Shown: positions 1-64,000 of the stretch, piece by piece
Layout: each line of letters begins with the position of its first letter
How positions within the stretch are numbered: the stretch's first letter is position 1
Assembly (NCBI GenBank): GCA_035541455.1
Contig: DATKNH010000116.1
Coordinates: 62,001-126,000 of the forward strand
Direction of reading: 5' to 3'
Origin: Syntrophorhabdales bacterium
GTDB taxonomy: Bacteria; Desulfobacterota; Syntrophorhabdia; Syntrophorhabdales; WCHB1-27
Length of the DNA: 64,000 bases
Made by a program: the position numbers and the translations under genes
Notes under the pieces: generated by a model
Databases searched by the model: none
What the model was told of the DNA's origin: nothing
What the model saw: the letters and a program-made list of their open reading frames with translations, nothing else

Positions 1-276
1 AGTGTGCTCCGAAAGATTTTTGTTGCGAAGTATTCTATGCACATATAGCCTCTGCGCGTTTATGCGATCCCGCGTCAGGCCCTCGAGGAGTATATAGTGG
101 GCCTGGTTGGCCTTCCCCACGAGGGCAATTGCCCCTTCATCTTTCAACTGCTTGAAGAAGCGCTGCACGTATATCCTTGAAAAGCCGGTCCTTGCCACAA
201 TGTCTCGGACGCTAAGGCTGCCCTTCTTGTTCAGGATGTCAAGGATAATGGCTCGCAGGTCGGGCTTCGTTTTCAT
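1..276 (-). CDS. Winged-helix DNA-binding protein, N-terminal part (possibly HTH + ATPase + DUF4325)
   Basis: The reading frame starts at an ATG at 276 and runs off the left edge in frame, giving 92 residues. Residues 5-63 look like a winged helix: a first helix (DLRAIILDILNKKG), a recognition helix around VRDIVARTGFSRIYVQRFFKQL, and a wing ending in QAHYILL. The following stretch (LHRILRNKNLSE-like, here HRILRNKNLSEHT) resembles the linker seen in proteins that join this HTH to a histidine-kinase-like ATPase and a STAS-like DUF4325 domain; that part lies outside the window, so the assignment is an inference. A 13-bp inverted repeat sits directly upstream, which fits autoregulation. No Shine-Dalgarno of note is visible. 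Confidence 0.6.
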   Translation of the reverse strand, partial: MKTKPDLRAIILDILNKKGSLSVRDIVARTGFSRIYVQRFFKQLKDEGAIALVGKANQAHYILLEGLTRDRINAQRLYVHRILRNKNLSEHT

Positions 277-280
277 GGCT

Positions 281-328
281 CTTGTTTACAACTTCAGTAT
301 AACTCTCATTTCATGAGTTGTAAACAAG
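281..328. promoter_or_regulatory. Inverted repeat, candidate operator of the winged-helix gene
   Basis: CTTGTTTACAACT at 281-293 is repeated as its exact reverse complement at 316-328, separated by 22 bases. A second short palindrome (CTCAT-ttc-ATGAG, 305-317) overlaps the right half. The repeat ends 5 bases upstream of the ATG at 276, so a bound protein would block transcription or translation start of the winged-helix gene. Function is inferred from position and symmetry only. Confidence 0.45.
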
Positions 329-435
329 TTGTTAACAGTGATACATAGCCCAGAACCGCGAGTAAGCCTTCCGGCTCCGGGAGAGGCACTGAGGAAGTCC
401 TCAGCGCAGGCAGAAACGCCCTCTCAAGGGCAGCC

Positions 436-2106
436 CTACCTGCGGTCGCGCCACTCGATGCGGATCTTGCCCTTCTCCTGCTTGATCGTGATGAACTTAT
501 CCTGTAGCAACGGGTTCGTAAAGGTATAATCAGACCGCACGTGAAGCGCTCTGGTTTCTTTTCTTTCCAGGGCCGTGAGAAGAATCAGTTCACCGCACTG
601 CATCAGGTCGATGGTCTCCAGGCAGCGCATCAACGTGTGGGAATCTTCCGCTTTTAAGGTTTCAACCGCTTTCTTCTTTAAATCTCGCAGGTACTTCAAC
701 CCCGCGGAGAGCAATGTTTCAGATCTGACCGCGGTGCCTGCATAATCATTCATGATCTGCTGCAGGGCGAGGTTTGCCTCTTTCCAACCGGGGCCCTCTT
801 CTCTGGCCATCAATTGGGAGCAGAACCGCATGCGTTCTTTCACGAGAGGGTTGTTTGTGATATCTGGACGCTGCCGTATCTTCTTTGCCCTGCCTGCAGC
901 GCTTCCGCCTGCAATCCATCCGAACGTTGCCGCACCGGCAATGTCTGCCCGGAAATTGCCGACCGGATCTCCTGCCGCAAACAAGCCTGCGATATCGGTT
1001 TCGCCATTCAGATCAATCTCGACACCTCGCCCGATGAGGAAAGGCTCGTACTGGGCGAATTCTACCCGCCGTCTGCGAATATCGATACCATCCTCTTCCA
1101 TGAACTTTAACATCGCGGTGTTGCCTTCGTGCTCCAGGCCCCTGAGCATGTATTTTAAATCGCTTTCGGCGATACCTGTGCAATCCATGTACGTGGGGCC
1201 GCGCCCTGACTTGTACATATCGGTGAACACCGAGTTCCATACGTCAGCGGTAATGTCCCCGAGTTCCTTGGTTGGTTTTGTAACAAAGGGGCCTACGGGT
1301 TCGCCCTTGGTATCATCAAGCACTCCTATCCAGGTTGCCTTACCGGCGCGCGCAAAGTATTTTGGCCCGGCATGTTTGTTCGGGAACTCCATATTGACCA
1401 GCTTTGCTCCGGCACGAAACGCTATAGCCTGTGCACCCCCGGTGCAACTCGGACAGAACGCGGTATTGAACATCCATCCCGGACTGATCGAGGGATACAG
1501 TCGGTTTGCTGTCCCTGTGGCCAGAACAACCGCTTTTGCGCGAATAAGCTTGAGCACAGGAGTTTCATCCTTAATGCTCAGACCTACGGCGCCAATCACT
1601 TCTCCGTTGTTGACAATGACGTCGATGACGGGCAAATGATTTTCTATCCGCACACCACGCTTCTTCGCCTGCGCGGTCAGCACCAGCTTCTGATTGGCCC
1701 CTTCGTATTTGAGAAAGACACGCGGACGGCCCGGGAAGGCGTGGCCGATAAATTCCCACTTCCCTGTAGGCTTCATCGAAATGCCCCAGCGTTCCCAGTC
1801 CTTCACGCGGTCGAATGAATGCTCAAGAAACTTAACAGTCATACAGTTATCATGGTAACCGCCAACAAGGCTGTTGCGGACTTCCGTGACGATAGGCGTC
1901 ATATCCGGCCCATGGATCGATGGGATGTAGCAGACGAAATGGTCGTTTCCCGTGGCTCCGGAACCGCTCCGCTTCGTATTCGCTTTCTCGGCCACGACCA
2001 CACGCACGCCCTGATCTGCAGCATTAATTGCTGCCATCAATCCCGCAATCCCGCCTCCCACCACCAGCACGTCCGTCTCGATTGCTTCTTTATCAATATC
2101 AATCAT
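436..2106 (-). CDS. AprA/FrdA-like FAD-dependent oxidoreductase
   Basis: A 556-residue flavoprotein of the succinate dehydrogenase/fumarate reductase/adenylylsulfate reductase alpha superfamily. The N-terminal dinucleotide fold carries VLVVGGGIAGL and an acidic strand end, and the C-terminal FAD contact GLFAAGDPVGNF is present. Length and the HFVCYIP and GPTYMDCTG blocks are closer to AprA-type than to FrdA-type proteins. There is no signal peptide, so it should act in the cytoplasm. The ATG at 2106 is chosen because GGAGG lies 5 bases upstream; a TTG at 2130 would add eight residues. It follows a 4Fe-4S ferredoxin by 56 bases and is the last gene of a TRAP-transporter operon, which suggests it oxidises or reduces the imported acid with the ferredoxin as electron partner. 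It is probably not true AprA: no Apr/Sat/Dsr genes are near. The substrate is unknown. A 554-residue paralogue lies at 21279-22943. Confidence 0.85.
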   Translation of the reverse strand: MIDIDKEAIETDVLVVGGGIAGLMAAINAADQGVRVVVAEKANTKRSGSGATGNDHFVCYIPSIHGPDMTPIVTEVRNSLVGGYHDNCMTVKFLEHSFDRVKDWERWGISMKPTGKWEFIGHAFPGRPRVFLKYEGANQKLVLTAQAKKRGVRIENHLPVIDVIVNNGEVIGAVGLSIKDETPVLKLIRAKAVVLATGTANRLYPSISPGWMFNTAFCPSCTGGAQAIAFRAGAKLVNMEFPNKHAGPKYFARAGKATWIGVLDDTKGEPVGPFVTKPTKELGDITADVWNSVFTDMYKSGRGPTYMDCTGIAESDLKYMLRGLEHEGNTAMLKFMEEDGIDIRRRRVEFAQYEPFLIGRGVEIDLNGETDIAGLFAAGDPVGNFRADIAGAATFGWIAGGSAAGRAKKIRQRPDITNNPLVKERMRFCSQLMAREEGPGWKEANLALQQIMNDYAGTAVRSETLLSAGLKYLRDLKKKAVETLKAEDSHTLMRCLETIDLMQCGELILLTALERKETRALHVRSDYTFTNPLLQDKFITIKQEKGKIRIEWRDRR

Positions 2107-2162
2107 TTCTTCCTCCGTGAATGTGCTCAATCAACGCTTCCCGGTCAAAGATTCACCGTCAG

Positions 2163-2399
2163 CTATTTGCGCTTTGGAGTAGCTGCTTCTACATGAAGCA
2201 TCATGGCGGGAAGTGGAAGCCGCAGTCGTATGGCGGACTTTGGGCAATCCAGGACGCAGGCGTTACAGTGCCAGCATTCCTCAGGATACTTGACCAGCGG
2301 TGAGACTCCTTTTCCCATAGATCTGTACACATGCGTGGGACAGATGTCCGCACACGTTCCGCAGGCGTTGCACTTCTTCTTATCAAGAATCGGTGGCAT
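2163..2399 (-). CDS. Two-cluster 4Fe-4S ferredoxin (AprB-like electron carrier)
   Basis: A 78-residue protein with two cluster motifs, CNACGTCADICP and CWHCNACVLDCP, each CxxCxxCxxxCP as in bacterial 8Fe-8S ferredoxins. It lacks the long C-terminal tail of classical AprB. The ATG at 2399 has a strong GGAGGG ribosome-binding site 4 bases upstream. It is placed between the TRAP permease genes and the flavoprotein and most likely passes electrons to or from that flavoprotein in the cytoplasm. Confidence 0.85.
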   Translation of the reverse strand: MPPILDKKKCNACGTCADICPTHVYRSMGKGVSPLVKYPEECWHCNACVLDCPKSAIRLRLPLPAMMLHVEAATPKRK

Positions 2400-2461
2400 A
2401 TTCCCTCCTATAGCAAATTGCCTTCAAGCGTATGCCTTGTTGTTGCTGTGTCACTATGGTT

Positions 2462-2602
2462 TAAATCCTAATATCGAATATCTAAATCCTAAACAATCTC
2501 AAATATCAAATCTCCTAAACTGAACCCGGGAAGCTGGTATTGTGTCTTGAATTTTGGTCATTCGATATTGTTTAGGATTTCGACATTAGGATTTGGAATT
2601 TG
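2462..2602. repeat. AT-rich imperfect palindromic intergenic repeat, copy A
   Basis: The gap between the ferredoxin and DctM genes holds an imperfect inverted repeat of about 45 bases per arm. The best-conserved part is AATCCTAAACAAT at 2485-2497 and its reverse complement at 2567-2579, with flanking AAATCCTAAT-type repeats in both arms. A related element with AATTCCAAACAAT in both arms lies at 33620-33765. The transcript of the operon would fold here, so it may set relative expression of the transporter and the redox genes. Confidence 0.7.
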
Positions 2603-2611
2603 TCTTTTCAT

Positions 2612-3901
2612 TCACCGCATGGTTTTGGGAAGCCACAGCGCAAGGTCCGGGAAGATCATCACCAGCGCGGTTGTCACGAAGATGGCGACGATTAAGACGG
2701 ACGTTCCTTTGTACACCTTCATCAAATCAACATGCGCTGTGGCACTGACCACAAAAGCGATCATCCCCACAGGCGGAAAGACGAGCCCCATGGCCACCAT
2801 CAAAATAGAAAGCACCCCGAACCAGACTGGATCGAAGCCCACCGACGTGACCAGCGGGAAACTCAGGGGCAACGTTAGAAGAAGCAGAGGAATTTCATCC
2901 ATGAACATGCTGATGACGAAGTAGACGACCGTAATGCCGATGACGATAATCCACCGGTTGAGATGCATTTCGGTCACGTGTGCGACGACGTCTTGCGGGA
3001 TCTGGCTCAGTGTCATGTAATAGCCGAAGATATTGGCGCCGATCAGGATAAGAAAGATCATTGCGGACGTCTTGATCGTTTCTTTCAGGGCCTCGATGGC
3101 TCCCTTCCATGTGAGGCGGCCCATGGCAACGCCGATTGCCGCTGCCATGAATGAGCCGACCGCGCCGACTTCCGTCGGGGTGGCAACGCCTGAGTAGAGG
3201 AGGGCCAGAACAATAACGATCAACAAAAGGCTTGGCCAGATGCGGCCGATACTCCCCCATCGCTCCCTCCAGGGTACCGACTCCGTCTTGGGAGCGTGTG
3301 AGGGACTGACGGTCACCCAGATGATAATGGACAGGGCCAGCAGGATGCCAAGGACGATCCCGGGAACCACGCCCGCCACGAGCAACTGCCCGATGGAGGT
3401 CTGCGTGGCAATGCCATAGATCACCATGGGAACACTGGGAGGAATCAGAATATCGAGTGTCGCGCCTACGCCTACCGAGCCTGCGGCCAGCTCTTCGGAA
3501 TAACCGAAACGACGCATGTTCGGCATAGCGATATTCGACATGACCGCAGCCGCTGCCACACTCGCTCCGGACATAGCTCCGAAAATCCCGCAGGCAAAGA
3601 CCGTCGCAATGGCAAGGCCGCCCCTGATCTGGGATAGCCAGTTGGAGGCAGCTGTGTAAAGGTCTTTAGCGAGTCCGCTCGACGATGAAAAGTAGGCCAT
3701 CAAGAGGAACATGGGGATGGTTGTCAAATCATAATTGGCGACCGCGTTTACGGGAACGGTCCTCAGGAAGACCATGACGATGCCCCAGTCCCCCTTCACG
3801 AGCCAGATGCCCAGGATGCCTGCTCCGGCAAGGGAGAAGGCGATCGGGATCCCCAAAATAAGCAGTAACAGCAGCGAGATAAACGGAAGAGCAACGATCA
3901 T
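2612..3901 (-). CDS. dctM: TRAP transporter large permease DctM
   Basis: A 429-residue polytopic membrane protein with the usual DctM length and about a dozen hydrophobic segments. It contains family blocks such as GIPIAFSLAGAGILGIW, FGAMSGASVAAAAVMSNI and DILIPPSVPMVIYGIA. It forms the sodium-driven transport subunit with DctQ. Its ATG overlaps the end of dctQ by 4 bases, showing translational coupling. The operon order is P-Q-M-ferredoxin-flavoprotein. Confidence 0.95.
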   Translation of the reverse strand: MIVALPFISLLLLLILGIPIAFSLAGAGILGIWLVKGDWGIVMVFLRTVPVNAVANYDLTTIPMFLLMAYFSSSSGLAKDLYTAASNWLSQIRGGLAIATVFACGIFGAMSGASVAAAAVMSNIAMPNMRRFGYSEELAAGSVGVGATLDILIPPSVPMVIYGIATQTSIGQLLVAGVVPGIVLGILLALSIIIWVTVSPSHAPKTESVPWRERWGSIGRIWPSLLLIVIVLALLYSGVATPTEVGAVGSFMAAAIGVAMGRLTWKGAIEALKETIKTSAMIFLILIGANIFGYYMTLSQIPQDVVAHVTEMHLNRWIIVIGITVVYFVISMFMDEIPLLLLTLPLSFPLVTSVGFDPVWFGVLSILMVAMGLVFPPVGMIAFVVSATAHVDLMKVYKGTSVLIVAIFVTTALVMIFPDLALWLPKTMR

Positions 3902-4407
3902 AGGGTAGGGGTCTCATCCTGAAAGAGGGCAGACTTGCCTTCCTTTACTCGAGGAAGATCTTTTAGCATCAACAGACACATAAGGATCAATCCGATCGGG
4001 ATCACGATGAGCCCCGGCCACAGAGGCATCCCCGGCAGGGAGGCCAGGGTCGTGCCATGCCGAAGCGTGCGGACCAGCTGCTGGATCGAAGCAAAGACAA
4101 GAACCGCCCCGTAAAGAATAGAAAAAATCTGACCGCAGTAGTTTATGGGAACCTTCACTTTCATGGGCATGCGATCCATCAGGATGCCTACACGGATGAA
4201 GGCCCCCCCTCGATAAGCGTAAGCAACTCCCAGGAAGATCGTAATGAGCATGAAATACTTTTCTGTGAGCTCGTACGCTCCGGTGATCGGACGGCCAAAG
4301 AAGTACCGTCCGATTGCGTCCGCCGTGGTGAGACACATCATAATAAAAATGGACAGGACGGCGACATAGGTCAGCACTCTTTCACAGTGATAAAGGAATT
4401 TCTCCAT
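3898..4407 (-). CDS. dctQ: TRAP transporter small permease DctQ
   Basis: A 169-residue protein with four hydrophobic segments and the conserved loop around DAIGRYFFGRPITGAYELTE, typical of the DctQ family. It acts in the inner membrane as the partner of DctM. It starts 27 bases after dctP and overlaps dctM by 4 bases. Confidence 0.93.
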   Translation of the reverse strand: MEKFLYHCERVLTYVAVLSIFIMMCLTTADAIGRYFFGRPITGAYELTEKYFMLITIFLGVAYAYRGGAFIRVGILMDRMPMKVKVPINYCGQIFSILYGAVLVFASIQQLVRTLRHGTTLASLPGMPLWPGLIVIPIGLILMCLLMLKDLPRVKEGKSALFQDETPTL

Positions 4408-4434
4408 CCGGATACTCTCTTTCCGTGTGAACCG

Positions 4435-5460
4435 CTACTTCTTCTCCGCCATCTTGTTCAGCACGTCAAGCACTTTCTTGCCCGGCAGTTTCTTGGCCTC
4501 CAGCTCGGCGGCATACTCATTCTTGATCGGGACAAGCAGGCTCTTCCAGCGAGCCATCTCAGCGGTCGATAGCGTGATGTACTCAACACCATGCTTCGCT
4601 TTTACCTCGGCTTCAGCCTCGGTATCAAACTTGTCCCAGGCCTTGCCCGTGAAGTCGACGGCCCACTCGCCTGAAAGATCCGTAAGGACCTTTTGAACCT
4701 CGGGTGTTTGCGAATCCCAACTCTTCTGGTTCATGATGACGTAAAAGAGGTCGTGCCCCAGGTCTACATCAGTGACGTACTTGGTCACTTCGTAGAGCTT
4801 CCGTGAAATCAGGAGTTCGCTCGGACGGATAAAGCCGTCGATGGTTCCCTTCTCCATGGCCACATAAATGTCGGGAGTCGGGATGGTCACGGGTGTAAAG
4901 CCAAGGGCCTTGGCGACTTTGACCATCGTAGCTCCAGAGACGCATATCTTAAGGCCTTTCAGGTCTTCGAGGGTGCGGACGGCTTTCTTGCGGGTCATCA
5001 GTTTAGCGCCTGGTGTGGCGTGAAGCCAGAGCATCTTCACATTCGGATACTCCGCCTTCACTTCGGGGACCGTTTTGTAAAGCTGCCACATCGCCCGCGA
5101 GCAACTAATACTCGTCGGAAACCCCATCTCGGGCAACATCAGGAACTCCGTCAGCGAGAAACGGCCCGGGACGGCAAAGGTGTAGCATTCCGTGAGATCA
5201 GAGACGCCCGACACCGTGGAGTCATACATTTCACTCAGGGGAGACATCGTGTTTGAGAAATACATTTTGATCTTGATCGCCCCCTTCGTGCGTTCATCAA
5301 CCATCTTGGCCCAGGGCTCGAACACATTGGTATTGCGGAGGTGCTTCGGCGGTGTCATCAGATTCAAGCTCAAATCTTTTGCCGGAAGATTGCCGGCGAA
5401 GAACGTTACCAGTGCAAAGACAAGTAATACTGCTACCCACAGCTTCTTCAGTGATCCCAT
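4435..5460 (-). CDS. dctP: TRAP transporter solute receptor DctP
   Basis: A periplasmic receptor of 341 residues that binds an organic acid and hands it to DctQM. The ATG at 5460 is preferred: AAGGAGAGG lies about 5 bases upstream and the product then begins with a normal signal peptide (MGSLKKLW, a hydrophobic core and a cleavage site near NLPAKD). A longer reading from 5589 would put 43 odd residues before the signal. The domain contains the usual DctP receptor blocks, including LKGLKICVSGATMVKVAKALGFTPV and the helix around YVAMEKGTIDGFI. The ligand cannot be read from sequence; the neighbouring flavoprotein suggests an oxidisable or reducible carboxylate. Confidence 0.93.
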   Translation of the reverse strand: MGSLKKLWVAVLLVFALVTFFAGNLPAKDLSLNLMTPPKHLRNTNVFEPWAKMVDERTKGAIKIKMYFSNTMSPLSEMYDSTVSGVSDLTECYTFAVPGRFSLTEFLMLPEMGFPTSISCSRAMWQLYKTVPEVKAEYPNVKMLWLHATPGAKLMTRKKAVRTLEDLKGLKICVSGATMVKVAKALGFTPVTIPTPDIYVAMEKGTIDGFIRPSELLISRKLYEVTKYVTDVDLGHDLFYVIMNQKSWDSQTPEVQKVLTDLSGEWAVDFTGKAWDKFDTEAEAEVKAKHGVEYITLSTAEMARWKSLLVPIKNEYAAELEAKKLPGKKVLDVLNKMAEKK

Positions 5461-5838
5461 GTACCCTCTCCTTTCTTCTACTCTTTTTACCATCCGGCCT
5501 GAATGCAAAGCGCGACTACAACAAATCACAAAAACAAAAAAATTCTGGTGAAAGATGCCATACCGGTTGAGAACTGTGGTTCTGACCAACCTTTATCCTT
5601 ACCACTACCATCTGAGAGCGTCAAGCTATTTTCTTAATTGCACGCCTTTTCTTGCCACCCTTTTTCTGTTGACATGCCCTCCATTACTGTTAGAATCAAT
5701 AGGCTCATTGCGAAAAGAAGGAGTAGTGTACGCTTTTCCTTACTGATAGGGCATCCACATACTGCTTTGTGTTGGTCAAGCTCCATGCCTGGAGATTCTG
5801 ACACAGAGAAGAATTGAGGCGATCAAGAAGGCCTGACT
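5461..5838. promoter_or_regulatory. Divergent intergenic region with sigma-70-type promoter for the liv operon
   Basis: This 378-base stretch separates the divergent TRAP and liv operons. TTGACA at 5669-5674 and TAGAAT at 5691-5696, 16 bases apart on the + strand, form a good sigma-70 promoter about 140 bases upstream of livG. No gene is seen in it. The region near 5520-5545 is A-rich and probably holds the leftward TRAP promoter, but no clear boxes can be assigned. Confidence 0.5.
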
Positions 5839-6570
5839 GTGGCTGATATACTTGTCGTTGACAATCTGACAAAGTGGTTTGGCAATCTCGCCGCCGTAAG
5901 CGAACTCTCCTTCAATGTGGTGCAGGGAGAGATTCTGGGCATGATGGGTCCCAACGGCGCGGGGAAGACAACAGTGTTTAACCTCATAACCGGCGCCTAC
6001 ACTCCTACAAGCGGCCGCATCACGTACGAGGGCAAAGACGTCACCCATCTCTCAGCAGCGCGTCGGTGCCGTCTAGGGATTGGCCGCACCTACCAGATCC
6101 CTCGCCCCTTCGAAAACATGACCGTCCTGGAGAATCTTCTCGTCGGTGCGGAGTATGGTGGCCAGCTCAAAGGCAGGGAGGCTCGCGCGCTTTGCGCTGA
6201 CGTGCTTGAGTTTACGGGTCTTACCGCCAAGAAGGATCTTTTCGCCGGGAAGTTGATGCTTCTGGATCGTAAGAGGCTCGAGCTCGCCCGCGGCCTGGCC
6301 ACGAAGCCTTCCCTCCTTCTCATTGATGAAGTCGCGGCAGGATTGACTGAGGCCGAGGTTGAGAGACTTCTGGAGGTCGTTAAGACTATCCAGAAAGCCA
6401 GCGTAACCATAATCTGGGTGGAACACATCCTCATGATGATGAACAAGGGAGTGGATCGCCTCCTGGTCATCAACGCCGGACAAAGGCTCATGTGCGGTGA
6501 TCCGGCGGAATGCATGGGGTCAAAGGAAGTTCAGGAAGTTTACCTGGGGGCGGAGACGGAGGAAACCTGA
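5839..6570 (+). CDS. livG: Branched-chain amino acid-type ABC transporter ATPase LivG
   Basis: A 243-residue ABC ATPase with Walker A GPNGAGKT (37-44), Walker B LLLIDE (159-164) and the switch His196. The signature helix reads LMLLDRKRLELARGL instead of LSGGQ, as is typical of LivG. It starts with GTG. It is first in a tightly packed livG-livF-livH-livM operon and would energise uptake of amino acids or, as often in anaerobes, aromatic or other carboxylates. No binding protein gene is linked. Confidence 0.92.
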   Translation: MADILVVDNLTKWFGNLAAVSELSFNVVQGEILGMMGPNGAGKTTVFNLITGAYTPTSGRITYEGKDVTHLSAARRCRLGIGRTYQIPRPFENMTVLENLLVGAEYGGQLKGREARALCADVLEFTGLTAKKDLFAGKLMLLDRKRLELARGLATKPSLLLIDEVAAGLTEAEVERLLEVVKTIQKASVTIIWVEHILMMMNKGVDRLLVINAGQRLMCGDPAECMGSKEVQEVYLGAETEET

Positions 6571-7331
6571 TGGGGAAGAGCATCCTCAGGGTGGATAAGG
6601 TCGACGTCCACTACGGTGACTTTCGCGCCCTCTGGGATGTTTCGCTTGACGTGGAAGAAGCCCAGGTTGTTTCAATCATTGGTGCCAATGGAGCCGGAAA
6701 ATCGACGTTGCTCAACACCATTGCGGGCGTGAAAAAACCTTCCCGCGGAACGGTTCAATTCAAGGGAAAGACAATCAACGGAGTAGCGCCCTATCAGACA
6801 GTAGTTGAGGGTATATCCCTGGTTCCGGAAGGGCGCCGGGTCTTTCCCCGTCTTACCGTGCTCGAGAACCTGGAAATCGGGTCATATACGCCTAAAGCAC
6901 GAAGGCGGAAGAGGGAAGCCCTTAGCAAGATATACGAACTCTTTCCTATCCTCGACGAGCGTAAATACCAGCTCTCCAGCACGCTGAGCGGTGGCGAACA
7001 ACAGATGCTCGCTATAGGACGTGCGCTGATGTCATGGCCACAGCTCATCCTCTTTGACGAACTCTCTCTGGGCCTCGCGCCGGTCGTCATCAAGCAGATC
7101 TATCAGAAGGTGAAGCAAATCAATGTCGACGGCATTACGGTGCTGCTCGTGGAACAGGATATACAGCGAAGTCTCAAGGCCGCGCACAAAGTCTACGTCA
7201 TGCAATCGGGAAGAATCCGCCTGGAGGGGCGGCCTGAAACCCTTAGCCAGGAAGAGATTCGGGAGGCTTACTTCGGTTTGGGAGGTCTCAATGCGAAAGA
7301 TCCATCCGGGAAGGACCCGCTGAAAGGCTGA
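6570..7331 (+). CDS. livF: Branched-chain amino acid-type ABC transporter ATPase LivF
   Basis: A 253-residue ABC ATPase with Walker A GANGAGKST (38-46), signature LSGGEQQ (139-145) and Walker B LILFDE (159-164). The ATG at 6570 overlaps the TGA of livG (TGATG) and is preceded by GGAGG about 8 bases away, so it is preferred to an upstream ATG at 6510. The VPEGRRVFPRLTVLENL block is diagnostic of LivF. Confidence 0.93.
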   Translation: MGKSILRVDKVDVHYGDFRALWDVSLDVEEAQVVSIIGANGAGKSTLLNTIAGVKKPSRGTVQFKGKTINGVAPYQTVVEGISLVPEGRRVFPRLTVLENLEIGSYTPKARRRKREALSKIYELFPILDERKYQLSSTLSGGEQQMLAIGRALMSWPQLILFDELSLGLAPVVIKQIYQKVKQINVDGITVLLVEQDIQRSLKAAHKVYVMQSGRIRLEGRPETLSQEEIREAYFGLGGLNAKDPSGKDPLKG

Positions 7332-7334
7332 GCA

Positions 7335-8210
7335 ATGCTTTCCGTGCTGGCCGGCCTTAAAAATCCAATCATGAATGGCCTTCTTCTGGGGGGCTTGTAT
7401 GGAATCGTGGGTATCGGCATGTCCATGATCTTTGGGATTGTGCGTGTTGTCAATCTTGCGCACGGCGACCTGGTGATCCTGGCGAGTTACTTGAGTTTTG
7501 TGATGCTTTCTATTTTCGGAGTCAGTCCCCTCCTAACGCTGGTGCTCGTCATCCCTGCCATGTTTCTCATCGGCTTCATCATCCAGTATTACCTCGTGAA
7601 TCGTGTCCTGGGCAAGGATATGAACCCTCCTCTTCTTGTTGCCTTCGGACTCTCCATCATTTTGCAGAATCTCCTGCTGCTGATCTTTACACCTGATGCC
7701 CGTACCTTGCTCACAGACCTCTCGATAGCTACCCTTCCCGTCGGCGGTTTTCTCAGTATCCCGGTGGTGTATCTGGTCGACTTTGTTGTAGCGCTGGTGA
7801 CCATCTTACTGCTCAGTCGTTTTTTTACCAGGACCTATCTGGGAAAGGCCATCCGCGCAGCCTCTGATGATGAAGGAGCGGCTGAGCTCATGGGAATCAA
7901 CCCGAAGAGGATCTACGCATGGGCCATGGCCATTGCCGGGGGGACAGCCGCGATTGCAGGGGTACTCGTCGGCATGACGTTTACGTTTTATCCTCATACG
8001 GGTCCCGACTATCTCATTATCGCGTTTGGCGTGGTGATTGTGGGTGGGTTGGGTAGTCTGCTGGGAACGTTCCTGGGAGGATTGATCCTCGGGCTTGCGC
8101 AGCTTGTCGGCGCTCACTTTCTCGGCCCTGGATTTCAGCTCATCTCCGGTTACATTATCCTCTTGATCGTTTTGGCCCTAAAACCCACGGGACTTTTTTC
8201 TAAAGGGTAA
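7335..8210 (+). CDS. livH: Branched-chain amino acid-type ABC transporter permease LivH
   Basis: A 291-residue inner-membrane permease with the LivH pattern: NGLLLGGLYGIVGIGMSMIFGIV at the N terminus, the coupling loop IRAASDDEGAAELMGIN near residue 175, and FGVVIVGGLGSLLGTFLGG near the C terminus. It begins 3 bases after livF. Confidence 0.93.
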   Translation: MLSVLAGLKNPIMNGLLLGGLYGIVGIGMSMIFGIVRVVNLAHGDLVILASYLSFVMLSIFGVSPLLTLVLVIPAMFLIGFIIQYYLVNRVLGKDMNPPLLVAFGLSIILQNLLLLIFTPDARTLLTDLSIATLPVGGFLSIPVVYLVDFVVALVTILLLSRFFTRTYLGKAIRAASDDEGAAELMGINPKRIYAWAMAIAGGTAAIAGVLVGMTFTFYPHTGPDYLIIAFGVVIVGGLGSLLGTFLGGLILGLAQLVGAHFLGPGFQLISGYIILLIVLALKPTGLFSKG

Positions 8211-8216
8211 GACTGA

Positions 8217-9158
8217 ATGGCATCTTCGTTTCTGCAGAAACTTTTCGGCATCGTGATCGTCGCTCTGGCGCTGGCCAGTTTCCCTTTCTGGGCATCCCGT
8301 TACTGGGTCTTGATTGTACTCCTCTTCTCGTTGAACCTCGCCCTTTCGCAGATGTGGAACCTTCTTGCAGGTTACTCAGGGCTTATCTCTCTCGGTCAGC
8401 AGGCATTTGTCGGCCTCGGGGGCTACACGCTGGCGGTTTTCTCCATGTATTACGGGTTCCCCATCTGGCTGAGCGTTCTGATCGGAGGCGCGGTATCGGT
8501 TCTCTTTGCTCTTCTCATTTCCGCACCCATCTTCAGGATGCGAGGCGTCTACTTTGCTATTGGCACGTGGACCGTGGCCGAGACATTGCGGATTCTCTTC
8601 AGTAACTGGAAATATGTCGGCTACGGCATGGGGCTCTTTGTAAAACCTGCGTACACGCTCTCGTTCAACACCATCTTCTATGCAGGGCTGGGAATGGGCG
8701 TTGCCTCTGTCCTGGTTGTCTATTTTATTCTACGTTCCAAGCTGGGCCTGGGACTCATGGCCATGCGGGATGACGAGACCTCTTCGGAAACGATGGGCGT
8801 TGACATTTTTAGGACCAAACTTGCCTGCTTTGTTCTGGCAGCGGGCGTGACGGGCGTGACGTCAGGCGTTCTCTATCTTCACAACATCTTTATCCAGCCC
8901 TTCAGTGCTTTCGGGATAGACTGGACCGTCAGGCTGGTTTTTATCACCATCATCGGCGGGATAGGCACTATCGAAGGGCCGATCGTCGGCTCGCTTATTT
9001 ATGTCATTCTCCAGCAATGGCTCTCAGAATATCCGAGTGTCAGTCTCCTGATTCTCGGCGTAATCGCCATTGCGGTGATCCTGGTCGCGCCCAAAGGTAT
9101 CATGGGTACCATCCAGGAGCGGCTCGGCTTTGAAATCCTTTCACCCCGCAGGAAGTAG
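8217..9158 (+). CDS. livM: Branched-chain amino acid-type ABC transporter permease LivM
   Basis: A 313-residue inner-membrane permease paired with LivH. It shows AGYSGLISLGQQAFVGLGGY, the coupling loop MRDDETSSETMGVDIFRTKL and the IIGGIGTIEGPIVGSLI block of the family. It ends the operon; 117 bases follow before the convergent membrane-protein pseudogene, with no clear terminator. Confidence 0.93.
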   Translation: MASSFLQKLFGIVIVALALASFPFWASRYWVLIVLLFSLNLALSQMWNLLAGYSGLISLGQQAFVGLGGYTLAVFSMYYGFPIWLSVLIGGAVSVLFALLISAPIFRMRGVYFAIGTWTVAETLRILFSNWKYVGYGMGLFVKPAYTLSFNTIFYAGLGMGVASVLVVYFILRSKLGLGLMAMRDDETSSETMGVDIFRTKLACFVLAAGVTGVTSGVLYLHNIFIQPFSAFGIDWTVRLVFITIIGGIGTIEGPIVGSLIYVILQQWLSEYPSVSLLILGVIAIAVILVAPKGIMGTIQERLGFEILSPRRK

Positions 9159-9275
9159 CCTTCTCTATGCGTTTATCCGGCTACTGTCCCCAACGAAGGC
9201 GCGAAAGCACCATACCGCGAAGCACCAGGTAAGCCTGGCGTCGTATCAAGGTTCTCCTCGACCATTCCAGCCGAG

Positions 9276-11060
9276 TCACGTTGACTGGGTGCCCTGAAAA
9301 GTCTTCACCTCCTTGAGTTTGCAGTAGAGCGTGTACAGGACGACTTTCTGAAACGGCAGATAGAACCCCAGAAACACAGCAAGGAAGCAAAAGCAAAGCA
9401 TCTCCCAAAAATGGGGGCCGTAGATGCCGAACATGCCATACGGATAATGCCCGGTGAAAGAAAAGAGAAATGTCCCGAATATCCAGTAGAAGGGGAGGCC
9501 TGCGAAGATCAACCAAGGCAGTGTGAAGACAATAGTAAGGGGTAGGAATTGCATAGAGATCAACTGCCCGAATACTTTTCCCCACAAGCCCCTCACCAAT
9601 TCCCTGCTTTCCCACAGAGATGAGAGAGGTGTTCCCTCCTCCCGCTGAAGGGCAAAGACAAAAGGGGTGAACTGATACCACACCCAAAAGACGGCGCCAG
9701 GGATCAAGAGCATGCCGGCATTCGAAACGATGAAGCTACGGCACAGTTCCACCCAAAAGAATCCGCGCAGTCTTTTTCGCGCTTTCTTGACCGCGTCCCA
9801 GGGGCCTATTTGATCATCGGCAAGGACATACACGTACGCCAGTTCAAGGAGGAGATACAGCGCAAGGCCGAAGACTTGAACGAGAAACCAGAGGATGAGA
9901 CAGATGACTGCAGCGGCGGCGAGAAGCGCGACAATCCATTTGGGTACTACATACAGCAACCAGACAAAGAACAGACCGCTGTACTCACTCGTACCGCCTA
10001 TAGATCGAAGGGCATCGGAGATGATCGACAGCGCAACGCAGGCGGCGAGAAGGAACGCGATGTGCATGGCGTGCGGCAGATAGGAGACGCAGTTCAGCAT
10101 GGTCAGGGGCAGGAAACGCCTTTTATAGAGATCCCACGACCTTTTCAATAGGTCGGTACAGACCCGCATTCTCGCTGACCAGGATAAACGGCGCACATGA
10201 AAAAAGCATGGCAGCTATGGCACCGGGGACAAGGAGCATACTCATTCCCAACCGATGCACAAAGCCATCAGTGCGATAAGCCCGAAGTACGAACCAAAAC
10301 GGTCTAGTGCCCTGGTCAAGCTATCTGCGAGATTGAGCTCCGAAAAAGAGAGCGCGGATACAAGAGCTGCCTGCGTGTAAACCGAGACAAAAAGGCACGC
10401 CGCGATACCCAGACCAACCACGGCAATTATTGATGAATCGAATGGATACTCCTCGGAGAAAAACTTGTGCACACCGATACCGGATGCAAAAATGCCGGTG
10501 AGCATCAGAAACAATAGTGAAATATACGTGAGTGGATAGAGAGGCCAAAATCGTTTGTAGAACGTTGTGAGCGTTCTCTTTAAGGCGCTGCAGACCCTTG
10601 GTATTCCGTTCCCCTCCTTTGTGGCCCGATGCCTGCCCGCAGCCCATAACCTCTCGAAAAATCGGCTCGCAGGCTCATTCGGTGCAAGCACTATCTGCCG
10701 TGAGGAACTGCTTTGCGTGTCCGGGGTTTCCGGTTGTTCCTCACCGGCTTCTCTGAAATGTGCGTCAATTATGTCTTTGATGTTTGCGTAACAGTGTTCA
10801 CAGAGTATGACATGAAAACGAGCCTCCTGCCAGGTACCGCAATGCGGGCACATGATCTTGCTCATATCAATTTTAGCCTGCTCGGGCAGATTAAATTTCC
10901 GGTCTATAGGGAGAATAGTCGGTCTTTCTGGAGGCTGCAAGCGGAATGTGCTCAGTGTGACCTCTTTAGCTCTTATTAAAAGTTCAGTAATGAGTGTAAA
11001 GGGAAACGCCATCTTATCCCATTTGCCGAGGTCCTTATAAGGAGATGTGATCAACGGCAT
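9276..11060 (-). pseudogene. Zinc-ribbon multi-pass membrane protein, broken by two frameshifts
   Basis: Two open frames, 11060-10242 (272 residues) and 10196-9276 (306 residues), are pieces of one gene of about 594 codons. The first has a zinc ribbon (CPHC and CEHC around residues 71 and 88), then membrane helices, and stops at TGA 10244-10242. The next 75 bases make sense only in another frame, reading LGMSMLLVPGAIAAMLF and SCAPFILVSENAG, the hydrophobic repeat expected there. The original frame resumes at VCTDLLKRSWDLYKRRF. One base lost in the C-run at 10247-10249 and one gained at 10163-10165 would explain it. The unit FxLVxExxxxxxLLKRSWDLxKxRF is typical of YciC/DUF975-like membrane domains. 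The role is unknown. The start codon is uncertain; 10865 is an alternative. It may be a true pseudogene or an assembly error. Confidence 0.7.
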
Positions 11061-11226
11061 CGGCGTGTCACATACTACCGGGGAAGGAGACGTGAAAAAC
11101 CGCGAGTTGCTTCTTATATTAAAGGGAAGAATGCAGAGGCAACCCTGTAAACATCAAGGGCTACAACCAGAAAGATCGGTCTCTGCATGGCTCAATCAAG
11201 AAAAGGGAGGATAAGGGGAGGGGCTC

Positions 11227-12156
11227 GTGAAAATCTTGATGACCGGTGGAACCGGATTTGTAGGCTCTTATCTTAGTGACCGGCTGATTAAAGCCGGGCA
11301 TGGCGTGACGATTCTTATTCGGTCTGAAGAGGAATCAAAGGGCGCGTCTGCAGGCGTCTCTTTTCTGCAGGGCGATCCCACGCAGAGAGGGCCATGGCAG
11401 GAAGCTATCCGAAATTATGACGCGGTGATAAATCTCGCGGGTGCGTCGATATTCACCAAATGGACAGACGAGCAGAAGAAAGCGATACTCGACAGCAGGG
11501 TCAGCACGACACGCCATATCGTTGAGGGCATTGATCCGACGCGGGCTAAAGAGTTTACCCTTTTGAGTACATCCGCGGTCGGCTATTACGGTTTTCACGG
11601 AGATGAGGAGTTGGTTGAAGACTCGGCCCCGGGTAGCGATTTTCTGGCAACAGTCGCGGTCGCATGGGAAAAAGAGGCTCTTGCCGCCCGGGAGAAAGGT
11701 GCACGGGTGGTCATAACGCGCTTCGGAATCGTTCTCGGCGCCTACGGAGGCGCGCTTGGTCAGATGCTTCCACTCTTCAGGAAATTTGTGGGAGGACCCA
11801 TAGGAAACGGCGCGCAATGGTTTTCATGGATTCACGTGGCGGATCTCACTGAAGCCTTTCTCTTCCTTCTGAGGCACACCGAACTTTCAGGAGCGGTCAA
11901 CGTCTGCTCGCCGCAACCGGTCAGGAACAGGGATCTTGCCAGGGCCATCGGCAAGGCCCTGCATCGCCCGTCGTTCATGCCGGCCCCGGGATTCATGGTA
12001 AGGCTGGTCCTGGGAGAATTCGGCTCGGTTATCCTCAAGGGGCAGCGGGTGTTGCCCCGCCGTCTCATGGAGGCTGGTTTCGTCTTCCAGTACCCGGAGA
12101 TCGGGAAAGCGGTAGAGAATGTAGTGCGCCAGGAGGAGGAGAGAAGAAGGCGCTGA
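11227..12156 (+). CDS. TIGR01777 family SDR epimerase (YfcH-like)
   Basis: A 309-residue extended short-chain dehydrogenase/reductase with the NAD(P) motif GGTGFVGS at residues 7-14, followed by the family blocks INLAGASIFTKWTDEQKKAI and GNGAQWFSWIHVADL. It starts at GTG 11227 with GGGGAGG 4 bases upstream. The family (YfcH of E. coli, plant cell-division inhibitor-like) is common but its substrate is unknown. It stands alone on the + strand; the 166 bases upstream probably carry its promoter. Confidence 0.9.
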   Translation: MKILMTGGTGFVGSYLSDRLIKAGHGVTILIRSEEESKGASAGVSFLQGDPTQRGPWQEAIRNYDAVINLAGASIFTKWTDEQKKAILDSRVSTTRHIVEGIDPTRAKEFTLLSTSAVGYYGFHGDEELVEDSAPGSDFLATVAVAWEKEALAAREKGARVVITRFGIVLGAYGGALGQMLPLFRKFVGGPIGNGAQWFSWIHVADLTEAFLFLLRHTELSGAVNVCSPQPVRNRDLARAIGKALHRPSFMPAPGFMVRLVLGEFGSVILKGQRVLPRRLMEAGFVFQYPEIGKAVENVVRQEEERRRR

Positions 12157-12187
12157 GCCGGGTGAAAGTATGGTGGAACGACTGAAG

Positions 12188-12874
12188 TTATCGAACCCTT
12201 TTGGCGCGGATTTTCTTCAGAACCAGGGGAACAAGCGTAAGCACGGCGAGCAGCAAAAAAGCGATCACTATTCTGCCTCCCAAGAGATCCCTCACCGAAT
12301 GTAGTGTCCCCAATTGACTTCCCGCGAAGGTGTAGACAATGGAGCCTGGCAGGATCCCGAGGGCCGTGGTCCAGACAAATGTCCGGAGGCCTATATTCGT
12401 GAGCCCGGAAAGCATGTTGATCAGGAAAAAGGGAAACACAGGGATGAAGCGGACGCTAAGGAGGTAGAAGTGGCCATTCTCTTCAAATTCCCGGTTAAAG
12501 CGGTGCAACTGACTTCCATATCTCTTCTGAATGGTGTTACCGAGAATGTAGCGAGAAAGCAGGAATGCACAGGTGCCACCCAGTGTAGCCCCTGTAATTA
12601 CATACACGACTCCCGGGAAGAGATGGAAAAGAAAGCCTCCCGATAAGGTCAAGACCGTTGCACCAGGCATCGAAAGCGCCACGCAGACCAGATAGAGACA
12701 GATAAAAACGAAAGATGAAAAGGAGTAGTGATTGCTGATGAACTGCTCAAGCAGGTCCTTGTGCTTGCGCAGGTTCTCGACCGTGAAGTACGCGTCGACA
12801 CCGGACCACCTGATCGCGATAACAATGCAGACGAGAACGCAGGCAGCTACGATCTGCGCCCGATACCTCCTCAC
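12188..12874 (-). CDS. TVP38/TMEM64 family membrane protein
   Basis: A 228-residue inner-membrane protein of the DedA/VTT superfamily with five to six hydrophobic segments. The conserved blocks LSMPGATVLTLSGGFLF and GATLGGTCAFLLSRYILG are present, as is RFIPVFPFFLINMLSGL. Members are thought to move or scramble lipids or to support membrane homeostasis. Its start overlaps the preceding DUF3047 gene by 4 bases, so the two are cotranscribed. Confidence 0.88.
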   Translation of the reverse strand: MRRYRAQIVAACVLVCIVIAIRWSGVDAYFTVENLRKHKDLLEQFISNHYSFSSFVFICLYLVCVALSMPGATVLTLSGGFLFHLFPGVVYVITGATLGGTCAFLLSRYILGNTIQKRYGSQLHRFNREFEENGHFYLLSVRFIPVFPFFLINMLSGLTNIGLRTFVWTTALGILPGSIVYTFAGSQLGTLHSVRDLLGGRIVIAFLLLAVLTLVPLVLKKIRAKRVR

Positions 12875-13635
12875 CGATAGACCTCAACAAAACTGACGAA
12901 GGAGACTGCCTTCTCAGCGGTATTGTCAGAGTCGCTCATGATGCCCAGGCTTGCCCTTGCCGGAGGATCGGTACCGAACATTCTCCTGTAGTCCTGCAGC
13001 GCATCGACTTCTTCTTCCTGCCACGTCCCCGCTTTCAAAGTGCCGCTCTGCAGCGCCACTACTTTGACTTTGTCAGTGCGCGGGCTCGTGATAAAGGGCG
13101 TATTCCAGGTCGCGCTCGACCAGACGTAATTAATTGCACTGTGCGGAGGATATTCACCATAGATGATTCTTGCCAGTCCATACTTGATCTTATCAGCCGC
13201 CCCCGCTTTCTGCGGGTCATATTCGAAGAGAACATAAATCCTGATGGGGTAATCATCAGAGGCTTTAGTCCGCCCGTCTCCTTTGTCATATACGTTGCTT
13301 ATTTTCCATCTCCAGCGGACTTTAGGGTAGTCATACACGTTAAAGCTTTCTCTGTACAGAAGACCCGAGGCTGAAGCCTGGGTTTCTGCACGCAGGTAGT
13401 GCTCGCCATCCTTTGATTCGACGCTATAAAGGCTATGTTTTTCTATTTTTGGAAAGTGAAGTGGTTTCCATTTATCGAGGTTCCTGAAATCATCATGAAG
13501 CAGTACTTTTCTCTCTTGGGCGCCTGCAGGTGGACTCCAGCAGAGATAAAGCATCGATACGAAAAAATGGGAAGCCAGCAGTGCGATTGCAAAGAACTGG
13601 AACCATGGAGACCCCCGCATTGCTATACAGCGCAT
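12871..13635 (-). CDS. DUF3047 domain protein, exported
   Basis: About 254 residues, with a hydrophobic signal segment (FFAIALLASHFFVSMLYLCW) and then a DUF3047 domain: YDYPKVRWRWK, YPIRIYVLFE, YVWSS and a C-terminal IMSDSDNT motif. These beta-rich proteins resemble carbohydrate-binding or glycoside hydrolase-associated folds; their function is not established. An ATG at 13635 is chosen so that the signal peptide lies at the N terminus; a TTG at 13710 would add 25 residues. A shorter homologue is at 23684-24343. Confidence 0.8.
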   Translation of the reverse strand: MRCIAMRGSPWFQFFAIALLASHFFVSMLYLCWSPPAGAQERKVLLHDDFRNLDKWKPLHFPKIEKHSLYSVESKDGEHYLRAETQASASGLLYRESFNVYDYPKVRWRWKISNVYDKGDGRTKASDDYPIRIYVLFEYDPQKAGAADKIKYGLARIIYGEYPPHSAINYVWSSATWNTPFITSPRTDKVKVVALQSGTLKAGTWQEEEVDALQDYRRMFGTDPPARASLGIMSDSDNTAEKAVSFVSFVEVYR

Positions 13636-13757
13636 ATGCTCTTTCTCTTTCCTGGTGAGCCTTACAGAACTCGTGAGAGAACTGCCTGGTAAGCTTAGTG
13701 ATTTCGACAATCCAAGTCAACATCCTACATACAGGAATGAGTGATGATTATAGAGAT

Positions 13758-14327
13758 TCAGAGATCGAGGATGATCTCTGATAGACTGCGCTTGGGCACG
13801 TGATGCACGCTCTTTTCATCGCGCCAATACCGGATGTCTCCGTTTTTCACTTCCTCCAGCACCACGGTTTCATTCGGGTAGCCAAAGGCTATGGCGAGCA
13901 TGATGTCGTATTTTTCCGGGATATTGAGCGCAGCCCTCAGTTTTTCTCTCTGAATGTTGGCAATCATGCATCCTTGTAATCCCAGCTCAACCGCTGCAAG
14001 CAGCATGGTCTGGGCAGCGATGCCGTCGTTGCAATAGTAATTTCGGGTGATTTCTCGGTCGCCCAGGATAATGATATAGGCAGCCGGCCGTTCGCCTTCT
14101 TCGGGCCCGGGCCATTCCTTCAAATATCCGGCCCACGCCAGGTGAGGAAAAATGAGGCTATTCTTTTCAGGTGTGCTGGAAAGAATGTACTTGAGTGGTT
14201 GTAGATTTTGCGCGGACGCTGCGTAGCGCGTCAAGTCCACAAGCTGCCTCAAGGTCTCATGCGCCACCGGTTTATCCTCCTGAAACCTCCTGTAACTCCG
14301 GTTTGCTTTGACAAGATCTGCCAGCAT
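13758..14327 (-). CDS. Nitroreductase family FMN oxidoreductase
   Basis: A 189-residue protein of the nitroreductase family, which binds FMN and reduces diverse electrophiles with NAD(P)H. The N-terminal NRSYRRFQ and LTRYAASAQNLQPLKYI blocks bind FMN phosphate, and the ELGLQGCMIANI segment near residue 120 is the usual flavin contact. AGGAGG lies 6 bases upstream of the ATG at 14327. It stands alone, bordered upstream by a repeat cluster. Confidence 0.88.
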   Translation of the reverse strand: MLADLVKANRSYRRFQEDKPVAHETLRQLVDLTRYAASAQNLQPLKYILSSTPEKNSLIFPHLAWAGYLKEWPGPEEGERPAAYIIILGDREITRNYYCNDGIAAQTMLLAAVELGLQGCMIANIQREKLRAALNIPEKYDIMLAIAFGYPNETVVLEEVKNGDIRYWRDEKSVHHVPKRSLSEIILDL

Positions 14328-14340
14328 GATAACCTCCTGA

Positions 14341-14579
14341 AGGCCGACCGTCGCACATACGTGCGACTGGGAAGACCGTTCCCTCGGATCAGGTCCGGGG
14401 TCACTAGGACAACCGCCCTTTTGGGCTGGGACGCCCGTTCAGCTGCGCCGAACTAGGACGCAAATTCAAGAAGTGATCGTCTGTCGTTCATTGCATCGTC
14501 CGAGCCGAAGGCGATCGTCCATCGTCTGAGTGAGCATAGCGAACGATCGTCCCAGCGAAGCGGTCTGTCATTATGCCAG
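14341..14579. repeat. Cluster of short hairpins with conserved flanks (variable-stem repeat family)
   Basis: The gap between the nitroreductase and sirtuin genes is filled with repeats. A hairpin GTCGCAC-atac-GTGCGAC (14350-14367) is followed by TGGGAAGACCGT, which recurs at 17036-17047. More hairpin-like units follow (CCGCCC-tttt-GGGC near 14413, CGTTCAG/CCGAAC near 14440), then several copies of CGATCGTC. Related units lie at 16995-17060, 17120-17200 and 38055-38335. No gene is seen. Confidence 0.6.
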
Positions 14580-15353
14580 TCCCGTTCCCACTCTTTTTCT
14601 CACAATTTCCAGTGTTGCCGCCATCACCGGGCCGGCCTGTCCGCGGATTACAAGATCAGCGATATCATCCAGGGGCGTCTCGTCGCGGTTGACAATGGTA
14701 AGCTTTGATCCGCCCCGTTTTGCAACCACAGGCATGGAGGCAGCCGGCTGGACCACGAGAGATGAACCAACCACAATGAAGAGATCGCATGCGGCAGAGC
14801 GCCTGTATGCCTCTTCTGTTTCGCGTTCCGGCATGGCCTGGCCGAAGGAGATGGTCGCCGGCTTGAGCAATCCTTTGCACGAGTCGCAGCGCGGTGCCTT
14901 CTCGCCCTCGCTGATCCGCTTCTGGATCTCGTCGCGGTCGTACCGTTTCTTACAGCTCAGGCAGGAGACATACATGGCCGTGCCATGAAGCTCAATGATT
15001 TTGCTTTCTGAATTGCCCGCCTTGTGATGGAGACCGTCTATATTCTGCGTGATTACACAGTCCAGCTTGCCCAGCAATTCCAGTTCGGCGATGGCGAGGT
15101 GCGCCGCGTTGGGCTGGGCTTTCTTCATCGGTTCATACATTTCTGTTGCCATCTGCCAGTACTTCTCCCTTGAGGCTTCGCTGGCAAGAAAGTTCTGGAA
15201 GTAGAAGTCTTCCGGGTTGTAGCGATCCCACACGCCTCCCGGGCTTCTGAAATCGGGTATCCCCGATTCGGTGCTGAGGCCTGCTCCTGCAAAGACAACT
15301 ACCTTTTGTGCTGCTGCAATCCATGCGGCAGCTCTATCGATCAGTTCTTTCAT
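14571..15353 (-). CDS. cobB: Sir2 family NAD-dependent protein deacylase
   Basis: A 260-residue sirtuin that removes acyl groups from lysines using NAD+. GAGLSTESGIPDFR (23-36) and TQNIDGLH (102-109) bind NAD, His123 in ELHG is the catalytic base, and a zinc site is formed by Cys131, Cys134, Cys156 and Cys159. The ATG at 15353 has GGGGGAG 3 bases upstream and is preferred to the ATG at 15389. It acts in the cytoplasm and is probably of the CobB/SrtN class, which cannot be separated further here. Confidence 0.93.
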   Translation of the reverse strand: MKELIDRAAAWIAAAQKVVVFAGAGLSTESGIPDFRSPGGVWDRYNPEDFYFQNFLASEASREKYWQMATEMYEPMKKAQPNAAHLAIAELELLGKLDCVITQNIDGLHHKAGNSESKIIELHGTAMYVSCLSCKKRYDRDEIQKRISEGEKAPRCDSCKGLLKPATISFGQAMPERETEEAYRRSAACDLFIVVGSSLVVQPAASMPVVAKRGGSKLTIVNRDETPLDDIADLVIRGQAGPVMAATLEIVRKRVGTGLA

Positions 15354-15419
15354 ATCTCCCCCGATCTCGTTCTCCGGCGTCTTCATCACAGATAATTACA
15401 TCTGCGACAAATATCACCG

Positions 15420-16964
15420 TTATGTCAATACCATTTCAATGAGCCGCGGTCCCGGCTCCGCCAGACTGATGCCGAGCGCCCTCGCGAGCGCTTCCGCTGT
15501 GTCAACGGAAACAGCAGGAACACCAAAGCCGCGCGCAAGACTTACCCAGTCTATGGGCGGTGCCTTCAGGTCCGTGAGTGCTCGTGCATTATTTCCGTAG
15601 GACGCAATGCCTGCGCGGGAAAGTTCAAGCTGTAGAATCTTGTAACTCCTGTTGGAACAGATCAAGGTAGTGACGTGCAGCCCCTCCCGCGCCTGGGTCC
15701 AGAGAGCCTGTGCCGTGTACAGAGCGCTTCCGTCCGCCTGAAGGTTGATTACCGGTCGTTCAGGGCACGCAATAGCGGCGCCTGTGGCGCACGGCATGCC
15801 GTAGCCGATAGAGCCGCCTGCAATGGTCATAAAGCTGTGCGGAGGAGAGGACACAGTGAGGGGATAATACGTGAACCCGCTGGTGATACCTTCGTCCACA
15901 ATGATTGCATATTCCGGCTGGAGACTTGCAAGCGTGAGGCATGCTTTCTCCGCTGTAAGTGTACCCTCGGGCAATCCGGAGCGGTTGTTGTGTGGTTCGC
16001 TCATAGTCACGCGAGCGGGTGCATCCAGCGCAGCCGCCAGCGCAATGAGCGCCTCCACCGGGTCGGCTTTCTTGGTGCAGAGGTGGATCTTTTCCTGCGA
16101 CTCGCTCAGGATATGACTTCTGACACCGGGATAGCCAAAGAATGTGACTGGCTCATGCGCAGCGACAATCACGACAACATCGTAGCCAGCCATCAGTGAG
16201 ACCGCCTCTTCCGGGAAATAGGGTATACGCTGCACGTCGGGTAGACCGGAACCGCGTTCCGTGCAGGAGAAAAAGCTTGGCGCAAAAAGATCAGCTCTGC
16301 AGGCTGCGCTGATGCGCGTAGCCGCATCCAGCCCTGGTCTGCTCAGAGCCCGACCGTCAAGGAGAAGGGCGGGTTTTCTCGCAGCGCGAATGCGCTTTGC
16401 TGCTTTCTCGATAGCATCTGCGTCGATCGGATCAAAGGCAAAGCCAACGTCTTCTGGCTTTCTGTCCTCGACTTCAGCCATTTGGACATCGTGAGGAACG
16501 ATGAGGCTGGATACTTGCCCAAAGAGTGACTCGTTGACCGCTTCACTCACATCGTGTGAGAGCGTCTCGACGGATCGGTTGCTGCGCACCCAACCAGACA
16601 CAGCGCGGGCCAGGCTTTCTATGTCCATTGCAAGGGGTGGATCAGCACGAAGGTGCCAGGTTGCGTGCTGACCGATGACGTTGAGAACAGGTGTAGCAGC
16701 TCTTCTTGCATCGTGCAGGTTTGCAATGCCGTTGGCGAACCCCGGACCGAGATGCAGGAGCGCCATGGCAGGCCTGCCAGTCATTCTGCCGTAACCGTCA
16801 GCCGCGCCTGTGCAGACTCCTTCGAACAGCCCAAGGACAGCTCTCATGCCCTTTACCGAGTCAAGCGCCATCACGATCGGTATTTCCGTAGTGCCCGCGT
16901 TGGCGAAACAGACTTGGATGCCCCGTTCCTTGGCGGTTCTGACCAGGAGTTCTGCCCCGTTCAC
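15420..16964 (-). CDS. Thiamine-diphosphate-dependent enzyme, acetolactate synthase-like
   Basis: A 514-residue protein with the three-domain TPP enzyme layout: an N-terminal pyrimidine-binding domain with the catalytic-type Glu in FEGVCTGAADGYGRMTGRPA, a central domain, and a C-terminal diphosphate-binding domain. The metal motif reads ADG...N (LQADGSALYTAQALWT then LICSNRSY) where GDG...N is usual. It lacks an obvious FAD-binding signature and there is no small subunit gene, so it is probably a 2-oxoacid decarboxylase or lyase, not the biosynthetic acetolactate synthase. The substrate is unknown. Confidence 0.85.
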   Translation of the reverse strand: MNGAELLVRTAKERGIQVCFANAGTTEIPIVMALDSVKGMRAVLGLFEGVCTGAADGYGRMTGRPAMALLHLGPGFANGIANLHDARRAATPVLNVIGQHATWHLRADPPLAMDIESLARAVSGWVRSNRSVETLSHDVSEAVNESLFGQVSSLIVPHDVQMAEVEDRKPEDVGFAFDPIDADAIEKAAKRIRAARKPALLLDGRALSRPGLDAATRISAACRADLFAPSFFSCTERGSGLPDVQRIPYFPEEAVSLMAGYDVVVIVAAHEPVTFFGYPGVRSHILSESQEKIHLCTKKADPVEALIALAAALDAPARVTMSEPHNNRSGLPEGTLTAEKACLTLASLQPEYAIIVDEGITSGFTYYPLTVSSPPHSFMTIAGGSIGYGMPCATGAAIACPERPVINLQADGSALYTAQALWTQAREGLHVTTLICSNRSYKILQLELSRAGIASYGNNARALTDLKAPPIDWVSLARGFGVPAVSVDTAEALARALGISLAEPGPRLIEMVLT

Positions 16965-16994
16965 GACGCGCCTCCGAAGGTGTTGCAGCTGAAA

Positions 16995-17200
16995 TGGAGA
17001 AGAGGGAAGATGGAAGACCGTCCGCCGTAACGGACTGGGAAGACCGTCACGTCTTTGGCGTGCCTAAGAAGGGTTAATCTTAACAGAGCTCCCGTTATAT
17101 TCTTTCTTCCTTGCATTTATCTTCCATCTTCGCAGCCCGAAGGGCGATCTTCTCCCCTTCGGGGACTTCGCCTCTTACCAGCGAAGCGGTCTGCGGTTCA
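16995..17200. repeat. Variable-stem hairpin repeats, second cluster
   Basis: Between the TPP enzyme and Nudix genes, GAAGACCGTCCG (17013-17024) begins a hairpin GTCCG-ccgtaa-CGGAC (17020-17035), followed by TGGGAAGACCGTC and a second imperfect hairpin ending near 17062. At 17130-17175 two more short stems occur (CCC-gaa-GGG and CCCC-ttc-GGGG) flanked by GATCTTC. The flanks match the repeats at 14341 and 38055; the stems differ. No gene is seen in the 237-base gap. Confidence 0.55.
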
Positions 17201-17201
17201 A

Positions 17202-17681
17202 TCACGCTGCTTCCGGGGGATCGGATTCAAGATTACGGAGAAGTTCGTCCAGAAAATCGATCTGCCCTTTAGTAATCTTTTCTTTGGCGGTTTCGATGTT
17301 GAACCAGTCGGCCCGGTCAACCTCGGGAAATTCCTGTTGCTTGCCCGATTGAGGGGGCCACTCGAGCAGGAAGGTATTGCTCTTGATGTTTCTGGTGTCA
17401 AGATCCCCTTCGAAGCCCCACGCGTGAACGATTTTGCCGCTCGGCTGTTTGATGCTGCCGAGGCGTATGAAATTGCCTGTTGGCAGAAAGCCTGTTTCCT
17501 CCTCAAATTCTCGCCGAGCCGCTTTCAGCGCATCCTCATCCTCTGCAAATTCTCCTTTCGGTATCGACCAGGCGCCGAGATCTTTTTTGGCCCAGAAGGG
17601 ACCTCCAGGGTGCACGAGCAGGACCTGGATGGATTGGCCTCGTTTACGATACATGAGGAGGCCTGCACTCTGCTTCACCAT
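17202..17681 (-). CDS. Nudix hydrolase
   Basis: A 159-residue protein with a complete Nudix box (G43-x5-E49-x7-R57-E58-x-x-E61-E62-x-G64). The N-terminal SAGLLMYR and GAWSIPKGEF blocks resemble the DR1025/YmfB-type Nudix group that cleaves nucleoside diphosphate derivatives; the true substrate is not evident. It lies 14 bases downstream of the SDR gene and is probably cotranscribed with it. Confidence 0.9.
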   Translation of the reverse strand: MVKQSAGLLMYRKRGQSIQVLLVHPGGPFWAKKDLGAWSIPKGEFAEDEDALKAARREFEEETGFLPTGNFIRLGSIKQPSGKIVHAWGFEGDLDTRNIKSNTFLLEWPPQSGKQQEFPEVDRADWFNIETAKEKITKGQIDFLDELLRNLESDPPEAA

Positions 17682-17695
17682 CTTCAGAAAACCTC

Positions 17696-18433
17696 TTAAA
17701 TACCCCAGCCACCCGAAACTGTTATGGTTGTTCCGGTTATGTAGGATGCATCATCGGATGCAAGAAACGCTATCGTCCGGGCCACTTCTTCCGCTTCACC
17801 GATCCTGCCGAGCAATGTTTGCTCCAGGATGGGAATCTTGTACTTCTCCGGCATTTTTTCTATGGTAGGAGTCCGGATGAGCCCTGGTACCACCGCATTC
17901 ACGGTCACGCCATCAGGTCCGCCCTCACGCGCCGCAGTCTTTGTCAGCCCAACGATACCGGCCTTCGCCGTGGAATAGGCCACTTCTCCCTTTGCACCGG
18001 AGAGACCGTATACGGAGCTTATGTTGATAATGCGCCCCCATTTTCGGGCCCTCATGTCAGGAAGCAACAGTTTGATGAGCATAAAGGGAACGCCCACGTG
18101 AATCCCGAGCACAGCGTTAAAACGGTTTCTGTGAGTTTTCGAGGTGACACCAGGCTTATCAAAACCCGCATTATTCACCAGGATGTCGACCGCTGTTTCT
18201 TTTTTTATGTGTTCAATCAGTGTTTCCAACCGTCTGGTATGGGTCAGGTCGATCACGTGCGCTATGACGCCACAGCCCTCTGCCCTGAGAGCTTTAGCAA
18301 CGTGTGGGAGAGTATTTTTGTTCTTGTCGAGCAGCACGAGGCTTGAGCCCCTGCTGGCAAAGACTTCTGCGCAGGCTTTGCCGATTCCTTGCCCTGCTCC
18401 GGTTATCAACGCAGTGCGGCCGGTGAAGTCCAT
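17696..18433 (-). CDS. Short-chain dehydrogenase/reductase (FabG/PhaB-like)
   Basis: A 245-residue classical SDR. It has the NAD(P) motif TGAGQGIG (11-18), NNAG (87-90) and the catalytic triad Ser140, Tyr153 and Lys157. The end of strand 2 is LLDKN, where an Asp favours NAD over NADP. The SSVYGLSGAKGEVAYSTAKAG block resembles 3-oxoacyl reductases and acetoacetyl-CoA reductases. The ATG at 18433 puts the Rossmann fold at the usual place; upstream in-frame starts would add 5 to 21 residues. Confidence 0.9.
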   Translation of the reverse strand: MDFTGRTALITGAGQGIGKACAEVFASRGSSLVLLDKNKNTLPHVAKALRAEGCGVIAHVIDLTHTRRLETLIEHIKKETAVDILVNNAGFDKPGVTSKTHRNRFNAVLGIHVGVPFMLIKLLLPDMRARKWGRIINISSVYGLSGAKGEVAYSTAKAGIVGLTKTAAREGGPDGVTVNAVVPGLIRTPTIEKMPEKYKIPILEQTLLGRIGEAEEVARTIAFLASDDASYITGTTITVSGGWGI

Positions 18434-18553
18434 AACTCTGCCTTTCATAGGTGATGTGAATGTAGAGATGCCTGCGCCTAATTTTATCCAAAACACTCTG
18501 AAGTTACAACAAATTATCGGTGCGGTCGGGTTTGGACGGCAGCATCGATTGAC

Positions 18554-19570
18554 CTACTGCGCGTTCAGGAAGGCGATGATATCTATGACCTCGTCATCCT
18601 TCAGTCTTTCTTTGAATGACGGCATTTGTTTGTAGGGGCACCGGAGCTGTTTGAAAATATTCCCGGGTGTTGATGGCCAATCGCCGACGGGGAAGGTTGT
18701 GCGTTTCAGCAGTCCCTTCAGGCCGGGCCCCACGATAGTCTCTGTCCCGCTTACTGTGTGACAGCGTTTGCAATTGGCCTCAAAGAGCTCTTTTCCTTTT
18801 GCGATACTTGCAGGATCAGTCTTCGGCGCGACTGCGGGAATCGTGACGTCACACGTGGGGACCTCTTTCGCCGGTCCCATTGTCTTCATTATATACTCAC
18901 GCAATTCGCCGGCCTGTGTGTCTGATATTCTCGACGGAGGGAAGGGTGGCATGACGCCACGGGCGCCATTATCCATTTTAGGATCGCGTATCCATCGGAT
19001 AAACGTCTGGAGGTCTTTGTAGTCGTCTGAGCCTCGCAATTCTGCATCGGGCGCGACTATGTTCGTGCCGTATGGGTGGCACCCGCTGCAATTAGCGCGG
19101 AAAAGTTTTTCTCCTACCCGGAACTCTGCAGGCGCAACAGGAACTCTGCCGGAAAAGACAAGCTCGCCCCCGAAAAAGCCGAGACCTAGTACCGTAAGCG
19201 TGCAGAGGGTGTACATGCCTGCGACACGTGCCGATGTTCTCTCGTCGGCCACCCCTGCCCGAAGCGAAATAGCGGACAAGACGAGGAGAATCGCTGCCAG
19301 CACCAGTTTAAACTTTATCGGCCTAAGCCAGCCGCCGGCGTAGAAGTGCTGCCAGTCCATGTACCCTAAGAATGCGGCGACGAACATGGAAATGAATGCG
19401 ATGAGCATACAATACCGTGCAGCCCGGCCGGCAGACTGGGAGCGGAACAGAAATGATACCAGTCCCAGCAGAAAGGCTCCAATCACCAGCCCTACAGGCA
19501 CATGCGTGAAGGGCGGATGCACGGGATGGAGATACCCGATGCTTTCGAGGAGTTGATAGAAATGTTCCAT
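18554..19570 (-). CDS. Membrane-anchored diheme cytochrome c with DUF2231-like N terminus
   Basis: A 338-residue protein. Residues 21-137 form four membrane segments in a DUF2231-like pattern (HPPFTHVPVGLVIGAFLLG), with His15, His18 and His23 as possible haem b or metal ligands. Two cytochrome c motifs follow, CSGCH (161-165) and CKRCH (267-271), with Met207 in GVMPPFPPSRIS as a likely axial ligand of the first haem. The C-terminal domains would face the periplasm. It probably links a membrane quinone or haem to a periplasmic carrier. Its start shares one base with the stop of the DUF488 gene. Confidence 0.85.
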   Translation of the reverse strand: MEHFYQLLESIGYLHPVHPPFTHVPVGLVIGAFLLGLVSFLFRSQSAGRAARYCMLIAFISMFVAAFLGYMDWQHFYAGGWLRPIKFKLVLAAILLVLSAISLRAGVADERTSARVAGMYTLCTLTVLGLGFFGGELVFSGRVPVAPAEFRVGEKLFRANCSGCHPYGTNIVAPDAELRGSDDYKDLQTFIRWIRDPKMDNGARGVMPPFPPSRISDTQAGELREYIMKTMGPAKEVPTCDVTIPAVAPKTDPASIAKGKELFEANCKRCHTVSGTETIVGPGLKGLLKRTTFPVGDWPSTPGNIFKQLRCPYKQMPSFKERLKDDEVIDIIAFLNAQ

Positions 19571-19914
19571 TATCTCGCTGCGATTATCTCTTTGAGCACA
19601 ACGGCGTTGTTGTGCTCCGTATCCTTGGCTGCGTAAAGAAGCGTCAGCTGACCCCCGCGGGCCTGACGCCTGAGTTGCTCGACCAGTTCACGTTTTGTTT
19701 CCAGCTCTTTCTTGTATCTTCTCTTGAACTCGACCCATTTCGCTGGATCGTGGCTGAACCATTTCCGCAGATCATCACTGGGTGCAATCTCCTTCATCCA
19801 GTCGTCGACGACTTTCGGATCCTTCTTCACTCCTCTGGGCCAGAGGCGATCTACGAGTATTCTTTTGCCATCCTGCCGAGTAGGAACGTCATAAACTCTC
19901 TTTATCCCAACCAT
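19570..19914 (-). CDS. DUF488 family protein (YeaO-like)
   Basis: A 114-residue protein with the DUF488 signature RVYDVPTRQDGKRILVDRLWPRGV and the block APSDDLRKWFSHDPAKWVEFKRRY. Members are small cytoplasmic proteins of unknown function. It is translationally coupled to the diheme cytochrome gene. AAGGGA lies upstream of the ATG. Confidence 0.9.
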   Translation of the reverse strand: MVGIKRVYDVPTRQDGKRILVDRLWPRGVKKDPKVVDDWMKEIAPSDDLRKWFSHDPAKWVEFKRRYKKELETKRELVEQLRRQARGGQLTLLYAAKDTEHNNAVVLKEIIAAR

Positions 19915-20124
19915 TGAAATCCCTTAGCACCGACTGCCGGGACCCTCCACATCCGTGCGATCTATGGTTAATTTATTTCTGTTTCCTGGTTTGTCAAGAT
20001 GATACCCGTGAGAAATGTGTGTTCCTCGCTCCCGCACTAATTTGTAAAATCATCAAAGAAGAAACTGTGATAGAATTCAACCACGTGACAGGAACGAAAA
20101 GAAGATGGAGTAAGGATCTCAACG

Positions 20125-21282
20125 ATGAAATACGATTTCGACCACGAGACAGGGCGCAAAGGCAGTGATAGCTACAAATGGCAGAAATACGGCGATGATG
20201 TCATCCCTCTGTGGGTGGCAGACATGGACTTTGTTTCGCCGCAACCCGTCATTGACGCGCTTCGTACGAGAGTTGATCACGGTGTGTTCGGCTACACGCG
20301 TGCTCCGCGTGATCTTACTCTTATCATCCAGGAACGGCTGAAACGTCTTTATGGCTGGGAGACCAGAGAAGAGGATATTGTCTACCTGCCCGGTGTGGTA
20401 TCGGGGCTCAACCTTGCCTTTCAGGTCTTCGCAGGACAGCAGGATGCCGTTCTTGTCCAGCCACCCGTCTACTCTCATTTTATGCGTGATCCTCTCCTTC
20501 GCGGCCGCAATGTGATTGATCCGCCGCTGATCGAAAAGAATGATACCTACGGAATCGATTTCGACGCATTTGAAGAGTCGATCACGGATCGCACGAAGAT
20601 ATTTATTCTGTGCAATCCTCACAATCCGGTGGGCCGCGTCTTTACCAGGGAAGAACTCGAGAGGCTTGCCCACATCTGCCTGCGCCACAATGTGCTCATC
20701 TGTTCGGATGAGATTCATTGCGACCTCGTCTTTCCGGGGTTTCGGCACACACCCATTGCAACGCTTGGCCGCGAGGTGGAGGAGAGAACCGTGACGCTCA
20801 TGGCTCCCAGCAAAACGTTCAACGTGCCGGGCCTCGGGTGCGCCTTTGCAATTATCAGGAACGAGGCCCTGCGCGGGATGTGGGTCTCGGGAAGCCAGGG
20901 GCTGATACCTCACGTGAATATCATGGGGTTTACAGCTGCTCTCGCAGCATACAGGGACGGGCAGGAATGGCTCGACCAGGTAATCTCTTACCTGGAGGGG
21001 AATAGAGATTTTCTGATGCAGTTCGTGAGGGAGAAGCTTCCCGGCCTGCGCATGAAGAGGATGGAAGCAACCTATCTCGCCTGGCTGGATTGCAGGCAGA
21101 GCGGTATTCCCGGTAACCCCTTCGACTTTTTTCTCGGAGAGGCAAAAGTGGCGTTCAACGATGGAACTGAGTACGGAAAGGGAGGCGAAGGATTCGTGAG
21201 GCTTAACTTCGCTTGCACCAGAAGAAGATTGGCTGAGGTACTCGACCGCATGACGCAGGCTCTGCAGCAGATAAAAGTCTAA
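20125..21282 (+). CDS. MalY/PatB family aminotransferase (cystathionine beta-lyase type)
   Basis: A 385-residue fold-type I PLP enzyme. Lys230 in APSKTFNVPGLG is the expected Schiff-base lysine, Asp195 in CSDEIHCDL contacts the pyridine nitrogen, and NPHNPVGRVF near residue 165 is the family loop. The opening IPLWVADMDF is characteristic of MalY/PatB C-S lyases, which release thiols from cysteine conjugates; a plain aminotransferase role is possible. It converges with the flavoprotein at 21279, overlapping by 4 bases tail to tail. The start has AAGGA 10 bases upstream. Confidence 0.92.
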   Translation: MKYDFDHETGRKGSDSYKWQKYGDDVIPLWVADMDFVSPQPVIDALRTRVDHGVFGYTRAPRDLTLIIQERLKRLYGWETREEDIVYLPGVVSGLNLAFQVFAGQQDAVLVQPPVYSHFMRDPLLRGRNVIDPPLIEKNDTYGIDFDAFEESITDRTKIFILCNPHNPVGRVFTREELERLAHICLRHNVLICSDEIHCDLVFPGFRHTPIATLGREVEERTVTLMAPSKTFNVPGLGCAFAIIRNEALRGMWVSGSQGLIPHVNIMGFTAALAAYRDGQEWLDQVISYLEGNRDFLMQFVREKLPGLRMKRMEATYLAWLDCRQSGIPGNPFDFFLGEAKVAFNDGTEYGKGGEGFVRLNFACTRRRLAEVLDRMTQALQQIKV

Positions 21283-22943
21283 CTGGGTATGTCCTTCCAC
21301 GCGACATGGGGGTTGCCTTCAATGTGCTTCACTGTGAGCACCTTGTTGTTATATAGCGGGTCTGTGTAGGGATAATCACTTCTCTGGAACATGCCTCTCG
21401 ATTCTTTTCTTTCAAGGGCTGCGACGAAGACCAGTTCGCCAAGATCATACAGATTGCGGACCTCCAGGCAGCGGATCAATTCCCAGCGGTTTCTCGCCAG
21501 GAGAGTCTCGTCAAGCTTCTTGCGAAGCCTTCTCAGGTGCGCGAGACCGGCAGCCAGCGTCGCCTCTGATTTTATCGACCCGGCATAATCTGCCAGCGTG
21601 TGCTGCAGCGCGAGGTTTGCATCACGCCAGTCGTGTCCACGTTGCCTGGTCTGCAGTTGGGTGATCAAGTTTGCTGTTGAGTCTATCTTTTCGTTGATTG
21701 CGTTCTGCTCGGGTTGTGCAAGGGCTGAAGGATGCTGGGCGGCGTATTGGCACGCGTATTCCCCGCTGAGCCAGCCGAAGACCGCCGCACCAGAGATGCT
21801 GAAGGTGGACTCATCGCCCGCGGTGAAGAGTCCTGGTGTGCCCGTCTCTGTCCTTTCATTAGTCCAGATCCGGCCCAGGTAGCGCAGCTCGTACGTGGAG
21901 AACTCGATTGCATTCTTTCGCAGGTCGACACCCTCTTCCCTGAGGTGTTCGAGAAGCCCGATGTTCCCTTCGTTGATGAGGGCCTGCCTGAGATAGGCGA
22001 AATCACCCTCGGACAAGCCCGTACAATCCATGTAGACCGGCCCTCTGCCTGTCTGCTGGTAGCGCTCGAATATCTGCTTGTCCACCTCTATGATGATGTC
22101 GCCGAACCTAATATCCGGTTCCTGCAGATACTTGCCAATGGGCTTTCCTTGTGGGTCTCTGCAGACGCCTGCCCAGGTGCCCTGGCCGCTCCGGCAGTAA
22201 TTCTTGACGCCCGCATGCCTGCTGAAAAGCTCAACATTGACCAGGTCGGCACCGGCGCGGCACGCCATGGCCCGCCCGTCCCCTGTCTCTGTGAAAGGGC
22301 GCTGATTATTGCCCATAACCTCGGGAGTGAGCCCTGGATAAAGGCGTATGGTGGAGCCGGTTCCGAGGATCACACTCTTTGCCCGGAACTCAATGAGGCG
22401 ATCGTGCCTGGTATCCGCCGCAAGCGCACCGGTGACAGCTTCGGGTCCGCCGAGCAGATCAAATACCATAACTCTATCCATGATGCGGGCGCCCTTCTTT
22501 ACAGCCTGCTCGAGCAGGACAGACTTCTGATTTGCGCCCTTGTACTTGAGATGCGTCATGACCCTCCCGGGAAACGAGTGGCCTGAGAAGTGCCACTCCC
22601 CGTCATGTTTCATGGGGATACCCCAGCTGTCCCAGAGCTTGACTATCTCGAACGAATGCTCGAGCCACGTGCGCACCACTCTCGGCCCGAGATTCGATGT
22701 CATGTTGCCGAGCTGCGTGATCATGCATTCTTTGATGAATGCGTTGATGTCGGGACCGTGGTACTCGGGTATGTAGCACCAGAAGTGGTCGTTGCCGATG
22801 CGTCCTGCACCGCTGTATTTCGTCGCACCTTTTTCAGCCACGATCACTCGCGCGCCCGATTCGCGGGCGCGAATGGCGGCCATGAGGCCTGCAATGCCGC
22901 CGCCTATGCACAAGACGTCGGTTTCAATCGTTTCTCTCTGCAT
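21279..22943 (-). CDS. AprA/FrdA-like FAD-dependent oxidoreductase, second copy
   Basis: A 554-residue cytoplasmic flavoprotein paralogous to that at 436-2106. The two share VLxxGGGIAGLMAAI, the GNDHFxCYIP and SGRGPxYMDCTG-type blocks (here TGRGPVYMDCTGLSE) and the C-terminal FAD contact (GLFTAGDESTFSISGAAVFGW). AGAGGT lies 8 bases upstream of the ATG. Unlike the first copy it has no adjacent ferredoxin or transporter. The reaction is unknown. Confidence 0.85.
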   Translation of the reverse strand: MQRETIETDVLCIGGGIAGLMAAIRARESGARVIVAEKGATKYSGAGRIGNDHFWCYIPEYHGPDINAFIKECMITQLGNMTSNLGPRVVRTWLEHSFEIVKLWDSWGIPMKHDGEWHFSGHSFPGRVMTHLKYKGANQKSVLLEQAVKKGARIMDRVMVFDLLGGPEAVTGALAADTRHDRLIEFRAKSVILGTGSTIRLYPGLTPEVMGNNQRPFTETGDGRAMACRAGADLVNVELFSRHAGVKNYCRSGQGTWAGVCRDPQGKPIGKYLQEPDIRFGDIIIEVDKQIFERYQQTGRGPVYMDCTGLSEGDFAYLRQALINEGNIGLLEHLREEGVDLRKNAIEFSTYELRYLGRIWTNERTETGTPGLFTAGDESTFSISGAAVFGWLSGEYACQYAAQHPSALAQPEQNAINEKIDSTANLITQLQTRQRGHDWRDANLALQHTLADYAGSIKSEATLAAGLAHLRRLRKKLDETLLARNRWELIRCLEVRNLYDLGELVFVAALERKESRGMFQRSDYPYTDPLYNNKVLTVKHIEGNPHVAWKDIPS

Positions 22944-22970
22944 CGGGATACCTCTTGAGGACTGTTCGCG

Positions 22971-23549
22971 CTACTTCAGCTCTTCGTAGGACTTAGAATC
23001 GTTCCACATTCTCTCAAATGCGTTTTTGTATTGCTCCAGAATACGTTTGTCGACGCCGGCGGGAATGACCAGGAGATTCTCTTCATCCACTATGGTGCCC
23101 AGAGGGGTACGCGTCTCGGTCGAACCGTAATCATAGCTCCCGACCACCAGGTACTCGTCGTTCACCATGCTTGCCTCCAGGCGAAGCGCGCCGGAAAAGC
23201 GATTGATCTTTATAGGGATGCCGTGCAGTTTGAGATTGTACATTGCCACCTGGTCTCGCTTGGTTTCCAGCTTTCTCCGGTCACCTATCATTCGAACGTC
23301 GACCCCACGTTGCTTCGCATCGATCAAGGCCTTCGCCAGCGCGGGGTGGGTGATAGATGAGGTCACAAGCCAGATATACCCCCCTTTTTGAGCTTCTGCG
23401 TGGAGAGAGACAAGTATCTCTTCCAGGCCGCCGTGCTCCCGTGAAAAGTAGAGCGACATCCGATCGGAAGGAGGAACTGCATTGCTTTGCGAAAGAGCGA
23501 GAAGCAAGAAAAGAACGGCGATAATTGAGGCCCTGCAGATCGAATGCAC
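22971..23549 (-). CDS. PLD-like protein lacking the HKD catalytic His and Lys, exported
   Basis: A 192-residue protein starting at GTG 23549, with AAGGAGG 5 bases upstream; earlier in-frame starts would spoil the signal peptide (ASIIAVLFLLLALSQSNA). The mature part follows the single-domain phospholipase D/Nuc pattern (ALIDAKQRGVDVRMIGD), but where HxKxxxxD is expected the sequence has Leu124, Ala126 and Asp131 (RLEASMVND), followed by the conserved VGSYD. The nucleophile His and the Lys are therefore missing. It may be a structural or binding protein or a degenerate enzyme in the periplasm. It lies 27 bases upstream of the flavoprotein gene. Confidence 0.75.
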   Translation of the reverse strand: MHSICRASIIAVLFLLLALSQSNAVPPSDRMSLYFSREHGGLEEILVSLHAEAQKGGYIWLVTSSITHPALAKALIDAKQRGVDVRMIGDRRKLETKRDQVAMYNLKLHGIPIKINRFSGALRLEASMVNDEYLVVGSYDYGSTETRTPLGTIVDEENLLVIPAGVDKRILEQYKNAFERMWNDSKSYEELK

Positions 23550-23683
23550 GGTGCACCTCCTTAAGCTTTGTCTGCTTTCCAACATTATAGTAAATTGGGG
23601 ACGGCAAGGCAAAGACGCGCGACAACAGTCGGAATGGCTTCCAGGGCTTGCCGTCAGGCAATAGAATGCGTTACGATGTGCCC

Positions 23684-24343
23684 ATGAAGATCTTAATGGT
23701 TACCCTGAGCGTTCTGCTCTTTTTTGCGCAAACCCTTTTTGCCCAGCCGCCCTTTCGCATAACCTTCGAACAGGACGAGGTGGGGAAATTTCCCTCAGGA
23801 TGGCGTGCCAGAGACGACGAAGAAGGAGTCAAGGTATATTCTGTTCAGGCTGAGAATCAGAAGAAATTTCTGCGTGCTGACGCACGCGGATTGTCGGTAC
23901 AGATCAGTTACGAGAAGAAATGGGATATGGGAGATTACCCGATAATGCGGTGGCAATGGAGAGCGGTCATCTTTCCCGAGGGATCAAATGAGCAGGTGAA
24001 AAAAGGGAACGACAGCGTGCTCGGCGTGTACGTTGTTCTCAGCGGTCTGCCTTTTGTTAAAGCCCTCAAATACATTTGGAGTGATACGTTGCCCGTGAGC
24101 ACAGCCTTCAATTCTCCTTATTCAAGCGGAGCCAAGATGATTGTTATCCGGAGCGGCCGGGGCCAGGCTAACGAATGGATCACCGAGGAGCGGGATGTAC
24201 TCTCAGATTATCAGCACTTCTTCGGAAACGATAAGCACCCGAAGGCCATCGGAATCGGGATTCTGACCGATGCTGACAATACGAAGTCCAGAGCAGTGGG
24301 CGATTACAGCGAGATAGCAATCCTTCCCCGCGGCGCGAAGTAA
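23684..24343 (+). CDS. DUF3047 domain protein, exported
   Basis: A 219-residue protein with a clear signal peptide (MKILMVTLSVLLFFAQTLFA) when started at ATG 23684. The DUF3047 blocks GDYPIMRWQWRA, YIWSD, DVLSDYQHFFG and ILTDADNT match those of the longer homologue at 12871-13635. It is probably periplasmic. It is a single gene convergent with the HD gene to the right. Confidence 0.82.
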   Translation: MKILMVTLSVLLFFAQTLFAQPPFRITFEQDEVGKFPSGWRARDDEEGVKVYSVQAENQKKFLRADARGLSVQISYEKKWDMGDYPIMRWQWRAVIFPEGSNEQVKKGNDSVLGVYVVLSGLPFVKALKYIWSDTLPVSTAFNSPYSSGAKMIVIRSGRGQANEWITEERDVLSDYQHFFGNDKHPKAIGIGILTDADNTKSRAVGDYSEIAILPRGAK

Positions 24344-24382
24344 CAGACTGGTTTGCCGTTACATTAATGAGGGCGGCTGACG

Positions 24383-24985
24383 TTATTGGCCTGCTTCCAG
24401 CCTGCGCTGTGCCAATTCTGCCCTTGCAATCTCCTTGGATACCGGCAGAAAAAACCACTCGTCGACGAGGCGCTCGAGTCTGGCAGCGCCTTCCAGGGGT
24501 GTGGAACTGAAGAAGGGTACCCAGGATGCAAGATCCTTCGCGTATCGCGTCAGCTTGTCCGCATCTCTTACGATCTGATCGTTGATCGACAGAGCAGCAT
24601 GCCGGGTATCGTGGCCGTCTATGATCTGGAGAATTTCAGCTGTTTTCGATGGGTCGTAATCTACATCCCTGAGAACGCTTGCCGCTATCTTTGCGCCCTC
24701 CTGTTCGTGCATTCGCGTGATATGCCTTTCCTTTTGCGGACCCCAGGCACGTGAGATAAGCTCCTCAGAGAGTGAGTCATACCCTGTGTCGTGGAGTATA
24801 ACGGCAGGGATGACGATATCTCGGTCGCCTCCTACGATCTCAAGCAGTCTCAGTGCAAAGGTTATTGCAGAGCGCGTGTGATACTCGTTATTTCGTACGG
24901 TAAGATAAGGCTTCGCGAGCTGGAATATCTTGCCCTCGGTGCCGTTCAATGTATTCTCGGCACCGGCATTCTGCTGTCTACTCAT
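24383..24985 (-). CDS. HD domain metal-dependent phosphohydrolase
   Basis: A 200-residue HD-family protein. Likely metal ligands are His36, His65-Asp66 (ILHDTGY), His93, His125 (IDGHD) and Asp141 (DADKLTRY), the complete HD set. The ATG at 24985 overlaps the aroK stop by 4 bases and has GAGGAGGT about 10 bases upstream, so it is preferred to a start at 25054. The substrate is unknown; nucleotide hydrolysis is usual for the family. Confidence 0.85.
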   Translation of the reverse strand: MSRQQNAGAENTLNGTEGKIFQLAKPYLTVRNNEYHTRSAITFALRLLEIVGGDRDIVIPAVILHDTGYDSLSEELISRAWGPQKERHITRMHEQEGAKIAASVLRDVDYDPSKTAEILQIIDGHDTRHAALSINDQIVRDADKLTRYAKDLASWVPFFSSTPLEGAARLERLVDEWFFLPVSKEIARAELAQRRLEAGQ

Positions 24986-25503
24986 TCTTCTGTATACCTC
25001 CTCAACTCCTCCATAATACGTGCGCAGACCTCTTCGTGCGTCAGGTTCGCGCAAGATACAATGACATCAGCGTACTTTTCGTACAAAGGGCTGCGTTCTG
25101 TATAGAGGTCGGCGAGAGTCTGATCCTGCCGCTTGGCGAGTCCCCTTGTTTCAAAATCGCGAACTCGCGATACCAGCGTGGTAAGGTCTGTTTCGAGAAA
25201 GAAAACCAGTCCTTCCAGTTTCAGATGCTCCATCGCCGCCGGGCTGTATACGGCGCTGCCACCCGTGGCGATAACGTGATTGCGGCAGTCAAGGCTGAGT
25301 AGAATCTCCTGCTCTATCCGGCGCAGGGCCATGTAGCCGTCAGTGTCGACTATCCCCTGCAACGAGCGGCCCCGGGCTGTCTGAACAAGAACGTCCGTGT
25401 CGATAAACCCATGAGACGTGCGTTTCGCGAGTAGTACACCTACCGTACTCTTGCCCGAACCCGGCATGCCTATGAGAACGATGTTCGATTTTTGTCTGGT
25501 CAT
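24982..25503 (-). CDS. aroK: Shikimate kinase
   Basis: A 173-residue P-loop kinase that phosphorylates shikimate in the chorismate pathway. Walker A is GMPGSGKST (12-20), FIDTD binds magnesium and shikimate, and ATGGSAVY is the GGG-like motif of the family. The lid carries the Arg of TRGLAKRQDQTLADLY. It is cytoplasmic and translationally coupled to the HD gene. No other aro genes are nearby. Confidence 0.92.
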   Translation of the reverse strand: MTRQKSNIVLIGMPGSGKSTVGVLLAKRTSHGFIDTDVLVQTARGRSLQGIVDTDGYMALRRIEQEILLSLDCRNHVIATGGSAVYSPAAMEHLKLEGLVFFLETDLTTLVSRVRDFETRGLAKRQDQTLADLYTERSPLYEKYADVIVSCANLTHEEVCARIMEELRRYTEE

Positions 25504-25583
25504 AAATCTTTGCGGATGGAGCTTACTACAAAGGTTGGAAAGAATTCAAACAGCAGCCCGGAGAGCCCGTGCAATGCCTCTGG

Positions 25584-25883
25584 TCACCTGACAGGCGCTG
25601 GTTGCGTGTACGGAGTTGGCCTTGGCGGCTGAGGGGGCTGAACACCCCGTCCATCTATCATGACAGGCATGTTTCTGAGCATATCCCATGCCCGTTCCTT
25701 ATCTCTTTCCTGTGCGTCTCTGTTACTGTTATCTGAGCCTATCGTATAGACAGTCTTGTCTTTGTCCTGTTCAACCTTGATGGTGTCTTGCGCGGCGAGA
25801 GGAGAGTGCCAGCCAGACGATGACAGGAAGAGTAAGCTCAGAAGAAATATCAGTATCAGCATCAAGACTTCACGTTTTGTCAT
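25584..25883 (-). CDS. Small exported protein of unknown function
   Basis: A 99-residue protein with a strong signal or anchor segment (MLILIFLLSLLFLSSSG) and a short polar mature part rich in Asp, Lys and Arg, ending in a proline-rich tail (QPPQPPRPTPY). No family is recognised. It lies 46 bases after the CocE-type hydrolase and 80 bases before aroK, in the same direction. Confidence 0.6.
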   Translation of the reverse strand: MTKREVLMLILIFLLSLLFLSSSGWHSPLAAQDTIKVEQDKDKTVYTIGSDNSNRDAQERDKERAWDMLRNMPVMIDGRGVQPPQPPRPTPYTQPAPVR

Positions 25884-25929
25884 ACTGTTATTATCGCCAT
25901 TTACGAACTTTAACTAATACCAATTCTGC

Positions 25930-27639
25930 CTAAACGTAAGGTCCACCACCGGAGATGAACGTTTCAATAATGTTCCCTCTCGTGATCGGAAGGAACAGCA
26001 CCGAAGAATGCTCCGCATCATGGTAAACTCTGAGGCGGGACGGAGACTGGCGTACAAGGCTTCCACTTGCAATCATTTCCAAAGGGTTTTTCGGCTGATC
26101 GTCACTGCAGCTGACCCTGAGTTTTACCCTTGAGCCAGCCTTGAAAAGATTGCCGGTGGGTACGATGGGTATTTTGAACTCGTAGATTTTGCCTGGAACC
26201 AGCGGTTCCGACTTGGTGTGGGGATGATAAGGCGCCCAGGCCTTTGATCTTTCAGGGTCGACTTCGCGATGAGAGCCTCTGAGCCAGCCCCTGGTAAGTA
26301 TTCTTTCATTGTCTTGCGCATCGACTTCCCGCAGGCTTATAAACCAGAAGACTTCAGGGTCTGTGCTCGAAGCATACAGGTTGAGCACGATCGGTCCTAT
26401 CACTTCCGTGTTCTCAACCAGCTTCGGCGTGGAATACTCCAGGTAGCCGCGCCCCCACGGGGAATCGTTGAATGTGTCTGAGCCTTCGTCGTCATGCGGC
26501 AAGTGCTCATGGAGCAATCCGTTTTCGTGCAGGAAGAAAGGTGTCCATTTTGTTTCGGGCAATGGCCATTCCTTAGCTTCTTTCCAGTCATTCGACCCCA
26601 TAACAAAGAGCCGGATCGGCGCCTCGTCCATGATGCCCGTTTCCATGTCTTTGAGCCAATGGTCAAACCAGCGCAGCGATTCGTATTGCAGTTGGTAGAG
26701 CGGGCGATCCAGGTAGGCGGGTGGCGCGATGATCATTTTCTTTGGCACGTTCAGGTTTTCGAAGCTGCGGAATGCTCCGTTCAAGTGAAGCCCGTACATG
26801 CCCCAGCAGCAACCGATGTAGCCAGGCACCTTGATGTTTTCGCACTTGACCTTTCGCACGTCCCAGTACGGTCCATCGAAGGGATGCCTGAGAATGTCGA
26901 TAACGAGGGGGTGCGTCAGCATGTCAGGATTTCTCAAGATCTGAATGAGCTCGGGCACGCCCTGGATATCTTCGTCCTGAAGAAGGCTCTTGATCTCCTC
27001 GGGTTTCGCCTTCGATTTTCCGACCCTGCAATTGTAAAGTGACCCAAGCGCCCACATCCTGCAGAACCCGTGTCCCAGTACGCCGCCGCGGTACACGAAA
27101 TCGCGGTAGCAGTCCGTGGCTGCCCACGGCCCGAAGAAGCATTTCAAGTGAGGAGGGTTCAAGGCTGCTATGTACTGCTGAATCCATCCGAAGTAAGAGA
27201 CGCCGAACATGCCTACATTGCCGGTACACCAAGCCTGACGGGCGATCCATTCGATGACATCATAGCCATCCTGAGCCTCTGGTTCGTCGAGAAAAGGATA
27301 CTCTCCCCCTGATTTACCCGTGCCACGGATACTTGCGATCACGTATACGTATCCCCTCCGCACGTAGGCGTTGGGATCGCCCGCTTCAATGAATGCATTA
27401 CCCTTTTCCTGCCCCGGAAGTTTGAAAAAGTTTGTGGAGAGCGAGTTTTTGGTTATCGGTGCTGTTTGAGCCACCTGGTCGTAAGGATGAAATCCCAAGA
27501 CAGCGGGAAACTTCTCGTTGCTGTCCGGCCTGAAAATATCAGCGTTCAGCTCCACGCCGTCGCGCATGGGAATTTTCACGTTGCGCTCCACCAGCACTTT
27601 GTACTTCAGCTCAGACGTCTTCCAGTTCCTGCCGAACAT
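25930..27639 (-). CDS. CocE/NonD family serine hydrolase (X-Pro dipeptidyl-peptidase S15 type)
   Basis: A 569-residue alpha/beta hydrolase with a C-terminal jelly-roll domain (X-Pro dipeptidyl-peptidase C-terminal type). The N-terminal VERNVKIPMRDGVELNADIFRP is the family signature, and the nucleophile lies in GMFGVSYFG. The start at ATG 27639 has GGAGGAGG 7 bases upstream. There is no signal peptide. It probably cleaves an ester or amide. It follows a Liv-type binding protein by 51 bases and ends a run that begins with a molybdopterin oxidoreductase, which suggests that the imported compound is hydrolysed here. Confidence 0.9.
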   Translation of the reverse strand: MFGRNWKTSELKYKVLVERNVKIPMRDGVELNADIFRPDSNEKFPAVLGFHPYDQVAQTAPITKNSLSTNFFKLPGQEKGNAFIEAGDPNAYVRRGYVYVIASIRGTGKSGGEYPFLDEPEAQDGYDVIEWIARQAWCTGNVGMFGVSYFGWIQQYIAALNPPHLKCFFGPWAATDCYRDFVYRGGVLGHGFCRMWALGSLYNCRVGKSKAKPEEIKSLLQDEDIQGVPELIQILRNPDMLTHPLVIDILRHPFDGPYWDVRKVKCENIKVPGYIGCCWGMYGLHLNGAFRSFENLNVPKKMIIAPPAYLDRPLYQLQYESLRWFDHWLKDMETGIMDEAPIRLFVMGSNDWKEAKEWPLPETKWTPFFLHENGLLHEHLPHDDEGSDTFNDSPWGRGYLEYSTPKLVENTEVIGPIVLNLYASSTDPEVFWFISLREVDAQDNERILTRGWLRGSHREVDPERSKAWAPYHPHTKSEPLVPGKIYEFKIPIVPTGNLFKAGSRVKLRVSCSDDQPKNPLEMIASGSLVRQSPSRLRVYHDAEHSSVLFLPITRGNIIETFISGGGPYV

Positions 27640-27690
27640 GAGTAATGCCTCCTCCAAAGAATGATTGATACTACTGCGCCGCGATCTTCT

Positions 27691-28911
27691 TTACTTGCTC
27701 CAATTCGGCCGCGGGTAGACAAACTTCGTGGTGGCCACGCTCTTAGGCCAGATGAGCTCAATCTGCCCGTTGGTCATCTGGATCATGTAGTTAAATGCGG
27801 GCGGCAGGCCGGCCTTGTCGAATTTGACTCCTTTCATGTACGGCAGATCGAACGTGTGGCTTCTCATATAATCGCGGATTGTTTTTTGATCCAGCGTACC
27901 CGCGCCCTGCACAGCGAGTTCCAGGGTTTTCATCCAGCAGTAGCCAAGGCCGAAATAGGTGGGAGCGGACGGAAGCCCGAGCTTCGCTTTCGCGCCTGCG
28001 TTGATCGCGTCGTTGCCGGGAAATGGAAGACGCGAGCACCACCACATGTTTGCGACTACATTGTTGCCATCAGGCCCCATTTCCTTCATCCAGGCAGGTA
28101 TGGTCGACGCGATCAGGTGCATAATCATCTTAGGGTTATAATTCATTGCCTTTGCTGACCGTGTCAGCATGACGCCATCATCAAAAAAGCTGAAACAGAA
28201 CATGATTTCTGCGTTTCTTCCCTTGGCTTTGCTGATGAGCGGGTTCGCATCGGAAAGCGGCAGGTTGTAGACCTCGTCCACGACGACTTTGATGCCATTC
28301 TTTTCGAGCCACTGGACAACCGTGGGCCGTGTAGAAACGCCGATGACATTGTTCATTGAGAACACGGCTGCGCTCTTGGGCCACTGCGCTTTGGGGATCA
28401 GATCTTCCAGCACTCCTGCCACAGCGATGACCGTCCATTCGCTCATCAGCGGAGGGCTTGCAAAGCTGTAGGTGTACCCCTGTTCGAAGGACTTCATGTG
28501 ACCGCCCTGCCCGATAAATACCTTGCCGTATTTCTCAGCAAGAGGCATGAGCGCAACATCTGTAGGCCCGGGGTAGCCGCCGAACAGAAGGTCCACTTTG
28601 TCAATCGTAATGGCGCGCTCATAATAGGTCACCGCCTTGTCGGCGCTGCTCTCATCGTCATACATTATCAGCTTGACGGGACGCCCGAGAAGACCTCCCC
28701 TTGCGTTAATATCTTCGGCCCAGTACTCGTACCCGGCCTTGATAAGTTTGGCCTGCTCGGATGCCAAACCTGTCAACGGCAGAGAACCGCCGATTTTTAT
28801 CGGCTCGCCCGAGGGTGCTGCGGCTGTTTTTGCGCCTTGGCCAAACGCAAGGCTGCCAAACAAAACGACGGCAATTAGGACACACGCGGCTACTCTAAGT
28901 CCCTTTTTCAT
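27691..28911 (-). CDS. Branched-chain amino acid-type ABC transporter substrate-binding protein
   Basis: A 406-residue periplasmic receptor of the LivJ/Peripla_BP_6 family with signal peptide (KGLRVAACVLIAVVLFGSLAFG) and the opening PIKIGGSLPLTGLASEQAKL. ATG 28911 fits a GGGGG site better than ATG 28917. No permease or ATPase is adjacent; the livGFHM set at 5839-9158 has no receptor of its own and could be its partner. The ligand is unknown and is probably linked to the adjoining hydrolase and molybdopterin enzyme. Confidence 0.9.
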   Translation of the reverse strand: MKKGLRVAACVLIAVVLFGSLAFGQGAKTAAAPSGEPIKIGGSLPLTGLASEQAKLIKAGYEYWAEDINARGGLLGRPVKLIMYDDESSADKAVTYYERAITIDKVDLLFGGYPGPTDVALMPLAEKYGKVFIGQGGHMKSFEQGYTYSFASPPLMSEWTVIAVAGVLEDLIPKAQWPKSAAVFSMNNVIGVSTRPTVVQWLEKNGIKVVVDEVYNLPLSDANPLISKAKGRNAEIMFCFSFFDDGVMLTRSAKAMNYNPKMIMHLIASTIPAWMKEMGPDGNNVVANMWWCSRLPFPGNDAINAGAKAKLGLPSAPTYFGLGYCWMKTLELAVQGAGTLDQKTIRDYMRSHTFDLPYMKGVKFDKAGLPPAFNYMIQMTNGQIELIWPKSVATTKFVYPRPNWSK

Positions 28912-28958
28912 CCTCATCCCCCTTTTTTAAGCGCTGCCCAGACAGCAGCTATATGCAG

Positions 28959-29510
28959 CTATATACTGCTCAAGTCCGGCAGCGCCAGCTTCCATTTACT
29001 TGATACGTAACACGCCCGCCCCAGCATGAGCACATGCTCTCCTTTTGTTATCGAGGCAAGCTCTTCCGGTGTCACCCACTGCAAGGCCCCGCCTATGCAA
29101 TGCTGCACGCAGGAAGGCTCCAGGCCTGCTGATCGGCGCAGTGCGCAGAGGTCGCAGTGGCCCGCCGCACGTGTTGTGTTGTTGTAAGCCATGGCGCCAT
29201 AGGGGCACCCATAGACACAGAGTTGGCAGCCGGTGCATGCCTCCTCGTCGACCAGCACAGTACCGTCTTCCTGCTTGGCTATGGCATCAACCGGGCAGAG
29301 CGCAGCACACACCGGATTATCGCAGTGGAAACACATCACGGGGACGAAATCCAGATAAAGCCGATCCCCGGCTTTTCTCGGTCCTATGGTTTCAATCCGG
29401 CACCATCTGGGGCCTCCTTCAAAAGCCAGCCCGTGCTCTTCACGACAGGCAACCTCGCACGCGTGACAGCGAACACAGTTGTCGAGATCGATGAGAAGGA
29501 TGCTATCCAA
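28959..29510 (-). CDS. 4Fe-4S ferredoxin subunit of molybdopterin oxidoreductase
   Basis: A 183-residue DmsB/NrfC-type electron-transfer subunit with cysteine groups for four clusters: CVRCHACEVAC, CFHCDNPVCAALCP, CTGCQLCVYGCP and CDLC...CVQHC. It has no signal peptide. It overlaps the catalytic subunit gene by 8 bases and should form a soluble cytoplasmic complex with it or be carried with it. Confidence 0.92.
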   Translation of the reverse strand: MDSILLIDLDNCVRCHACEVACREEHGLAFEGGPRWCRIETIGPRKAGDRLYLDFVPVMCFHCDNPVCAALCPVDAIAKQEDGTVLVDEEACTGCQLCVYGCPYGAMAYNNTTRAAGHCDLCALRRSAGLEPSCVQHCIGGALQWVTPEELASITKGEHVLMLGRACYVSSKWKLALPDLSSI

Positions 29511-31839
29511 GAGGCCCTTCTTCTTTCCTGCGTATCCTGCATAGCTGGCAGCGGAGTTGAGCGCTTCCTATGATCGGCGCGCAGGTTTTGTTGTCGGTCA
29601 GCAGATTCACATTGTTCTTGCCCGGCCAATGGCTCGCTACCTGGATCACTCTCGGGTCTATGCCTTCGGTAAGAGATGCCCTTGCCTCCATCTGCCCTCG
29701 CGGCGATTCGATGATGATCGCGTCCCCGTCAGCGATGCTGAGCCGGCGCGCTGTTTCCGGATTAATGGTTGCGAGCAGCTCCGGCACAATCTCCCGCAAT
29801 GCAGGTATGTTGCGGAGCTCTGAATGACGGAAAACAGGAGCCCTGCCGCCCGTAGTGAATATCAGGGGATATTCCCGGGCGAGTTCCGGGGTGCTTACGG
29901 GACTTTCCGTGGGCTCGCGAAAGCCGGGCAGGGGATCAAAACCCATCTCCTCCAGGCGAGGATCATACAGCTGGACTTTTCCGGAAGGCGTATTGAAGCC
30001 CTTTGCCTCGTATTTCTTGAACGCGTCAGGAATGGTGATGCGACCTTTCTTTTTGAACTCCTGATACGTCACTCCCGAAGGTTGAAGGAGGAAATCGAAG
30101 TAGGCATCGTCGCTCGGGAACATGCGCTCGCCAAAGCCGAGCTTCGCGGCAAGCTCATTCAGAACCGTGTAATCGGTGCGGCACTCGCCCAACTGCACAA
30201 CTTTCTGCTGAAGGTGGATTCCGTTGAAGGAAGTCTGATCGTGGCACGCGACGCCGCCTCGTTCCATCCAGCTTCCGCAGGGGAGCAGGATGTCTGCAAT
30301 GCGTGCGGTTTCCGTCATGAAGAGATCAGCCACCACAAAGAAATCGAGGCTCATCAAGGCTTCAGCGACCATGGGCGTGTTGGGATACGCAACCAGCATG
30401 TTATTACCGTGGCAATAGACTGCACGCACCGGGTACGGTTTGCCGGTCAGCACTGCTTGCCAGACAGTATGGTTGTGGGCGGAGGGCGACGGCATGACGC
30501 ACGCTTCGCCAGCGAGTAACGGATATTCTTTGCTGCCCAGTCGTTTTTCGTGATGTTCTCTGGTCAAATAGTCAAGGCCTGATTCTGCCTTCCTTCCGTG
30601 CAGTTTTTTCGGCATGCTGATCACGTTGCCGCCAGGCACGTCGATGTTGCCGGTGATGGCAGCGAGAATGGTGAGGGCGCGCGTTGTGGAGATGGTATCG
30701 GCGTTTTGATCTATGGAGAGACACTCCGTGATTGAAGCCGGCTTTGTCGTCGCGTACAACCTGGCCGCTTCCCTGATGAGATGCTCTGGGACCCACGTGA
30801 TCTGCGCCACTCGTTCCGGAGGATACTCGCTTACCCGTTTTTTAAACTGATCCCATCCGGAGCACCAGCGCTCAACAAATTTCCTGTCGTAGAGCCCCTC
30901 TTCGATAATGACGTGGAGCATGCCGAGAGCGAGAGCTGCATCGGTCCCGGGCCGTAGCTGGAGCCACAGATCTGCTTTTGAGGCTGTCTCACAGAGCAGA
31001 GGGTCCACTACAATCATCTTGGCTCCCTGCGAGCGTGCATCCATCATGCCTACAGCTTTGACCGGCCACGTCGCTGTGGGATTGACACCCCATACGAGGA
31101 GGCACTTCGAGCCTTCGTAGTAGGGATTCTCGAGCGCAGGGGTTCCAAGCGTGAGTATGCCCGCGGTCATTCTCGGGAACCAGCACTGGGCGATGCCCGG
31201 CCCCATACACTGTTTGCCGTATGCGTTGGCAAAGCGCGAGAAGTAACCGACCCATCCGCGGTTTGTGCCTGTGGCGAGCAGGACGCTGTTAGGGCCATAC
31301 GTCTTTTCAACCGACCTCAAGTTCTTGACGATGCTATCGTACGCTTCGTCCCAGGAGATTCTTTCCCATTTGCCTTCGCCACGCTCTCCTGCTCTCTTCA
31401 TGGGGTAGAGCAGGCGATCGGGATGATAGAGTATGCCCTTTGATGCAAGGCCTTTGGCGCAGAGCGTGCCTTTCGTCACGGGCGAGCTCGTATCGCCCTC
31501 TACGAGCACTACGCTTCCATCTTTCACGTGGACACGCGCATCGCATCCCTGGTTGCAGATGAAACATTCAGTCTTGTAGGCTGTTGTTCCGCGCAGGTGG
31601 TCCTGTTTCACCGTCTCAATTGCATCCTGTCTGCGCTTCGCCGCGTGCCTGACCGGTTCAATCGGCTCAAGTCGTTCACCCAGCAATTCTCGGGCGAATC
31701 TTTGCCGTCTGCACGCAGGGCAGAGGAGCCGGAAGACACGCTCGGCCATGCCTTTCTCTTTTGCAATCGATGCTATTTTCTCGAATGTCCGGAGAGGGAG
31801 TACGGGCTTTCCACAGAGCTGACAGGAACCTTGCTGCAT
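29503..31839 (-). CDS. Molybdopterin oxidoreductase catalytic subunit with N-terminal zinc-ribbon extension
   Basis: A 778-residue DMSO-reductase-family enzyme that binds a bis-MGD molybdenum or tungsten cofactor. The first Fe-S cluster is held by Cys92, Cys95, Cys99 and Cys127. Cys219 in IAQCWFPRMTAG aligns with the metal-ligand cysteine region of acetylene-hydratase-like members. The C terminus has the cofactor-contacting domain (PLIFTTGGRAPVFRHSELRN). Unusually, residues 6-43 add a CxxC...CxxC module (Cys6, Cys9, Cys40, Cys43) before the catalytic part. There is no Tat signal, so it is cytoplasmic. It is first in an operon with its ferredoxin, a Liv-type receptor and a hydrolase. Substrate unknown. 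Confidence 0.92.
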   Translation of the reverse strand: MQQGSCQLCGKPVLPLRTFEKIASIAKEKGMAERVFRLLCPACRRQRFARELLGERLEPIEPVRHAAKRRQDAIETVKQDHLRGTTAYKTECFICNQGCDARVHVKDGSVVLVEGDTSSPVTKGTLCAKGLASKGILYHPDRLLYPMKRAGERGEGKWERISWDEAYDSIVKNLRSVEKTYGPNSVLLATGTNRGWVGYFSRFANAYGKQCMGPGIAQCWFPRMTAGILTLGTPALENPYYEGSKCLLVWGVNPTATWPVKAVGMMDARSQGAKMIVVDPLLCETASKADLWLQLRPGTDAALALGMLHVIIEEGLYDRKFVERWCSGWDQFKKRVSEYPPERVAQITWVPEHLIREAARLYATTKPASITECLSIDQNADTISTTRALTILAAITGNIDVPGGNVISMPKKLHGRKAESGLDYLTREHHEKRLGSKEYPLLAGEACVMPSPSAHNHTVWQAVLTGKPYPVRAVYCHGNNMLVAYPNTPMVAEALMSLDFFVVADLFMTETARIADILLPCGSWMERGGVACHDQTSFNGIHLQQKVVQLGECRTDYTVLNELAAKLGFGERMFPSDDAYFDFLLQPSGVTYQEFKKKGRITIPDAFKKYEAKGFNTPSGKVQLYDPRLEEMGFDPLPGFREPTESPVSTPELAREYPLIFTTGGRAPVFRHSELRNIPALREIVPELLATINPETARRLSIADGDAIIIESPRGQMEARASLTEGIDPRVIQVASHWPGKNNVNLLTDNKTCAPIIGSAQLRCQLCRIRRKEEGPLG

Positions 31840-31841
31840 AA

Positions 31842-31861
31842 CGAGGGGTCTTGCTCCTCGG
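31842..31861 (-). promoter_or_regulatory. Leader hairpin covering the ribosome-binding site of the molybdopterin oxidoreductase gene
   Basis: CGAGG at 31842-31846 pairs with CCTCG at 31856-31860. On the minus strand this puts the only GGAG-type ribosome-binding site, inside GAGGAG, in a stem just before the ATG at 31839. It could damp translation. This is an observation from sequence; function is inferred. Confidence 0.3.
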
Positions 31862-31886
31862 AGTAGTTAGCTGTGATGTACCTGCA

Positions 31887-31916
31887 ACGTTACCAGAAGG
31901 GGACTCGGAGTGTCAA
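31887..31916 (-). promoter_or_regulatory. Sigma-70-type promoter for the leftward molybdopterin operon
   Basis: On the minus strand TTGACA (complement of 31911-31916) is followed after 18 bases by TAACGT (complement of 31887-31892), about 50 bases upstream of the start codon at 31839. The -35 box is perfect and the -10 box is moderate. Confidence 0.45.
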
Positions 31917-31957
31917 GATATATCCGGTTTTTATGAATCGAGAGTCCGAGAATTGTG

Positions 31958-31986
31958 TTGACACCCCCCGCCGCGCGATATAGATT
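31958..31986 (+). promoter_or_regulatory. Sigma-70-type promoter for the efflux operon
   Basis: TTGACA at 31958-31963 and TAGATT at 31981-31986 are separated by 17 bases, 52 bases upstream of the efflux operon start at 32038. It is back to back with the leftward promoter. No operator was recognised and no regulator gene is adjacent. Confidence 0.5.
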
Positions 31987-32037
31987 TGCTCAAGTATTCC
32001 GCTGTTCGTTGCACTCGGCGAAGAGAGAAATTTTGAA

Positions 32038-33609
32038 ATGTGGATGAATAGAGCCCTCTTTCTGCTGATTCTGCTGTTGATGGTCGGATGTGCTAAGGTA
32101 GGGCCGAACTATACGCGGCCTGAGACAGCCGTGTTGCCGAACTGGATAGAGGCCGGCGACAAACGTCTTACGAATGAGCCTGCAGATTATCGCTCGTGGT
32201 GGAAGGTATTCAATGATCCTGTGCTCGACCGGCTCATCGACACGGCGTACCGGCAGAACCTGCCTCTGAGGGTGGCCGGTATCAGAGTGCTCGAAGCCCG
32301 TGCGCAGCTCGGGATTGCCGTCGGTTCACTCTATCCCCAGACGCAGCAGGGTATCGGGTCGCTTCAGTACAATCGATTGAGTGAGCATTCCACGCTCGCC
32401 GCCTTCTCGAGCCAGCTCGAGAGCTACTGGCAGGATCAGATCGGTGTGACAGCCTCGTGGGAGATTGATTTCTGGGGAAGGTTCAGGAGGGCTATTGAAT
32501 CGGCTGACGCGACATTGCTTGCGAGCGTTGCCGATTACGACAATACGCTGGTGAGCCTTGTTTCGGATGTGGCAACCAACTATATCGCGATAAAGACGCT
32601 CGAAAAAAGGATCGACATAGCGAAGGAAAACAGTGTTATCCAACGTGAGAACCTTGAATTAGCCGAAGCCAAGTACACATACGGTACAGCCTCGCAGAGG
32701 GACGTTCAGCAAGCGAAGACGATCCTCATGAATACGGAGGCCGCTGTGCCCGCCCTCCAGATACAGCTCGAACAGACGAAGCATGCTGTCAGCACGTTGC
32801 TCGGCCTTCCGCCGGGGGGCCTCGCAGAGATCCTGGCTGGCTCTCCGGGGATACCCGTTCCTCCTCCGCAGGTAGCGCTGGGGATCCCTGCGGATCTACT
32901 GCGGCGGCGGCCCGACGTGCGCAGGGCAGAATACCAGGCGATGGCTCAAGCTTCACAGATCGGTGTGGCCAAGGCCGACCTCTATCCTGCTTTCTCACTG
33001 ACAGGAACGTTCAGTCTCATCTCAACGGACTTAGGCAACTCGACACTGGCCGACATGGTGAACTGGCACAGCAGAAATGTCGTTGCGGGTCCTGGGTTCA
33101 CATGGAATCTTTTTAACTACGGCCGGTTCACGAATAACGTACGGTTGCAGGACGCGAAGTTTCAGGAGCTTCTCACGGCGTACCAGAACGTTGTGCTTCA
33201 GGCGCAGCAGAATGTGGAAGACGGACTGGTAGGGTTTCTGAAATCGCAGGAGCGGGCGGAGATGCTTGCAGAGAGCACCGATGCCGCACGACAGGCGCTC
33301 GATCTCGCTGTTGAGCAATATCGCGGAGGGATCACCGACTTTACCACGGTGATAACCAGCGAGCAGTCTCTGCTGAGCGCACAGGATACGTTTGTGAGTA
33401 ACCTGGGAAGCGTTGCAAGTAATCTGGTGGCCATTTACCGGGGTCTCGGAGGCGGCTGGCAGATCAGGGAAGGGATGGATCTCGTGCCTCCTGAGATAAA
33501 AGAAGCGATGACGAAGCGCACGAACTGGGGAAATTTGCTGGAGCCGGCAGCCTACATGCCGCCTGCATCGGAAGAACCCCGATCCTTGATCCGAAGCCCG
33601 GACTGGTGA
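32038..33609 (+). CDS. RND efflux outer-membrane lipoprotein, NodT/OprM family
   Basis: A 523-residue TolC-like channel. The signal peptide ends in a lipobox (LMVGCAKVGPNYTRPE), and both tandem outer-membrane-factor repeats are present, including RPDVRRAEYQAMAQASQIGVAKADLYPAFSL-type motifs near residue 285. It forms the outer-membrane exit duct for the adaptor and pump encoded next. It is first gene of a three-gene operon. Confidence 0.93.
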   Translation: MWMNRALFLLILLLMVGCAKVGPNYTRPETAVLPNWIEAGDKRLTNEPADYRSWWKVFNDPVLDRLIDTAYRQNLPLRVAGIRVLEARAQLGIAVGSLYPQTQQGIGSLQYNRLSEHSTLAAFSSQLESYWQDQIGVTASWEIDFWGRFRRAIESADATLLASVADYDNTLVSLVSDVATNYIAIKTLEKRIDIAKENSVIQRENLELAEAKYTYGTASQRDVQQAKTILMNTEAAVPALQIQLEQTKHAVSTLLGLPPGGLAEILAGSPGIPVPPPQVALGIPADLLRRRPDVRRAEYQAMAQASQIGVAKADLYPAFSLTGTFSLISTDLGNSTLADMVNWHSRNVVAGPGFTWNLFNYGRFTNNVRLQDAKFQELLTAYQNVVLQAQQNVEDGLVGFLKSQERAEMLAESTDAARQALDLAVEQYRGGITDFTTVITSEQSLLSAQDTFVSNLGSVASNLVAIYRGLGGGWQIREGMDLVPPEIKEAMTKRTNWGNLLEPAAYMPPASEEPRSLIRSPDW

Positions 33610-33619
33610 GAAAGGAGCA

Positions 33620-33765
33620 AATTACAAATCACAATGTCTAAATTCCAAACAATGTCAAAATTCCAATATTCAAAACAGAGGCGTCCGTACTTGACGTCAT
33701 TAATATTTGGGCTGATTAGATATTGTTTGGAATTTGGTGCTTGGAATTTGAGATTTAGGCGAGGG
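33620..33765. repeat. AT-rich imperfect palindromic repeat, copy B, at the adaptor gene start
   Basis: AATTCCAAACAAT at 33641-33653 returns as its reverse complement at 33722-33734, with further AAATT-rich similarity in both arms. The element lies between the outer-membrane channel and adaptor genes. It is in frame with the adaptor, so a longer reading from 33634 would turn it into protein. Copy A is at 2462-2602. Confidence 0.65.
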
Positions 33766-34932
33766 GTGTACCTTCTGCTCATTCTCTTAACCCTCGCCTT
33801 AGCGGCTTGCCACGAGAATCCCAAAGCCGGTCCGCCGCCTCCACCTCAAGTGACAGTTGCGCAGCCGCTTGAACGTTCGGTCACCGATTATCTCGAATTA
33901 ACAGGCAGTACGCAGGCCATCATGACCGTGCAGTTGCGCGCCCGTGTGGCGGGTTATCTGGAGAAGGTTCTTTTCCAGGACGGACAATTCGTGAGTGAAA
34001 ATCAACTGCTTTTCGTCATACAGCAGAATACGTACAAGGACAGCTTACGGCAGGCGGAAGCCGCAATCGCGCTGCAGAAGGCGCAGCTCGAGTACGCTTC
34101 GGCGCAATTCATTCGGTACACCGAGTTGTTCCAGCGAAAGGCAGCGGCTCAATCGGACGTGGACAACTGGCGCTTCCAGAGGGATGCGGCCCGCGCGAAC
34201 CTGGCGAACGCCGAGGCCAGCCGTGATCTTGCGAAGCTCAACCTTGACTACACGGAAGTAAGAGCGCCGTTTGACGGCCGCATAGACCGCAGGCTCGTTG
34301 ACCCGGGTAATCTCGTGGGATCGGGGGAGAACACGGTGCTTGTGTCGCTCAACAAGATCAATCCCATCTATGTCTACTTTACGATCAGCGATTCCGATCT
34401 CGCCCGGCTTACGAAAGAGGCGAAGTGGAGCGCGAGAAAAGTGGAGTCGCAGAAATGGCCGGTCTTCATGAGCGTCCTCAACGAAAAGGATTACTCTCAC
34501 CGCGGCGTTCTTGACTTTGCGTCGATCGCAATTACTTCAACAACAGGGACCCTGCAATTGAGAGGGATCTTCGAGAACCCCGACGGGGAGATCGTCCCCG
34601 GTGTTTACGCCTCCATCCGCGTCCCCGTGAAAACGAGAGTAGCCGCGCTCGTCCCGCAAGATGCGGTGGGCAATGATCAGCGCGGCACGTTCCTGATAGT
34701 TGTGAACCAATCGAATGTGGTAGAGAGACGAGGTGTAAAGACGGGTCATCTTGAGGGGCAGTTCCGCGTGATTGATGAGGGCATTACGAACAAAGACTGG
34801 GTCGTGATAAAGGGACTCCAGAAGGCTGTTCCCGGCCGTACAGTAACTCCCCTGAAACAGGAGCTGCGAGACTCTCCCGCGGCCACCTCCAGCAATTCAA
34901 AATCTACCAGCGCCCCTACCGGCAATCGATGA
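33748..34932 (+). CDS. RND efflux periplasmic adaptor (HlyD/AcrA family), lipoprotein
   Basis: A membrane-fusion protein of about 394 residues. A TTG at 33748 gives a compact basic N terminus (RFRRG), a hydrophobic core and a lipobox (LALAACHE); GTG 33766 and a far-upstream ATG at 33634 are alternatives, the last translating a repeat element. The lipoyl/barrel halves flank a long helical hairpin (residues about 100-170), and VRAPFDGRIDRRLVDPGNLVG is the classic second lipoyl motif. It bridges the pump and outer-membrane channel. It overlaps the pump gene by 4 bases. The start is uncertain. Confidence 0.88.
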   Translation: MRFRRGVYLLLILLTLALAACHENPKAGPPPPPQVTVAQPLERSVTDYLELTGSTQAIMTVQLRARVAGYLEKVLFQDGQFVSENQLLFVIQQNTYKDSLRQAEAAIALQKAQLEYASAQFIRYTELFQRKAAAQSDVDNWRFQRDAARANLANAEASRDLAKLNLDYTEVRAPFDGRIDRRLVDPGNLVGSGENTVLVSLNKINPIYVYFTISDSDLARLTKEAKWSARKVESQKWPVFMSVLNEKDYSHRGVLDFASIAITSTTGTLQLRGIFENPDGEIVPGVYASIRVPVKTRVAALVPQDAVGNDQRGTFLIVVNQSNVVERRGVKTGHLEGQFRVIDEGITNKDWVVIKGLQKAVPGRTVTPLKQELRDSPAATSSNSKSTSAPTGNR

Positions 34933-37900
34933 ACATATCAAAGTTTTTCATCGAACGTCCCATCCTTGCCAACGTTCTCGCTGCTATCACGATCATCATC
35001 GGCGCTATCAGCTACTCCCGTCTGCCTGTTGAGCAATATCCCCCGATCACGCCTCCCACAATTCAGGTGACATCGAGATATCCGGGCGCGAGCGCCGCGG
35101 TTGTGGCAGCAACAATCGGCGTGCCGCTCGAACAGGCAGTTAACGGTGTGGAGCGCATGATATATATGTCATCCACCAGCTCAAGTGACGGCTCCTATAC
35201 GCTCACCATCAGCTTCGATGTGGGGACTGACCTTGACAAGTCCCTTGCACTCGTGCAGAACCTGGTAAACAGCTCGACCGCTTTGCTCCCCAGCGGCGCT
35301 CAGGTCCAGGGCGTCAATGTAAGAAAAGTCTCAACTAATATTCTGTTACTGGTCAGCATGTATTCCGATGACGACCGGTTCGACGAAGCTTTTCTCTCCA
35401 ACTACGGCCTTATCAATATGCAATATCCCTTGTCACGGATTCCCGGAGTAGGGCAGGTTAGAGTCTTTGGCGCGGGCCAGTACAGCATGCGGGTCTGGCT
35501 TGATCCCAACAGGCTCAAGCAGTTCAATCTGACAACCACGGACGTTTTGACCGCCATCTCCAATCAGAACTTCCAGGTGGTTTCCGGCCAGCTCGGCGCG
35601 CCGCCCATGCCTGCAGGCCAGCCCTTCCAGTTTACGATCAACAGCCTGGGAAGGCTGTCTGACGAGAATGAATTCGAAAATATCATTGTGAAGAGTAATA
35701 CCGGGCCGAGCGCTCAGATCGTGCGCATCCGCGATATAGCGAGAGTCGATCTCGGGCAGCAGAGCTATGCGAACTATGCAAATCTCAAGGGCCTCCGCTC
35801 CGCTCAGCTTGTCGTCTGGGCTCTGCCGGAGGCAAATTCTATCGAGGTAGCCGATAGTGTTTACAAGGCCGTAGACGAGATGGCTAGAAAATTCCCTGAG
35901 GGCATGAAGCATGCCATCCACTTCGACACCACCACCTTTGTGCGGCAGTCGGTGTCGAAAGTGTATGAAACGCTCTTTCTGGCGGCCATTCTTGTACTCG
36001 TGGTGATAATGATCTTCCTGCAGAACTTCCGTGCCCTTCTTGTGCCCGCGACCACGGTACCTGTGACTATCATCGGAGCCTTCGGGGCGATGATCGCGCT
36101 CGGCTTCACCATCAACCTCATGACCCTTTTTGCACTGGTTCTCTCTATCGGTATTGTTGTCGACGATGCGATTGTCATTGTGGAGAACAGCGTACATTAC
36201 ATAGAGCAGGGCTTGCCGCCGACGGAGGCGGCAATCAAAGCCATGCAGGAGCTTACGGGCCCGATTATGGGCATTACGCTGGCGCTGGTCTCCGTGTTCC
36301 TGCCCGCTGCTTTCCTGCCGGGCATTACCGGACAAATCTTCCGCCAGTTCGCCCTGGTAATTGCTGCGACAGCCGTGATCAGTGCGATCAATGCGATGAC
36401 ATTGAAACCTGCACAGTGTGCCTTGTGGCTCCGGCAGAGAAAGCAGAAAGAGCCCAACTGGTTTTACCGGGGCTTTAACAGAGTGTACGAAGCCATGAAA
36501 AGGCCGTATATGGGCCTGGTCCGGCTCATGGTGGAGCATGCCGGGCTCATGGTTATCGTCTTTATTGTGGTCATCGCTCTCACCGGCTGGGAGTTTGTGC
36601 GGCGACCGACCGGTTTTTTGCCTACGGAAGACCAGGGGTACGGCCTTCTTTTCGCCAAACTGCCGGATGGTGCATCGCTCTCTCGCGCGCGCGAGGTATC
36701 CGACGAGATCGACGCAGTATTGAAAAAGACAGCCGGTATCTCGGCGTGGGTGACGGTCGGAGGCTATTCTTTTCTCGACTCGGCGAATGTGCCGAATATT
36801 GTCACCGTGTTTGTTGTATACGAAGACTGGAAGAAAAGGGGCTCCGCGTTGACACAGGAGAAGATCGTCGCCAACATCAACCGCGATCTTTCCCGCGTCC
36901 AGGACGCCATAGGCTTTGTCGTGGTTCCGCCGGCCATCAGGGGTCTCGGGCAGTCAGGGGGCTTTCAGATGATGGTCGAGGACCGAACCGGCAATGATCT
37001 TGAGGCGCTGGAAGAGGCAACCAATCAGCTGGTCAAGGCGGGTAATTCTGACCCCCTTCTTCAAGGTCTGGCCACTACGTTCAACGCCCACAGCCCTCAG
37101 CTGTACCTGGACATAGACAGAACAAAAAGCGAATCCCTTCAGGTGCCGATTACCAACGTGTTTGAGACCCTTCGGGGCTATCTCGGCTCGTCTTTTGTTA
37201 ACCTCTTCAACAAATTCAATCAGATATACCAGGTCTATATCCAGGCCAATTACCCGTACCGCGGAAGGGTGGAGGATATAAAGAATCTCTACACCCGGAA
37301 TATACAGAATGAGATGGTTCCCCTGGGGAGCCTTCTTGAAGTCAAGCGCATGCAGGGCCCGGAATTGATCACCCGTTACAACCTCTATCCTGCTGCTGCT
37401 ATTTTCGGCTCCGCTGCTCCTGGACACAGCTCGGGCGAGGCTCTCGCGACTATGGAGAAACTGGCGGCTGGTACTCTGCCTCAGGGAATGGGCTTTGACT
37501 GGACGACCACCAGTTACCAGGAGAAGAAGGTGGGCCATCAGGCATATTTCATTTACGCGCTGGCAGTCACGCTCGTCTTCATGGTCTTGGCGGCGCTCTA
37601 CGAGAGCTGGACATCGCCGGCAGCGGTTATTTTTGCTGTGCCCATGGCTCTTGTCGGCGTGCTGCTCGCTCTCATTTTTCGAAGCTACGACAATAACCTG
37701 TACACGCAGATCGGGCTGGTCCTCATGATCGCACTCGCATGCAAGAACGCCATACTGATCGTGGAGTTCGCGCGTGACCTGCAACGTGAGGGCATGAGCG
37801 CCGCAGAAGCGGCTATCGAAGCGACGAGCCGCAGATTCCGTCCCATTGTCATGACTTCACTCGCCTTTATCTTCGGTGTGGTGCCTCTACTCTTTGCCAC

Positions 37901-38054
37901 GGGCGCAGGCGCAGCCGGGCAGCGCGCGATCGGTACGGTGGTCTTCGGGGGTATGCTTTCTTCAACACTGCTCGCGATACCGTTCGTCCCCGTATTTTAC
38001 GTCTTCATTCAGAAGCATGGGGGAGGGCGGCGCATGAGAAAGAAGACGACGTAG
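34929..38054 (+). CDS. RND multidrug efflux transporter (AcrB/HAE1 family)
   Basis: A 1041-residue inner-membrane proton/drug antiporter, full length for the HAE1 group. The N-terminal FFIERPILANVLAAITII and the proton-relay residues in GIVVDDAIVIVENSVHYIEQ (two Asp in TM4) and LACKNAILIVEFA (Lys in TM10) are intact. Two large periplasmic loops are present. It is expected to export hydrophobic compounds with the adaptor and channel encoded upstream. There is no regulator next to it. Confidence 0.95.
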   Translation: MNISKFFIERPILANVLAAITIIIGAISYSRLPVEQYPPITPPTIQVTSRYPGASAAVVAATIGVPLEQAVNGVERMIYMSSTSSSDGSYTLTISFDVGTDLDKSLALVQNLVNSSTALLPSGAQVQGVNVRKVSTNILLLVSMYSDDDRFDEAFLSNYGLINMQYPLSRIPGVGQVRVFGAGQYSMRVWLDPNRLKQFNLTTTDVLTAISNQNFQVVSGQLGAPPMPAGQPFQFTINSLGRLSDENEFENIIVKSNTGPSAQIVRIRDIARVDLGQQSYANYANLKGLRSAQLVVWALPEANSIEVADSVYKAVDEMARKFPEGMKHAIHFDTTTFVRQSVSKVYETLFLAAILVLVVIMIFLQNFRALLVPATTVPVTIIGAFGAMIALGFTINLMTLFALVLSIGIVVDDAIVIVENSVHYIEQGLPPTEAAIKAMQELTGPIMGITLALVSVFLPAAFLPGITGQIFRQFALVIAATAVISAINAMTLKPAQCALWLRQRKQKEPNWFYRGFNRVYEAMKRPYMGLVRLMVEHAGLMVIVFIVVIALTGWEFVRRPTGFLPTEDQGYGLLFAKLPDGASLSRAREVSDEIDAVLKKTAGISAWVTVGGYSFLDSANVPNIVTVFVVYEDWKKRGSALTQEKIVANINRDLSRVQDAIGFVVVPPAIRGLGQSGGFQMMVEDRTGNDLEALEEATNQLVKAGNSDPLLQGLATTFNAHSPQLYLDIDRTKSESLQVPITNVFETLRGYLGSSFVNLFNKFNQIYQVYIQANYPYRGRVEDIKNLYTRNIQNEMVPLGSLLEVKRMQGPELITRYNLYPAAAIFGSAAPGHSSGEALATMEKLAAGTLPQGMGFDWTTTSYQEKKVGHQAYFIYALAVTLVFMVLAALYESWTSPAAVIFAVPMALVGVLLALIFRSYDNNLYTQIGLVLMIALACKNAILIVEFARDLQREGMSAAEAAIEATSRRFRPIVMTSLAFIFGVVPLLFATGAGAAGQRAIGTVVFGGMLSSTLLAIPFVPVFYVFIQKHGGGRRMRKKTT

Positions 38055-38350
38055 GACGTCCGTCCGCTAGGGGCGGACTCGGACGACCGCTTCCCCCCGC
38101 ATCGGGGACCTGGAGGGCCAGGGCGATGGAAGAAAGCGGAAAATCTATCTTGCAAAGCAGCGCACTCATGCTACAATGGGCTTAGAGCGGAGGGAAGATA
38201 ACGCTGAAAAACAAAGTCTTGGGCTTCCCAGGTACACCAAAGGCGTGCCGGTCTTCCTAGCCCGCCAGGGCGGTCGTCCTAACGAATAAAATGAGTGATC
38301 TTCCTAGTCCGCCTCGGCGGACGGTCGTATCTAGTACAAGGGAGGAAATG
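38055..38350. repeat. Variable-stem hairpin repeats and promoter upstream of the Tat molybdopterin enzyme
   Basis: This 296-base gap holds three hairpins of the family seen at 14341 and 16995: GTCCGC/GCGGAC (38062-38078), CCGCC-ag-GG-type (38262-38273) and GTCCGCC-tc-GGCGGAC (38307-38322). The last two are preceded by TCTTCCTAG and followed by CGGTCGT or GTCGTCC. Between them, TTGCAA (38150-38155) and TACAAT (38172-38177), 16 bases apart, form a likely sigma-70 promoter on the + strand. No gene is seen. Confidence 0.55.
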
Positions 38351-40657
38351 ATGAGCAAAGGGAAAACGGAGTCGCGCTTCTCGCTGGATCGGCGAACATT
38401 TCTTAAAGCGGCAGGACTGGGAATTGCCGGTGCTGCCATCGGCAAATTCCCGTTTCAATCCTTCACCCTTGACGAGGCCATGGCTGCCGCAGCCAAGGAC
38501 GGGGCAACGGTTGTACCGACTATTTGCGCCATGTGCGGGCCTGCCGCGAACTGCGGGGTCTATGCCTTCACGAAGAACGGCCGGTTCACCAAGGTCGCGG
38601 GCATGAAGGAGTCGCCGGTAAACGCAGGCGCAGTCTGTCCGAAGGGCCAGGCAGCGCCGCAGTGGGTCTATTCGCCTGAAAGACTTAAATACCCGATGAA
38701 GAGGGTAGGGAAGAAAGGCGAGGGCAAATTCCAGAGGATTACCTGGGACGAGGCCATAACCATCATTGCAGAGACGCTAAAGAAGCAGAAGGAAAAGTAC
38801 GGGCCCGAATCGCTCGGCTCGCTCTCTCCCGCCAGGCGCACATACAGCGACTACATCCAGCGGTTCCTGATAGCCCATGGAAGCCCGAACTACGGACACA
38901 GCGGCATATGCGCGATGCAGATGTCTTTCGGTTTCCATTACACGGTCGGAGATTGGCCGAGAGCGGTTGACTACGCAAACAGCGATCTCGTGCTCATCTG
39001 GGGTAAACAGCCCATCTATTCTGCGCCCGCACAGGATGGCGCTAAGGCCTATGTGAATGCGAAAATACGTGGCGCAAAACTCATCGCGATCAAACCCTCT
39101 ATGGAACCTGATGTGGGACTCGCAGACCAATGGGTACCGATCAGGCCCGGAACAGACGCGGCTCTCGCTCTTGCCATGCTTCATGTCGTAGTCAATGAAA
39201 GTCTGATCGACAAGCCGTTCGTGGATCAATGGTGTTACGGATACGATGAACTGAAAGAGCACGTGCAGAAATATCCACCTGCGTGGGCTGAAATGATCAC
39301 CGGAATACCGGCTGCACGCATTACAGAGATCGCGCGACTCTTTGCCACGACAAAACGTGCAGGCATCGATCTGGGTAATGGCGTCGAGCATGTGCCGTCT
39401 TCAAATGACGCGATCAGGGCAGTAGCGATCCTGATAGCGATCACTGGCCACCTCGACAGGCCCGGCGGAAACATATTCGGCGCCGCGAGCACAATGCCCA
39501 GGCTTAAGGCCGTCAACCTGCCCGAACGATACACGCAGGCATGGGTGGACAAGCTGGTCTATCCTGAATTTCCCAGACCCTTTCAGCCTTTCGTCGAAGG
39601 CACATCATCTGCCTACTTCGGACTCTTCGATAGCGTGCTCACAGAAAAACCGTACCCAATACGCGCCATTATTGCTCCGGGCTCACAGGCGCTTGTCAGT
39701 ACGCGCGGTGGAAAACGAGTGGTAGAGGCGCTCAAAAAACTTGAGTTCTACGTGATCGCCGATGTGGCGCGGACGGCTGATATGCCCTATGCGGACATCG
39801 TGGTACCGCTCGCAACTCCCTACGAGATCGATCATCCATTCGAGGTGAGAGGCAACTGGATCATTGCGCGCAACAGAGTGATCGAGCCGCTTGCCGACTA
39901 CAAATCGATCTTTGAGTTTTTCTGTGACCTCGGTGTTAAGATGGGCTACGGCGACGATTTCTGGGGTGGCAGCATGACAGCGTCGATGAACGATCAATTG
40001 AAGCCTCTCAATATGACGATCGACGATCTTCGCAAGCAGCCGACCGGTATTAAGTATGAGATGCTCCCGAGAAAATATGAAAACTACGAAACGGTGTTCA
40101 AGCGGAAGAGCCCGCGGATTTCGAAAGCGCCTTTTCTGCCGCAGGCAAAGGTTGCGATCTACAACACGTCCTTCAAGGAAGCTGGCTACAGCCCGCTCCC
40201 TGAATGGAAAGAGCCCCCTGAGAGCATAACCGGTACACCGGAGTTGACCAAGAAGTATCCCCTGATCCTCTCAGATTACCATACGTCCAATGTCTACACT
40301 GCTTCATGGCAGAGGAACGTTCCCTACTTGAGAGAGATTCAGCCATATCCTGCTCTTCATATTCATCCCGACGCCGCGAGAGAGCGGGGGATAAAGGATG
40401 GTGACTGGGTACGCGTGGAGTCGCCGCACGGCTGGATGAAAGTTAAAGCGGAGTTCTTTCCCGGTATTCGCCCTGATACGGTAATGGTTCTCCACGGATG
40501 GTGGCAAGGTTGTAAAGAACTGGGATTTGAAGATTTCCCTTTGCTGGACGGTGGGGCAAACGTGAACATCATGTACAGCGTCGACGCAAAGAAGGCATTC
40601 GACCCTGTAGTGACCGCTATGTCGAGCCAGACGCTGGTTCAGATAACCAAAATGTAG
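38351..40657 (+). CDS. Tat-exported molybdopterin oxidoreductase catalytic subunit
   Basis: A 768-residue DMSO-reductase-family enzyme. The N terminus carries a twin-arginine signal (LDRRTFLKAAGLGIAGAAI, residues 12-30), so it is exported folded. The Fe-S cysteines are Cys59, Cys62, Cys68 and Cys96; the spacing CxxC-x5-C is wider than the usual CxxC-x3-C. Cys187 in SGICAMQMSFG is the probable Mo/W ligand. The C terminus has the usual cofactor-binding domain (LILSDYHTSNVYTASWQRN). GGAGG lies 5 bases before the ATG at 38351; earlier starts would displace the Tat signal. It pairs with the ferredoxin gene 21 bases downstream. No membrane anchor subunit is visible. Substrate unknown. Confidence 0.92.
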   Translation: MSKGKTESRFSLDRRTFLKAAGLGIAGAAIGKFPFQSFTLDEAMAAAAKDGATVVPTICAMCGPAANCGVYAFTKNGRFTKVAGMKESPVNAGAVCPKGQAAPQWVYSPERLKYPMKRVGKKGEGKFQRITWDEAITIIAETLKKQKEKYGPESLGSLSPARRTYSDYIQRFLIAHGSPNYGHSGICAMQMSFGFHYTVGDWPRAVDYANSDLVLIWGKQPIYSAPAQDGAKAYVNAKIRGAKLIAIKPSMEPDVGLADQWVPIRPGTDAALALAMLHVVVNESLIDKPFVDQWCYGYDELKEHVQKYPPAWAEMITGIPAARITEIARLFATTKRAGIDLGNGVEHVPSSNDAIRAVAILIAITGHLDRPGGNIFGAASTMPRLKAVNLPERYTQAWVDKLVYPEFPRPFQPFVEGTSSAYFGLFDSVLTEKPYPIRAIIAPGSQALVSTRGGKRVVEALKKLEFYVIADVARTADMPYADIVVPLATPYEIDHPFEVRGNWIIARNRVIEPLADYKSIFEFFCDLGVKMGYGDDFWGGSMTASMNDQLKPLNMTIDDLRKQPTGIKYEMLPRKYENYETVFKRKSPRISKAPFLPQAKVAIYNTSFKEAGYSPLPEWKEPPESITGTPELTKKYPLILSDYHTSNVYTASWQRNVPYLREIQPYPALHIHPDAARERGIKDGDWVRVESPHGWMKVKAEFFPGIRPDTVMVLHGWWQGCKELGFEDFPLLDGGANVNIMYSVDAKKAFDPVVTAMSSQTLVQITKM

Positions 40658-40678
40658 TTAAAGAAAGGAGAAGTGATC

Positions 40679-41188
40679 ATGCCGAACGAATACGCCTTTT
40701 CTTTTGCGAAGGATAAATGTACGCAGTGTTTTGGGTGCGAGGTAGCGTGTAAGGAGTGGCGAGACGGAGACTTAGGGGTCAGATGGAGAAGGGTTTACAA
40801 GATCTGGACAGGCCGCTATCCTGACGTGAAACTCGCATCAGCGTCTGTGTCATGCATGCACTGTGCTGATCCGGCCTGCGTCAAGGCTTGCCCGGTACAG
40901 GCGATACAGAAAAGGCCGGAGGATGGTATCGTTGTCGCTGATAGAGGTAAGTGTATCGGATGCAGAACCTGCGAAAAAGAGTGTGCGTTCGGTGCGCCGC
41001 AATTCGGAAAAGACGGAAAGATGCAGAAGTGCGACCTGTGCCTGAATCAGCTGGACTTGAACAAGGATTCGCCGCCCTGCGTCGACACGTGTCCCACAAA
41101 GGCGCTGCAGCTAGCGAAGCTTGACCCAAAAGAAAAAAAATCAGGGGAAGAGCAGATACAAAAATTGATTAAAGCAGCAAACGCCTGA
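40679..41188 (+). CDS. 4Fe-4S ferredoxin subunit partnering the Tat molybdopterin enzyme
   Basis: A 169-residue DmsB-type protein with four cysteine groups: CTQCFGCEVAC, CMHCADPACVKACP, CIGCRTCEKEC and CDLC...CVDTCP. It has no signal of its own and is probably exported as a passenger of the Tat-targeted catalytic subunit. ATG 40679 is chosen because GGAG lies 8 bases upstream; a GTG at 40673 is too close to it. Confidence 0.92.
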   Translation: MPNEYAFSFAKDKCTQCFGCEVACKEWRDGDLGVRWRRVYKIWTGRYPDVKLASASVSCMHCADPACVKACPVQAIQKRPEDGIVVADRGKCIGCRTCEKECAFGAPQFGKDGKMQKCDLCLNQLDLNKDSPPCVDTCPTKALQLAKLDPKEKKSGEEQIQKLIKAANA

Positions 41189-41217
41189 CGCTGAAATATG
41201 TGGCGCGCAATCTGATG

Positions 41218-42387
41218 CTACTTGTTGGCTGCCTTCCTGGACGCGAGCCCTTGCTGTATCGAGGGTCTCTCCAGTCCGTAGCGATCCAGGAGGGATTCCC
41301 ATACGCCATCGTCGGTGAGCCTCAGTATGGCAAGGTTTATAGGTTTGCGTAACGGGCTCTGCTTCGGCATCGAAAGAGCGTAAAGATGAGTCCTCAATTT
41401 TGTGGGGTAGACAGAGATTCTGCCGCTGTAATCATGATTCGCATAATAGATCGCTCTCGTCTCAAAACAGAGATACCCATCGACCTGACCCGTCAGCACT
41501 GCGTTGAGTGCCTCCTCATCAGTATCGAAAAGAGTGTAATAGCCGCCTGCCTCTTTCAGCATATCCACCTGAACCGATCCTTTCTTGACTCCCAGATGCA
41601 TGTAGCGAATGTCTTCATCCTCCAGCACTTGCATCTGCTGCATCTGGTCAGTGAGTGAGTGCGTGAGCGACGCTATGACCGCGCTCAACGCAAGTCCACA
41701 GGTTATCATCCACGTCAAGGCGAGGATGCGGCCCGGCAGCGTCCTCGGATAAATACCGAAACACAAACCCGAGGCCAGGGTTGAGCCGGCCCAGTAAATG
41801 CCGGCAGCGATGCCTCTGCTCCTGGTGGGGCCAAAGTCTCCGGGATTGTTTTTCTTCTCTATGAGCCAGATCGAGACGCCCAGCAAGAAAAGCATAGCCA
41901 TGAGTATGAGAATCACCGTGAGAGTCCCCGTAGTAAAAAAGACTGAGACGGCAGCAAGCCACGGATGCTCATGTGTCGGCTGATAGACTGTCACGACCGC
42001 GTGGTGTCCCTCGCCCAGTGCTGTGGAGAAATCGAACCGTTCTTCCCTCTCCGCATTGATGAAGGTAGTCATAGCTGCCACGTCGATCGTGCTTTCTTCA
42101 AGGGCGCTTATGATGCTGTTTAAGGGCATCTCCCGAAAGACGTAGGGTCTCTTCAAATACATCGCAATAAGCTTCCAGAAGTCTACCATCGGTCCGGTCC
42201 AATTCCCCTGCTTGTCTTTACTGGTGTAAGTTTGATCAAGCTGGATTGCAACCACCAATGGTTTCTCCGGGGGATTTTCGTGTGCGATGGGTAGTCCTGT
42301 TGCCCAAACCAGGCCTGTCGTTCCCACGAAGAAAAGGACCGTCATAATCGCCTTCAACAAAAGAAGATGACGACTGCCCTTTTTCAT
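41218..42387 (-). CDS. Ionotropic glutamate receptor-like protein (solute-binding domain with inserted channel domain), copy 1
   Basis: A 389-residue protein. After a signal segment (residues 1-29), a type-3 solute-binding domain (residues about 43-140) is interrupted by a channel module: TM1 about 145-176, a re-entrant loop about 192-213 and TM2 about 218-244. The binding domain then resumes (about 262-375, HLGVKKGSVQVDMLKEAG and FETRAIYY). This is the layout of prokaryotic GluR0 and eukaryotic ionotropic receptors. The pore loop reads WAGSTLASGLCFG instead of the potassium filter TVGYG. The ATG at 42387 places the signal first; an upstream start at 42435 would overlap the preceding gene. 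The ligand is probably an amino acid or carboxylate. Confidence 0.82.
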   Translation of the reverse strand: MKKGSRHLLLLKAIMTVLFFVGTTGLVWATGLPIAHENPPEKPLVVAIQLDQTYTSKDKQGNWTGPMVDFWKLIAMYLKRPYVFREMPLNSIISALEESTIDVAAMTTFINAEREERFDFSTALGEGHHAVVTVYQPTHEHPWLAAVSVFFTTGTLTVILILMAMLFLLGVSIWLIEKKNNPGDFGPTRSRGIAAGIYWAGSTLASGLCFGIYPRTLPGRILALTWMITCGLALSAVIASLTHSLTDQMQQMQVLEDEDIRYMHLGVKKGSVQVDMLKEAGGYYTLFDTDEEALNAVLTGQVDGYLCFETRAIYYANHDYSGRISVYPTKLRTHLYALSMPKQSPLRKPINLAILRLTDDGVWESLLDRYGLERPSIQQGLASRKAANK

Positions 42388-42409
42388 GCGGTAAGAGAGC
42401 CTCTGTGAA

Positions 42410-43576
42410 CTACCGTTTTCCACGTCCGGCTCCATATCGTCTCTTTTCTTCCATCGGATTGAGCGTCCCCGTCTTGAGGTACTGGCTCAAGTCAAGTTGG
42501 TTAATGACCCCCTCGCCCATCGGACGTTCGGCGATCCTCAAGAGCGCCACGTTAAATGGCTTGCGCAGAGGGCTGTCCTTGGGCATTGCAAAGGCTCTCC
42601 TGTACGGTTTCAACTCTGTCTCGTACACGGAGAGTTTCCCCCGGTAGCGAGTTTCAGAAAGATAGCGCAGATAACCCTCATCATAGAGGAAGCCGTCGAT
42701 CTTTCCGCGCGTGAGGGCACCTATGCATTCATCGGTGTTTTCGCAGGCGGTATATCGAATTCCCATTTTTTCCAGCATCTGGACCTGAACCGAGGTGCTG
42801 AATACGCCGATGTGCATCCCTTTCAAGCGGGCGGTGTCGATTACCCAGCCTGAATAGTGCTGACTGCTCAGGTAGAAGGTGAGCGACGCGATGACCGCGC
42901 CAAACGTAATAACACAGACGACCATCCAGAATAAACCCAGGATGCGCCCCAGGCCTGTTTTCATGCTGATGCCCAAGCATATGCCTGATGCCAGCGTAGA
43001 ACCTGCCCAAAAAATGCCTGTTCCGATCCCTCTCAGAGCACCCTGCCCGAAGTACTCCTCATTCTCCTTTCTCTCGATCAGCCACGCGATGGCGCCGATC
43101 ACGACAAGGGCTGCCAGCAGGATGAGCACCACCTTCACGGTAGTCCACGAAAGGAAAATTTGGATGAGTGACAACCATGGATGGTCCCAGACCCGGTATC
43201 GCATTGCTATACCTACCTGTCCTGAACCTAGAGGTGTGGAGAGATCGAATTGTTCCTCGCGCGAAACGGAGACGATTATTGGAACAGCTGTGATGTCGAT
43301 AGCCCCTTCTTGAAGCGCTTTGAGAATCTCATTAAAGGGCATCGCCTTAAAGACGTAGGGTCGCTTCAATTCCTGCGCCACAAGATCCCAGAAATCAATG
43401 TAGCTTTTCAGCCACCGGGGATTCTCTCGTTTCGCGACATCGAGGGAAGAGGTGGAAAAGCCGACGATTAAAGGCTTGCCGGGGTATGCCTTTCTGCTCT
43501 GGTCAGTCTGTGCTATGGCCCATCCGGCCCCAAGAACAGACCATATCAAAAGAATCACTGCGCAGACGCGTTTCAT
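42410..43576 (-). CDS. Ionotropic glutamate receptor-like protein, copy 2
   Basis: A 388-residue paralogue, 22 bases upstream of copy 1. It has the same order: signal peptide (1-22), first half of a type-3 binding domain (about 34-130), TM1 (about 138-168), pore loop (183-205) with WAGSTLASGICLG, TM2 (about 210-233) and second half of the binding domain. The filter core STLASG is identical in the two copies. ATG 43576 has AAGG 6 bases upstream; a much longer frame from 43861 would add 95 residues of no protein character. The pair may form a heteromer. Confidence 0.82.
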   Translation of the reverse strand: MKRVCAVILLIWSVLGAGWAIAQTDQSRKAYPGKPLIVGFSTSSLDVAKRENPRWLKSYIDFWDLVAQELKRPYVFKAMPFNEILKALQEGAIDITAVPIIVSVSREEQFDLSTPLGSGQVGIAMRYRVWDHPWLSLIQIFLSWTTVKVVLILLAALVVIGAIAWLIERKENEEYFGQGALRGIGTGIFWAGSTLASGICLGISMKTGLGRILGLFWMVVCVITFGAVIASLTFYLSSQHYSGWVIDTARLKGMHIGVFSTSVQVQMLEKMGIRYTACENTDECIGALTRGKIDGFLYDEGYLRYLSETRYRGKLSVYETELKPYRRAFAMPKDSPLRKPFNVALLRIAERPMGEGVINQLDLSQYLKTGTLNPMEEKRRYGAGRGKR

Positions 43577-43679
43577 GTCGGCCTTCTTCTCAAAGCTTAC
43601 CAACAGGAGCCGGCGAGTGACAACTATTATTTTTTGATTATTGTCTGAAGATTGTCCGCCAGGAATTACTCCAGGAATG

Positions 43680-45068
43680 CTATTGCTTTTTCCCTTTGTT
43701 CTGAGGATCGTCCTTTGATTTTCCATCCTTCCCGTCAGGTTTCTTTTCCATAGTTTCCTCGAGAAGGATTTCCACTTCCTTCGCTTCCTGGGTGTTGCGC
43801 CCGTATTTCGCAGCGGCTTTTTCGAAATTGATCCGGGCTGCGGGCATCCTGCCAATTTCAAGGTAGTACCTGCCCAAATACTCGTAACCGATGGCTTCGT
43901 AGCCTAATCGCCCGACAACCATAGCGTACTTCTGATAAATGGAGGGGAGATTTTCTTTGTAAGGGAATAGGCTTTTCAATGCCTCCGCTGCGCCTTCGAG
44001 ATCACCGTTTCCTTCGAGTGCCGATGCGAGAAAATACGTGGCGATGGGGTCTGTCTGATCGCGCAGCACGTCAATTGCTTCTTTGAATCTCTGGGTTCTG
44101 ACATAGATCTCACCGAGAAAAAGTTTTCTGTAGGGGGAGTTCATGCCTTGAATCAGCTCTTCGGCTTTTGCATTGTTGCCCTTCAGCGTGTAGAGAAGGG
44201 CCACTCCGTACGCAGCAACCGGATCTTTGGGGTCTCTCTGGTACCTTCCCATCCACGTATCCTCTATGGCCGGGCCGAGAGGTTTATTCAGGATTTTCAG
44301 CCTTGCCTGGACGTAAGGGAAAAAATCTGTATTCACCTTGGTCTTGGGCAGGTGAATCCTGCTTTCAATTCTCGATGCTCGAACGTCAGAGTACGGGTGA
44401 GTGAGGAGATATTGAGGAATGCTTCTTTCTGACTCCGTGGCGCGAATTTTTTTCAGGAAATCTGAAAGGCCGTGACCGCTGTAACCTGACGCTTCCGCCG
44501 TTTCCAGGCCGTACCTGTCTGCCTCGTCCTCGTCTTCCCGGGAATACTTGAGAGAGACTGTTTGAGCGGCTGCCATGGTGCCGGTCATCAGGGCCGGGCC
44601 AAGAGCACCTGCACCGGGGACCATCGCTCCCAGCGTCCCCAGCAGGACCCCGGCAAGGGTTGCCCAACTCAGAGGCTTTTCTTTTTCCATCCTTTTGGCG
44701 ACATGCCGCCTTCCCACGTGGGCGAGCTCGTGAGACAGCACGCCTGCCACCTCTTCTTCCCTGTCAGCCATTTCGATGAGACCAGTGGTGACATACGTGT
44801 ACCCGCCCATAGTTGCGAACGCGTTGGGAACCGTTGACTCAACTACCGTCATTCTGACAGGAAAGGGAACCCCAGCATTTGGTTCCAGCCGTTTTGCAAT
44901 CTCTGCCATGTAAAGACAGACGTAAGGGTCAGTGTTGAGTCTGAACATCCTCAACACTTCCATGTGGATCTCTTTACCTTGTTTTGCCTCTTCTGTAAGC
45001 GTCAGAGAAAACGTGGTAAGGGGGAAACAGACAAGCAGGACTGCGGCCGTGAAGGCTTTAAATGTCAT
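43680..45068 (-). CDS. M48 family metalloprotease with TPR repeats (BepA-like)
   Basis: A 462-residue protein with a signal peptide (residues 1-21), a zinc protease domain with HELAH (113-117) and a third ligand in EDEADRYG (about 180-184), and a C-terminal TPR region (about 270-430). It ends in a Lys/Asp-rich tail. BepA-type proteins act in the periplasm in outer-membrane protein assembly and quality control. It overlaps the DD-carboxypeptidase gene by 4 bases, so both envelope enzymes are coupled. Confidence 0.9.
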   Translation of the reverse strand: MTFKAFTAAVLLVCFPLTTFSLTLTEEAKQGKEIHMEVLRMFRLNTDPYVCLYMAEIAKRLEPNAGVPFPVRMTVVESTVPNAFATMGGYTYVTTGLIEMADREEEVAGVLSHELAHVGRRHVAKRMEKEKPLSWATLAGVLLGTLGAMVPGAGALGPALMTGTMAAAQTVSLKYSREDEDEADRYGLETAEASGYSGHGLSDFLKKIRATESERSIPQYLLTHPYSDVRASRIESRIHLPKTKVNTDFFPYVQARLKILNKPLGPAIEDTWMGRYQRDPKDPVAAYGVALLYTLKGNNAKAEELIQGMNSPYRKLFLGEIYVRTQRFKEAIDVLRDQTDPIATYFLASALEGNGDLEGAAEALKSLFPYKENLPSIYQKYAMVVGRLGYEAIGYEYLGRYYLEIGRMPAARINFEKAAAKYGRNTQEAKEVEILLEETMEKKPDGKDGKSKDDPQNKGKKQ

Positions 45069-46012
45069 CGGTTATTCTTTGCCATGCGGTGGTGTTTGGT
45101 TCGTTTTGTCTTCTTCCTGGCCGATTTCTTGGCCGGAGCAGGGTTGTCTGCAGGAACCTTGTATGAAGAAAGCGTGATCGCTGACGCTCTGGCCAGTGTC
45201 AACTCCGTCCTTGTGGGAACCTTTTCATAAAGCTGCGCCAGAATTTGGACCGCATCACCCCAGAGGTTTTTGCTTCCCAGAAGTGCAAGGATGTAAATAT
45301 GACCATCCTTTTCGAAAGCTCCTACGTAGCAATGTTTTGATACCCGTGTAAAACCCGTCTTTCCGCCGACCGATGGCTCGAAACAGAAGAGAAGCCGGTT
45401 GTGGTTGGCGTAACGTATATCCTGCCTTCCCGCTTTGAAGAAGAAATACTTCTGGGAAATAATCTCCCGGAACTGCTCGTTGCCTAAGGCGTATCTAAAG
45501 ATGAGCGCCAGGTCCCAGCAGGTGCTGTAATGTCCCGGGACATAAAGACCGGACGCGTTTTTGAAGTGGGTGTTTATTGCGCCTATCTCGCGCGCCTTCT
45601 CATTCATCATGGTTGCGAAATCTTCTTCGCTTCCCGCAATAGCAAGACCCAGAGTATAGGCCGCATCATTCGCCGATTCAACCATCGTACCACTGATGAG
45701 ATCTGCGGCGGTGTAGGATTTTCCCGGCGAAAGGTTCAGCTTCGAAGCTGGTATCCTGCGCACACTCGCTGTCGCGGTAATCGGGGTTGAGCCGTCCAGC
45801 CTTTCGAGGGCGAGTATTGTGGTCATCACCTTTGTCGTGCTCGCGGGAGGGAGTTCTTCGTGATAATTCTTTCCCGCAAGTACGGCCATGCTTTCCTTTT
45901 CTACCAGCAGGTACGAGCGCGCGGAAATCTCGTCGGCTGCAAGCGCTCCGGAATAAAGAAGAGCGATGATGATCATGACAACGGGAACGACCAAAGATTT
46001 ATGCGTCATCAC
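45065..46012 (-). CDS. D-alanyl-D-alanine carboxypeptidase (peptidase S11)
   Basis: A 315-residue penicillin-binding protein of the DacA/DacF type that trims peptidoglycan stem peptides. The three active-site motifs are complete: SxxK at 58-61 (STTK), SxN at 113-115 (SAN) and KTG at 218-220. It has an N-terminal signal peptide and a C-terminal basic tail rich in Lys and Arg in place of a clear amphipathic anchor helix. It is periplasmic. Confidence 0.92.
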   Translation of the reverse strand: MMTHKSLVVPVVMIIIALLYSGALAADEISARSYLLVEKESMAVLAGKNYHEELPPASTTKVMTTILALERLDGSTPITATASVRRIPASKLNLSPGKSYTAADLISGTMVESANDAAYTLGLAIAGSEEDFATMMNEKAREIGAINTHFKNASGLYVPGHYSTCWDLALIFRYALGNEQFREIISQKYFFFKAGRQDIRYANHNRLLFCFEPSVGGKTGFTRVSKHCYVGAFEKDGHIYILALLGSKNLWGDAVQILAQLYEKVPTRTELTLARASAITLSSYKVPADNPAPAKKSARKKTKRTKHHRMAKNNR

Positions 46013-46131
46013 ACCCCCTATAATGTATAGCTGTATCCTCTATTTGTATTGCAGTATATATGCCACCGCTGCCTTTTTCAAGGTCCGAATGAATGAATGT
46101 CGCGTGTAAATCGTGTTCACACCGAGACGTC

Positions 46132-46257
46132 ATACCAGTTCGGATTCAAGATGGAGACCGAGGCGGCAGCGAGGAGCTTGCCGGAGGCGTACTCTAGTAC
46201 GTCGAGGAAAAGCGACGCAGCGACAACGAAAGTATACGCTTGAATCCGAACTGGTAT
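46132..46257. repeat. Stop-codon-anchored hairpin element, copy 1
   Basis: A perfect 19-bp inverted repeat (46132-46150 and 46239-46257) encloses 88 bases. The inner core carries a second palindrome, GTACTCTAGTAC (46189-46200). The right arm shares one base with the stop codon of the leftward gene at 46257-46598. Read from that gene the element is stop, arm, CTCGACGTACT..AGTACGCC core, arm. The same order and orientation occur at 52819-52948 after selB. Confidence 0.75.
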
Positions 46258-46598
46258 CACTTTTCGAGAGGTTTGACTGCAAAGTTCAGCACAACAGCCT
46301 GCACAATATCAAAGAGGATTTCGTCCGAAGAGTCTACGTTCTGCCTTTGGAAATAGGAGGCCGCGGCGGAACGGATGTCGTTGAAGACCTTGAGACAATC
46401 CTGCTTCCAGAATGACCTGTCCTCAGCCATGTTTCTCACGGCATCTATGGTCCACTGAGCCGCTTCGGTGTGGGCGGGCGTGACAAACCCATCCATCACA
46501 TCGCACAATTGGTTGGCAATCTGGCCGGCAGAATACTCTTTGGCATAGTAGTCCACGAGTGCTTTGAATGTGCGGTGTTTTGAGGGATCGCTCAGCAT
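46257..46598 (-). CDS. Small protein of unknown function
   Basis: A 113-residue, mostly alpha-helical soluble protein with no signal peptide, no cysteine motif apart from two single Cys, and no family I recognise. AGGAG lies 7 bases upstream of the ATG at 46598. It precedes a hairpin element that begins at its stop codon and follows the B12-radical SAM gene by 36 bases, so the two may be cotranscribed. Confidence 0.7.
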   Translation of the reverse strand: MLSDPSKHRTFKALVDYYAKEYSAGQIANQLCDVMDGFVTPAHTEAAQWTIDAVRNMAEDRSFWKQDCLKVFNDIRSAAASYFQRQNVDSSDEILFDIVQAVVLNFAVKPLEK

Positions 46599-46634
46599 AG
46601 CATTGCTCCTCTCAGGGGCTGTGGGGGACCTGCA

Positions 46635-48143
46635 TCAATTCAGGAAGCCGATATTGTCACAACTGACTTTCCTGAAATGAAAACCGCAGATCGCCAGGCC
46701 GATAGCAAGGGGCATGAGACGGGGACGTCTGAAGAGTGACCAGATGAGAAGTTTCCAGTACTGATAGCGCTCCTTTTCGGCTATCCCGAGGACAAATACA
46801 GATCTCACGAAAGCGACGACGTGACTCAGACGAAAATGGAACAGCTTCTCCTGAGAGGGCGCGTAGTCAGCAAGGAATCCCCTGATGCGCGCATAATAGC
46901 ATTTCGGAGAATAGATCGTATCGAGGATCTTCTGGTATCCATTGACAAGCAGTTCACGGTTCATCTTAGGAACGAAATTCATCGAGAGATCCATATGATC
47001 GCCTGAAATATCATGAAGCAGACGACCCTCCTTCACAAGTCTGTCGTACAACTTTGTCCCGCGCGGCGCATTGAGCAAGCCCACCATTGCAGTGACGATG
47101 CCGCTCTCCTGGATGAACTTGGTGAGCCGGTCAAAAATCGATGGCGGATCATTGTCGAAGCCGAGAATAAACCCTGCCTGCACCTGCAACCCCGATTTCT
47201 GTATGGTTTTTACGCATGCCATGAGATTGCGGTTCTTGTTCTGGAACTTATTGCACTCGGCGAGACTGGCTTCGTGTGGCGTTTCTATACCGACAAAGAC
47301 GGTGTCAAACCCTGCGCGCACCATGAGCCGCATCAGCTGCTGGTCATCCGCGAGATTGATCGAGGCTTCCGTTGCAAACGCAAAGGGATAGCCCTTTTCT
47401 TTCATCCACGCGCACATGGCAGGCAGTACATCCTTCTTCAGCTTTGCTTTGTTCCCGATAAAGTTGTCATCAACAAAAAAGACGCTCCCCCTCCAGCCGG
47501 TCTCGTAGAGACGATCTAATTCCGCGATAATCTGATCCGTACCTTTGGTTCTCGGTTTCTGACCATACAGCACCGTAATGTTACAGAACTCACAGTTGAA
47601 GGGGCAGCCGCGAGAATACTGCACGTTCATGGAAGCATAGTTCTTGAGGTTGACCAGCTCCCAGCGCGGTATCGGCGTCTTTTCGATGTCAGCCCAGTCG
47701 CCCGATGTGTAGGTGCGCCGGGGTGAGCCTTTTTCAAGGTCTTCCAGGAACAATGGAAGGGTTATCTCGGCCTCATTGAGGACGAGGTGATCGACGTCGG
47801 GAAAATCCTCAGGCATTGCCGTAAAGAGAGGCCCGCCCGCAACAGTCTTAACTCCAAGGGCCTTACACCGGGAGATGACCTGCTGAACCGACTCTTTCTG
47901 AATACACATTGCGCTGATAAAGACATAATCTGCCCAGCGCAGGTCTTTGTCCTCCAGGAGTCTTGTCTGCATATCGATAAGTCTTGTTTCCCAGTTGCGC
48001 GGGAGCAAACCTGCTACCGTGAGTAAGCCGAGCGGCGGTGAGCTGGCCTTTTTTGAGATGAACCTCAGCGCGTATTTGTACGACCAGAATGTGTCGGGAT
48101 GCTCTGGATAAACCAGCAAAACTTTCTTGCCTGTCATTGCCAT
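46635..48143 (-). CDS. B12-binding domain radical SAM protein (DUF4070 type, HpnP-like)
   Basis: A 502-residue class B radical SAM enzyme. The N-terminal part (residues 1-150) is a cobalamin-binding-like fold, and CxxxCxxC at Cys180, Cys184 and Cys187 holds the 4Fe-4S cluster. The blocks SVFFVDDNFIGNK, TVFVGIETPHEASL and the C-terminal MVGLLNAPRGTKLYDRL region match the DUF4070 group, which includes the hopanoid C-2 methylase HpnP. No hopanoid genes are nearby, so methylation of another lipid or metabolite is equally possible. ATG 48143 has GGAGGA about 9 bases upstream; a longer frame from 48224 is unlikely. Confidence 0.85.
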   Translation of the reverse strand: MAMTGKKVLLVYPEHPDTFWSYKYALRFISKKASSPPLGLLTVAGLLPRNWETRLIDMQTRLLEDKDLRWADYVFISAMCIQKESVQQVISRCKALGVKTVAGGPLFTAMPEDFPDVDHLVLNEAEITLPLFLEDLEKGSPRRTYTSGDWADIEKTPIPRWELVNLKNYASMNVQYSRGCPFNCEFCNITVLYGQKPRTKGTDQIIAELDRLYETGWRGSVFFVDDNFIGNKAKLKKDVLPAMCAWMKEKGYPFAFATEASINLADDQQLMRLMVRAGFDTVFVGIETPHEASLAECNKFQNKNRNLMACVKTIQKSGLQVQAGFILGFDNDPPSIFDRLTKFIQESGIVTAMVGLLNAPRGTKLYDRLVKEGRLLHDISGDHMDLSMNFVPKMNRELLVNGYQKILDTIYSPKCYYARIRGFLADYAPSQEKLFHFRLSHVVAFVRSVFVLGIAEKERYQYWKLLIWSLFRRPRLMPLAIGLAICGFHFRKVSCDNIGFLN

Positions 48144-48328
48144 GCTCTGTCGTCCTCCAGCAAAACCGGTTTTCAGGCTGTTGTTATAAACCGTGCAGCC
48201 CGGAAAGTCCATTATCTTAACCAATGAGAGAGGAAACCAGAAGACGGGGCATTGGACTCGTCGGCTTCGAATAAGTATAGCAGCCTTCAGTCCCTATTTG
48301 CACCCTTTTTTTTAAGGCAGGCGGTGAC

Positions 48329-48490
48329 ATGCAAAAAATAACGTTCTTCTTGCTGCTGACATTCTGCTTGGTGATGGAAAGATGGAGCAAAGGCGGGAAT
48401 GGCGCCTCTGCTCCTCATTGTCAATCTACACCGGCAAAACGCCGGCTCTGTTATCAAGGAGAAGATGATGGAGCATACGGACCGGGTTGA
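48329..48490 (+). CDS. Possible small exported peptide
   Basis: A 53-codon frame in the gap between the radical SAM and lipoprotein genes. It starts with a signal-like segment (MQKITFFLLLTFCLV) and ends in a polar tail. The ribosome-binding site (GGCGG) is weak, and the 3' end overlaps the convergent lipoprotein gene by 37 bases. No homologue is known to me; it may be chance. The rest of the 310-base gap 48144-48453 shows only a T-run near 48306 and a short stem CCGGC/GCCGG at about 48433. Confidence 0.25.
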   Translation: MQKITFFLLLTFCLVMERWSKGGNGASAPHCQSTPAKRRLCYQGEDDGAYGPG

Positions 48491-49122
48491 GCCGGCGGCG
48501 GTGGACTAGGAGCGGGACCTGTGCCTGCCTGCACCTGTACCTTATGTTCGGGTACCCATTTACCATTTACGTATTGACCGGGAACGACTACCCATGTACC
48601 CCCTTGAGACTGACTGTGATATTCCGTTGGCGGTGGCGGTGGGGGTGCTGCGTAGGTTCGTCTCGCGGGTGCAGAACCGGGAATCTGATTACCCTTGGCA
48701 TACATGCATTGCTGATACGCAATATCGTATCGCCTCTGGAGTTGGTACTCAGAGTTCGCGCCGGCGTTACTGCCCATGGCGGTTCCGCCGAGGAGACCCG
48801 CTCCACCGCCGATGGCAGCGCCAGCACCCGCGGCGGCCGAGTTGCCTCCTGTGGCGGCGCCAATGGCTAACCCCATCGCAGCCCCGACAGCTGTTCCCAC
48901 TATTGCTCCTGTGGCCGTATTCTTGTTAGCGGTTTCGCTGGGTGATGCTCCGCCGATGGACTGCTGGGCCCACTGGCGGCACACGGCGTCATCCGCCATG
49001 AATACCTCGAAGGGTTTTCCCGGACCCGGAAGCACTGCGACGGTCGGACCTGTGGGCATGGTAGCGCATCCTGAGAGCATTGCGAGAGAACAGATAAGCA
49101 GCAAACCTCGTTTCCAGTTCAT
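48454..49122 (-). CDS. Glycine-zipper lipoprotein
   Basis: A 222-residue lipoprotein with signal peptide and lipobox (LAMLSGCATMP) when started at ATG 49122, which has AAGGAGG 9 bases upstream. The centre (residues about 68-120) is a glycine zipper, GAIVGTAVGAAMGLAIGAATGG followed by more Gly/Ala repeats, of the YMGG type that inserts in membranes. The C terminus is proline-rich and contains a WVVVPGQYVNGKWVPEH motif seen in outer-membrane-associated proteins. It overlaps the Gly/Tyr-rich protein gene by 4 bases. Confidence 0.8.
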   Translation of the reverse strand: MNWKRGLLLICSLAMLSGCATMPTGPTVAVLPGPGKPFEVFMADDAVCRQWAQQSIGGASPSETANKNTATGAIVGTAVGAAMGLAIGAATGGNSAAAGAGAAIGGGAGLLGGTAMGSNAGANSEYQLQRRYDIAYQQCMYAKGNQIPGSAPARRTYAAPPPPPPTEYHSQSQGGTWVVVPGQYVNGKWVPEHKVQVQAGTGPAPSPPPPAQPGPYAPSSSP

Positions 49123-49718
49123 CGTGTTGTATCCTCCTTTCCCGATTGTGGAGGCGGTGTAGGGATCACTTGCTGCCATCCACCCGGGCAACTGCCGACG
49201 TAAGGGTAATAACCTTGAGGGTTCTGACAGTAGTACCAATAGGTCGGCTGTGGTTCGCTCGGGGCGGGAAGTTGATTATCCGGATACGCCGAGTACGGAT
49301 AGGCGTAAGGATAAGAGTACGGATAGGAATAGTAGGGATAGCCGTAGTAGGGGTAACCCCATCCCCACCAGGGATAGCCGTACCAGCCATAGTATCCCCA
49401 CCACGGTCCGCCGCCATACCAGCCATAATAACCCCAGGGGCGGTAGCCATACCATCCGTAAGGGCGATAATAGCCGCCATACCAGCCATACCCCCGGTAC
49501 CCGTAGTGGCCGCCGCCGTAATAGCCTCCGTGGTAGGCTCCCCCGTAATAGGCGCCTCCACGATACGAACCACCGGAATATCCCCCGTGGTATCCGCCTC
49601 CGGAATAGCCACCGGCATGACCTCCCCCGCCGTGTCCACCACCGGCAGCGTTAGCCACTCCTGAAAAAAGCAGAATCGACAAAAAAATCGCCGATAAAAC
49701 ACAAGCATTAAGCTTCAT
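49119..49718 (-). CDS. Exported glycine/tyrosine-rich low-complexity protein
   Basis: A 199-residue protein with a signal peptide (CVLSAIFLSILLFSGVANA). The mature region begins with GGGH and GGY repeats and passes into WYGGYYRPYG-like and YPYSYPYAYP-like repeats, so Gly, Tyr, Trp and Pro make up most of it. It ends in a short normal segment with two Cys (WYYCQNPQGYYPYVGSCPGGW), a motif found at the C terminus of many such envelope proteins. The ATG at 49718 is preferred to one at 49829. It is expressed with the glycine-zipper lipoprotein. Its role is unknown; it is probably surface or envelope associated. Confidence 0.8.
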   Translation of the reverse strand: MKLNACVLSAIFLSILLFSGVANAAGGGHGGGGHAGGYSGGGYHGGYSGGSYRGGAYYGGAYHGGYYGGGHYGYRGYGWYGGYYRPYGWYGYRPWGYYGWYGGGPWWGYYGWYGYPWWGWGYPYYGYPYYSYPYSYPYAYPYSAYPDNQLPAPSEPQPTYWYYCQNPQGYYPYVGSCPGGWQQVIPTPPPQSGKEDTTR

Positions 49719-50103
49719 CTGGTTATCGTTCCTTCTCTTCAAAGGATAAACCCCAGGGATGTGCATGTCAACAGCACTATCCCGCAAGAAAACCCTTGAT
49801 ACCCATCGACAACCATCAGCACAAACCATGCCAGATGCACTGCCCTGGTTGCAGGTGAGTTCTGTCTGTCATTCTCTTAAATTTCGCCTGTTTGGGACAT
49901 GAGCAGCCGATGCGGGAGTCGCACGGATTCCGGCTGTAGCGACATTACTGTCGAACAAGTATTTATCATTTCGACATTTATGGCATGGTGTGGCGAGAAG
50001 CGCTCACATCGTTGTGGTAACTTCTGCTTTTATGGCCATTGTTTTTCAGCCGCGTCGGCGTTAGAGTATGACGAAAATAGAAATGGCAAAAGGAGGTTCC
50101 CTC
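49719..50103. other. Intergenic region without recognised gene
   Basis: These 385 bases separate the leftward Gly/Tyr-rich gene from the rightward FKBP gene and must hold both promoters. I see no convincing -35/-10 pair, repeat or RNA gene. The AAAGGAGG at 50090-50097 is the ribosome-binding site of the FKBP gene. Confidence 0.5.
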
Positions 50104-50799
50104 ATGAAATTGTGCACAGGTGCCCTCGTAGTTATGACGACCCTGCTGCTGGCCGGGATTGCCTGCGGCGCTGACGAGCAAATGCTGAGGACGGAAAAGG
50201 AAAAGACGAGCTATGCGATAGGCGCGCAGACAGGCGCCGATATGCGCCATTTCGGCGTGGATGTTGATCCCGACCTTGTGGCGAGGGGCTTCCGGGATGC
50301 CTATTCAGGCAGGCAGCTTCTTCTCAACGACCAGCAGATGTCGGAAACAATCGGCAATATCAGCAGAACGATCTCTGCAAGGGGCAACGAGATGATGAAG
50401 CAGGATGCGGAGAAGAACAAAAAAGAAGGTGAGGCGTTTCTCGCCCAGAACATGCGGAAGGAAGGAGTGAAAACCTTGTCTGACGGTTTGCAATACAAGG
50501 TGCTCAGGGAGGGCACTGGTGCCGCCCCCAGAGTGACGGATACTGCTACGGTGAATTATCGTGGTACCTTTATCGATGGCACCGAGTTTGACAGCTCGTA
50601 TCGCAGAGGACAACCATTTACGTTCCAGGTGAATAAGATGATAAAGGGATGGGTTGAGGCTTTGCCAATGATGAGGGTCGGCTCAAAATGGCAGCTCTTC
50701 ATACCGCCCCAGCTTGCTTACGGCGAACAGGGAGCGCCCCCGGCGATAGGTCCAAACGCCACACTCATTTACGAAGTGGAGCTGCTTTCAATCAAATAG
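50104..50799 (+). CDS. FKBP-type peptidyl-prolyl cis-trans isomerase (Mip/FkpA-like)
   Basis: A 231-residue protein with a signal peptide (GALVVMTTLLLAGIACG), an N-terminal helical dimerisation domain (residues about 35-120) and a C-terminal FKBP domain with VNYRGTFIDGTEFDSSY and IPPQLAYGEQG. It catalyses proline isomerisation during folding of envelope proteins in the periplasm. ATG 50104 has AAAGGAGG 6 bases upstream. Confidence 0.93.
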   Translation: MKLCTGALVVMTTLLLAGIACGADEQMLRTEKEKTSYAIGAQTGADMRHFGVDVDPDLVARGFRDAYSGRQLLLNDQQMSETIGNISRTISARGNEMMKQDAEKNKKEGEAFLAQNMRKEGVKTLSDGLQYKVLREGTGAAPRVTDTATVNYRGTFIDGTEFDSSYRRGQPFTFQVNKMIKGWVEALPMMRVGSKWQLFIPPQLAYGEQGAPPAIGPNATLIYEVELLSIK

Positions 50800-50801
50800 A
50801 A

Positions 50802-50905
50802 GGCTGGACAGCTAGTCGGCTAGCAAGCCAAGAAGCTAGTCAGCTAGTCAGCTTTCAGGCTTGCCAGCCTGTGAACCCCTTAGCTTGCTAGCTTGCCGGC
50901 TAACC
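50802..50905. repeat. GCTAG-type short repeats upstream of selB
   Basis: The 123-base gap between the FKBP and selB genes is largely made of AGCTAGTC and GCTTGCTAGC units in both orientations (for example AGCTAGTCAGCTAGTCAGCT near 50833 and its inverted relatives near 50884), with a stem CAGGCTTGCCAGCCTG at about 50856. These would fold strongly in RNA. No promoter was identified. Confidence 0.6.
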
Positions 50906-50922
50906 AGTATACTATATCCTCC

Positions 50923-52821
50923 ATGAAGCAGATTGTTATCGGCACCGCAGGCCACATAGACCACGGGAAAACAGCGCTGGTCAAAGCACTCACCGGCATT
51001 GACTGTGACAGGCTCAAAGAAGAAAAAGAACGGGGCATAACCATCGAACTCGGGTTTGCCCACTACCGTTTCGGGGATGATCTCCTCGCAGGCATTGTCG
51101 ATGTCCCAGGGCACGAGCGCTTTGTCAAGCACATGGTAGCGGGCGCGTGGGGTATCGACATGGTACTCTTTGTAGTCGCGGCCGATGAATCGGTGATGCC
51201 GCAGACGAGGGAGCATCTCGATATCTGTGAACTGCTGGGCATCAAGAGAGGCATTGTCGCCATCACCAAAAAAGACCTCGTGGAGCCTGACATGGTGGAG
51301 CTGGTCAAGGAGGAGATAACCGATCTCGTCAAAGGTCGATTTCTCGAAGGCGCGCCGATCGTAGCTGTTTCATCGACCACGGGTGAAAACATCGACCTCC
51401 TCAAAGAACAGATCCGAAAAGTAGCTGATGAAATCCAGGAGCGCTCCAAAGCCGGCATCTTCAGATTGCCTGTTGACCGGGTCTTTACGATCAAGGGTTT
51501 CGGCACCATCATCACCGGCACCTGTATATCCGGCCAGGTGCATGTGGGTGAGGAGGTAGAAATCTACCCGACGGGAAGAAGGGCGAGAATAAGAAACCTG
51601 CAGGCCTACCATGAAGATGCGAGCGAGGCATCTGCCGGGCAGCGGGTGGCGCTTAACTTACAGGGGGTGGAGAAGCAGGAGATTGAGCGGGGAACGCTCA
51701 TCGGCAGGCCGGAAAGCCTGATGCTGACCAGTCGCATTGACGCAACATTCCGCTATCTCAAGCTCCCGTTCAAAGGTATAAAGAACGGGAGCATTCTTCG
51801 TTTCCATGTCGCGACGACACAAGTGGAAGCCCGGCTTATCCTTCTCGACCGAAAGAGTATAGAGCCCGGAGAGGAGGTATTCGCGCAGTTCATATTCATG
51901 GAACCGGTAGTTTTGCTGCCAGGAGACCGATTCATCCTGCGGGGATCGTATAGCGTGCAGACGCTCGGCGGAGGCACTGTTCTTGACATCATGCCCAGGA
52001 GACACGCTAGAAAGACAGGCGAGCTTGAAAGGACTCACGCTCTGCTCCGCGAAAGCAGTCTCGTCGAACGGGGCGAGTACCATATTCTGAAGGGAGCTTA
52101 CGAAGGTATACGCAAAGAGACACTGGCCGTGCTGCTGGGGACCGAGGAAAAGGCCATTGAAAAAGCGATTGCCGAATTGGCCCAGAACCGGAAGGCAAGC
52201 CTGATCGGTAGAACGCTCGTCCACTCGACGTATTTCTCAGATTACAAAACCAGGCTGCAAGCTCTCCTTGCGGACTTTTACGCGAAGAACCCTCTCAAGG
52301 TCGGCATCTCAAAAGAAGAACTTCGGACCAGGCTGCCCAAGGTTGAATCTCACGTATTCCAGGTTGCCCTTGAGGAGCTCAGCAAAGCGGGTCAGCTGGA
52401 GCTGGAGAAGGACAAGGTGCTCTTGAAGGGGGTAACCCGGACGGCTGACAAGTCAGTCCAACAGGGAGAGGAACAGATCCTGAAAAAACTTCAGAGGTCT
52501 GGGCTGACTCCTCCGATCTTGGGCGAATTGGCAGCCGATCTGAATCTGAAGGAATCCAATCTTCGCGACATGCTCGGAAAACTTGCGCACGAAGGCAAAG
52601 TGGCAAGGATCAAGGGTGACATGTACTTTGATGCGGACGTGATTGAATCGCTGAAAAAGAAGGTAATTGATCATCTGGAGAAGCACAAGGAGATGATGCC
52701 TTCTGATTTCAAGAATATGACGGGTGTTTCCAGAAAGTATATGATTCCGCTGCTTGAGTACTTTGACGAAACAAGGCTGACGATACGCAGCGGCGATAAA
52801 CGCCTGCTCCGCACCGCGTAA
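50923..52821 (+). CDS. selB: Selenocysteine-specific elongation factor SelB
   Basis: A 632-residue translational GTPase that delivers Sec-tRNA to UGA codons at SECIS elements. The GTPase motifs are GHIDHGKT (10-17), DVPGH (60-64) and TKKD (115-118). Domains II and III follow, and the C-terminal third is made of winged helices that bind the SECIS stem. ATG 50923 gives the family's usual start ([17 protein letters not shown]). Neither selA, selC nor a clear selenoprotein gene is seen in this window. The stop codon TAA is the first three bases of a hairpin element. Confidence 0.94.
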
Positions 52822-52948
52822 TTTCGGGTTGAATTTCGCGCCTATCTTCGTTGCCCTTCGCCGGCATCTCGCTCGACGTACTCCAGTACGCCTTCGCTCG
52901 TGTCAGCTCGGAGCGCCTCGATATCCATCGAAATTCAACCCGAAATTA
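52819..52948. repeat. Stop-codon-anchored hairpin element, copy 2
   Basis: A perfect 20-bp inverted repeat (52819-52838 and 52929-52948) whose left arm begins with the selB stop codon. The core holds CTCGACGTACTCCAGTACGCC (52873-52892 region). Copy 1 at 46132-46257 has the same order and orientation relative to its gene. The arms of the two copies share TTCGG.TT.AA, and where they differ both sides of the stem differ together. Confidence 0.75.
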
Positions 52949-53187
52949 GCAGTCAGACCTTATTAATCTCATTTATTATGACGGGCAGTCTCTAGCTTTA
53001 TGACACAGCGCCAATTCTGACCATACTAATTCACCTCGCGAGAGTGTTGCGCTCCGCGCAGCGGATCGGGGTTGACCGGCTGTGGCGTTATGTCACACAG
53101 GCGGTCAAGAGATAAACTATCCGCAGTTATCATCAGTTGCCTTTATCCGCTCTTATCTGTGGCGAAAATGATTCTGAGTTTTTGGTG
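52949..53187. other. Intergenic region with imperfect inverted repeat and degenerate interspersed repeat
   Basis: TGACACAGCGCCA (53001-53013) pairs with TGGCGTTATGTCA (53083-53095), with one mismatch and one wobble, around a GC-rich centre with CTCGCGAG. At 53139-53168 the complement reads AGATAAGAGCGGATAA, similar to AGATGAACGCGGATAA at 59182-59197. No gene or tRNA is recognised. Confidence 0.4.
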
Positions 53188-54375
53188 CTAATCGAAGTCG
53201 GAATAGATCTCGCCGAAGCGGAGGCCGGCGATGGTTTTACCCAGGTAGTCCTGTCTTAATCCAGTTTTTGTCTTTTCGAAATCCTGAGCCTTTACCCCAT
53301 TGACGAGCGCCAGGTATGCTTCACAAAAGGCGGCGAGATGGTCAACTGCCTGGACCAGTTCGCCGTCGCGAGGGTTGTACCGGTCCTCGTTGTATCGGGC
53401 ACTTATCTCGTCACTCGTTGTCTCCTGCAGTCTGTTTTCAAGTGTCACCACGCTCTTGAATTCGATCTCGGTGAACATCCTCATCTCTCTGTGCCACTCT
53501 TCCTGTATCAGACTGTAGACCTCTTCTTCCATGCGTTCCTTCTCGTATTCTTTGATGAGGCTGTCCAGTCCGCCGACCGATTTCTTTACCGGGTGGACAA
53601 TGTCGCGCGTCAGCACCTCAGGGAGGTCATGAAAGAGCCCCGTGAAGTAGTTGTTGTAGCACCGCTGGGGGCATGCCTTGATTTCGAGCGAGAGAAGATA
53701 TGACAGTATAGCGACGATGAGCATATGGCCCAGCACGGAGGTTTCAGGCACTCTCCGGAGATGGCTCCACCTGAGCTGGAAACGCAGCTGTCCGCACAGA
53801 TCCGCAAAATTCTGGAGCCTCGTATAAAGGGCAAGCTGCTGGGATCCCTTGAGGTCATAATACTTTTCCTGCTTGCCCTCGAGCGATTTGCGGATCCCCT
53901 CGATCTCATACCCGCGCGGGTTTGCCCGCTCGATAATGTCGAACTCCCATTTTGTGGCATAAAAGTGAGCGGCGCTCAAAATCCTCTTATTCACGTTTTC
54001 GTGAGCATCTGCAAAGTAGGATTGAAATCTCGCGCAGATGTCCTCTCCCAGCGGCAGCATGATGGGGGCAAGCTGCTCGAAGACCCACCTGTTTAACTGT
54101 TCGTACTTGCTCTGATCTTCCCGGATGCGGTGAAAGATCTGGGGCTTGAGATCTGTCACGATGATGCGCTGCAGAAATTCGAAGAGGCCCCCTTCAATGA
54201 TCTCTATCCAGTTGAACTCCGGGTTATCTTCTTCAAACTTGCCGAGGATAAAGGAAATGACCATCTTATGGGCCTGTTTATCCAGTTCACGCAATTCCAC
54301 GGGGCGGATCTTGTCATTCCAGCGCTGCATGCTGGCTGCATCGTGGATCTTGAGAATCAGGGCCTTTCTGATCAT
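53188..54375 (-). CDS. HD domain protein (YfbR-like 5'-nucleotidase superfamily)
   Basis: A 395-residue cytoplasmic protein. Residues about 210-350 form an HD hydrolase domain: His217, His249-Asp250 in TGLFHDLPEVLTRD and a later Asp in VQAVDHLAAF, which resembles YfbR and related deoxynucleotidases. The first 200 residues form an extra helical region with no recognised domain. AAGGAG lies 12 bases upstream of the ATG. It is divergent from the MFS gene. The substrate is unknown. Confidence 0.82.
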   Translation of the reverse strand: MIRKALILKIHDAASMQRWNDKIRPVELRELDKQAHKMVISFILGKFEEDNPEFNWIEIIEGGLFEFLQRIIVTDLKPQIFHRIREDQSKYEQLNRWVFEQLAPIMLPLGEDICARFQSYFADAHENVNKRILSAAHFYATKWEFDIIERANPRGYEIEGIRKSLEGKQEKYYDLKGSQQLALYTRLQNFADLCGQLRFQLRWSHLRRVPETSVLGHMLIVAILSYLLSLEIKACPQRCYNNYFTGLFHDLPEVLTRDIVHPVKKSVGGLDSLIKEYEKERMEEEVYSLIQEEWHREMRMFTEIEFKSVVTLENRLQETTSDEISARYNEDRYNPRDGELVQAVDHLAAFCEAYLALVNGVKAQDFEKTKTGLRQDYLGKTIAGLRFGEIYSDFD

Positions 54376-54484
54376 AGTGCAGTTTCTCCTTGATCACTTC
54401 TTTCGGAGCGCGTTATTATCAAGCTGCCTTTTCAATCATAGCAGTGCCCGCGCAAAAGAACAACACAGGAGAAGAAGTAGAAGA

Positions 54485-55666
54485 ATGCAGGACGAACCGC
54501 TGATGGCAGGAGAGGAAGAAAGGAAGACCCATTTCCGCAATGTCATATTCATTTCCTTTTCACAGTTTGGAACAGCGGTGGGCTTCAATTTCGTTTACGT
54601 GTTCCTGCCCTTCTATGTCTCGGCAATAAGCCCTTACTCCACAAGGGACACGCTGCTGTGGCTGGGAGCCATCATGGGTTCTACGGGCCTCTGTCTGGCG
54701 TTTACGGCTCCGGGCTGGGGCTCTCTCAGCCATAAGTTCAGCCCGAAGTGGCTCTATCTCGCCGGCGTGCTTCCTCAAGGCGTGTTGATGTTGCTGATGG
54801 GTTTCTTTCCGAACCTGCACGTTCTGTTGATCCTCAGGATCCTGCAGGGAGGCTTCGGAGGAGTTTCTACCGCAGGTCTCATTATTGTTTCAATTTCATC
54901 ATCCCCGAAGAACAGAGCCTTTCATTTCGGGGTGTTCCAGTCCTCGCTCACGCTGGGCCAGCTTCTTGGTCCGCCTGCCGGGAGCTTCGCAGTGGGGTTG
55001 TTCGGGTATCAATGGGCGTTTGTGAGTGCCTCATTAATGTTATTTGCAGCCTCGCTATTTTGCTACTTTTTTGTGACGAGTCTGAAGCCATTGCCCGCAG
55101 AGATGAAATCCTCAATGCGGTCCTCGCTCGATAGCCGCACCATGACGGGCTGGGCCTTGTGCCTGGTGGCAACCATCCACCTCGTCTACTTGCCTACTGT
55201 TTTCCCGCTCATTTTTCAGAAATTCGGATTGGATAAAACCACCGGGCTCAAAATGGCGGGTCTGGTGGTCATGCTGTATACGTGCACGTCGATGATAGGT
55301 ACCTACCTGTGGAGCTTCCTGTCCCGTCGTACGGGCGCAAGAAAAATGATCAACTTCTTGCTCGTGTGCGGAGTCGCACTTCCTCTTGTCCTCATAGTTG
55401 TACAAGAGATAAGGTCATTCACCCTTGTTGTCATGCTGGAGTTGGGTATGGTCGCCGCGATTATTCCACTCACCATATCCGTATTTGCAGCCGAGCCGAA
55501 AGGCAATGTCATTGGTTTTATCAACGCGGCCAGGTTTGTGGGCATGGCAGTGGGGCCCTTTCTGGCTACATCACTCCTTGCCTTTGCAAACACATCGACG
55601 CTCTATCTTTCCGTGAGCGGCATCACCCTTGCGATATATCTGGCATCCAGGGCTTTCTTAAAGTAA
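54485..55666 (+). CDS. Major facilitator superfamily transporter
   Basis: A 393-residue inner-membrane carrier with twelve predicted helices. The loop between helices 2 and 3 has GWGSLSHKFSPKWLY, a variant of the MFS GxLaDrxGrr motif, and GPPAGSFAVGLFGYQWAF fits the helix 5 motif C region of drug exporters. ATG 54485 starts a short polar N terminus; a longer frame from 54146 overlaps the divergent HD gene and is rejected. The substrate is unknown, with efflux more likely than uptake. Confidence 0.88.
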   Translation: MQDEPLMAGEEERKTHFRNVIFISFSQFGTAVGFNFVYVFLPFYVSAISPYSTRDTLLWLGAIMGSTGLCLAFTAPGWGSLSHKFSPKWLYLAGVLPQGVLMLLMGFFPNLHVLLILRILQGGFGGVSTAGLIIVSISSSPKNRAFHFGVFQSSLTLGQLLGPPAGSFAVGLFGYQWAFVSASLMLFAASLFCYFFVTSLKPLPAEMKSSMRSSLDSRTMTGWALCLVATIHLVYLPTVFPLIFQKFGLDKTTGLKMAGLVVMLYTCTSMIGTYLWSFLSRRTGARKMINFLLVCGVALPLVLIVVQEIRSFTLVVMLELGMVAAIIPLTISVFAAEPKGNVIGFINAARFVGMAVGPFLATSLLAFANTSTLYLSVSGITLAIYLASRAFLK

Positions 55667-55748
55667 CGATATCAGCCTGCATTCAGCTCTTTTCGGCCCG
55701 TTGTGGTGCCGTTTCGTTGGCTTGGTTGGCTTGCTCGCAAATTTTTTC

Positions 55749-55820
55749 TTGACAAAGACATCTCCGTACAATAAAAAAGTGGGTAATGTCATATACTGAA
55801 CATCGTTCCAAATATGGAAT
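55749..55820 (+). promoter_or_regulatory. Promoter and IclR-type operator upstream of the catabolic cluster
   Basis: TTGACA (55749-55754) is followed after 17 bases by TAAAAA (55772-55777). Just downstream, TTCCA-aata-TGGAA (55806-55819) is a perfect palindrome of the kind bound by IclR-family regulators. The regulator gene starts about 110 bases downstream, so autoregulation is likely. The assignment is inferred from sequence and position. Confidence 0.5.
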
Positions 55821-55927
55821 GAAATATCGATCCGGTTTCTCCATTGACCAACATTCTGCATATCGCGCTATGGAAAGGTGATGGTGCATAATTGAAGTTC
55901 AGGTTAAGCAAGAAGGAATCCAATGAA

Positions 55928-56770
55928 ATGAAGAAGATCTATCGCAGAGAGGGCGGCAGGAATCCTACAGCCAGGAGCGGATCTGGTACGGAACGAATGC
56001 AGGCCAATTCTCTCGTGAGAGGCTTGCTTGTCCTGGAATGTTTCAGTCCCCATAAGGATAACTTCACCCTGGCCGAACTCTCAAGGCTCATCGAGATTCC
56101 AAAATCGAGTCTTCACAGGGTAGTGAAGACTCTCTCACAGATGAACTATCTCAGGTATGAAGAGCAGTCCAAACGCTACTATCTCGGGACGCGGGTACTC
56201 TCGCTCGGCTTTTCGGTACTGCAGAGCATGGAGCTGCGCGAGATTGCGAGACCCTGCCTTGAAAAGCTTTCGAGAGAATGCAACAAGACCGTGAACCTGG
56301 CCGTCTTCGACAGGAACGAGATGGTGTATGTGGAAAGGGTCAGGGTTCCCGGCATCAGGGTTTACAATGTCGGCGTCGGCAACAGGATTCCGCTGTGGAG
56401 CACAGCGGTGGGGAGAGCCGTCCTGGCTCACCTTGATCAACAAAAACTGGGGGACGTCCTCAAAGAACTTAAAGCCTCCCCTGAGTTCAACGGTGATAGA
56501 GAAAGTCTGAAGAAGATAATTGATAGTGTGAGGAGGGATGGTTTCGCCACAAGCGATCAGGAACATCAGCGGGGGATTATCGCCATAGCAGTGCCGGTTT
56601 TCTCTTCCACGGGAGTGGTTTGTGCGGTGAACCTCGTTGGCGAACCCGAGGATGTTTCTATGGAAAACCTGAAAAGAGAGTACGCGCCCAAGTTGATGAA
56701 AGTGGGGAAGGAGTTGTCGCTCGCGTTGGGGTACCGCGAAGAGAGTGACTATTCCGCCAAAATATCGTGA
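55928..56770 (+). CDS. IclR family transcriptional regulator
   Basis: A 280-residue regulator with an N-terminal winged helix (residues about 25-85, NFTLAELSRLIEIPKSSLHRVVKTL) and a C-terminal ligand-binding IclR domain (about 100-265) including VPLWSTAVGRAVLAH-like and DQEHQRGIIAIAVPVF blocks. ATG 55928 is chosen with AAGGA 11 bases upstream; a TTG at 55892 is possible. It overlaps the flavoprotein gene by 4 bases (GTGA), so it is the first gene of the operon it probably controls, using a pathway metabolite as effector. Confidence 0.9.
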   Translation: MKKIYRREGGRNPTARSGSGTERMQANSLVRGLLVLECFSPHKDNFTLAELSRLIEIPKSSLHRVVKTLSQMNYLRYEEQSKRYYLGTRVLSLGFSVLQSMELREIARPCLEKLSRECNKTVNLAVFDRNEMVYVERVRVPGIRVYNVGVGNRIPLWSTAVGRAVLAHLDQQKLGDVLKELKASPEFNGDRESLKKIIDSVRRDGFATSDQEHQRGIIAIAVPVFSSTGVVCAVNLVGEPEDVSMENLKREYAPKLMKVGKELSLALGYREESDYSAKIS

Positions 56771-58473
56771 GCAGCAGAAGGACATTTACGACACACAGTG
56801 CGGACGTGGTCATTCTGGGAGGCGGTGGTGCTGCAGCGCTGGCAGCATTGGCGGCCCGGGAATCGGGTGCGACCGTCGCCTTGATTACCAAGGAGTCCTC
56901 TTTAGTCGGTGGCGCAACCATTATGTCGGCAGGTGGAACGAGCGCTCCCTACACTGAGAAGGATAGTCCTGATACATTTCTCGCAGATATCCTGAAGACA
57001 GGCGGGGGTCTGAACAATCCACGGCTCGTGCGAATAGTCGCTGATGGAGGTGTGCCCGCAGTACTGAATCTAGAGAAGTACGGGTATCTTCTGGATCGAA
57101 AAGATGCGAACACCCTGCGCACGATCAAGCAGGGGGAGGGTCACGCATATCCGCGAGGAATGCTCGACAGGCGTGAAGCACTCGGCTTCTGCCACGCGCT
57201 GGGAAGAGCGCTCATGAGAAATGATATCCGGCTCTTCACCGAAATGATTGTTGCAAGGCTGCTGGTTAAAGATGGCCGGGTTGTCGGAGCGCTCGCATTC
57301 AGCCTTGTCACCGGCGACTACGTCGCATTCAGCGCAAAATCGGTGATCCTCGCCACAGGGGGTTTAGGTGCTCTCTATAAGCTCACTACTAACTCTGCAA
57401 TATTGACAGGCGACGGTTACGCAATGGCATTTGATGTGGGGGCTGAGCTTATCGATATGGAGATGGTGCAGTTTTTTCCGATCAATTTTCCCTACCCGCC
57501 CACAAGAAAAGGGAAGATGCTCGCCGTGTGCTCGCACTTCGGTTCCGGGGTCAAACTCTACAATGGGCTGGGCGAGAGATACATGGCGAACTACGATCCG
57601 GAGAGGCTGGAGTTTACAACGAGGGATATAGCTGCTCGCGCAAATTTCATGGAAATTAAGCAGGGTCGGGGCACAAAGAATGGTGCAATCATCGTCGATC
57701 CTCGAGATCATGACCCGAATATTTTGCAGAGATTTAAAACGTCCGTTCCGCACATTTACGCGATGTTTAGAGAAGTATACGGGGAGAAAGTGGCCGAATG
57801 GCAGGAACCGTTCGAGGCGATTCCGAGCCAGCATTTTTTCATGGGCGGCGTCAGGATAGACGAAGAGTGCAAGACAACTATTCCAGGCCTCTTTGCCGTC
57901 GGCGAAGTCTCGGGCGGCATGCACGGTGCGAACCGCCTCAGCGGTACTGCCTTAACGGAAATATTTGTCTTTGGTCCGCTTGTCGGAAAAATAGCGGCTC
58001 TCGACGCCAGAGGCGGAGACCTGATACCGTTTGATCGCCCGGATGTTGAGCGGGAGATCGACCGATTGGAAGAAGGGGTTGCTCACGGCAGAGGCAGTGC
58101 CAGGCCGTTTGAATTGAAGGATGCAATTCAGTCACTGGTCTGGGATAAGCTCGGTCCGGTACGGGAAGAGGCGGAGATGAAAGAGGCTGTTGCTCAGCTG
58201 GAGAGCATCCGGAGAACTGCATCCGAACAGATGGCGGTCAGAGATCAAAGCCGCACGTATAACCGGGACAGAATGGAGGCCATCGAAGTTCCTTTCATGA
58301 TAGCGACCGCGCTTCTTATGGTGCGCTCCGCACTGCTGCGCGAGGAGAGTCGCGGAGGGCATTATCGTTCGGATTTTCCGCTGCAGGATGACAATAAGTG
58401 GTTGAGAAATGTGGTGGTCATGAAGGGCAGAAGCGGCGATGCAGTTGTTGAAGCCAGAGAAAGAGTAAGATAG
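56767..58473 (+). CDS. Fumarate reductase/succinate dehydrogenase-type flavoprotein subunit
   Basis: A 568-residue FAD protein of the FrdA/SdhA/L-aspartate oxidase family. GGGGAAALAAL near residue 18 binds FAD, SAGGTSAPYTEKDSPDTF and TRDIAARANFMEIKQGRG are family blocks, and GEVSGGMHGANRLSGTALTE is the C-terminal FAD motif. It has no signal peptide. With the Fe-S protein 26 bases downstream it makes a two-subunit, apparently cytoplasmic complex; no membrane anchor gene is present. It starts at GTG 56767. It probably oxidises or reduces the intermediate handled by the enolase-superfamily enzymes of the cluster. Confidence 0.9.
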   Translation: MSSRRTFTTHSADVVILGGGGAAALAALAARESGATVALITKESSLVGGATIMSAGGTSAPYTEKDSPDTFLADILKTGGGLNNPRLVRIVADGGVPAVLNLEKYGYLLDRKDANTLRTIKQGEGHAYPRGMLDRREALGFCHALGRALMRNDIRLFTEMIVARLLVKDGRVVGALAFSLVTGDYVAFSAKSVILATGGLGALYKLTTNSAILTGDGYAMAFDVGAELIDMEMVQFFPINFPYPPTRKGKMLAVCSHFGSGVKLYNGLGERYMANYDPERLEFTTRDIAARANFMEIKQGRGTKNGAIIVDPRDHDPNILQRFKTSVPHIYAMFREVYGEKVAEWQEPFEAIPSQHFFMGGVRIDEECKTTIPGLFAVGEVSGGMHGANRLSGTALTEIFVFGPLVGKIAALDARGGDLIPFDRPDVEREIDRLEEGVAHGRGSARPFELKDAIQSLVWDKLGPVREEAEMKEAVAQLESIRRTASEQMAVRDQSRTYNRDRMEAIEVPFMIATALLMVRSALLREESRGGHYRSDFPLQDDNKWLRNVVVMKGRSGDAVVEARERVR

Positions 58474-58498
58474 CGCGGGAGGAAGGAAAACTGACGGG

Positions 58499-59164
58499 AT
58501 GAACGTGAAGTGCGATATATACCGGTTCGATCCTGAATCCGGTGCAAAGGAAAGATACGAGACCTACTTACTCGAAGCGGAACCCCTGGAGACAGTGCTG
58601 GATATACTGATACGGATATATCGCAATTCTCAGCCGTCTTTGAGTTTCAGGTTCGCGTGCGGAGTCGTAAAGTGCGGTGAATGCGCAGTCACCGTCAATG
58701 GGATACCCTGCCTTGCGTGTGATAAGAAGATAGAACCGGAAATGAAGATCGACCCCTTGCCGCAGCTTCCTGTGATCAAAGACCTTGTCATTGACCGGCG
58801 AAAGGCATTCGAGCAGATATTCAAGATTCTGCCGGAACTTGCGCGAAAGTTGGATACAAGCCGGCGATGGCAATCGGTCACGCCTGAGACTGCTGATCGC
58901 TATGTCCAGCTTACACGCTGCTTCGAATGTCTGATGTGCCAGTCTGCGTGCCCTGTATTCGGCATGATGCCGGAGAAATTTGCAGGACCTTTGGGGATGC
59001 TCTGGCTTGCACAGATGTCGCTCGATCCCAAGAGCCAGGCTGCCGTGGAGCCCTACGCCGGGCCCGCTCTGGAAATGTGCACGAGGTGCGGCGCCTGTTC
59101 CGATGTGTGCCCGTGCTCGGAAAAGATACTGGATCTGGCAATTGAGACGTTGGAGAAACGATAA
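58499..59164 (+). CDS. Fumarate reductase/succinate dehydrogenase-type iron-sulfur subunit
   Basis: A 221-residue FrdB/SdhB-like protein. The N-terminal ferredoxin domain binds a 2Fe-2S cluster through Cys54, Cys59, Cys62 and Cys74. The C-terminal helical domain has two cluster motifs, Cys141/144/147/151 and Cys194/197/200/204. All clusters needed for electron transfer are therefore present. It is the partner of the flavoprotein just upstream. Confidence 0.92.
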   Translation: MNVKCDIYRFDPESGAKERYETYLLEAEPLETVLDILIRIYRNSQPSLSFRFACGVVKCGECAVTVNGIPCLACDKKIEPEMKIDPLPQLPVIKDLVIDRRKAFEQIFKILPELARKLDTSRRWQSVTPETADRYVQLTRCFECLMCQSACPVFGMMPEKFAGPLGMLWLAQMSLDPKSQAAVEPYAGPALEMCTRCGACSDVCPCSEKILDLAIETLEKR

Positions 59165-59172
59165 GAACAAAA

Positions 59173-59201
59173 TTTTATCGCAGATGAACGCGGATAACAG
59201 C
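59173..59201. repeat. Short interspersed repeat (GCAGATGAACGCGGATAA type)
   Basis: TTTTATCGCAGATGAACG followed by CGGATAACAGC lies just after the Fe-S subunit gene. The complement of 53139-53168 is similar (AGATAAGAGCGGATAA). Both are intergenic and look like remnants of a dispersed repeat. The rest of the 144-base gap holds no gene. Confidence 0.35.
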
Positions 59202-59308
59202 AATGAGAGACGTTCGCCGATGAATATACCTGTGCCCAGCATTGTGATAAAGCGTCAATGCTGTTCACATCCCATCGCTTCGCCACTACCCCAGAAAGGA
59301 GATAAGAG

Positions 59309-60478
59309 ATGAAAATCAGTCGAGTCGAGATAATCCCGGTAGACATTCCTTACAAGATACCCTTCCGCGTTTCCTACGGAGCGGTAACATCAGGCAGTCA
59401 GATCATCTTCAGGATAATGACAGACGAGGGAATCGACGGTGTCGGGAGCGCCATCGGCATGGGTAAGATCGGCCTGACTCGCGAAAGCGCGATGGCACAG
59501 ATGAAAAGCATCGCCTCAGGTTTTCTACTGGGGCAAGATCCGCTCAACACAGAAGCCATCCTCAGCCGACTGGACGTTTTGCTCCCCGGCGGCTGGAGAG
59601 TAAAGGCGCACATAGATTATGCGCTCTACGATCTCAAGGGCAAGATATTGAACGTTCCCGTTTACCAATTGCTCGGCGGCCTCAGCCGCGAGAAGATACC
59701 TCTCGAGATAATTCTGATGATGGACGAACCCGAGGTCCAGGCCAGGATGGCGACCGAGTTTCTCGCTGCCGGATTTCACAGCATCAAAATGCACGTGGGC
59801 GGCGACCTGAAACTCGCAGTGAAGAGATTCAAGGCTGTTCGCGAGGCTGTCGGGCCCGACGTCCAGATTGCAGTGGATATGGCCAGCCTGAGAGGAACCG
59901 TGTGCCACTATAATGCCCACGACGCCCTGCGTGTGATTGAGGCTCTGGACGAGTACGATCTTCACTACGCGGAGCAGCCGGTGACAACGCCAGACATAGC
60001 CGGCTTCAAGTACATAAAGAGCCACACGAAAGTTCCCCTTGCGGCTGATGCGAGTGCGGAGTCCGTCGGCGATGCCTATGACATGATTAAAGAGGATGGA
60101 GCCGATATCTTCCATACACTCATGGGAAGGATTGGAGGCATCAGGAAATCCGTTATCTACACGAACCTCGTCGATGCTGCGGCCCTTGATTATGCAGTCT
60201 GCGTCTTGGGTAACGGCATTGAGCATGCAGCAGGTGCTCACTTTGCTGTATCGCGCGTGAAGAGAGAGAAAATCCTGGATGAGCTCAGTCTGATCTTTTA
60301 TCTTTACGGAGGGACTGAAACAAAGGATATCACCACAGACGTCACCAAAGAAATAAGCGGCAAGGTCGAGAAGGGCTATTTGTATCCGCCGAAAGGGCCG
60401 GGCTTGGGCGTTGAACTCAACCATGAGATGCTCAAGCGGTACGCACCGTCTGACGTGCACACGATCGTGGTGGAGTAG
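59309..60478 (+). CDS. Mandelate racemase/muconate lactonizing enzyme family protein, divergent active site
   Basis: A 389-residue enolase-superfamily enzyme with capping domain (1-125) and TIM barrel. The magnesium ligands Asp190, Glu222 and Asp247 are present. The barrel-strand-2 motif is K160-M-H162, so the second Lys of KxK is His, and Leu271 stands where MLE-type enzymes have their second catalytic Lys (HTLMGRIGG). It therefore cannot be a standard dual-lysine racemase or cycloisomerase; a dehydratase or an unusual member is more likely. AAAGGAG lies 9 bases before the ATG. It is clustered with a second, canonical member at 62757. Confidence 0.88.
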   Translation: MKISRVEIIPVDIPYKIPFRVSYGAVTSGSQIIFRIMTDEGIDGVGSAIGMGKIGLTRESAMAQMKSIASGFLLGQDPLNTEAILSRLDVLLPGGWRVKAHIDYALYDLKGKILNVPVYQLLGGLSREKIPLEIILMMDEPEVQARMATEFLAAGFHSIKMHVGGDLKLAVKRFKAVREAVGPDVQIAVDMASLRGTVCHYNAHDALRVIEALDEYDLHYAEQPVTTPDIAGFKYIKSHTKVPLAADASAESVGDAYDMIKEDGADIFHTLMGRIGGIRKSVIYTNLVDAAALDYAVCVLGNGIEHAAGAHFAVSRVKREKILDELSLIFYLYGGTETKDITTDVTKEISGKVEKGYLYPPKGPGLGVELNHEMLKRYAPSDVHTIVVE

Positions 60479-60557
60479 ATCGGTCAGGAGTAAGCAGTCA
60501 GCAGTGTGAAGATAAAATCGTGTGAATGGAAACATAATTGCGTGAAGTGAGGGAGAA

Positions 60558-61685
60558 ATGACACTTGACCTGACAGAACGAGACAGGCGGTACGCGCTTG
60601 TCAGAGAAAAGATGGCGGCCGAGGGATTGGACGCCCTCGTCGTGATCTGCGATTCTCAGATCAATCAGAAAGGGTTTGTAAAGTACTTCACCAACTACAG
60701 GAGCATTCTCTATAACCTTGTAGTGATTTTCCCGATCAAGGGTGAGCCGAGGCTTTTGGTGCCGAGCCCGGTGCAGAAGTATTGGGCAGGTCTCCTTTCC
60801 TGGATCAGTCACATTGAAAATCAGGTGCCGGGGCTTAATGAGACGCTGGCCAGCCAGCTCAACGACATGGGTTTGTCAAAGGCACGCTTCGGGCTTATCA
60901 ATGACCGGATCATGCCGGCCAACACCTATCTTTTCCTGACAAGGAATTTTCCCGAAGCTTCGTTTGTTGACGCAAGTTCGATTGTCGAAGAGCTGAGAAT
61001 GATCAAGTCTGCAGGTGAACAGGAATTGGTTAAGAAGGCCGCGGCGCTTGCCGACCTTTCATTCGAGGTCATGGCGCGAATCCTTAAAACCGGGATGACC
61101 GAGAGGCAGGTTGTGGCGGAGATCGATCGTGAGCTCGCGATCGGTGGCGCTGAAGATATTTTCCATCTATTCTCCTCGAAACCGGGAAACCTCTTCCCTT
61201 ACGCGCCATCTGAACGGCCAATCGAGAAAGGGGACGTGATCATTCTCAATACCGAGCTTTCCGGCCCGGGTGGGTACTGGGTGCAAATGGTCAGGATGTC
61301 TTTTGTCGGAGGCAAGCCCGGCGATGAGGTTGAGCGGATGTACGACATTCTGATAAGGATTGCCGCCGAAACACCGTCACAGCTACGTCCGGGGCGAAAG
61401 GTCTCTGATGTTGCAACATGGGTGCGCAACGAAATAATCAATGCTGGCTACGACCAGGGTGTGCACTTCGGCCACTGCCTTGGATTGGACGTGGTGGAGC
61501 GTCCGATGGTTCACGTCGCGGATGAAACAGTGCTGCAACCGGGCATGGTTATCACCGTTCATCCACAACTGGTCTCGAAGAACAAGACAGCCACGGTGTG
61601 GCTCGCTGACACCTTCCTTGTAACGGAAAGGGATGCGCAGGTGCTAACCAGTGTCCATCCGTTAAAGGTGCAGACAGTAGGATAA
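60558..61685 (+). CDS. M24 (creatinase/aminopeptidase P) family protein lacking metal ligands
   Basis: A 375-residue protein with an N-terminal creatinase-type domain (1-140) and a pita-bread C-terminal domain. The metal ligands of M24 peptidases are largely replaced: N231-T232-E233 where the first Asp is expected, Gln243 for the second Asp, and His335 for one Glu, while His306 and Glu314 remain. This pattern is like creatinase and other metal-independent C-N hydrolases, not like Xaa-Pro peptidases. A substrate with a C-N bond is plausible. It is in the IclR-controlled cluster. Confidence 0.85.
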   Translation: MTLDLTERDRRYALVREKMAAEGLDALVVICDSQINQKGFVKYFTNYRSILYNLVVIFPIKGEPRLLVPSPVQKYWAGLLSWISHIENQVPGLNETLASQLNDMGLSKARFGLINDRIMPANTYLFLTRNFPEASFVDASSIVEELRMIKSAGEQELVKKAAALADLSFEVMARILKTGMTERQVVAEIDRELAIGGAEDIFHLFSSKPGNLFPYAPSERPIEKGDVIILNTELSGPGGYWVQMVRMSFVGGKPGDEVERMYDILIRIAAETPSQLRPGRKVSDVATWVRNEIINAGYDQGVHFGHCLGLDVVERPMVHVADETVLQPGMVITVHPQLVSKNKTATVWLADTFLVTERDAQVLTSVHPLKVQTVG

Positions 61686-61707
61686 TAACCGACAAGACGA
61701 GGTGTGT

Positions 61708-62706
61708 ATGAGGACGACGAACAGGCTAAGAGTTTGGCTGTTAATGGGTGTGTGTCTGACGCTTATCATCTCTCTGTCTCCCGGCAGCGTCCGTGCTGAA
61801 TACCCTGAAAGGCCCGTCAATATGTACGTGAGTTACGCGGTCGGCGGGTCCCTCGACATGAGTACACGGGCAATCTGCGCTGCGGCAGAGAAGGTCCTGG
61901 GAAAGCCGATCGTGGTGGAAAACAAGCCGGGTGGCGGGGGAACCGTGGCGCTTGCGTTGCTCGCCAACATGAAGCCGGACGGTTATACGTTAGCATCCGC
62001 AACCGACAGCGGTATAGTGCGTGCTCCTCAGCTCCAGAAGGTCACCTATAAACCGCTCAAAGACTTCACGCCGCTTGTAGCCTACGCGCAAGTCGTCAAC
62101 CCTATTATCGTTCGTGAGGATGCGCCGTGGAAAAATTTAAAAGAGCTGATCGAGTACGCACGAAACAACCCGAATAAGATCAAGTACAGTTCTGGCGGGG
62201 TGGGGACCGGTATGCACCACGCCATGGTGCTGCTGGAAGTGAAGACCGGGATAAAGTGGATTCATGTCCCGTACAAGGGTAACGCGGATGCCGTCACAGC
62301 ACTTCTTGGGAACCACGTGCAAGTCGCATCCGTTGGACCTGAAGCCTATCCCTTTGTCCGGGCAGGGAAGGTAAGAATATTGGCGATCGCCGAGGCAAAG
62401 CGCCACCCTCTCTATCCTGACATTCCTACCCTCAGAGACCTGGGCTACGACTTTGTGAACGACGCTTTTTTCACAGTGATGGGGCCTGCAGGCCTTTCTG
62501 TTGACGTACAGAACAAAGTGGAAAGTGCGTTCATCAAGGCTGCGGAAAGCAAAGAAGTTAAGACCGTGATCGATAAGCTAGACCTGGTTCCGGTACTTTA
62601 TGTTGGAAAAGAGTACGACACGCACCTGAAGAACTACTGGTCCAGGATGGAAAAAAGCCTTAAAGAGACAGGCCTCATCAAGGAGTCCGCGACCAGCCCG
62701 TATTGA
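61708..62706 (+). CDS. Tripartite tricarboxylate transporter (TctC/Bug family) receptor
   Basis: A 332-residue periplasmic receptor with signal peptide ending near SVRAEYPERP. Family blocks include YVSYAVGGSLDMSTRAI, VVENKPGGGGTVAL and the ligand-loop region SSGGVGTGMHHAM. Bug proteins bind dicarboxylates, nicotinate or aromatic acids. The TctA/TctB membrane genes are not in the window and may follow to the right. ATG 61708 is preferred to GTG 61702. Confidence 0.9.
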   Translation: MRTTNRLRVWLLMGVCLTLIISLSPGSVRAEYPERPVNMYVSYAVGGSLDMSTRAICAAAEKVLGKPIVVENKPGGGGTVALALLANMKPDGYTLASATDSGIVRAPQLQKVTYKPLKDFTPLVAYAQVVNPIIVREDAPWKNLKELIEYARNNPNKIKYSSGGVGTGMHHAMVLLEVKTGIKWIHVPYKGNADAVTALLGNHVQVASVGPEAYPFVRAGKVRILAIAEAKRHPLYPDIPTLRDLGYDFVNDAFFTVMGPAGLSVDVQNKVESAFIKAAESKEVKTVIDKLDLVPVLYVGKEYDTHLKNYWSRMEKSLKETGLIKESATSPY

Positions 62707-62756
62707 CCGCATGAAAGATATTCATACACGGCAAACCTTAGAGGAGGTAGCATTCC

Positions 62757-63929
62757 ATGAAGATTACAGGCGTTGAGCTTATTCCGCTCACCATGTATTT
62801 CAAGTCGGTCATCGAAGAATCGTTCGGTACCGTTGGGAAAAGAGAAGATGACGTGGTCGTCAGAATACATACGGACGAGGGTATTACGGGTCTGGGCGAG
62901 GGCCCGACCCTGGGCCCTTTTTACAGCGGTGAGAGCCAGGAGACGGTGATGGGTATCATTGCCCATCATCTTTTCCCTAAAGTGCTCGAAGGCAAAGACC
63001 CGTTTGACATCGACCCAATCCACTTTCAGATGGAGAAGGTCGTCTACCGAAACACAGTTGCCAAGGCTGCCATTGATTGGGCCCTTCACGACATCATGGG
63101 TAAAGCTCTCAACGTCCCGCTCTACAAGTTGCTGGGGGGCAAGTTTACCGACGAGATACCTTTGCGCGGCAGCGTCGGCATAGACACACCGCAAAAGATG
63201 GCCGAGAATGCAAAGAGAATCACCGATGAGGGCTTCAAAGCCATCAAAATGAAGGTGGGATTAGAGCCTATTATGGATGTGGACCGCGTAAAGGCGATTC
63301 GTGCTGTGGTGCCGGCGGACATCATCATCAACATAGATGTTAATGGCGCATATGCACCCAAGGACGCCATCTGGATGCTCCAGCATGTCTCCGAGTATGT
63401 TCCTATCACCGTAGAACAGCCGGTTCGCAGGGACGACCTCGAGGGGCTGGCACTGGTAAAGAAATGCGTCAATGTGCCTATCGGCGCGTGCGAATCGGCA
63501 CTGACTCTGCCGGAGGTTTCCAGGGTCATACAACAGGGGGCCGCTGATTTCTTCAACTTCAAAATCGACCGGTCCGGAGGGTTTTACCCCGGCAAGATAG
63601 CAGTCAAGATGATTGAGGCTGCAGGCCTCTTCGTGATAGCCTCGGAACAGCTCGGTTTTGGCATAGAGGTAGCAGGACAGGCGCATTTCGGCGTGTCGAC
63701 GCAGGGAATGAAATGGCCGGGCGGTTATGCGGCCGGCCTTATCGGAATGGCAGGCAAGTTGGACACTGTCGGTTTTGAGGGCGACATCGTAGACAAGACG
63801 CCGGTTGTCAAGAACGGAAAGCTGCGGGTGCCGGAGGGCCCGGGCCTGGGTGTTCAACTGGTCGAGGAGAAGTGGAGGCGCTATCTGACGCCGGGAAAAG
63901 AAATCATTAAACTCGGACGCATTTCCTAG
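62757..63929 (+). CDS. Mandelate racemase/muconate lactonizing enzyme family protein, canonical MLE-type active site
   Basis: A 390-residue enolase-superfamily enzyme. Lys164 and Lys166 form KxK, Asp194, Glu220 and Glu246 bind magnesium, and Lys269 (FNFKIDRSGG) is the opposing base. This is the full MLE/dipeptide-epimerase-type set, supporting racemisation, cycloisomerisation or epimerisation of an acid. GAGGAGG lies 9 bases upstream of the ATG. It shares the capping-domain opening (MKIxxVExIP) with the divergent paralogue at 59309. Confidence 0.9.
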   Translation: MKITGVELIPLTMYFKSVIEESFGTVGKREDDVVVRIHTDEGITGLGEGPTLGPFYSGESQETVMGIIAHHLFPKVLEGKDPFDIDPIHFQMEKVVYRNTVAKAAIDWALHDIMGKALNVPLYKLLGGKFTDEIPLRGSVGIDTPQKMAENAKRITDEGFKAIKMKVGLEPIMDVDRVKAIRAVVPADIIINIDVNGAYAPKDAIWMLQHVSEYVPITVEQPVRRDDLEGLALVKKCVNVPIGACESALTLPEVSRVIQQGAADFFNFKIDRSGGFYPGKIAVKMIEAAGLFVIASEQLGFGIEVAGQAHFGVSTQGMKWPGGYAAGLIGMAGKLDTVGFEGDIVDKTPVVKNGKLRVPEGPGLGVQLVEEKWRRYLTPGKEIIKLGRIS

Positions 63930-63941
63930 ACCAATGGCAAT

Positions 63942-63964
63942 CCAGCTGCGATGGCCGCAGCTGG
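63942..63964. repeat. Perfect hairpin between the last two genes
   Basis: CCAGCTGCG (63942-63950) and CGCAGCTGG (63956-63964) form a 9-bp stem with a 5-base loop. No T-run follows, so it is not a standard intrinsic terminator. It may reduce read-through or stabilise the upstream mRNA. Confidence 0.5.
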
Positions 63965-63993
63965 TAGTAGCACAAATGAAAAGGGGGTGCAGT

Positions 63994-64000
63994 ATGAAGC
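63994..64000 (+). CDS. Start of next gene (partial)
   Basis: An ATG at 63994 is preceded by AAGGGGG about 5 bases upstream. Only the first two codons (Met-Lys) lie in the window. From its place it continues the catabolic cluster and could encode a further receptor or transporter subunit, but nothing can be read. Confidence 0.4.

Follow-up and report, generated by a model that had tools for sequence, protein, structure and literature searches.

Tandem glutamate-receptor-like genes of a Syntrophorhabdales bacterium with a conserved pore filter other than the potassium type

How the glutamate receptors passed between the K+-selective forms of bacteria and the poorly selective cation pores found in animals and plants has long been asked, and GluR0, the bacterial example that has been tested, selects for K+. 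According to the available text of one report, GluR0 carries the signature filter of the K+ channels (PMC12332018), and that of another links it to K+ flux in cyanobacteria, a recent finding (PMC13099474). The survey of Ger et al. in 2010, in its accessible part, covers 22 bacterial sequences in which binding lobes flank two helices and a pore loop; a K+ filter is present in 12 of them, the other 10, named Group 2, have no recognised one, and Group 2 is placed nearer to the eukaryotic receptors (PMC2950845). Unusual filters on a scaffold of the K+-channel type are found in NirBac (PMC4607889) and NaKTs (PMC5052707), which the available portions of these papers present as non-selective by experiment.

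The window, i.e., the whole stretch of 64,000 nucleotides that was analysed, contains two adjacent genes whose products have the domain order and the binding-domain fold of GluR0 (Synechocystis Slr1257) and of the Nostoc GluR0 ligand core (2pyy and 1ii5 were among the matches), but show S-G-x-C-x-G where GluR0 has the K+ signature. The GluR0-like K+-selective class, Group 1 of Ger et al., has a filter of the TVGYG type, and the two proteins have SGLCFG and SGICLG at the aligned positions. As Group 2 is outlined in the accessible part of the survey, the pair resembles it in being bacterial and in having binding lobes that flank two helices and a pore loop without the K+ signature, the class being defined by the absence of the K+ filter (PMC2950845). 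With the AMPA, kainate and plant GLR receptors the pair has in common the arrangement S1-M1-loop-M3-S2, as detected end to end by profile and by Foldseek; unlike these eukaryotic receptors, it lacks an extra N-terminal domain and M4 and, judging by eye with a placement good to plus or minus one residue, also the Gln, Arg or Asn of the filter tip and the acidic residue four positions further on. NirBac and NaKTs differ from the pair in their filter sequences and have no ligand-binding domain of this kind; they serve as an analogy only.

Gene layout and receptor architecture

The open reading frames and their translations define two tandem genes on the minus strand: an upstream gene at 42410-43576, which codes for P0002 (388 residues), followed by a downstream gene at 41218-42435, which codes for P0001 (405 residues). 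The span of 41218-43576 given in the first-pass annotation is thus exact, and the two genes are indeed adjacent paralogues on the same strand. A 26-base overlap between them exists only with the first ATG of the downstream gene; with a start at Met17 (ATG at 42387, minus strand), after which a signal-like sequence is found, 22 bases would lie between the genes, and judging from the sequence this Met may be the start of P0001. Both frames are open and conserved, which discards a pseudogene pair.

Each protein has a signal-like hydrophobic N-terminus followed by S1, M1, a pore loop, M3 and S2. In P0002 the S1 lobe, placed by alignment and model, comprises residues 33-126 (43199-43480, minus strand, as are all the following coordinates of the pair); the AlphaFold2 model predicts M1 at residues 144-168 (43073-43147), a pore helix at 180-197 with STLAS at its end (42986-43039), and M3 at 208-241 (42854-42955), and the alignment places S2 at 245-362 (42491-42844). 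The same sources place the S1 lobe of P0001 at residues 56-150 (41986-42270), its predicted M1 at 169-193 (41857-41931), its pore helix, also ending in STLAS, at 205-222 (41770-41823), and M3, with Cys246 and an ASLT motif revealed by the clade alignment, at 233-266 (41638-41739); the S2 lobe, at 270-388 (41272-41628), was aligned with the Nostoc GluR0 ligand core 2pyy and with the clade described below.

The Pfam family SBP_bac_3 scored above its cut-off in both proteins (66.3 and 42.3 bits), with a match that is split around the membrane part and spans residues 63-387 of P0001 and 60-348 of P0002. Lig_chan was detected in both with E values of 5.7e-5 and 2.4e-5, which fall under the curated cut-off of Pfam; both families were matched at E<=0.01 in all 14 full-length members of the clade. 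Sequence matches in the PDB included the Nostoc GluR0 ligand core, glutamine-binding proteins and eukaryotic glutamate receptors, and plant GLR3.4 matched most of P0002 (residues 33-352, 4.3e-10). A profile of the clade covers AMPA and kainate receptors end to end. Pfam, Foldseek and the clade profile concur on the layout initially claimed for the pair, a type-3 binding domain split by a two-helix channel module. Relatives are annotated in public records as 'transporter substrate-binding domain-containing protein'; nevertheless, the identity of a stand-alone binding protein of an ABC transporter is rejected because a pore module, formed by two helices with a pore helix and loop, lies inside the domain, and Lig_chan is matched in 14/14 members.

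AlphaFold2 models built from six-row alignments reached a mean pLDDT of 69 for P0001 and 64 for P0002, with pTM values of 0.40 and 0.39. Both models contain M1, a pore helix, a coil that includes the filter, and M3, so that a pore helix plus loop between two long helices, the point on which the first-pass annotation depended, is predicted in the two proteins, with modest confidence and with part of the P0002 filter below a pLDDT of 50. When the P0001 model was compared using Foldseek, AMPA receptors were the top matches (best E 4.3e-17), with TM-scores of about 0.3 and a large rmsd, values that are expected if the domains are wrongly placed relative to each other; with VIA-align, amino-acid-binding proteins and GluA2 reached Z values of 15 to 17, the rmsd again being large. 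These model comparisons back the fold predicted for the individual parts; they do not extend to how the parts are arranged or to a tetramer.

The pore filter and the clade that carries it

The pore strings of P0001 and P0002 are WAGSTLASGLCFG and WAGSTLASGICLG, respectively. In an alignment with 12 relatives that carry TVGYGD, the columns occupied by T/S-V-G-Y-G-D correspond to S-G-x-C-x-G, which is S222-G-L-C-F-G227 in P0001 (41755-41772) and S197-G-I-C-L-G202 in P0002 (42971-42988). The replacement of the K+ filter in both copies, as first proposed, is borne out by this alignment; however, the STLASG core that had been taken for the filter turns out to combine the last residues of the pore helix with the first two of the filter, since STLAS lies mostly in the pore helix.

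A search of 60 relatives and then of 46 genomes of the order to which the window belongs yielded 14 genes with this pore form in 11 genomes, here called the clade. A scan of further genome contigs returned four relatives, i.e., two clade genes, of which one is identical to a gene from the preceding searches, one of the TVGYGD type and one of another type, and thus added a single gene, L019, raising the total to 15, of which 14 are full length. In a sample of the phylum 22 of 395 genomes gave a match at E<=1e-20, and in none of the 16 matching genomes outside the order was S-G-x-C-x-G present (12 had TVGYGD or SVGYGD, and four had other filters). Among the sampled genomes, the clade was seen in no order but that of the window. 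One scan of viral contigs detected no viral carrier. Since the pore form recurs in 12 genomes or records, with 15 genes in all of which one is partial, and since purifying selection is seen, chance or an artefact can be discarded.

In a 31-row tree, and also in a 41-row tree calculated without the pore columns, a branch supported at 100/100 separates the clade from the other rows, and the clade adjoins the TVGYGD channels; both trees were rooted only at the midpoint, so that they are compatible with a loss as well as with a gain of the K+ filter. A third paralogue, unlinked to the pair, is present in the same genome (L003:1312-2541, contig C141), with the pore ATLASGVCFG; it groups with the single-copy members of other genera and not with the window pair.

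Within the clade, the filter Gly (223 in P0001) and Cys (Cys225 in P0001, Cys200 in P0002) are invariant in the 14 full-length members, the filter Ser, the last Gly and a pore-helix Thr are each kept in 13, and all 15 genes show YW or FW, approximately six residues, and then G-x-C. From the pore helix through the filter no charge is found in 13/14, the exception being an Asp in one of the two copies of genome G017. Ion_trans_2, which models the K+-type pore in Pfam, was not listed at E<=0.01 for any of the 14, whereas it passed the cut-off in the five TVGYGD relatives tested (of 12); among other relatives L021 passes, L050 is just below the cut-off, and L034, L036 and L055 are not listed. These data bear on the idea of a channel that is K+-selective through an unusual geometry of its filter, with which the position of the clade next to the TVGYGD channels in both trees and the retained pore-helix Thr (13/14) would be consistent; the loss of both filter glycines and of the Tyr at the aligned positions, and of the match to Ion_trans_2, makes such a channel very unlikely. 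Likewise, a filter of small neutral residues, the absence of an acidic residue in 13/14 and two Arg shortly after the P0001 filter could suit a pore for anions or small solutes, but no sequence feature points to anions and we know of no precedent for an anion pore in the glutamate-receptor family, so this reading is held to be highly improbable.

The pore is also where the two proteins are most alike: the most similar stretch of 17 residues between P0001 and P0002 falls there, with 14/17 identities (tied with an overlapping stretch) versus an overall identity of 41%, in agreement with the original remark that the core had been kept while the rest diverged. In the 14-gene alignment, the lowest column entropy among 347 segments corresponds exactly to GIYWAGSTLASGLCFGI, with 0.60 bits versus a median of 1.42, and the mean pairwise identity in the clade is 73% for the pore helix, 70% for the filter, 61% for M3, 50% for M1, 47% for S1 and 45% for S2. 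For the closest pair of genes, L011 and L012, dN was 0.005 and dS 0.27 over residues 168-258, and these values indicate that the membrane part is under purifying selection. Being the most conserved stretch of the clade, the S-G-x-C-x-G pore is a maintained feature; this segment could also be retained for assembly. In the TVGYGD relatives filter identity reaches 86%, above the 70% of the clade, so that the S-G-x-C-x-G filter is somewhat freer than the K+ filter.

A conserved alternative filter had been anticipated, and its conservation across the clade holds; its uniqueness does not, because several non-K+ filters occur in bacterial relatives, with at least five further types among those examined. 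Relatives from records of alphaproteobacterial, cyanobacterial and Vibrio plasmids show several such filters and fall outside the clade in the tree. A basic filter region, e.g., TSGR..RKN, is present in L052, L053 and L055-L059, which come from plasmid records, are alphaproteobacterial and include some Agrobacterium pAt plasmids; where annotated, they are described only as substrate-binding proteins. The receptor-like L034, L035 and L037, from another family of the phylum, have the pore region AAAGSSSHKRL, also of a non-K+ type. Similar filter regions are shared by L036, from a genome of the window's phylum (TGPIRYYEF), and L054, from a Vibrio record (TRGPFNYFEF), which form a sister pair in the tree (100/99) that may reflect a transfer or an old lineage. 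The Vibrio, Paracoccus and cyanobacterial relatives are taken by us to match organisms on the Group 2 list. Judged through these relatives, the pair appears to differ in its filter from the Group 2 proteins: their filter regions are quite unlike S-G-x-C-x-G, and they lie outside the clade. The S-G-x-C-x-G filter was not found described in the prokaryotic-receptor literature searched, which left most subscription journals outside its coverage. Non-K+ bacterial homologues of the glutamate receptors have been known since 2010, and by sequence S-G-x-C-x-G is a further, distinct and conserved filter type.

Ligand site, tandem copies and gene neighbourhood

The Arg of S1 is kept in 13/14 clade members. 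The accessible text of Ger et al. states that an Asp in S2 of GluR0 binds the amino group of the ligand (PMC2950845); the equivalent Asp is kept in 11/14, and the exceptions are P0001 (Phe) and both G017 copies (Gly and Asn), i.e., three of the four tandem copies. Directly after this position, 13/14 clade members have a Glu that no TVGYGD relative shown has there. P0002 has both ligand-site residues (Arg106, and Asp299 followed by Glu300), while P0001 keeps Arg130 and Glu325 but has Phe324 at the Asp position. Given the retention of the S1 Arg and the S2 Asp, an amino acid or a similar molecule is the likely ligand for most members, and this is less clear for P0001; loss of the amine-binding Asp suggests that its ligand or role is probably different from that of P0002.

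Of the order's 11 carrier genomes, two have tandem pairs; in each of the other nine, some of them incomplete, one gene was detected. In the 41-row tree the members of the window pair are sisters (95/92), as are those of the G017 pair (100/99), indicating separate duplications, so that tandem pairs arose at least twice independently on the evidence of these sequences. The independent pair of the other genome (L013:1492-2724 and L013:2691-3842) includes one copy with a drifted pore, SALAAGACYD, that contains an Asp, and the S2 Asp is gone in both copies. The first-pass annotation took the tandem arrangement as a sign of a heteromeric receptor. Heteromers are plausible in the two tandem cases, considering the tight spacing and the divergence of the ligand site, but they are not required, because a homomer must suffice in the nine single-copy genomes.

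Upstream of the pair, and on the same strand, are the genes of an M48 peptidase (43680-45068) and a D-alanyl-D-alanine carboxypeptidase (45065-46012), preceded by a promoter-like match at 46081-46053, obtained in a weak test; both genes may be co-transcribed with the receptor pair, but the arrangement is not conserved in relatives. No conserved operon partner was detected in 13 clade neighbourhoods, where shared neighbours were limited to close genome pairs, apart from rubrerythrin near two members; in a Pfam analysis of 20 neighbouring or flanking ORFs no common theme pointing to a ligand or role was observed. The rubrerythrin genes (L039:16289-16792 and L048:4504-5022) are close to clade members of different families, and a flavin reductase-rubredoxin gene (L042:1557-2243) is near a third. 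Genes of the rubrerythrin or rubredoxin type are common in anaerobes.

The absence of a conserved partner gene in these 13 neighbourhoods, and of a cytoplasmic signalling domain by Pfam, weighs against the idea of a non-conducting receptor or sensor, in which the filter would be collapsed and the membrane part would serve for assembly or for signalling to a partner. The replaced K+-filter residues, the acidic residue missing in 13/14, the further drift of the SALAAGACYD copy and the loss of the S2 Asp in three of the four tandem copies would all suit such a receptor; however, it is rather unlikely, given also that no other stretch of the clade is as conserved as the pore, on which purifying selection is strong.

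Besides the invariant filter Cys, a Cys in M3 (Cys246 of P0001, 41698-41700) occurs in 12/14 members, and every other alignment column has Cys in at most 6/14. From this distribution a channel gated or blocked by metal or redox through a ring of four filter Cys, one from each subunit, perhaps with the M3 Cys as a partner, could be envisaged, and, among 13 neighbourhoods, the two with rubrerythrin genes and the one with a flavin reductase-rubredoxin gene would agree weakly with it. Nevertheless, Cys also fits as a small neutral residue, and in AMPA receptors a Cys close to this position is, to our knowledge, not linked to metal gating, so that a gate of this type is doubtful. It is similarly improbable that the ring of Cys binds a soft metal or senses redox and joins this to an amino-acid signal, with the tandem copies adding a subunit of altered ligand site; if true, the pair would be a bacterial counterpart of the heteromeric receptors.

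Proposed channel function and its meaning

The reading that we favour, by a modest measure of confidence, is that P0001 and P0002 are subunits of a ligand-gated, poorly selective cation channel of the ionotropic-glutamate-receptor type. Since S-G-x-C-x-G takes the place of the K+ filter and neither pore helix nor filter bears a charge, K+ selectivity is not expected of the open pore; the two proteins probably form channels that are gated by amino acids and are not restricted to K+. In such a channel the pore would be built from four subunits, whose loops come in from the cytoplasmic side, and a periplasmic amino acid or similar small ligand would close the lobes and pull M3 open; by analogy with NirBac and NaKTs, small monovalent cations would most likely pass with little selectivity. 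Both homotetramers and heterotetramers may be assembled from the tandem copies.

What a non-K+ filter needs for conduction, and which ions it lets through, could be tested simply on a small bacterial receptor in which such a pore is maintained. Together with the additional filter types seen in relatives, the clade adds evidence that the K+ filter is not the sole stable state of this scaffold in bacteria.

Follow-up and report, generated by a model that had tools for sequence, protein, structure and literature searches.

The two hairpin elements at 46132-46257 and 52819-52948 of the window (the whole 64,000-nt stretch analysed, from a Syntrophorhabdales bacterium) are, with a probability of about 0.8, two copies of one non-autonomous, non-coding, MITE-like DNA transposon family, inserted at TNA sites with a 3-bp target duplication. 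Among the three options that an earlier note on this DNA had offered, the transposable element that targets gene ends survives, by way of TNA insertion; the regulatory RNA and the terminator are not supported.

Both elements were located by sequence where the note had placed them. The arms of copy 1 (46123-46150 and 46239-46266) pair at 89% over 28 nt, with the inner 20 perfect, and those of copy 2 (52819-52838 and 52929-52948) pair at 100% over 20 nt. Among the 56 gene ends of the window, only these two start a palindrome scoring at least 12, a score reached once at 300 random positions. Both cores are exactly CGACGTACTNNAGTACG, with no further match in the window, and the RNA folding energies lie far below those of shuffled sequences (z of -7.3 and -5.6). 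The shared core is oriented in the sense of the stop-bearing gene, as had been described, and the same bias extends across the host genome. The proximal arm had been said to begin on the stop codon; the stop does adjoin the arm, but it is the flanking target triplet and lies outside the element proper (Table 1). Copy 1 reads TGA-element-TGA on the minus strand, and its host gene had no match in Pfam or NCBIfam. Copy 2 is an older copy, in which an identical duplication is no longer visible. At copy 2, selB is complete to its native end, and its C-terminus has the same length in the element-free genome G003 as in the host.

Table 1. Positions of the two elements, their parts and their host genes in the window.
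Feature	Positions	Strand	Basis or remark
Element copy 1, 124 bp, TACC...GGTA	46133..46256	-	Sequence; covariance model R1, 125.5 bits at 46132-46257
Copy 1 upstream target triplet: TGA, which is the stop of the 113-aa gene	46257..46259	-	
Copy 1 target triplet, duplicated: TGA	46130..46132	-	Sequence; TNA duplication from G001 flanks
Copy 1 distal arm	46133..46150	.	Perfect complement of 46239-46256
Copy 1 proximal (stop-side) arm	46239..46256	.	
Copy 1 conserved core hairpin CGACGTACTAGAGTACG	46188..46204	-	Core also in 73 stretches of other genomes
Copy 1 host gene, 113 aa, stop intact	46257..46598	-	
Element copy 2, 124 bp, TTTC...GAAA	52822..52945	+	Sequence; covariance model R1, 108.1 bits at 52821-52946
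Copy 2 target triplet: TAA, selB stop codon	52819..52821	+	
Copy 2 far-side triplet: TTA (TNA, one base off TAA)	52946..52948	+	
Copy 2 proximal arm	52822..52838	.	
Copy 2 distal arm	52929..52945	.	
Copy 2 conserved core hairpin CGACGTACTCCAGTACG	52874..52890	+	
Copy 2 host gene selB	50893..52821	+	SelB-wing_3 matched 1-47/47, to residue 639 of 642

The note had proposed looking for the core with flanking inverted repeats elsewhere in the genome and in relatives, and a covariance model search found it in both: the host genome carries about 70-80 copies (82 matches at E<=0.001) and a genome of the same genus, G001, at least 149 at E<=0.1, with 150 candidates scored per genome. Elements measure 122-308 bp, with varied inner content and arms of 17-20 bp. 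The core is absent from most relatives, and a nearly invariant form of it, CTCGACGTACTNNAGTACGCC, is shared by elements whose ends are unrelated in Planctomycetota, Desulfobacterota, Gammaproteobacteria, Clostridia and Bifidobacterium. Relatives of the element have TAGAAGTC ends in Planctomycetota and TAGTTTCC ends in Desulfatibia. Bifidobacterium was set aside as a source of empty sites because the core occurs in only 1 of its 112 genomes. The terminal inverted repeats enclose no coding capacity, as in MITEs: no copy with a transposase gene, no long element and no transposase-length interior was found among 30 loci of the carriers G001 and G026, which are incomplete genomes represented by part of their matches.

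Evidence for insertion came from the flanks. Among 60 copies in G001, TNA was the left triplet in 42 and the right triplet in 39, against a same-loci background of 5.1%. The two triplets were identical in 22 of the 60 (shuffled partners gave a mean of 8.3 and a maximum of 15), and the pairs with TNA on both sides comprised 22 direct, 3 palindromic and 9 other cases. When loci were located by inner arm sequence alone, TNA lay on the left in 24 of 30. Identical triplets flanked 3 of 44 host copies, which is not above chance, a scarcity that we attribute to copy age. Unanchored host copies lacking TRR on the left had raised an early doubt about a stop-like trinucleotide target without reading-frame logic; this doubt was resolved because the younger G001 copies show the TNA duplication. 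Moreover, the site of one G026 copy (L196) is empty in four congeners (G027, G018, G021 and G016), whose sequences are 84-88% identical and retain the stop, which shows insertion behind a native stop. Both the target-site duplication and the filled and empty sites in relatives that mark MITEs are therefore present. A ratchet of deletions on one side, ending at the stop, is not supported, since two young copies lie directly at the boundary where the congeners' empty sites have short spacers.

Each element forms a single long imperfect hairpin, which a putative transposase inserts at TNA with duplication of the triplet. The stop codons TAA and TGA both fit TNA, and when the element enters one of them the duplication gives the stop back, so the host gene is left untouched. 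Insertions at stop codons would be tolerated and accumulate, most others would be purged, and this purging is probably the main cause of the excess at stops. A TNA target with a 3-bp duplication is also found in the IS1031 group of the IS5 family (PMC12016507), and the putative transposase may be of this kind.

Stop-codon anchoring and an orientation bias, which the note had asked to be tested, were both found throughout the genome: in 50 of 71 host copies the start is no more than 4 nt away from an in-frame stop, in sense, and the other end does so in only 4 of 71. Stop anchoring in G001 reached 35 of 60 with both ends counted; the left end lies at stops in 26 cases and at divergent Shine-Dalgarno sites in 9, the right end in 9 and 0, and copies located behind a divergent gene's Shine-Dalgarno show the opposite strand. 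The TNA rule alone does not predict this. Stops make up 9.4% of the intergenic TNA sites of the window against 70% anchored copies, and a symmetric target gives no reason for sense orientation to be favoured 50:4 in the host and 26:9 in G001; with stops at only about 9% of such sites, selection or additional targeting is required to explain both the orientation bias and an excess of 6-7-fold. TAG stops, furthermore, are not TNA, and the 12 of 50 anchored host copies that lie at them require a subsequent mutation or another rule.

Active targeting of stop codons or gene boundaries beyond TNA, by coupling with transcription or translation or by recognition of a longer site, would account for the excess over intergenic TNA sites, for the unequal left and right ends in G001 and for the young TTCATTC subfamily, in which 22 of 30 copies have TGA or TAA on the left and 2 have TCA or TTA there. 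We nevertheless regard it as rather unlikely: with no more than 6.9% of the window being intergenic, a similar pattern results if insertions elsewhere are selected against, several young G026 copies lie 4-5 nt from a stop or away from one, and TTA is freely used by G001 copies not at stops.

The arms vary in sequence among copies yet remain complementary, which bears out the earlier observation that each arm difference is matched on the opposite arm so that the stem is kept. Arm cells changed on both sides numbered 65, against 18.9 in shuffles, and at positions 1-11 of the G001 arms 111 changes were two-sided and 44 one-sided. Three orthologous genes, namely selB, pyrC and L002/L107, have the element behind them in both the host and G001, with different but matched arms. 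Across 732 pairs in the host arms, G.T single mismatches (16) were no commoner than A.C (18), so the pairing is not maintained by RNA folding; selection on a folded sense RNA, one of the causes suggested for the matched changes, should have left G.U far in excess of A.C. The G001 arms gave 9 G.T and 26 A.C, a hint of bottom-strand pairing that was discarded since 13 of the 26 belong to one inherited mismatch column. Hairpin-templated correction, the other suggested cause, is compatible with the paired changes and with the equal rarity of G.T and A.C in the host, and the matched drift probably arises at the DNA level, with one arm serving as template for the other within the hairpin. Derivation of the arms from pre-existing terminator hairpins at the target was dismissed, as recently amplified copies have the same arms at different genes. 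A bolder reading, which we consider doubtful, makes the core hairpin a selfish module that depends on no particular transposase and whose paired arm drift by templated copying lets its ends change and ride different transposases, with an active preference for sense stops; if true, it would explain one nearly invariant core with unrelated ends in Planctomycetota, Desulfobacterota, Gammaproteobacteria, Clostridia and Actinobacteria.

A 3'-end regulatory RNA or terminator-like structure, held behind stops by selection on sense-transcript folding, would suit the position and sense orientation of the copies, their low folding energy, their enrichment before convergent genes with longer gaps behind the element, and their vertical persistence with matched arms behind the three genes named above. 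This explanation is distinctly improbable, however, given that the mismatch counts of both genomes do not show the G.U that RNA pairing would favour, the other strand is carried behind the Shine-Dalgarno of divergent genes, and the target duplications and empty sites denote insertion. No T-run follows either window element, so the hairpin lacks the U-run of an intrinsic terminator and the suggested terminator role is not supported; likewise, no Rfam model matches the element, which disposed of a known structured RNA family. Some use of the copies at the ends of transcripts is possible, because those that are anchored more often stand before a convergent or distant next gene (convergent for 24 of 44, against 16 of 55 in the window baseline, with gaps longer than baseline).

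Among Y1 transposase, integron integrase and reverse transcriptase, none was consistently present in carriers, and the absence of reverse transcriptase from the carriers G022 (100% complete) and G026 (96%) eliminated a retroelement partner. Single-strand Y1 transposition does not fit a 3-bp TNA duplication. A REP/REPIN-type element moved by a Y1 (RAYT) transposase would share the many extragenic, hairpin-forming copies with polarity inside the palindrome, REPINs being hairpin-forming inverted doublets (PMC3116915), but it is most improbable, as Y1_Tnp is missing from the host and from 7 of 22 further carriers and the core lies within about 1.5 kb of 0 of 30 Y1 loci. An integron attC-like single-strand recombination site, to which the variable paired arms, conserved unpaired positions and location at the stop codon would point, is equally hard to credit: no integrase exceeded the cut-off in the host (G000), G001, G022 or G026, a hit in the element-free G003 did, the host genes inspected have housekeeping roles, the sites are single and scattered with no cassette arrays, and a target duplication is present.

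For a MITE-like transposon, stop insertion repaired by target duplication would be a simple, cost-free way to occupy hundreds of gene ends. Where two species have the element at one locus, the matched differences of its arms form a natural record of transposon ends co-changing, which bears on the adaptation of non-autonomous elements to new transposases. The nearly invariant core that such elements share in distant phyla has no Rfam entry and suggests an unrecognised superfamily with a putative conserved binding partner.

Neither the core sequence nor MITEs in stop codons gave any specific match in a literature search. The present element resembles MITEs such as MITEAba12 (111-114 bp, with 9-bp duplications visible in about 40%; PMC6382973) in being short and non-coding, with terminal inverted repeats, target duplications, tens of copies and no transposase; it differs in being wholly one hairpin, in its matched arm differences, in a centre more conserved than the ends and in having most copies in stops. 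With the IS1031 group of the IS5 family, which exclusively duplicates 3 bp at 5'-TNA-3' and has one example inserted at TGA (PMC12016507), it shares the TNA duplication, whereas its ends, compared with one published example, read TACCRRTTYGC against GAACCTGTCTAGTATCT in ISLrh. Like REP/REPIN sequences with RAYT, it is an abundant extragenic palindrome with internal polarity, often near gene ends, but it comprises about 124 bp with 17-20 bp arms rather than 20-40 bp units, makes a 3-bp duplication and resides in a host without Y1 transposase. Integron attC sites have paired arms that vary in sequence, fixed unpaired features and a place behind stop codons; the present element, in contrast, combines a conserved centre and variable outer arms with a target duplication, and has neither integrase nor cassettes.

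The two hairpins of the earlier note are present in the window (see the table), and no other among its 56 gene ends matches them. Their core, CGACGTACTNNAGTACG, has two occurrences in the window, and searching the host genome for the pattern gave 13 places (12 element-like, one intragenic). Aligned copies share a common plan, in which an outer arm of 17–20 bp is followed by an inner stem, an internal loop that is conserved (TTCGTTG facing CGCCTC), a stem that varies and, at the apex, a hairpin (GACGTACTNNAGTACGCC) containing a single fixed A·C mismatch. Some copies in G001, the sole same-genus genome compared, carry additional nested hairpins inside the stem (CCGGGTACCCACGTAAGTGGGTG, CCCGGGGTACCCGGCCGAAGGCTGGGTC; loci L093, L097, L101 and L125).

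Inverted repeats in the window
Feature	Coordinates	Strand	Adjoining gene end
Hairpin element, copy 1	46133-46256	-	113-aa gene
Hairpin element, copy 2	52822-52945	+	selB
A+T-rich imperfect inverted repeat	2463-2601		starts ~10 nt past stop at 2612 (minus strand)
A+T-rich imperfect inverted repeat	33619-33756		starts ~10 nt past stop at 33609 (plus strand)

In the host genome (3.9 Mb), a covariance model built from 15 copies yielded 82 matches (E≤0.001). At E≤0.1 it yielded at least 149 in G001, 11 in G002, 7 in G022 and 12 in G026, while G003 had none; the large counts are lower bounds, since at most 150 candidates were scored per genome. Many relatives lie at contig ends (L015, L025, L035, L040, L073, L076 and others), which suggests that short-read assemblies break at these repeats and that the real copy numbers are higher. 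The element constitutes a real, abundant, previously mobile, hairpin MITE-like family. The exact core was present in 4 of 99 relatives, and a 22-base version turned up in 73 segments from genomes of other bacteria (Planctomycetota, Desulfobacterota, Gammaproteobacteria, Clostridia, Myxococcales, Acidobacteriota, Nitrospirota, Thermoleophilia, Helicobacteraceae and one Bifidobacterium); most segments examined had paired arms and many of these elements started at a stop codon, with ends unrelated to those of the window family (e.g., TAGAAGTCATCCC in Planctomycetota).

Other inverted repeats were also observed. The A+T-rich pair has arms 76% complementary (AAATCCTAA...), and a similar repeat lies behind the ortholog of the L186 gene in G018 (L278). 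A second host hairpin family (L243, L249, L250, L252, L260; inner motif AAAGTCC...GGAGCTTT) matched the model weakly, has variable, complementary arms and starts within 3 nt of a stop in 3 of 5 copies. The G002 matches L173, L178, L183, L193 and L198 belong to further palindromic families (CGGCATGTTCGGAATCGCGATC; CGGCCGGGGCGCTTTTTGCGC), away from stops.

The anchoring on stop codons and the shared orientation, proposed from two copies, hold genome-wide. Of 71 host copies, 50 had their left end no more than 4 nt from the in-frame stop of an ORF on the same strand, exactly at -1 in 27, and only 4 had their right end at a convergent ORF's stop. ORFs were defined roughly, as stop-to-stop intervals of 90 codons or more, which misses short genes and contig ends. 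In a second sample, of 60 G001 copies, 26 lay at a stop with the left end and 9 with the right, and nine further copies abutted the Shine-Dalgarno of a divergent gene on the left and none on the right, as do several unanchored host copies with their left end.

In G001, whose copies look younger than those of the host, the triplet beside TACC...GGTA was TNA on the left in 42/60 and on the right in 39/60 copies (TNA frequency, 5.1%), and both triplets were identical in 22/60 (shuffled partners: 8.3 expected, maximum 15); copies with TNA on both sides comprised 22 direct copies, 3 palindromic and 9 other. The left triplet was also TNA in 24 of 30 loci of a separate set found solely via the inner arm sequence. 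This excess and the identical direct triplets demonstrate a 3-bp target duplication at TNA. Copy 1, on its gene's strand, reads AG-TGA-TACC...GGTA-TGA-CG; copy 2, the older one, is flanked by TAA and TTA. The stop codons TAA and TGA both fit TNA, and insertion within one leaves the gene end still carrying a stop. The native end of SelB is retained despite copy 2, and the stop preceding L196 (G026) occurs without the element in four congeners (84–88% identical). A TNA target including TAA and TGA is a sound basic explanation for the anchoring.

The target alone does not account for the stop excess and orientation bias, since free TAA/TGA stops make up just 9.4% of intergenic TNA sites in the window (26/278), whereas 70% of host and 58% of G001 copies (both ends) are stop-anchored, 6–7 times that share. 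The simplest cause is that insertions elsewhere were purged; intergenic DNA represents just 6.9% of the window. Active targeting of stops is a less likely but possible cause, with the young TTCATTC subfamily in its favor (left triplet TGA/TAA in 22/30, TCA/TTA in 2). Anchored copies more often faced a convergent gene (24/44 versus 16/55 at baseline in the window) and, before co-directional genes, had a median gap of 137 bp versus 33 bp overall, which fits either tolerance or a transcript-end role.

The claim that arm differences are compensated on the opposite arm was borne out: in the 15-sequence alignment 93.7% of cells were paired and 65 changed on both sides, versus 18.9 in shuffles and at most 9 in sliding controls. 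Arm positions 1–11 in G001 showed 111 two-sided and 44 one-sided cells, not independent because changes are inherited within subfamilies, and complementarity of 613/660 (shuffles: mean 457, maximum 480). The same genes in two species, selB (whose arm reads TTTCGGGTTGAATTTCG in the host and TGCCGGGTTAAATTT in G001, both matched by their complements), pyrC and the L002/L107 gene, represent independent arm-change events. A second selB-like 3' end, L228 (host contig C102), possibly from a co-binned strain, has an element whose left (ATGCCGGGTTGAATTT) and right (AAATTTAACCCGAAGT) arms do not match and which resembles a transitional form between those of the host and of G001. Hairpin-templated correction, one candidate of the earlier note, is possible for the arms; conserved internal mismatches stay uncorrected, so that the process, if it operates, would be confined to the arms. 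Another candidate of that note, selection on a folded RNA, predicts G·U far above A·C, and the host arms contain 16 and 18, respectively, making pairing maintained at the DNA level more likely.

What remains of interest is the overrepresentation at stops, the polarity, the paired changes in the arms and a core shared across phyla. As movers of the element, Y1/RAYT, an integron integrase and a reverse transcriptase were rejected, and no copy with a transposase gene was found at 30 loci of G001/G026. In IS5-family elements of the IS1031 group, TNA duplication is the published rule (PMC12016507). Although the ends of the published example are not matched by those of the element (PMC12016507), the TNA duplication is shared (PMC12016507), making a mobilizer of this group a lead rather than proof.
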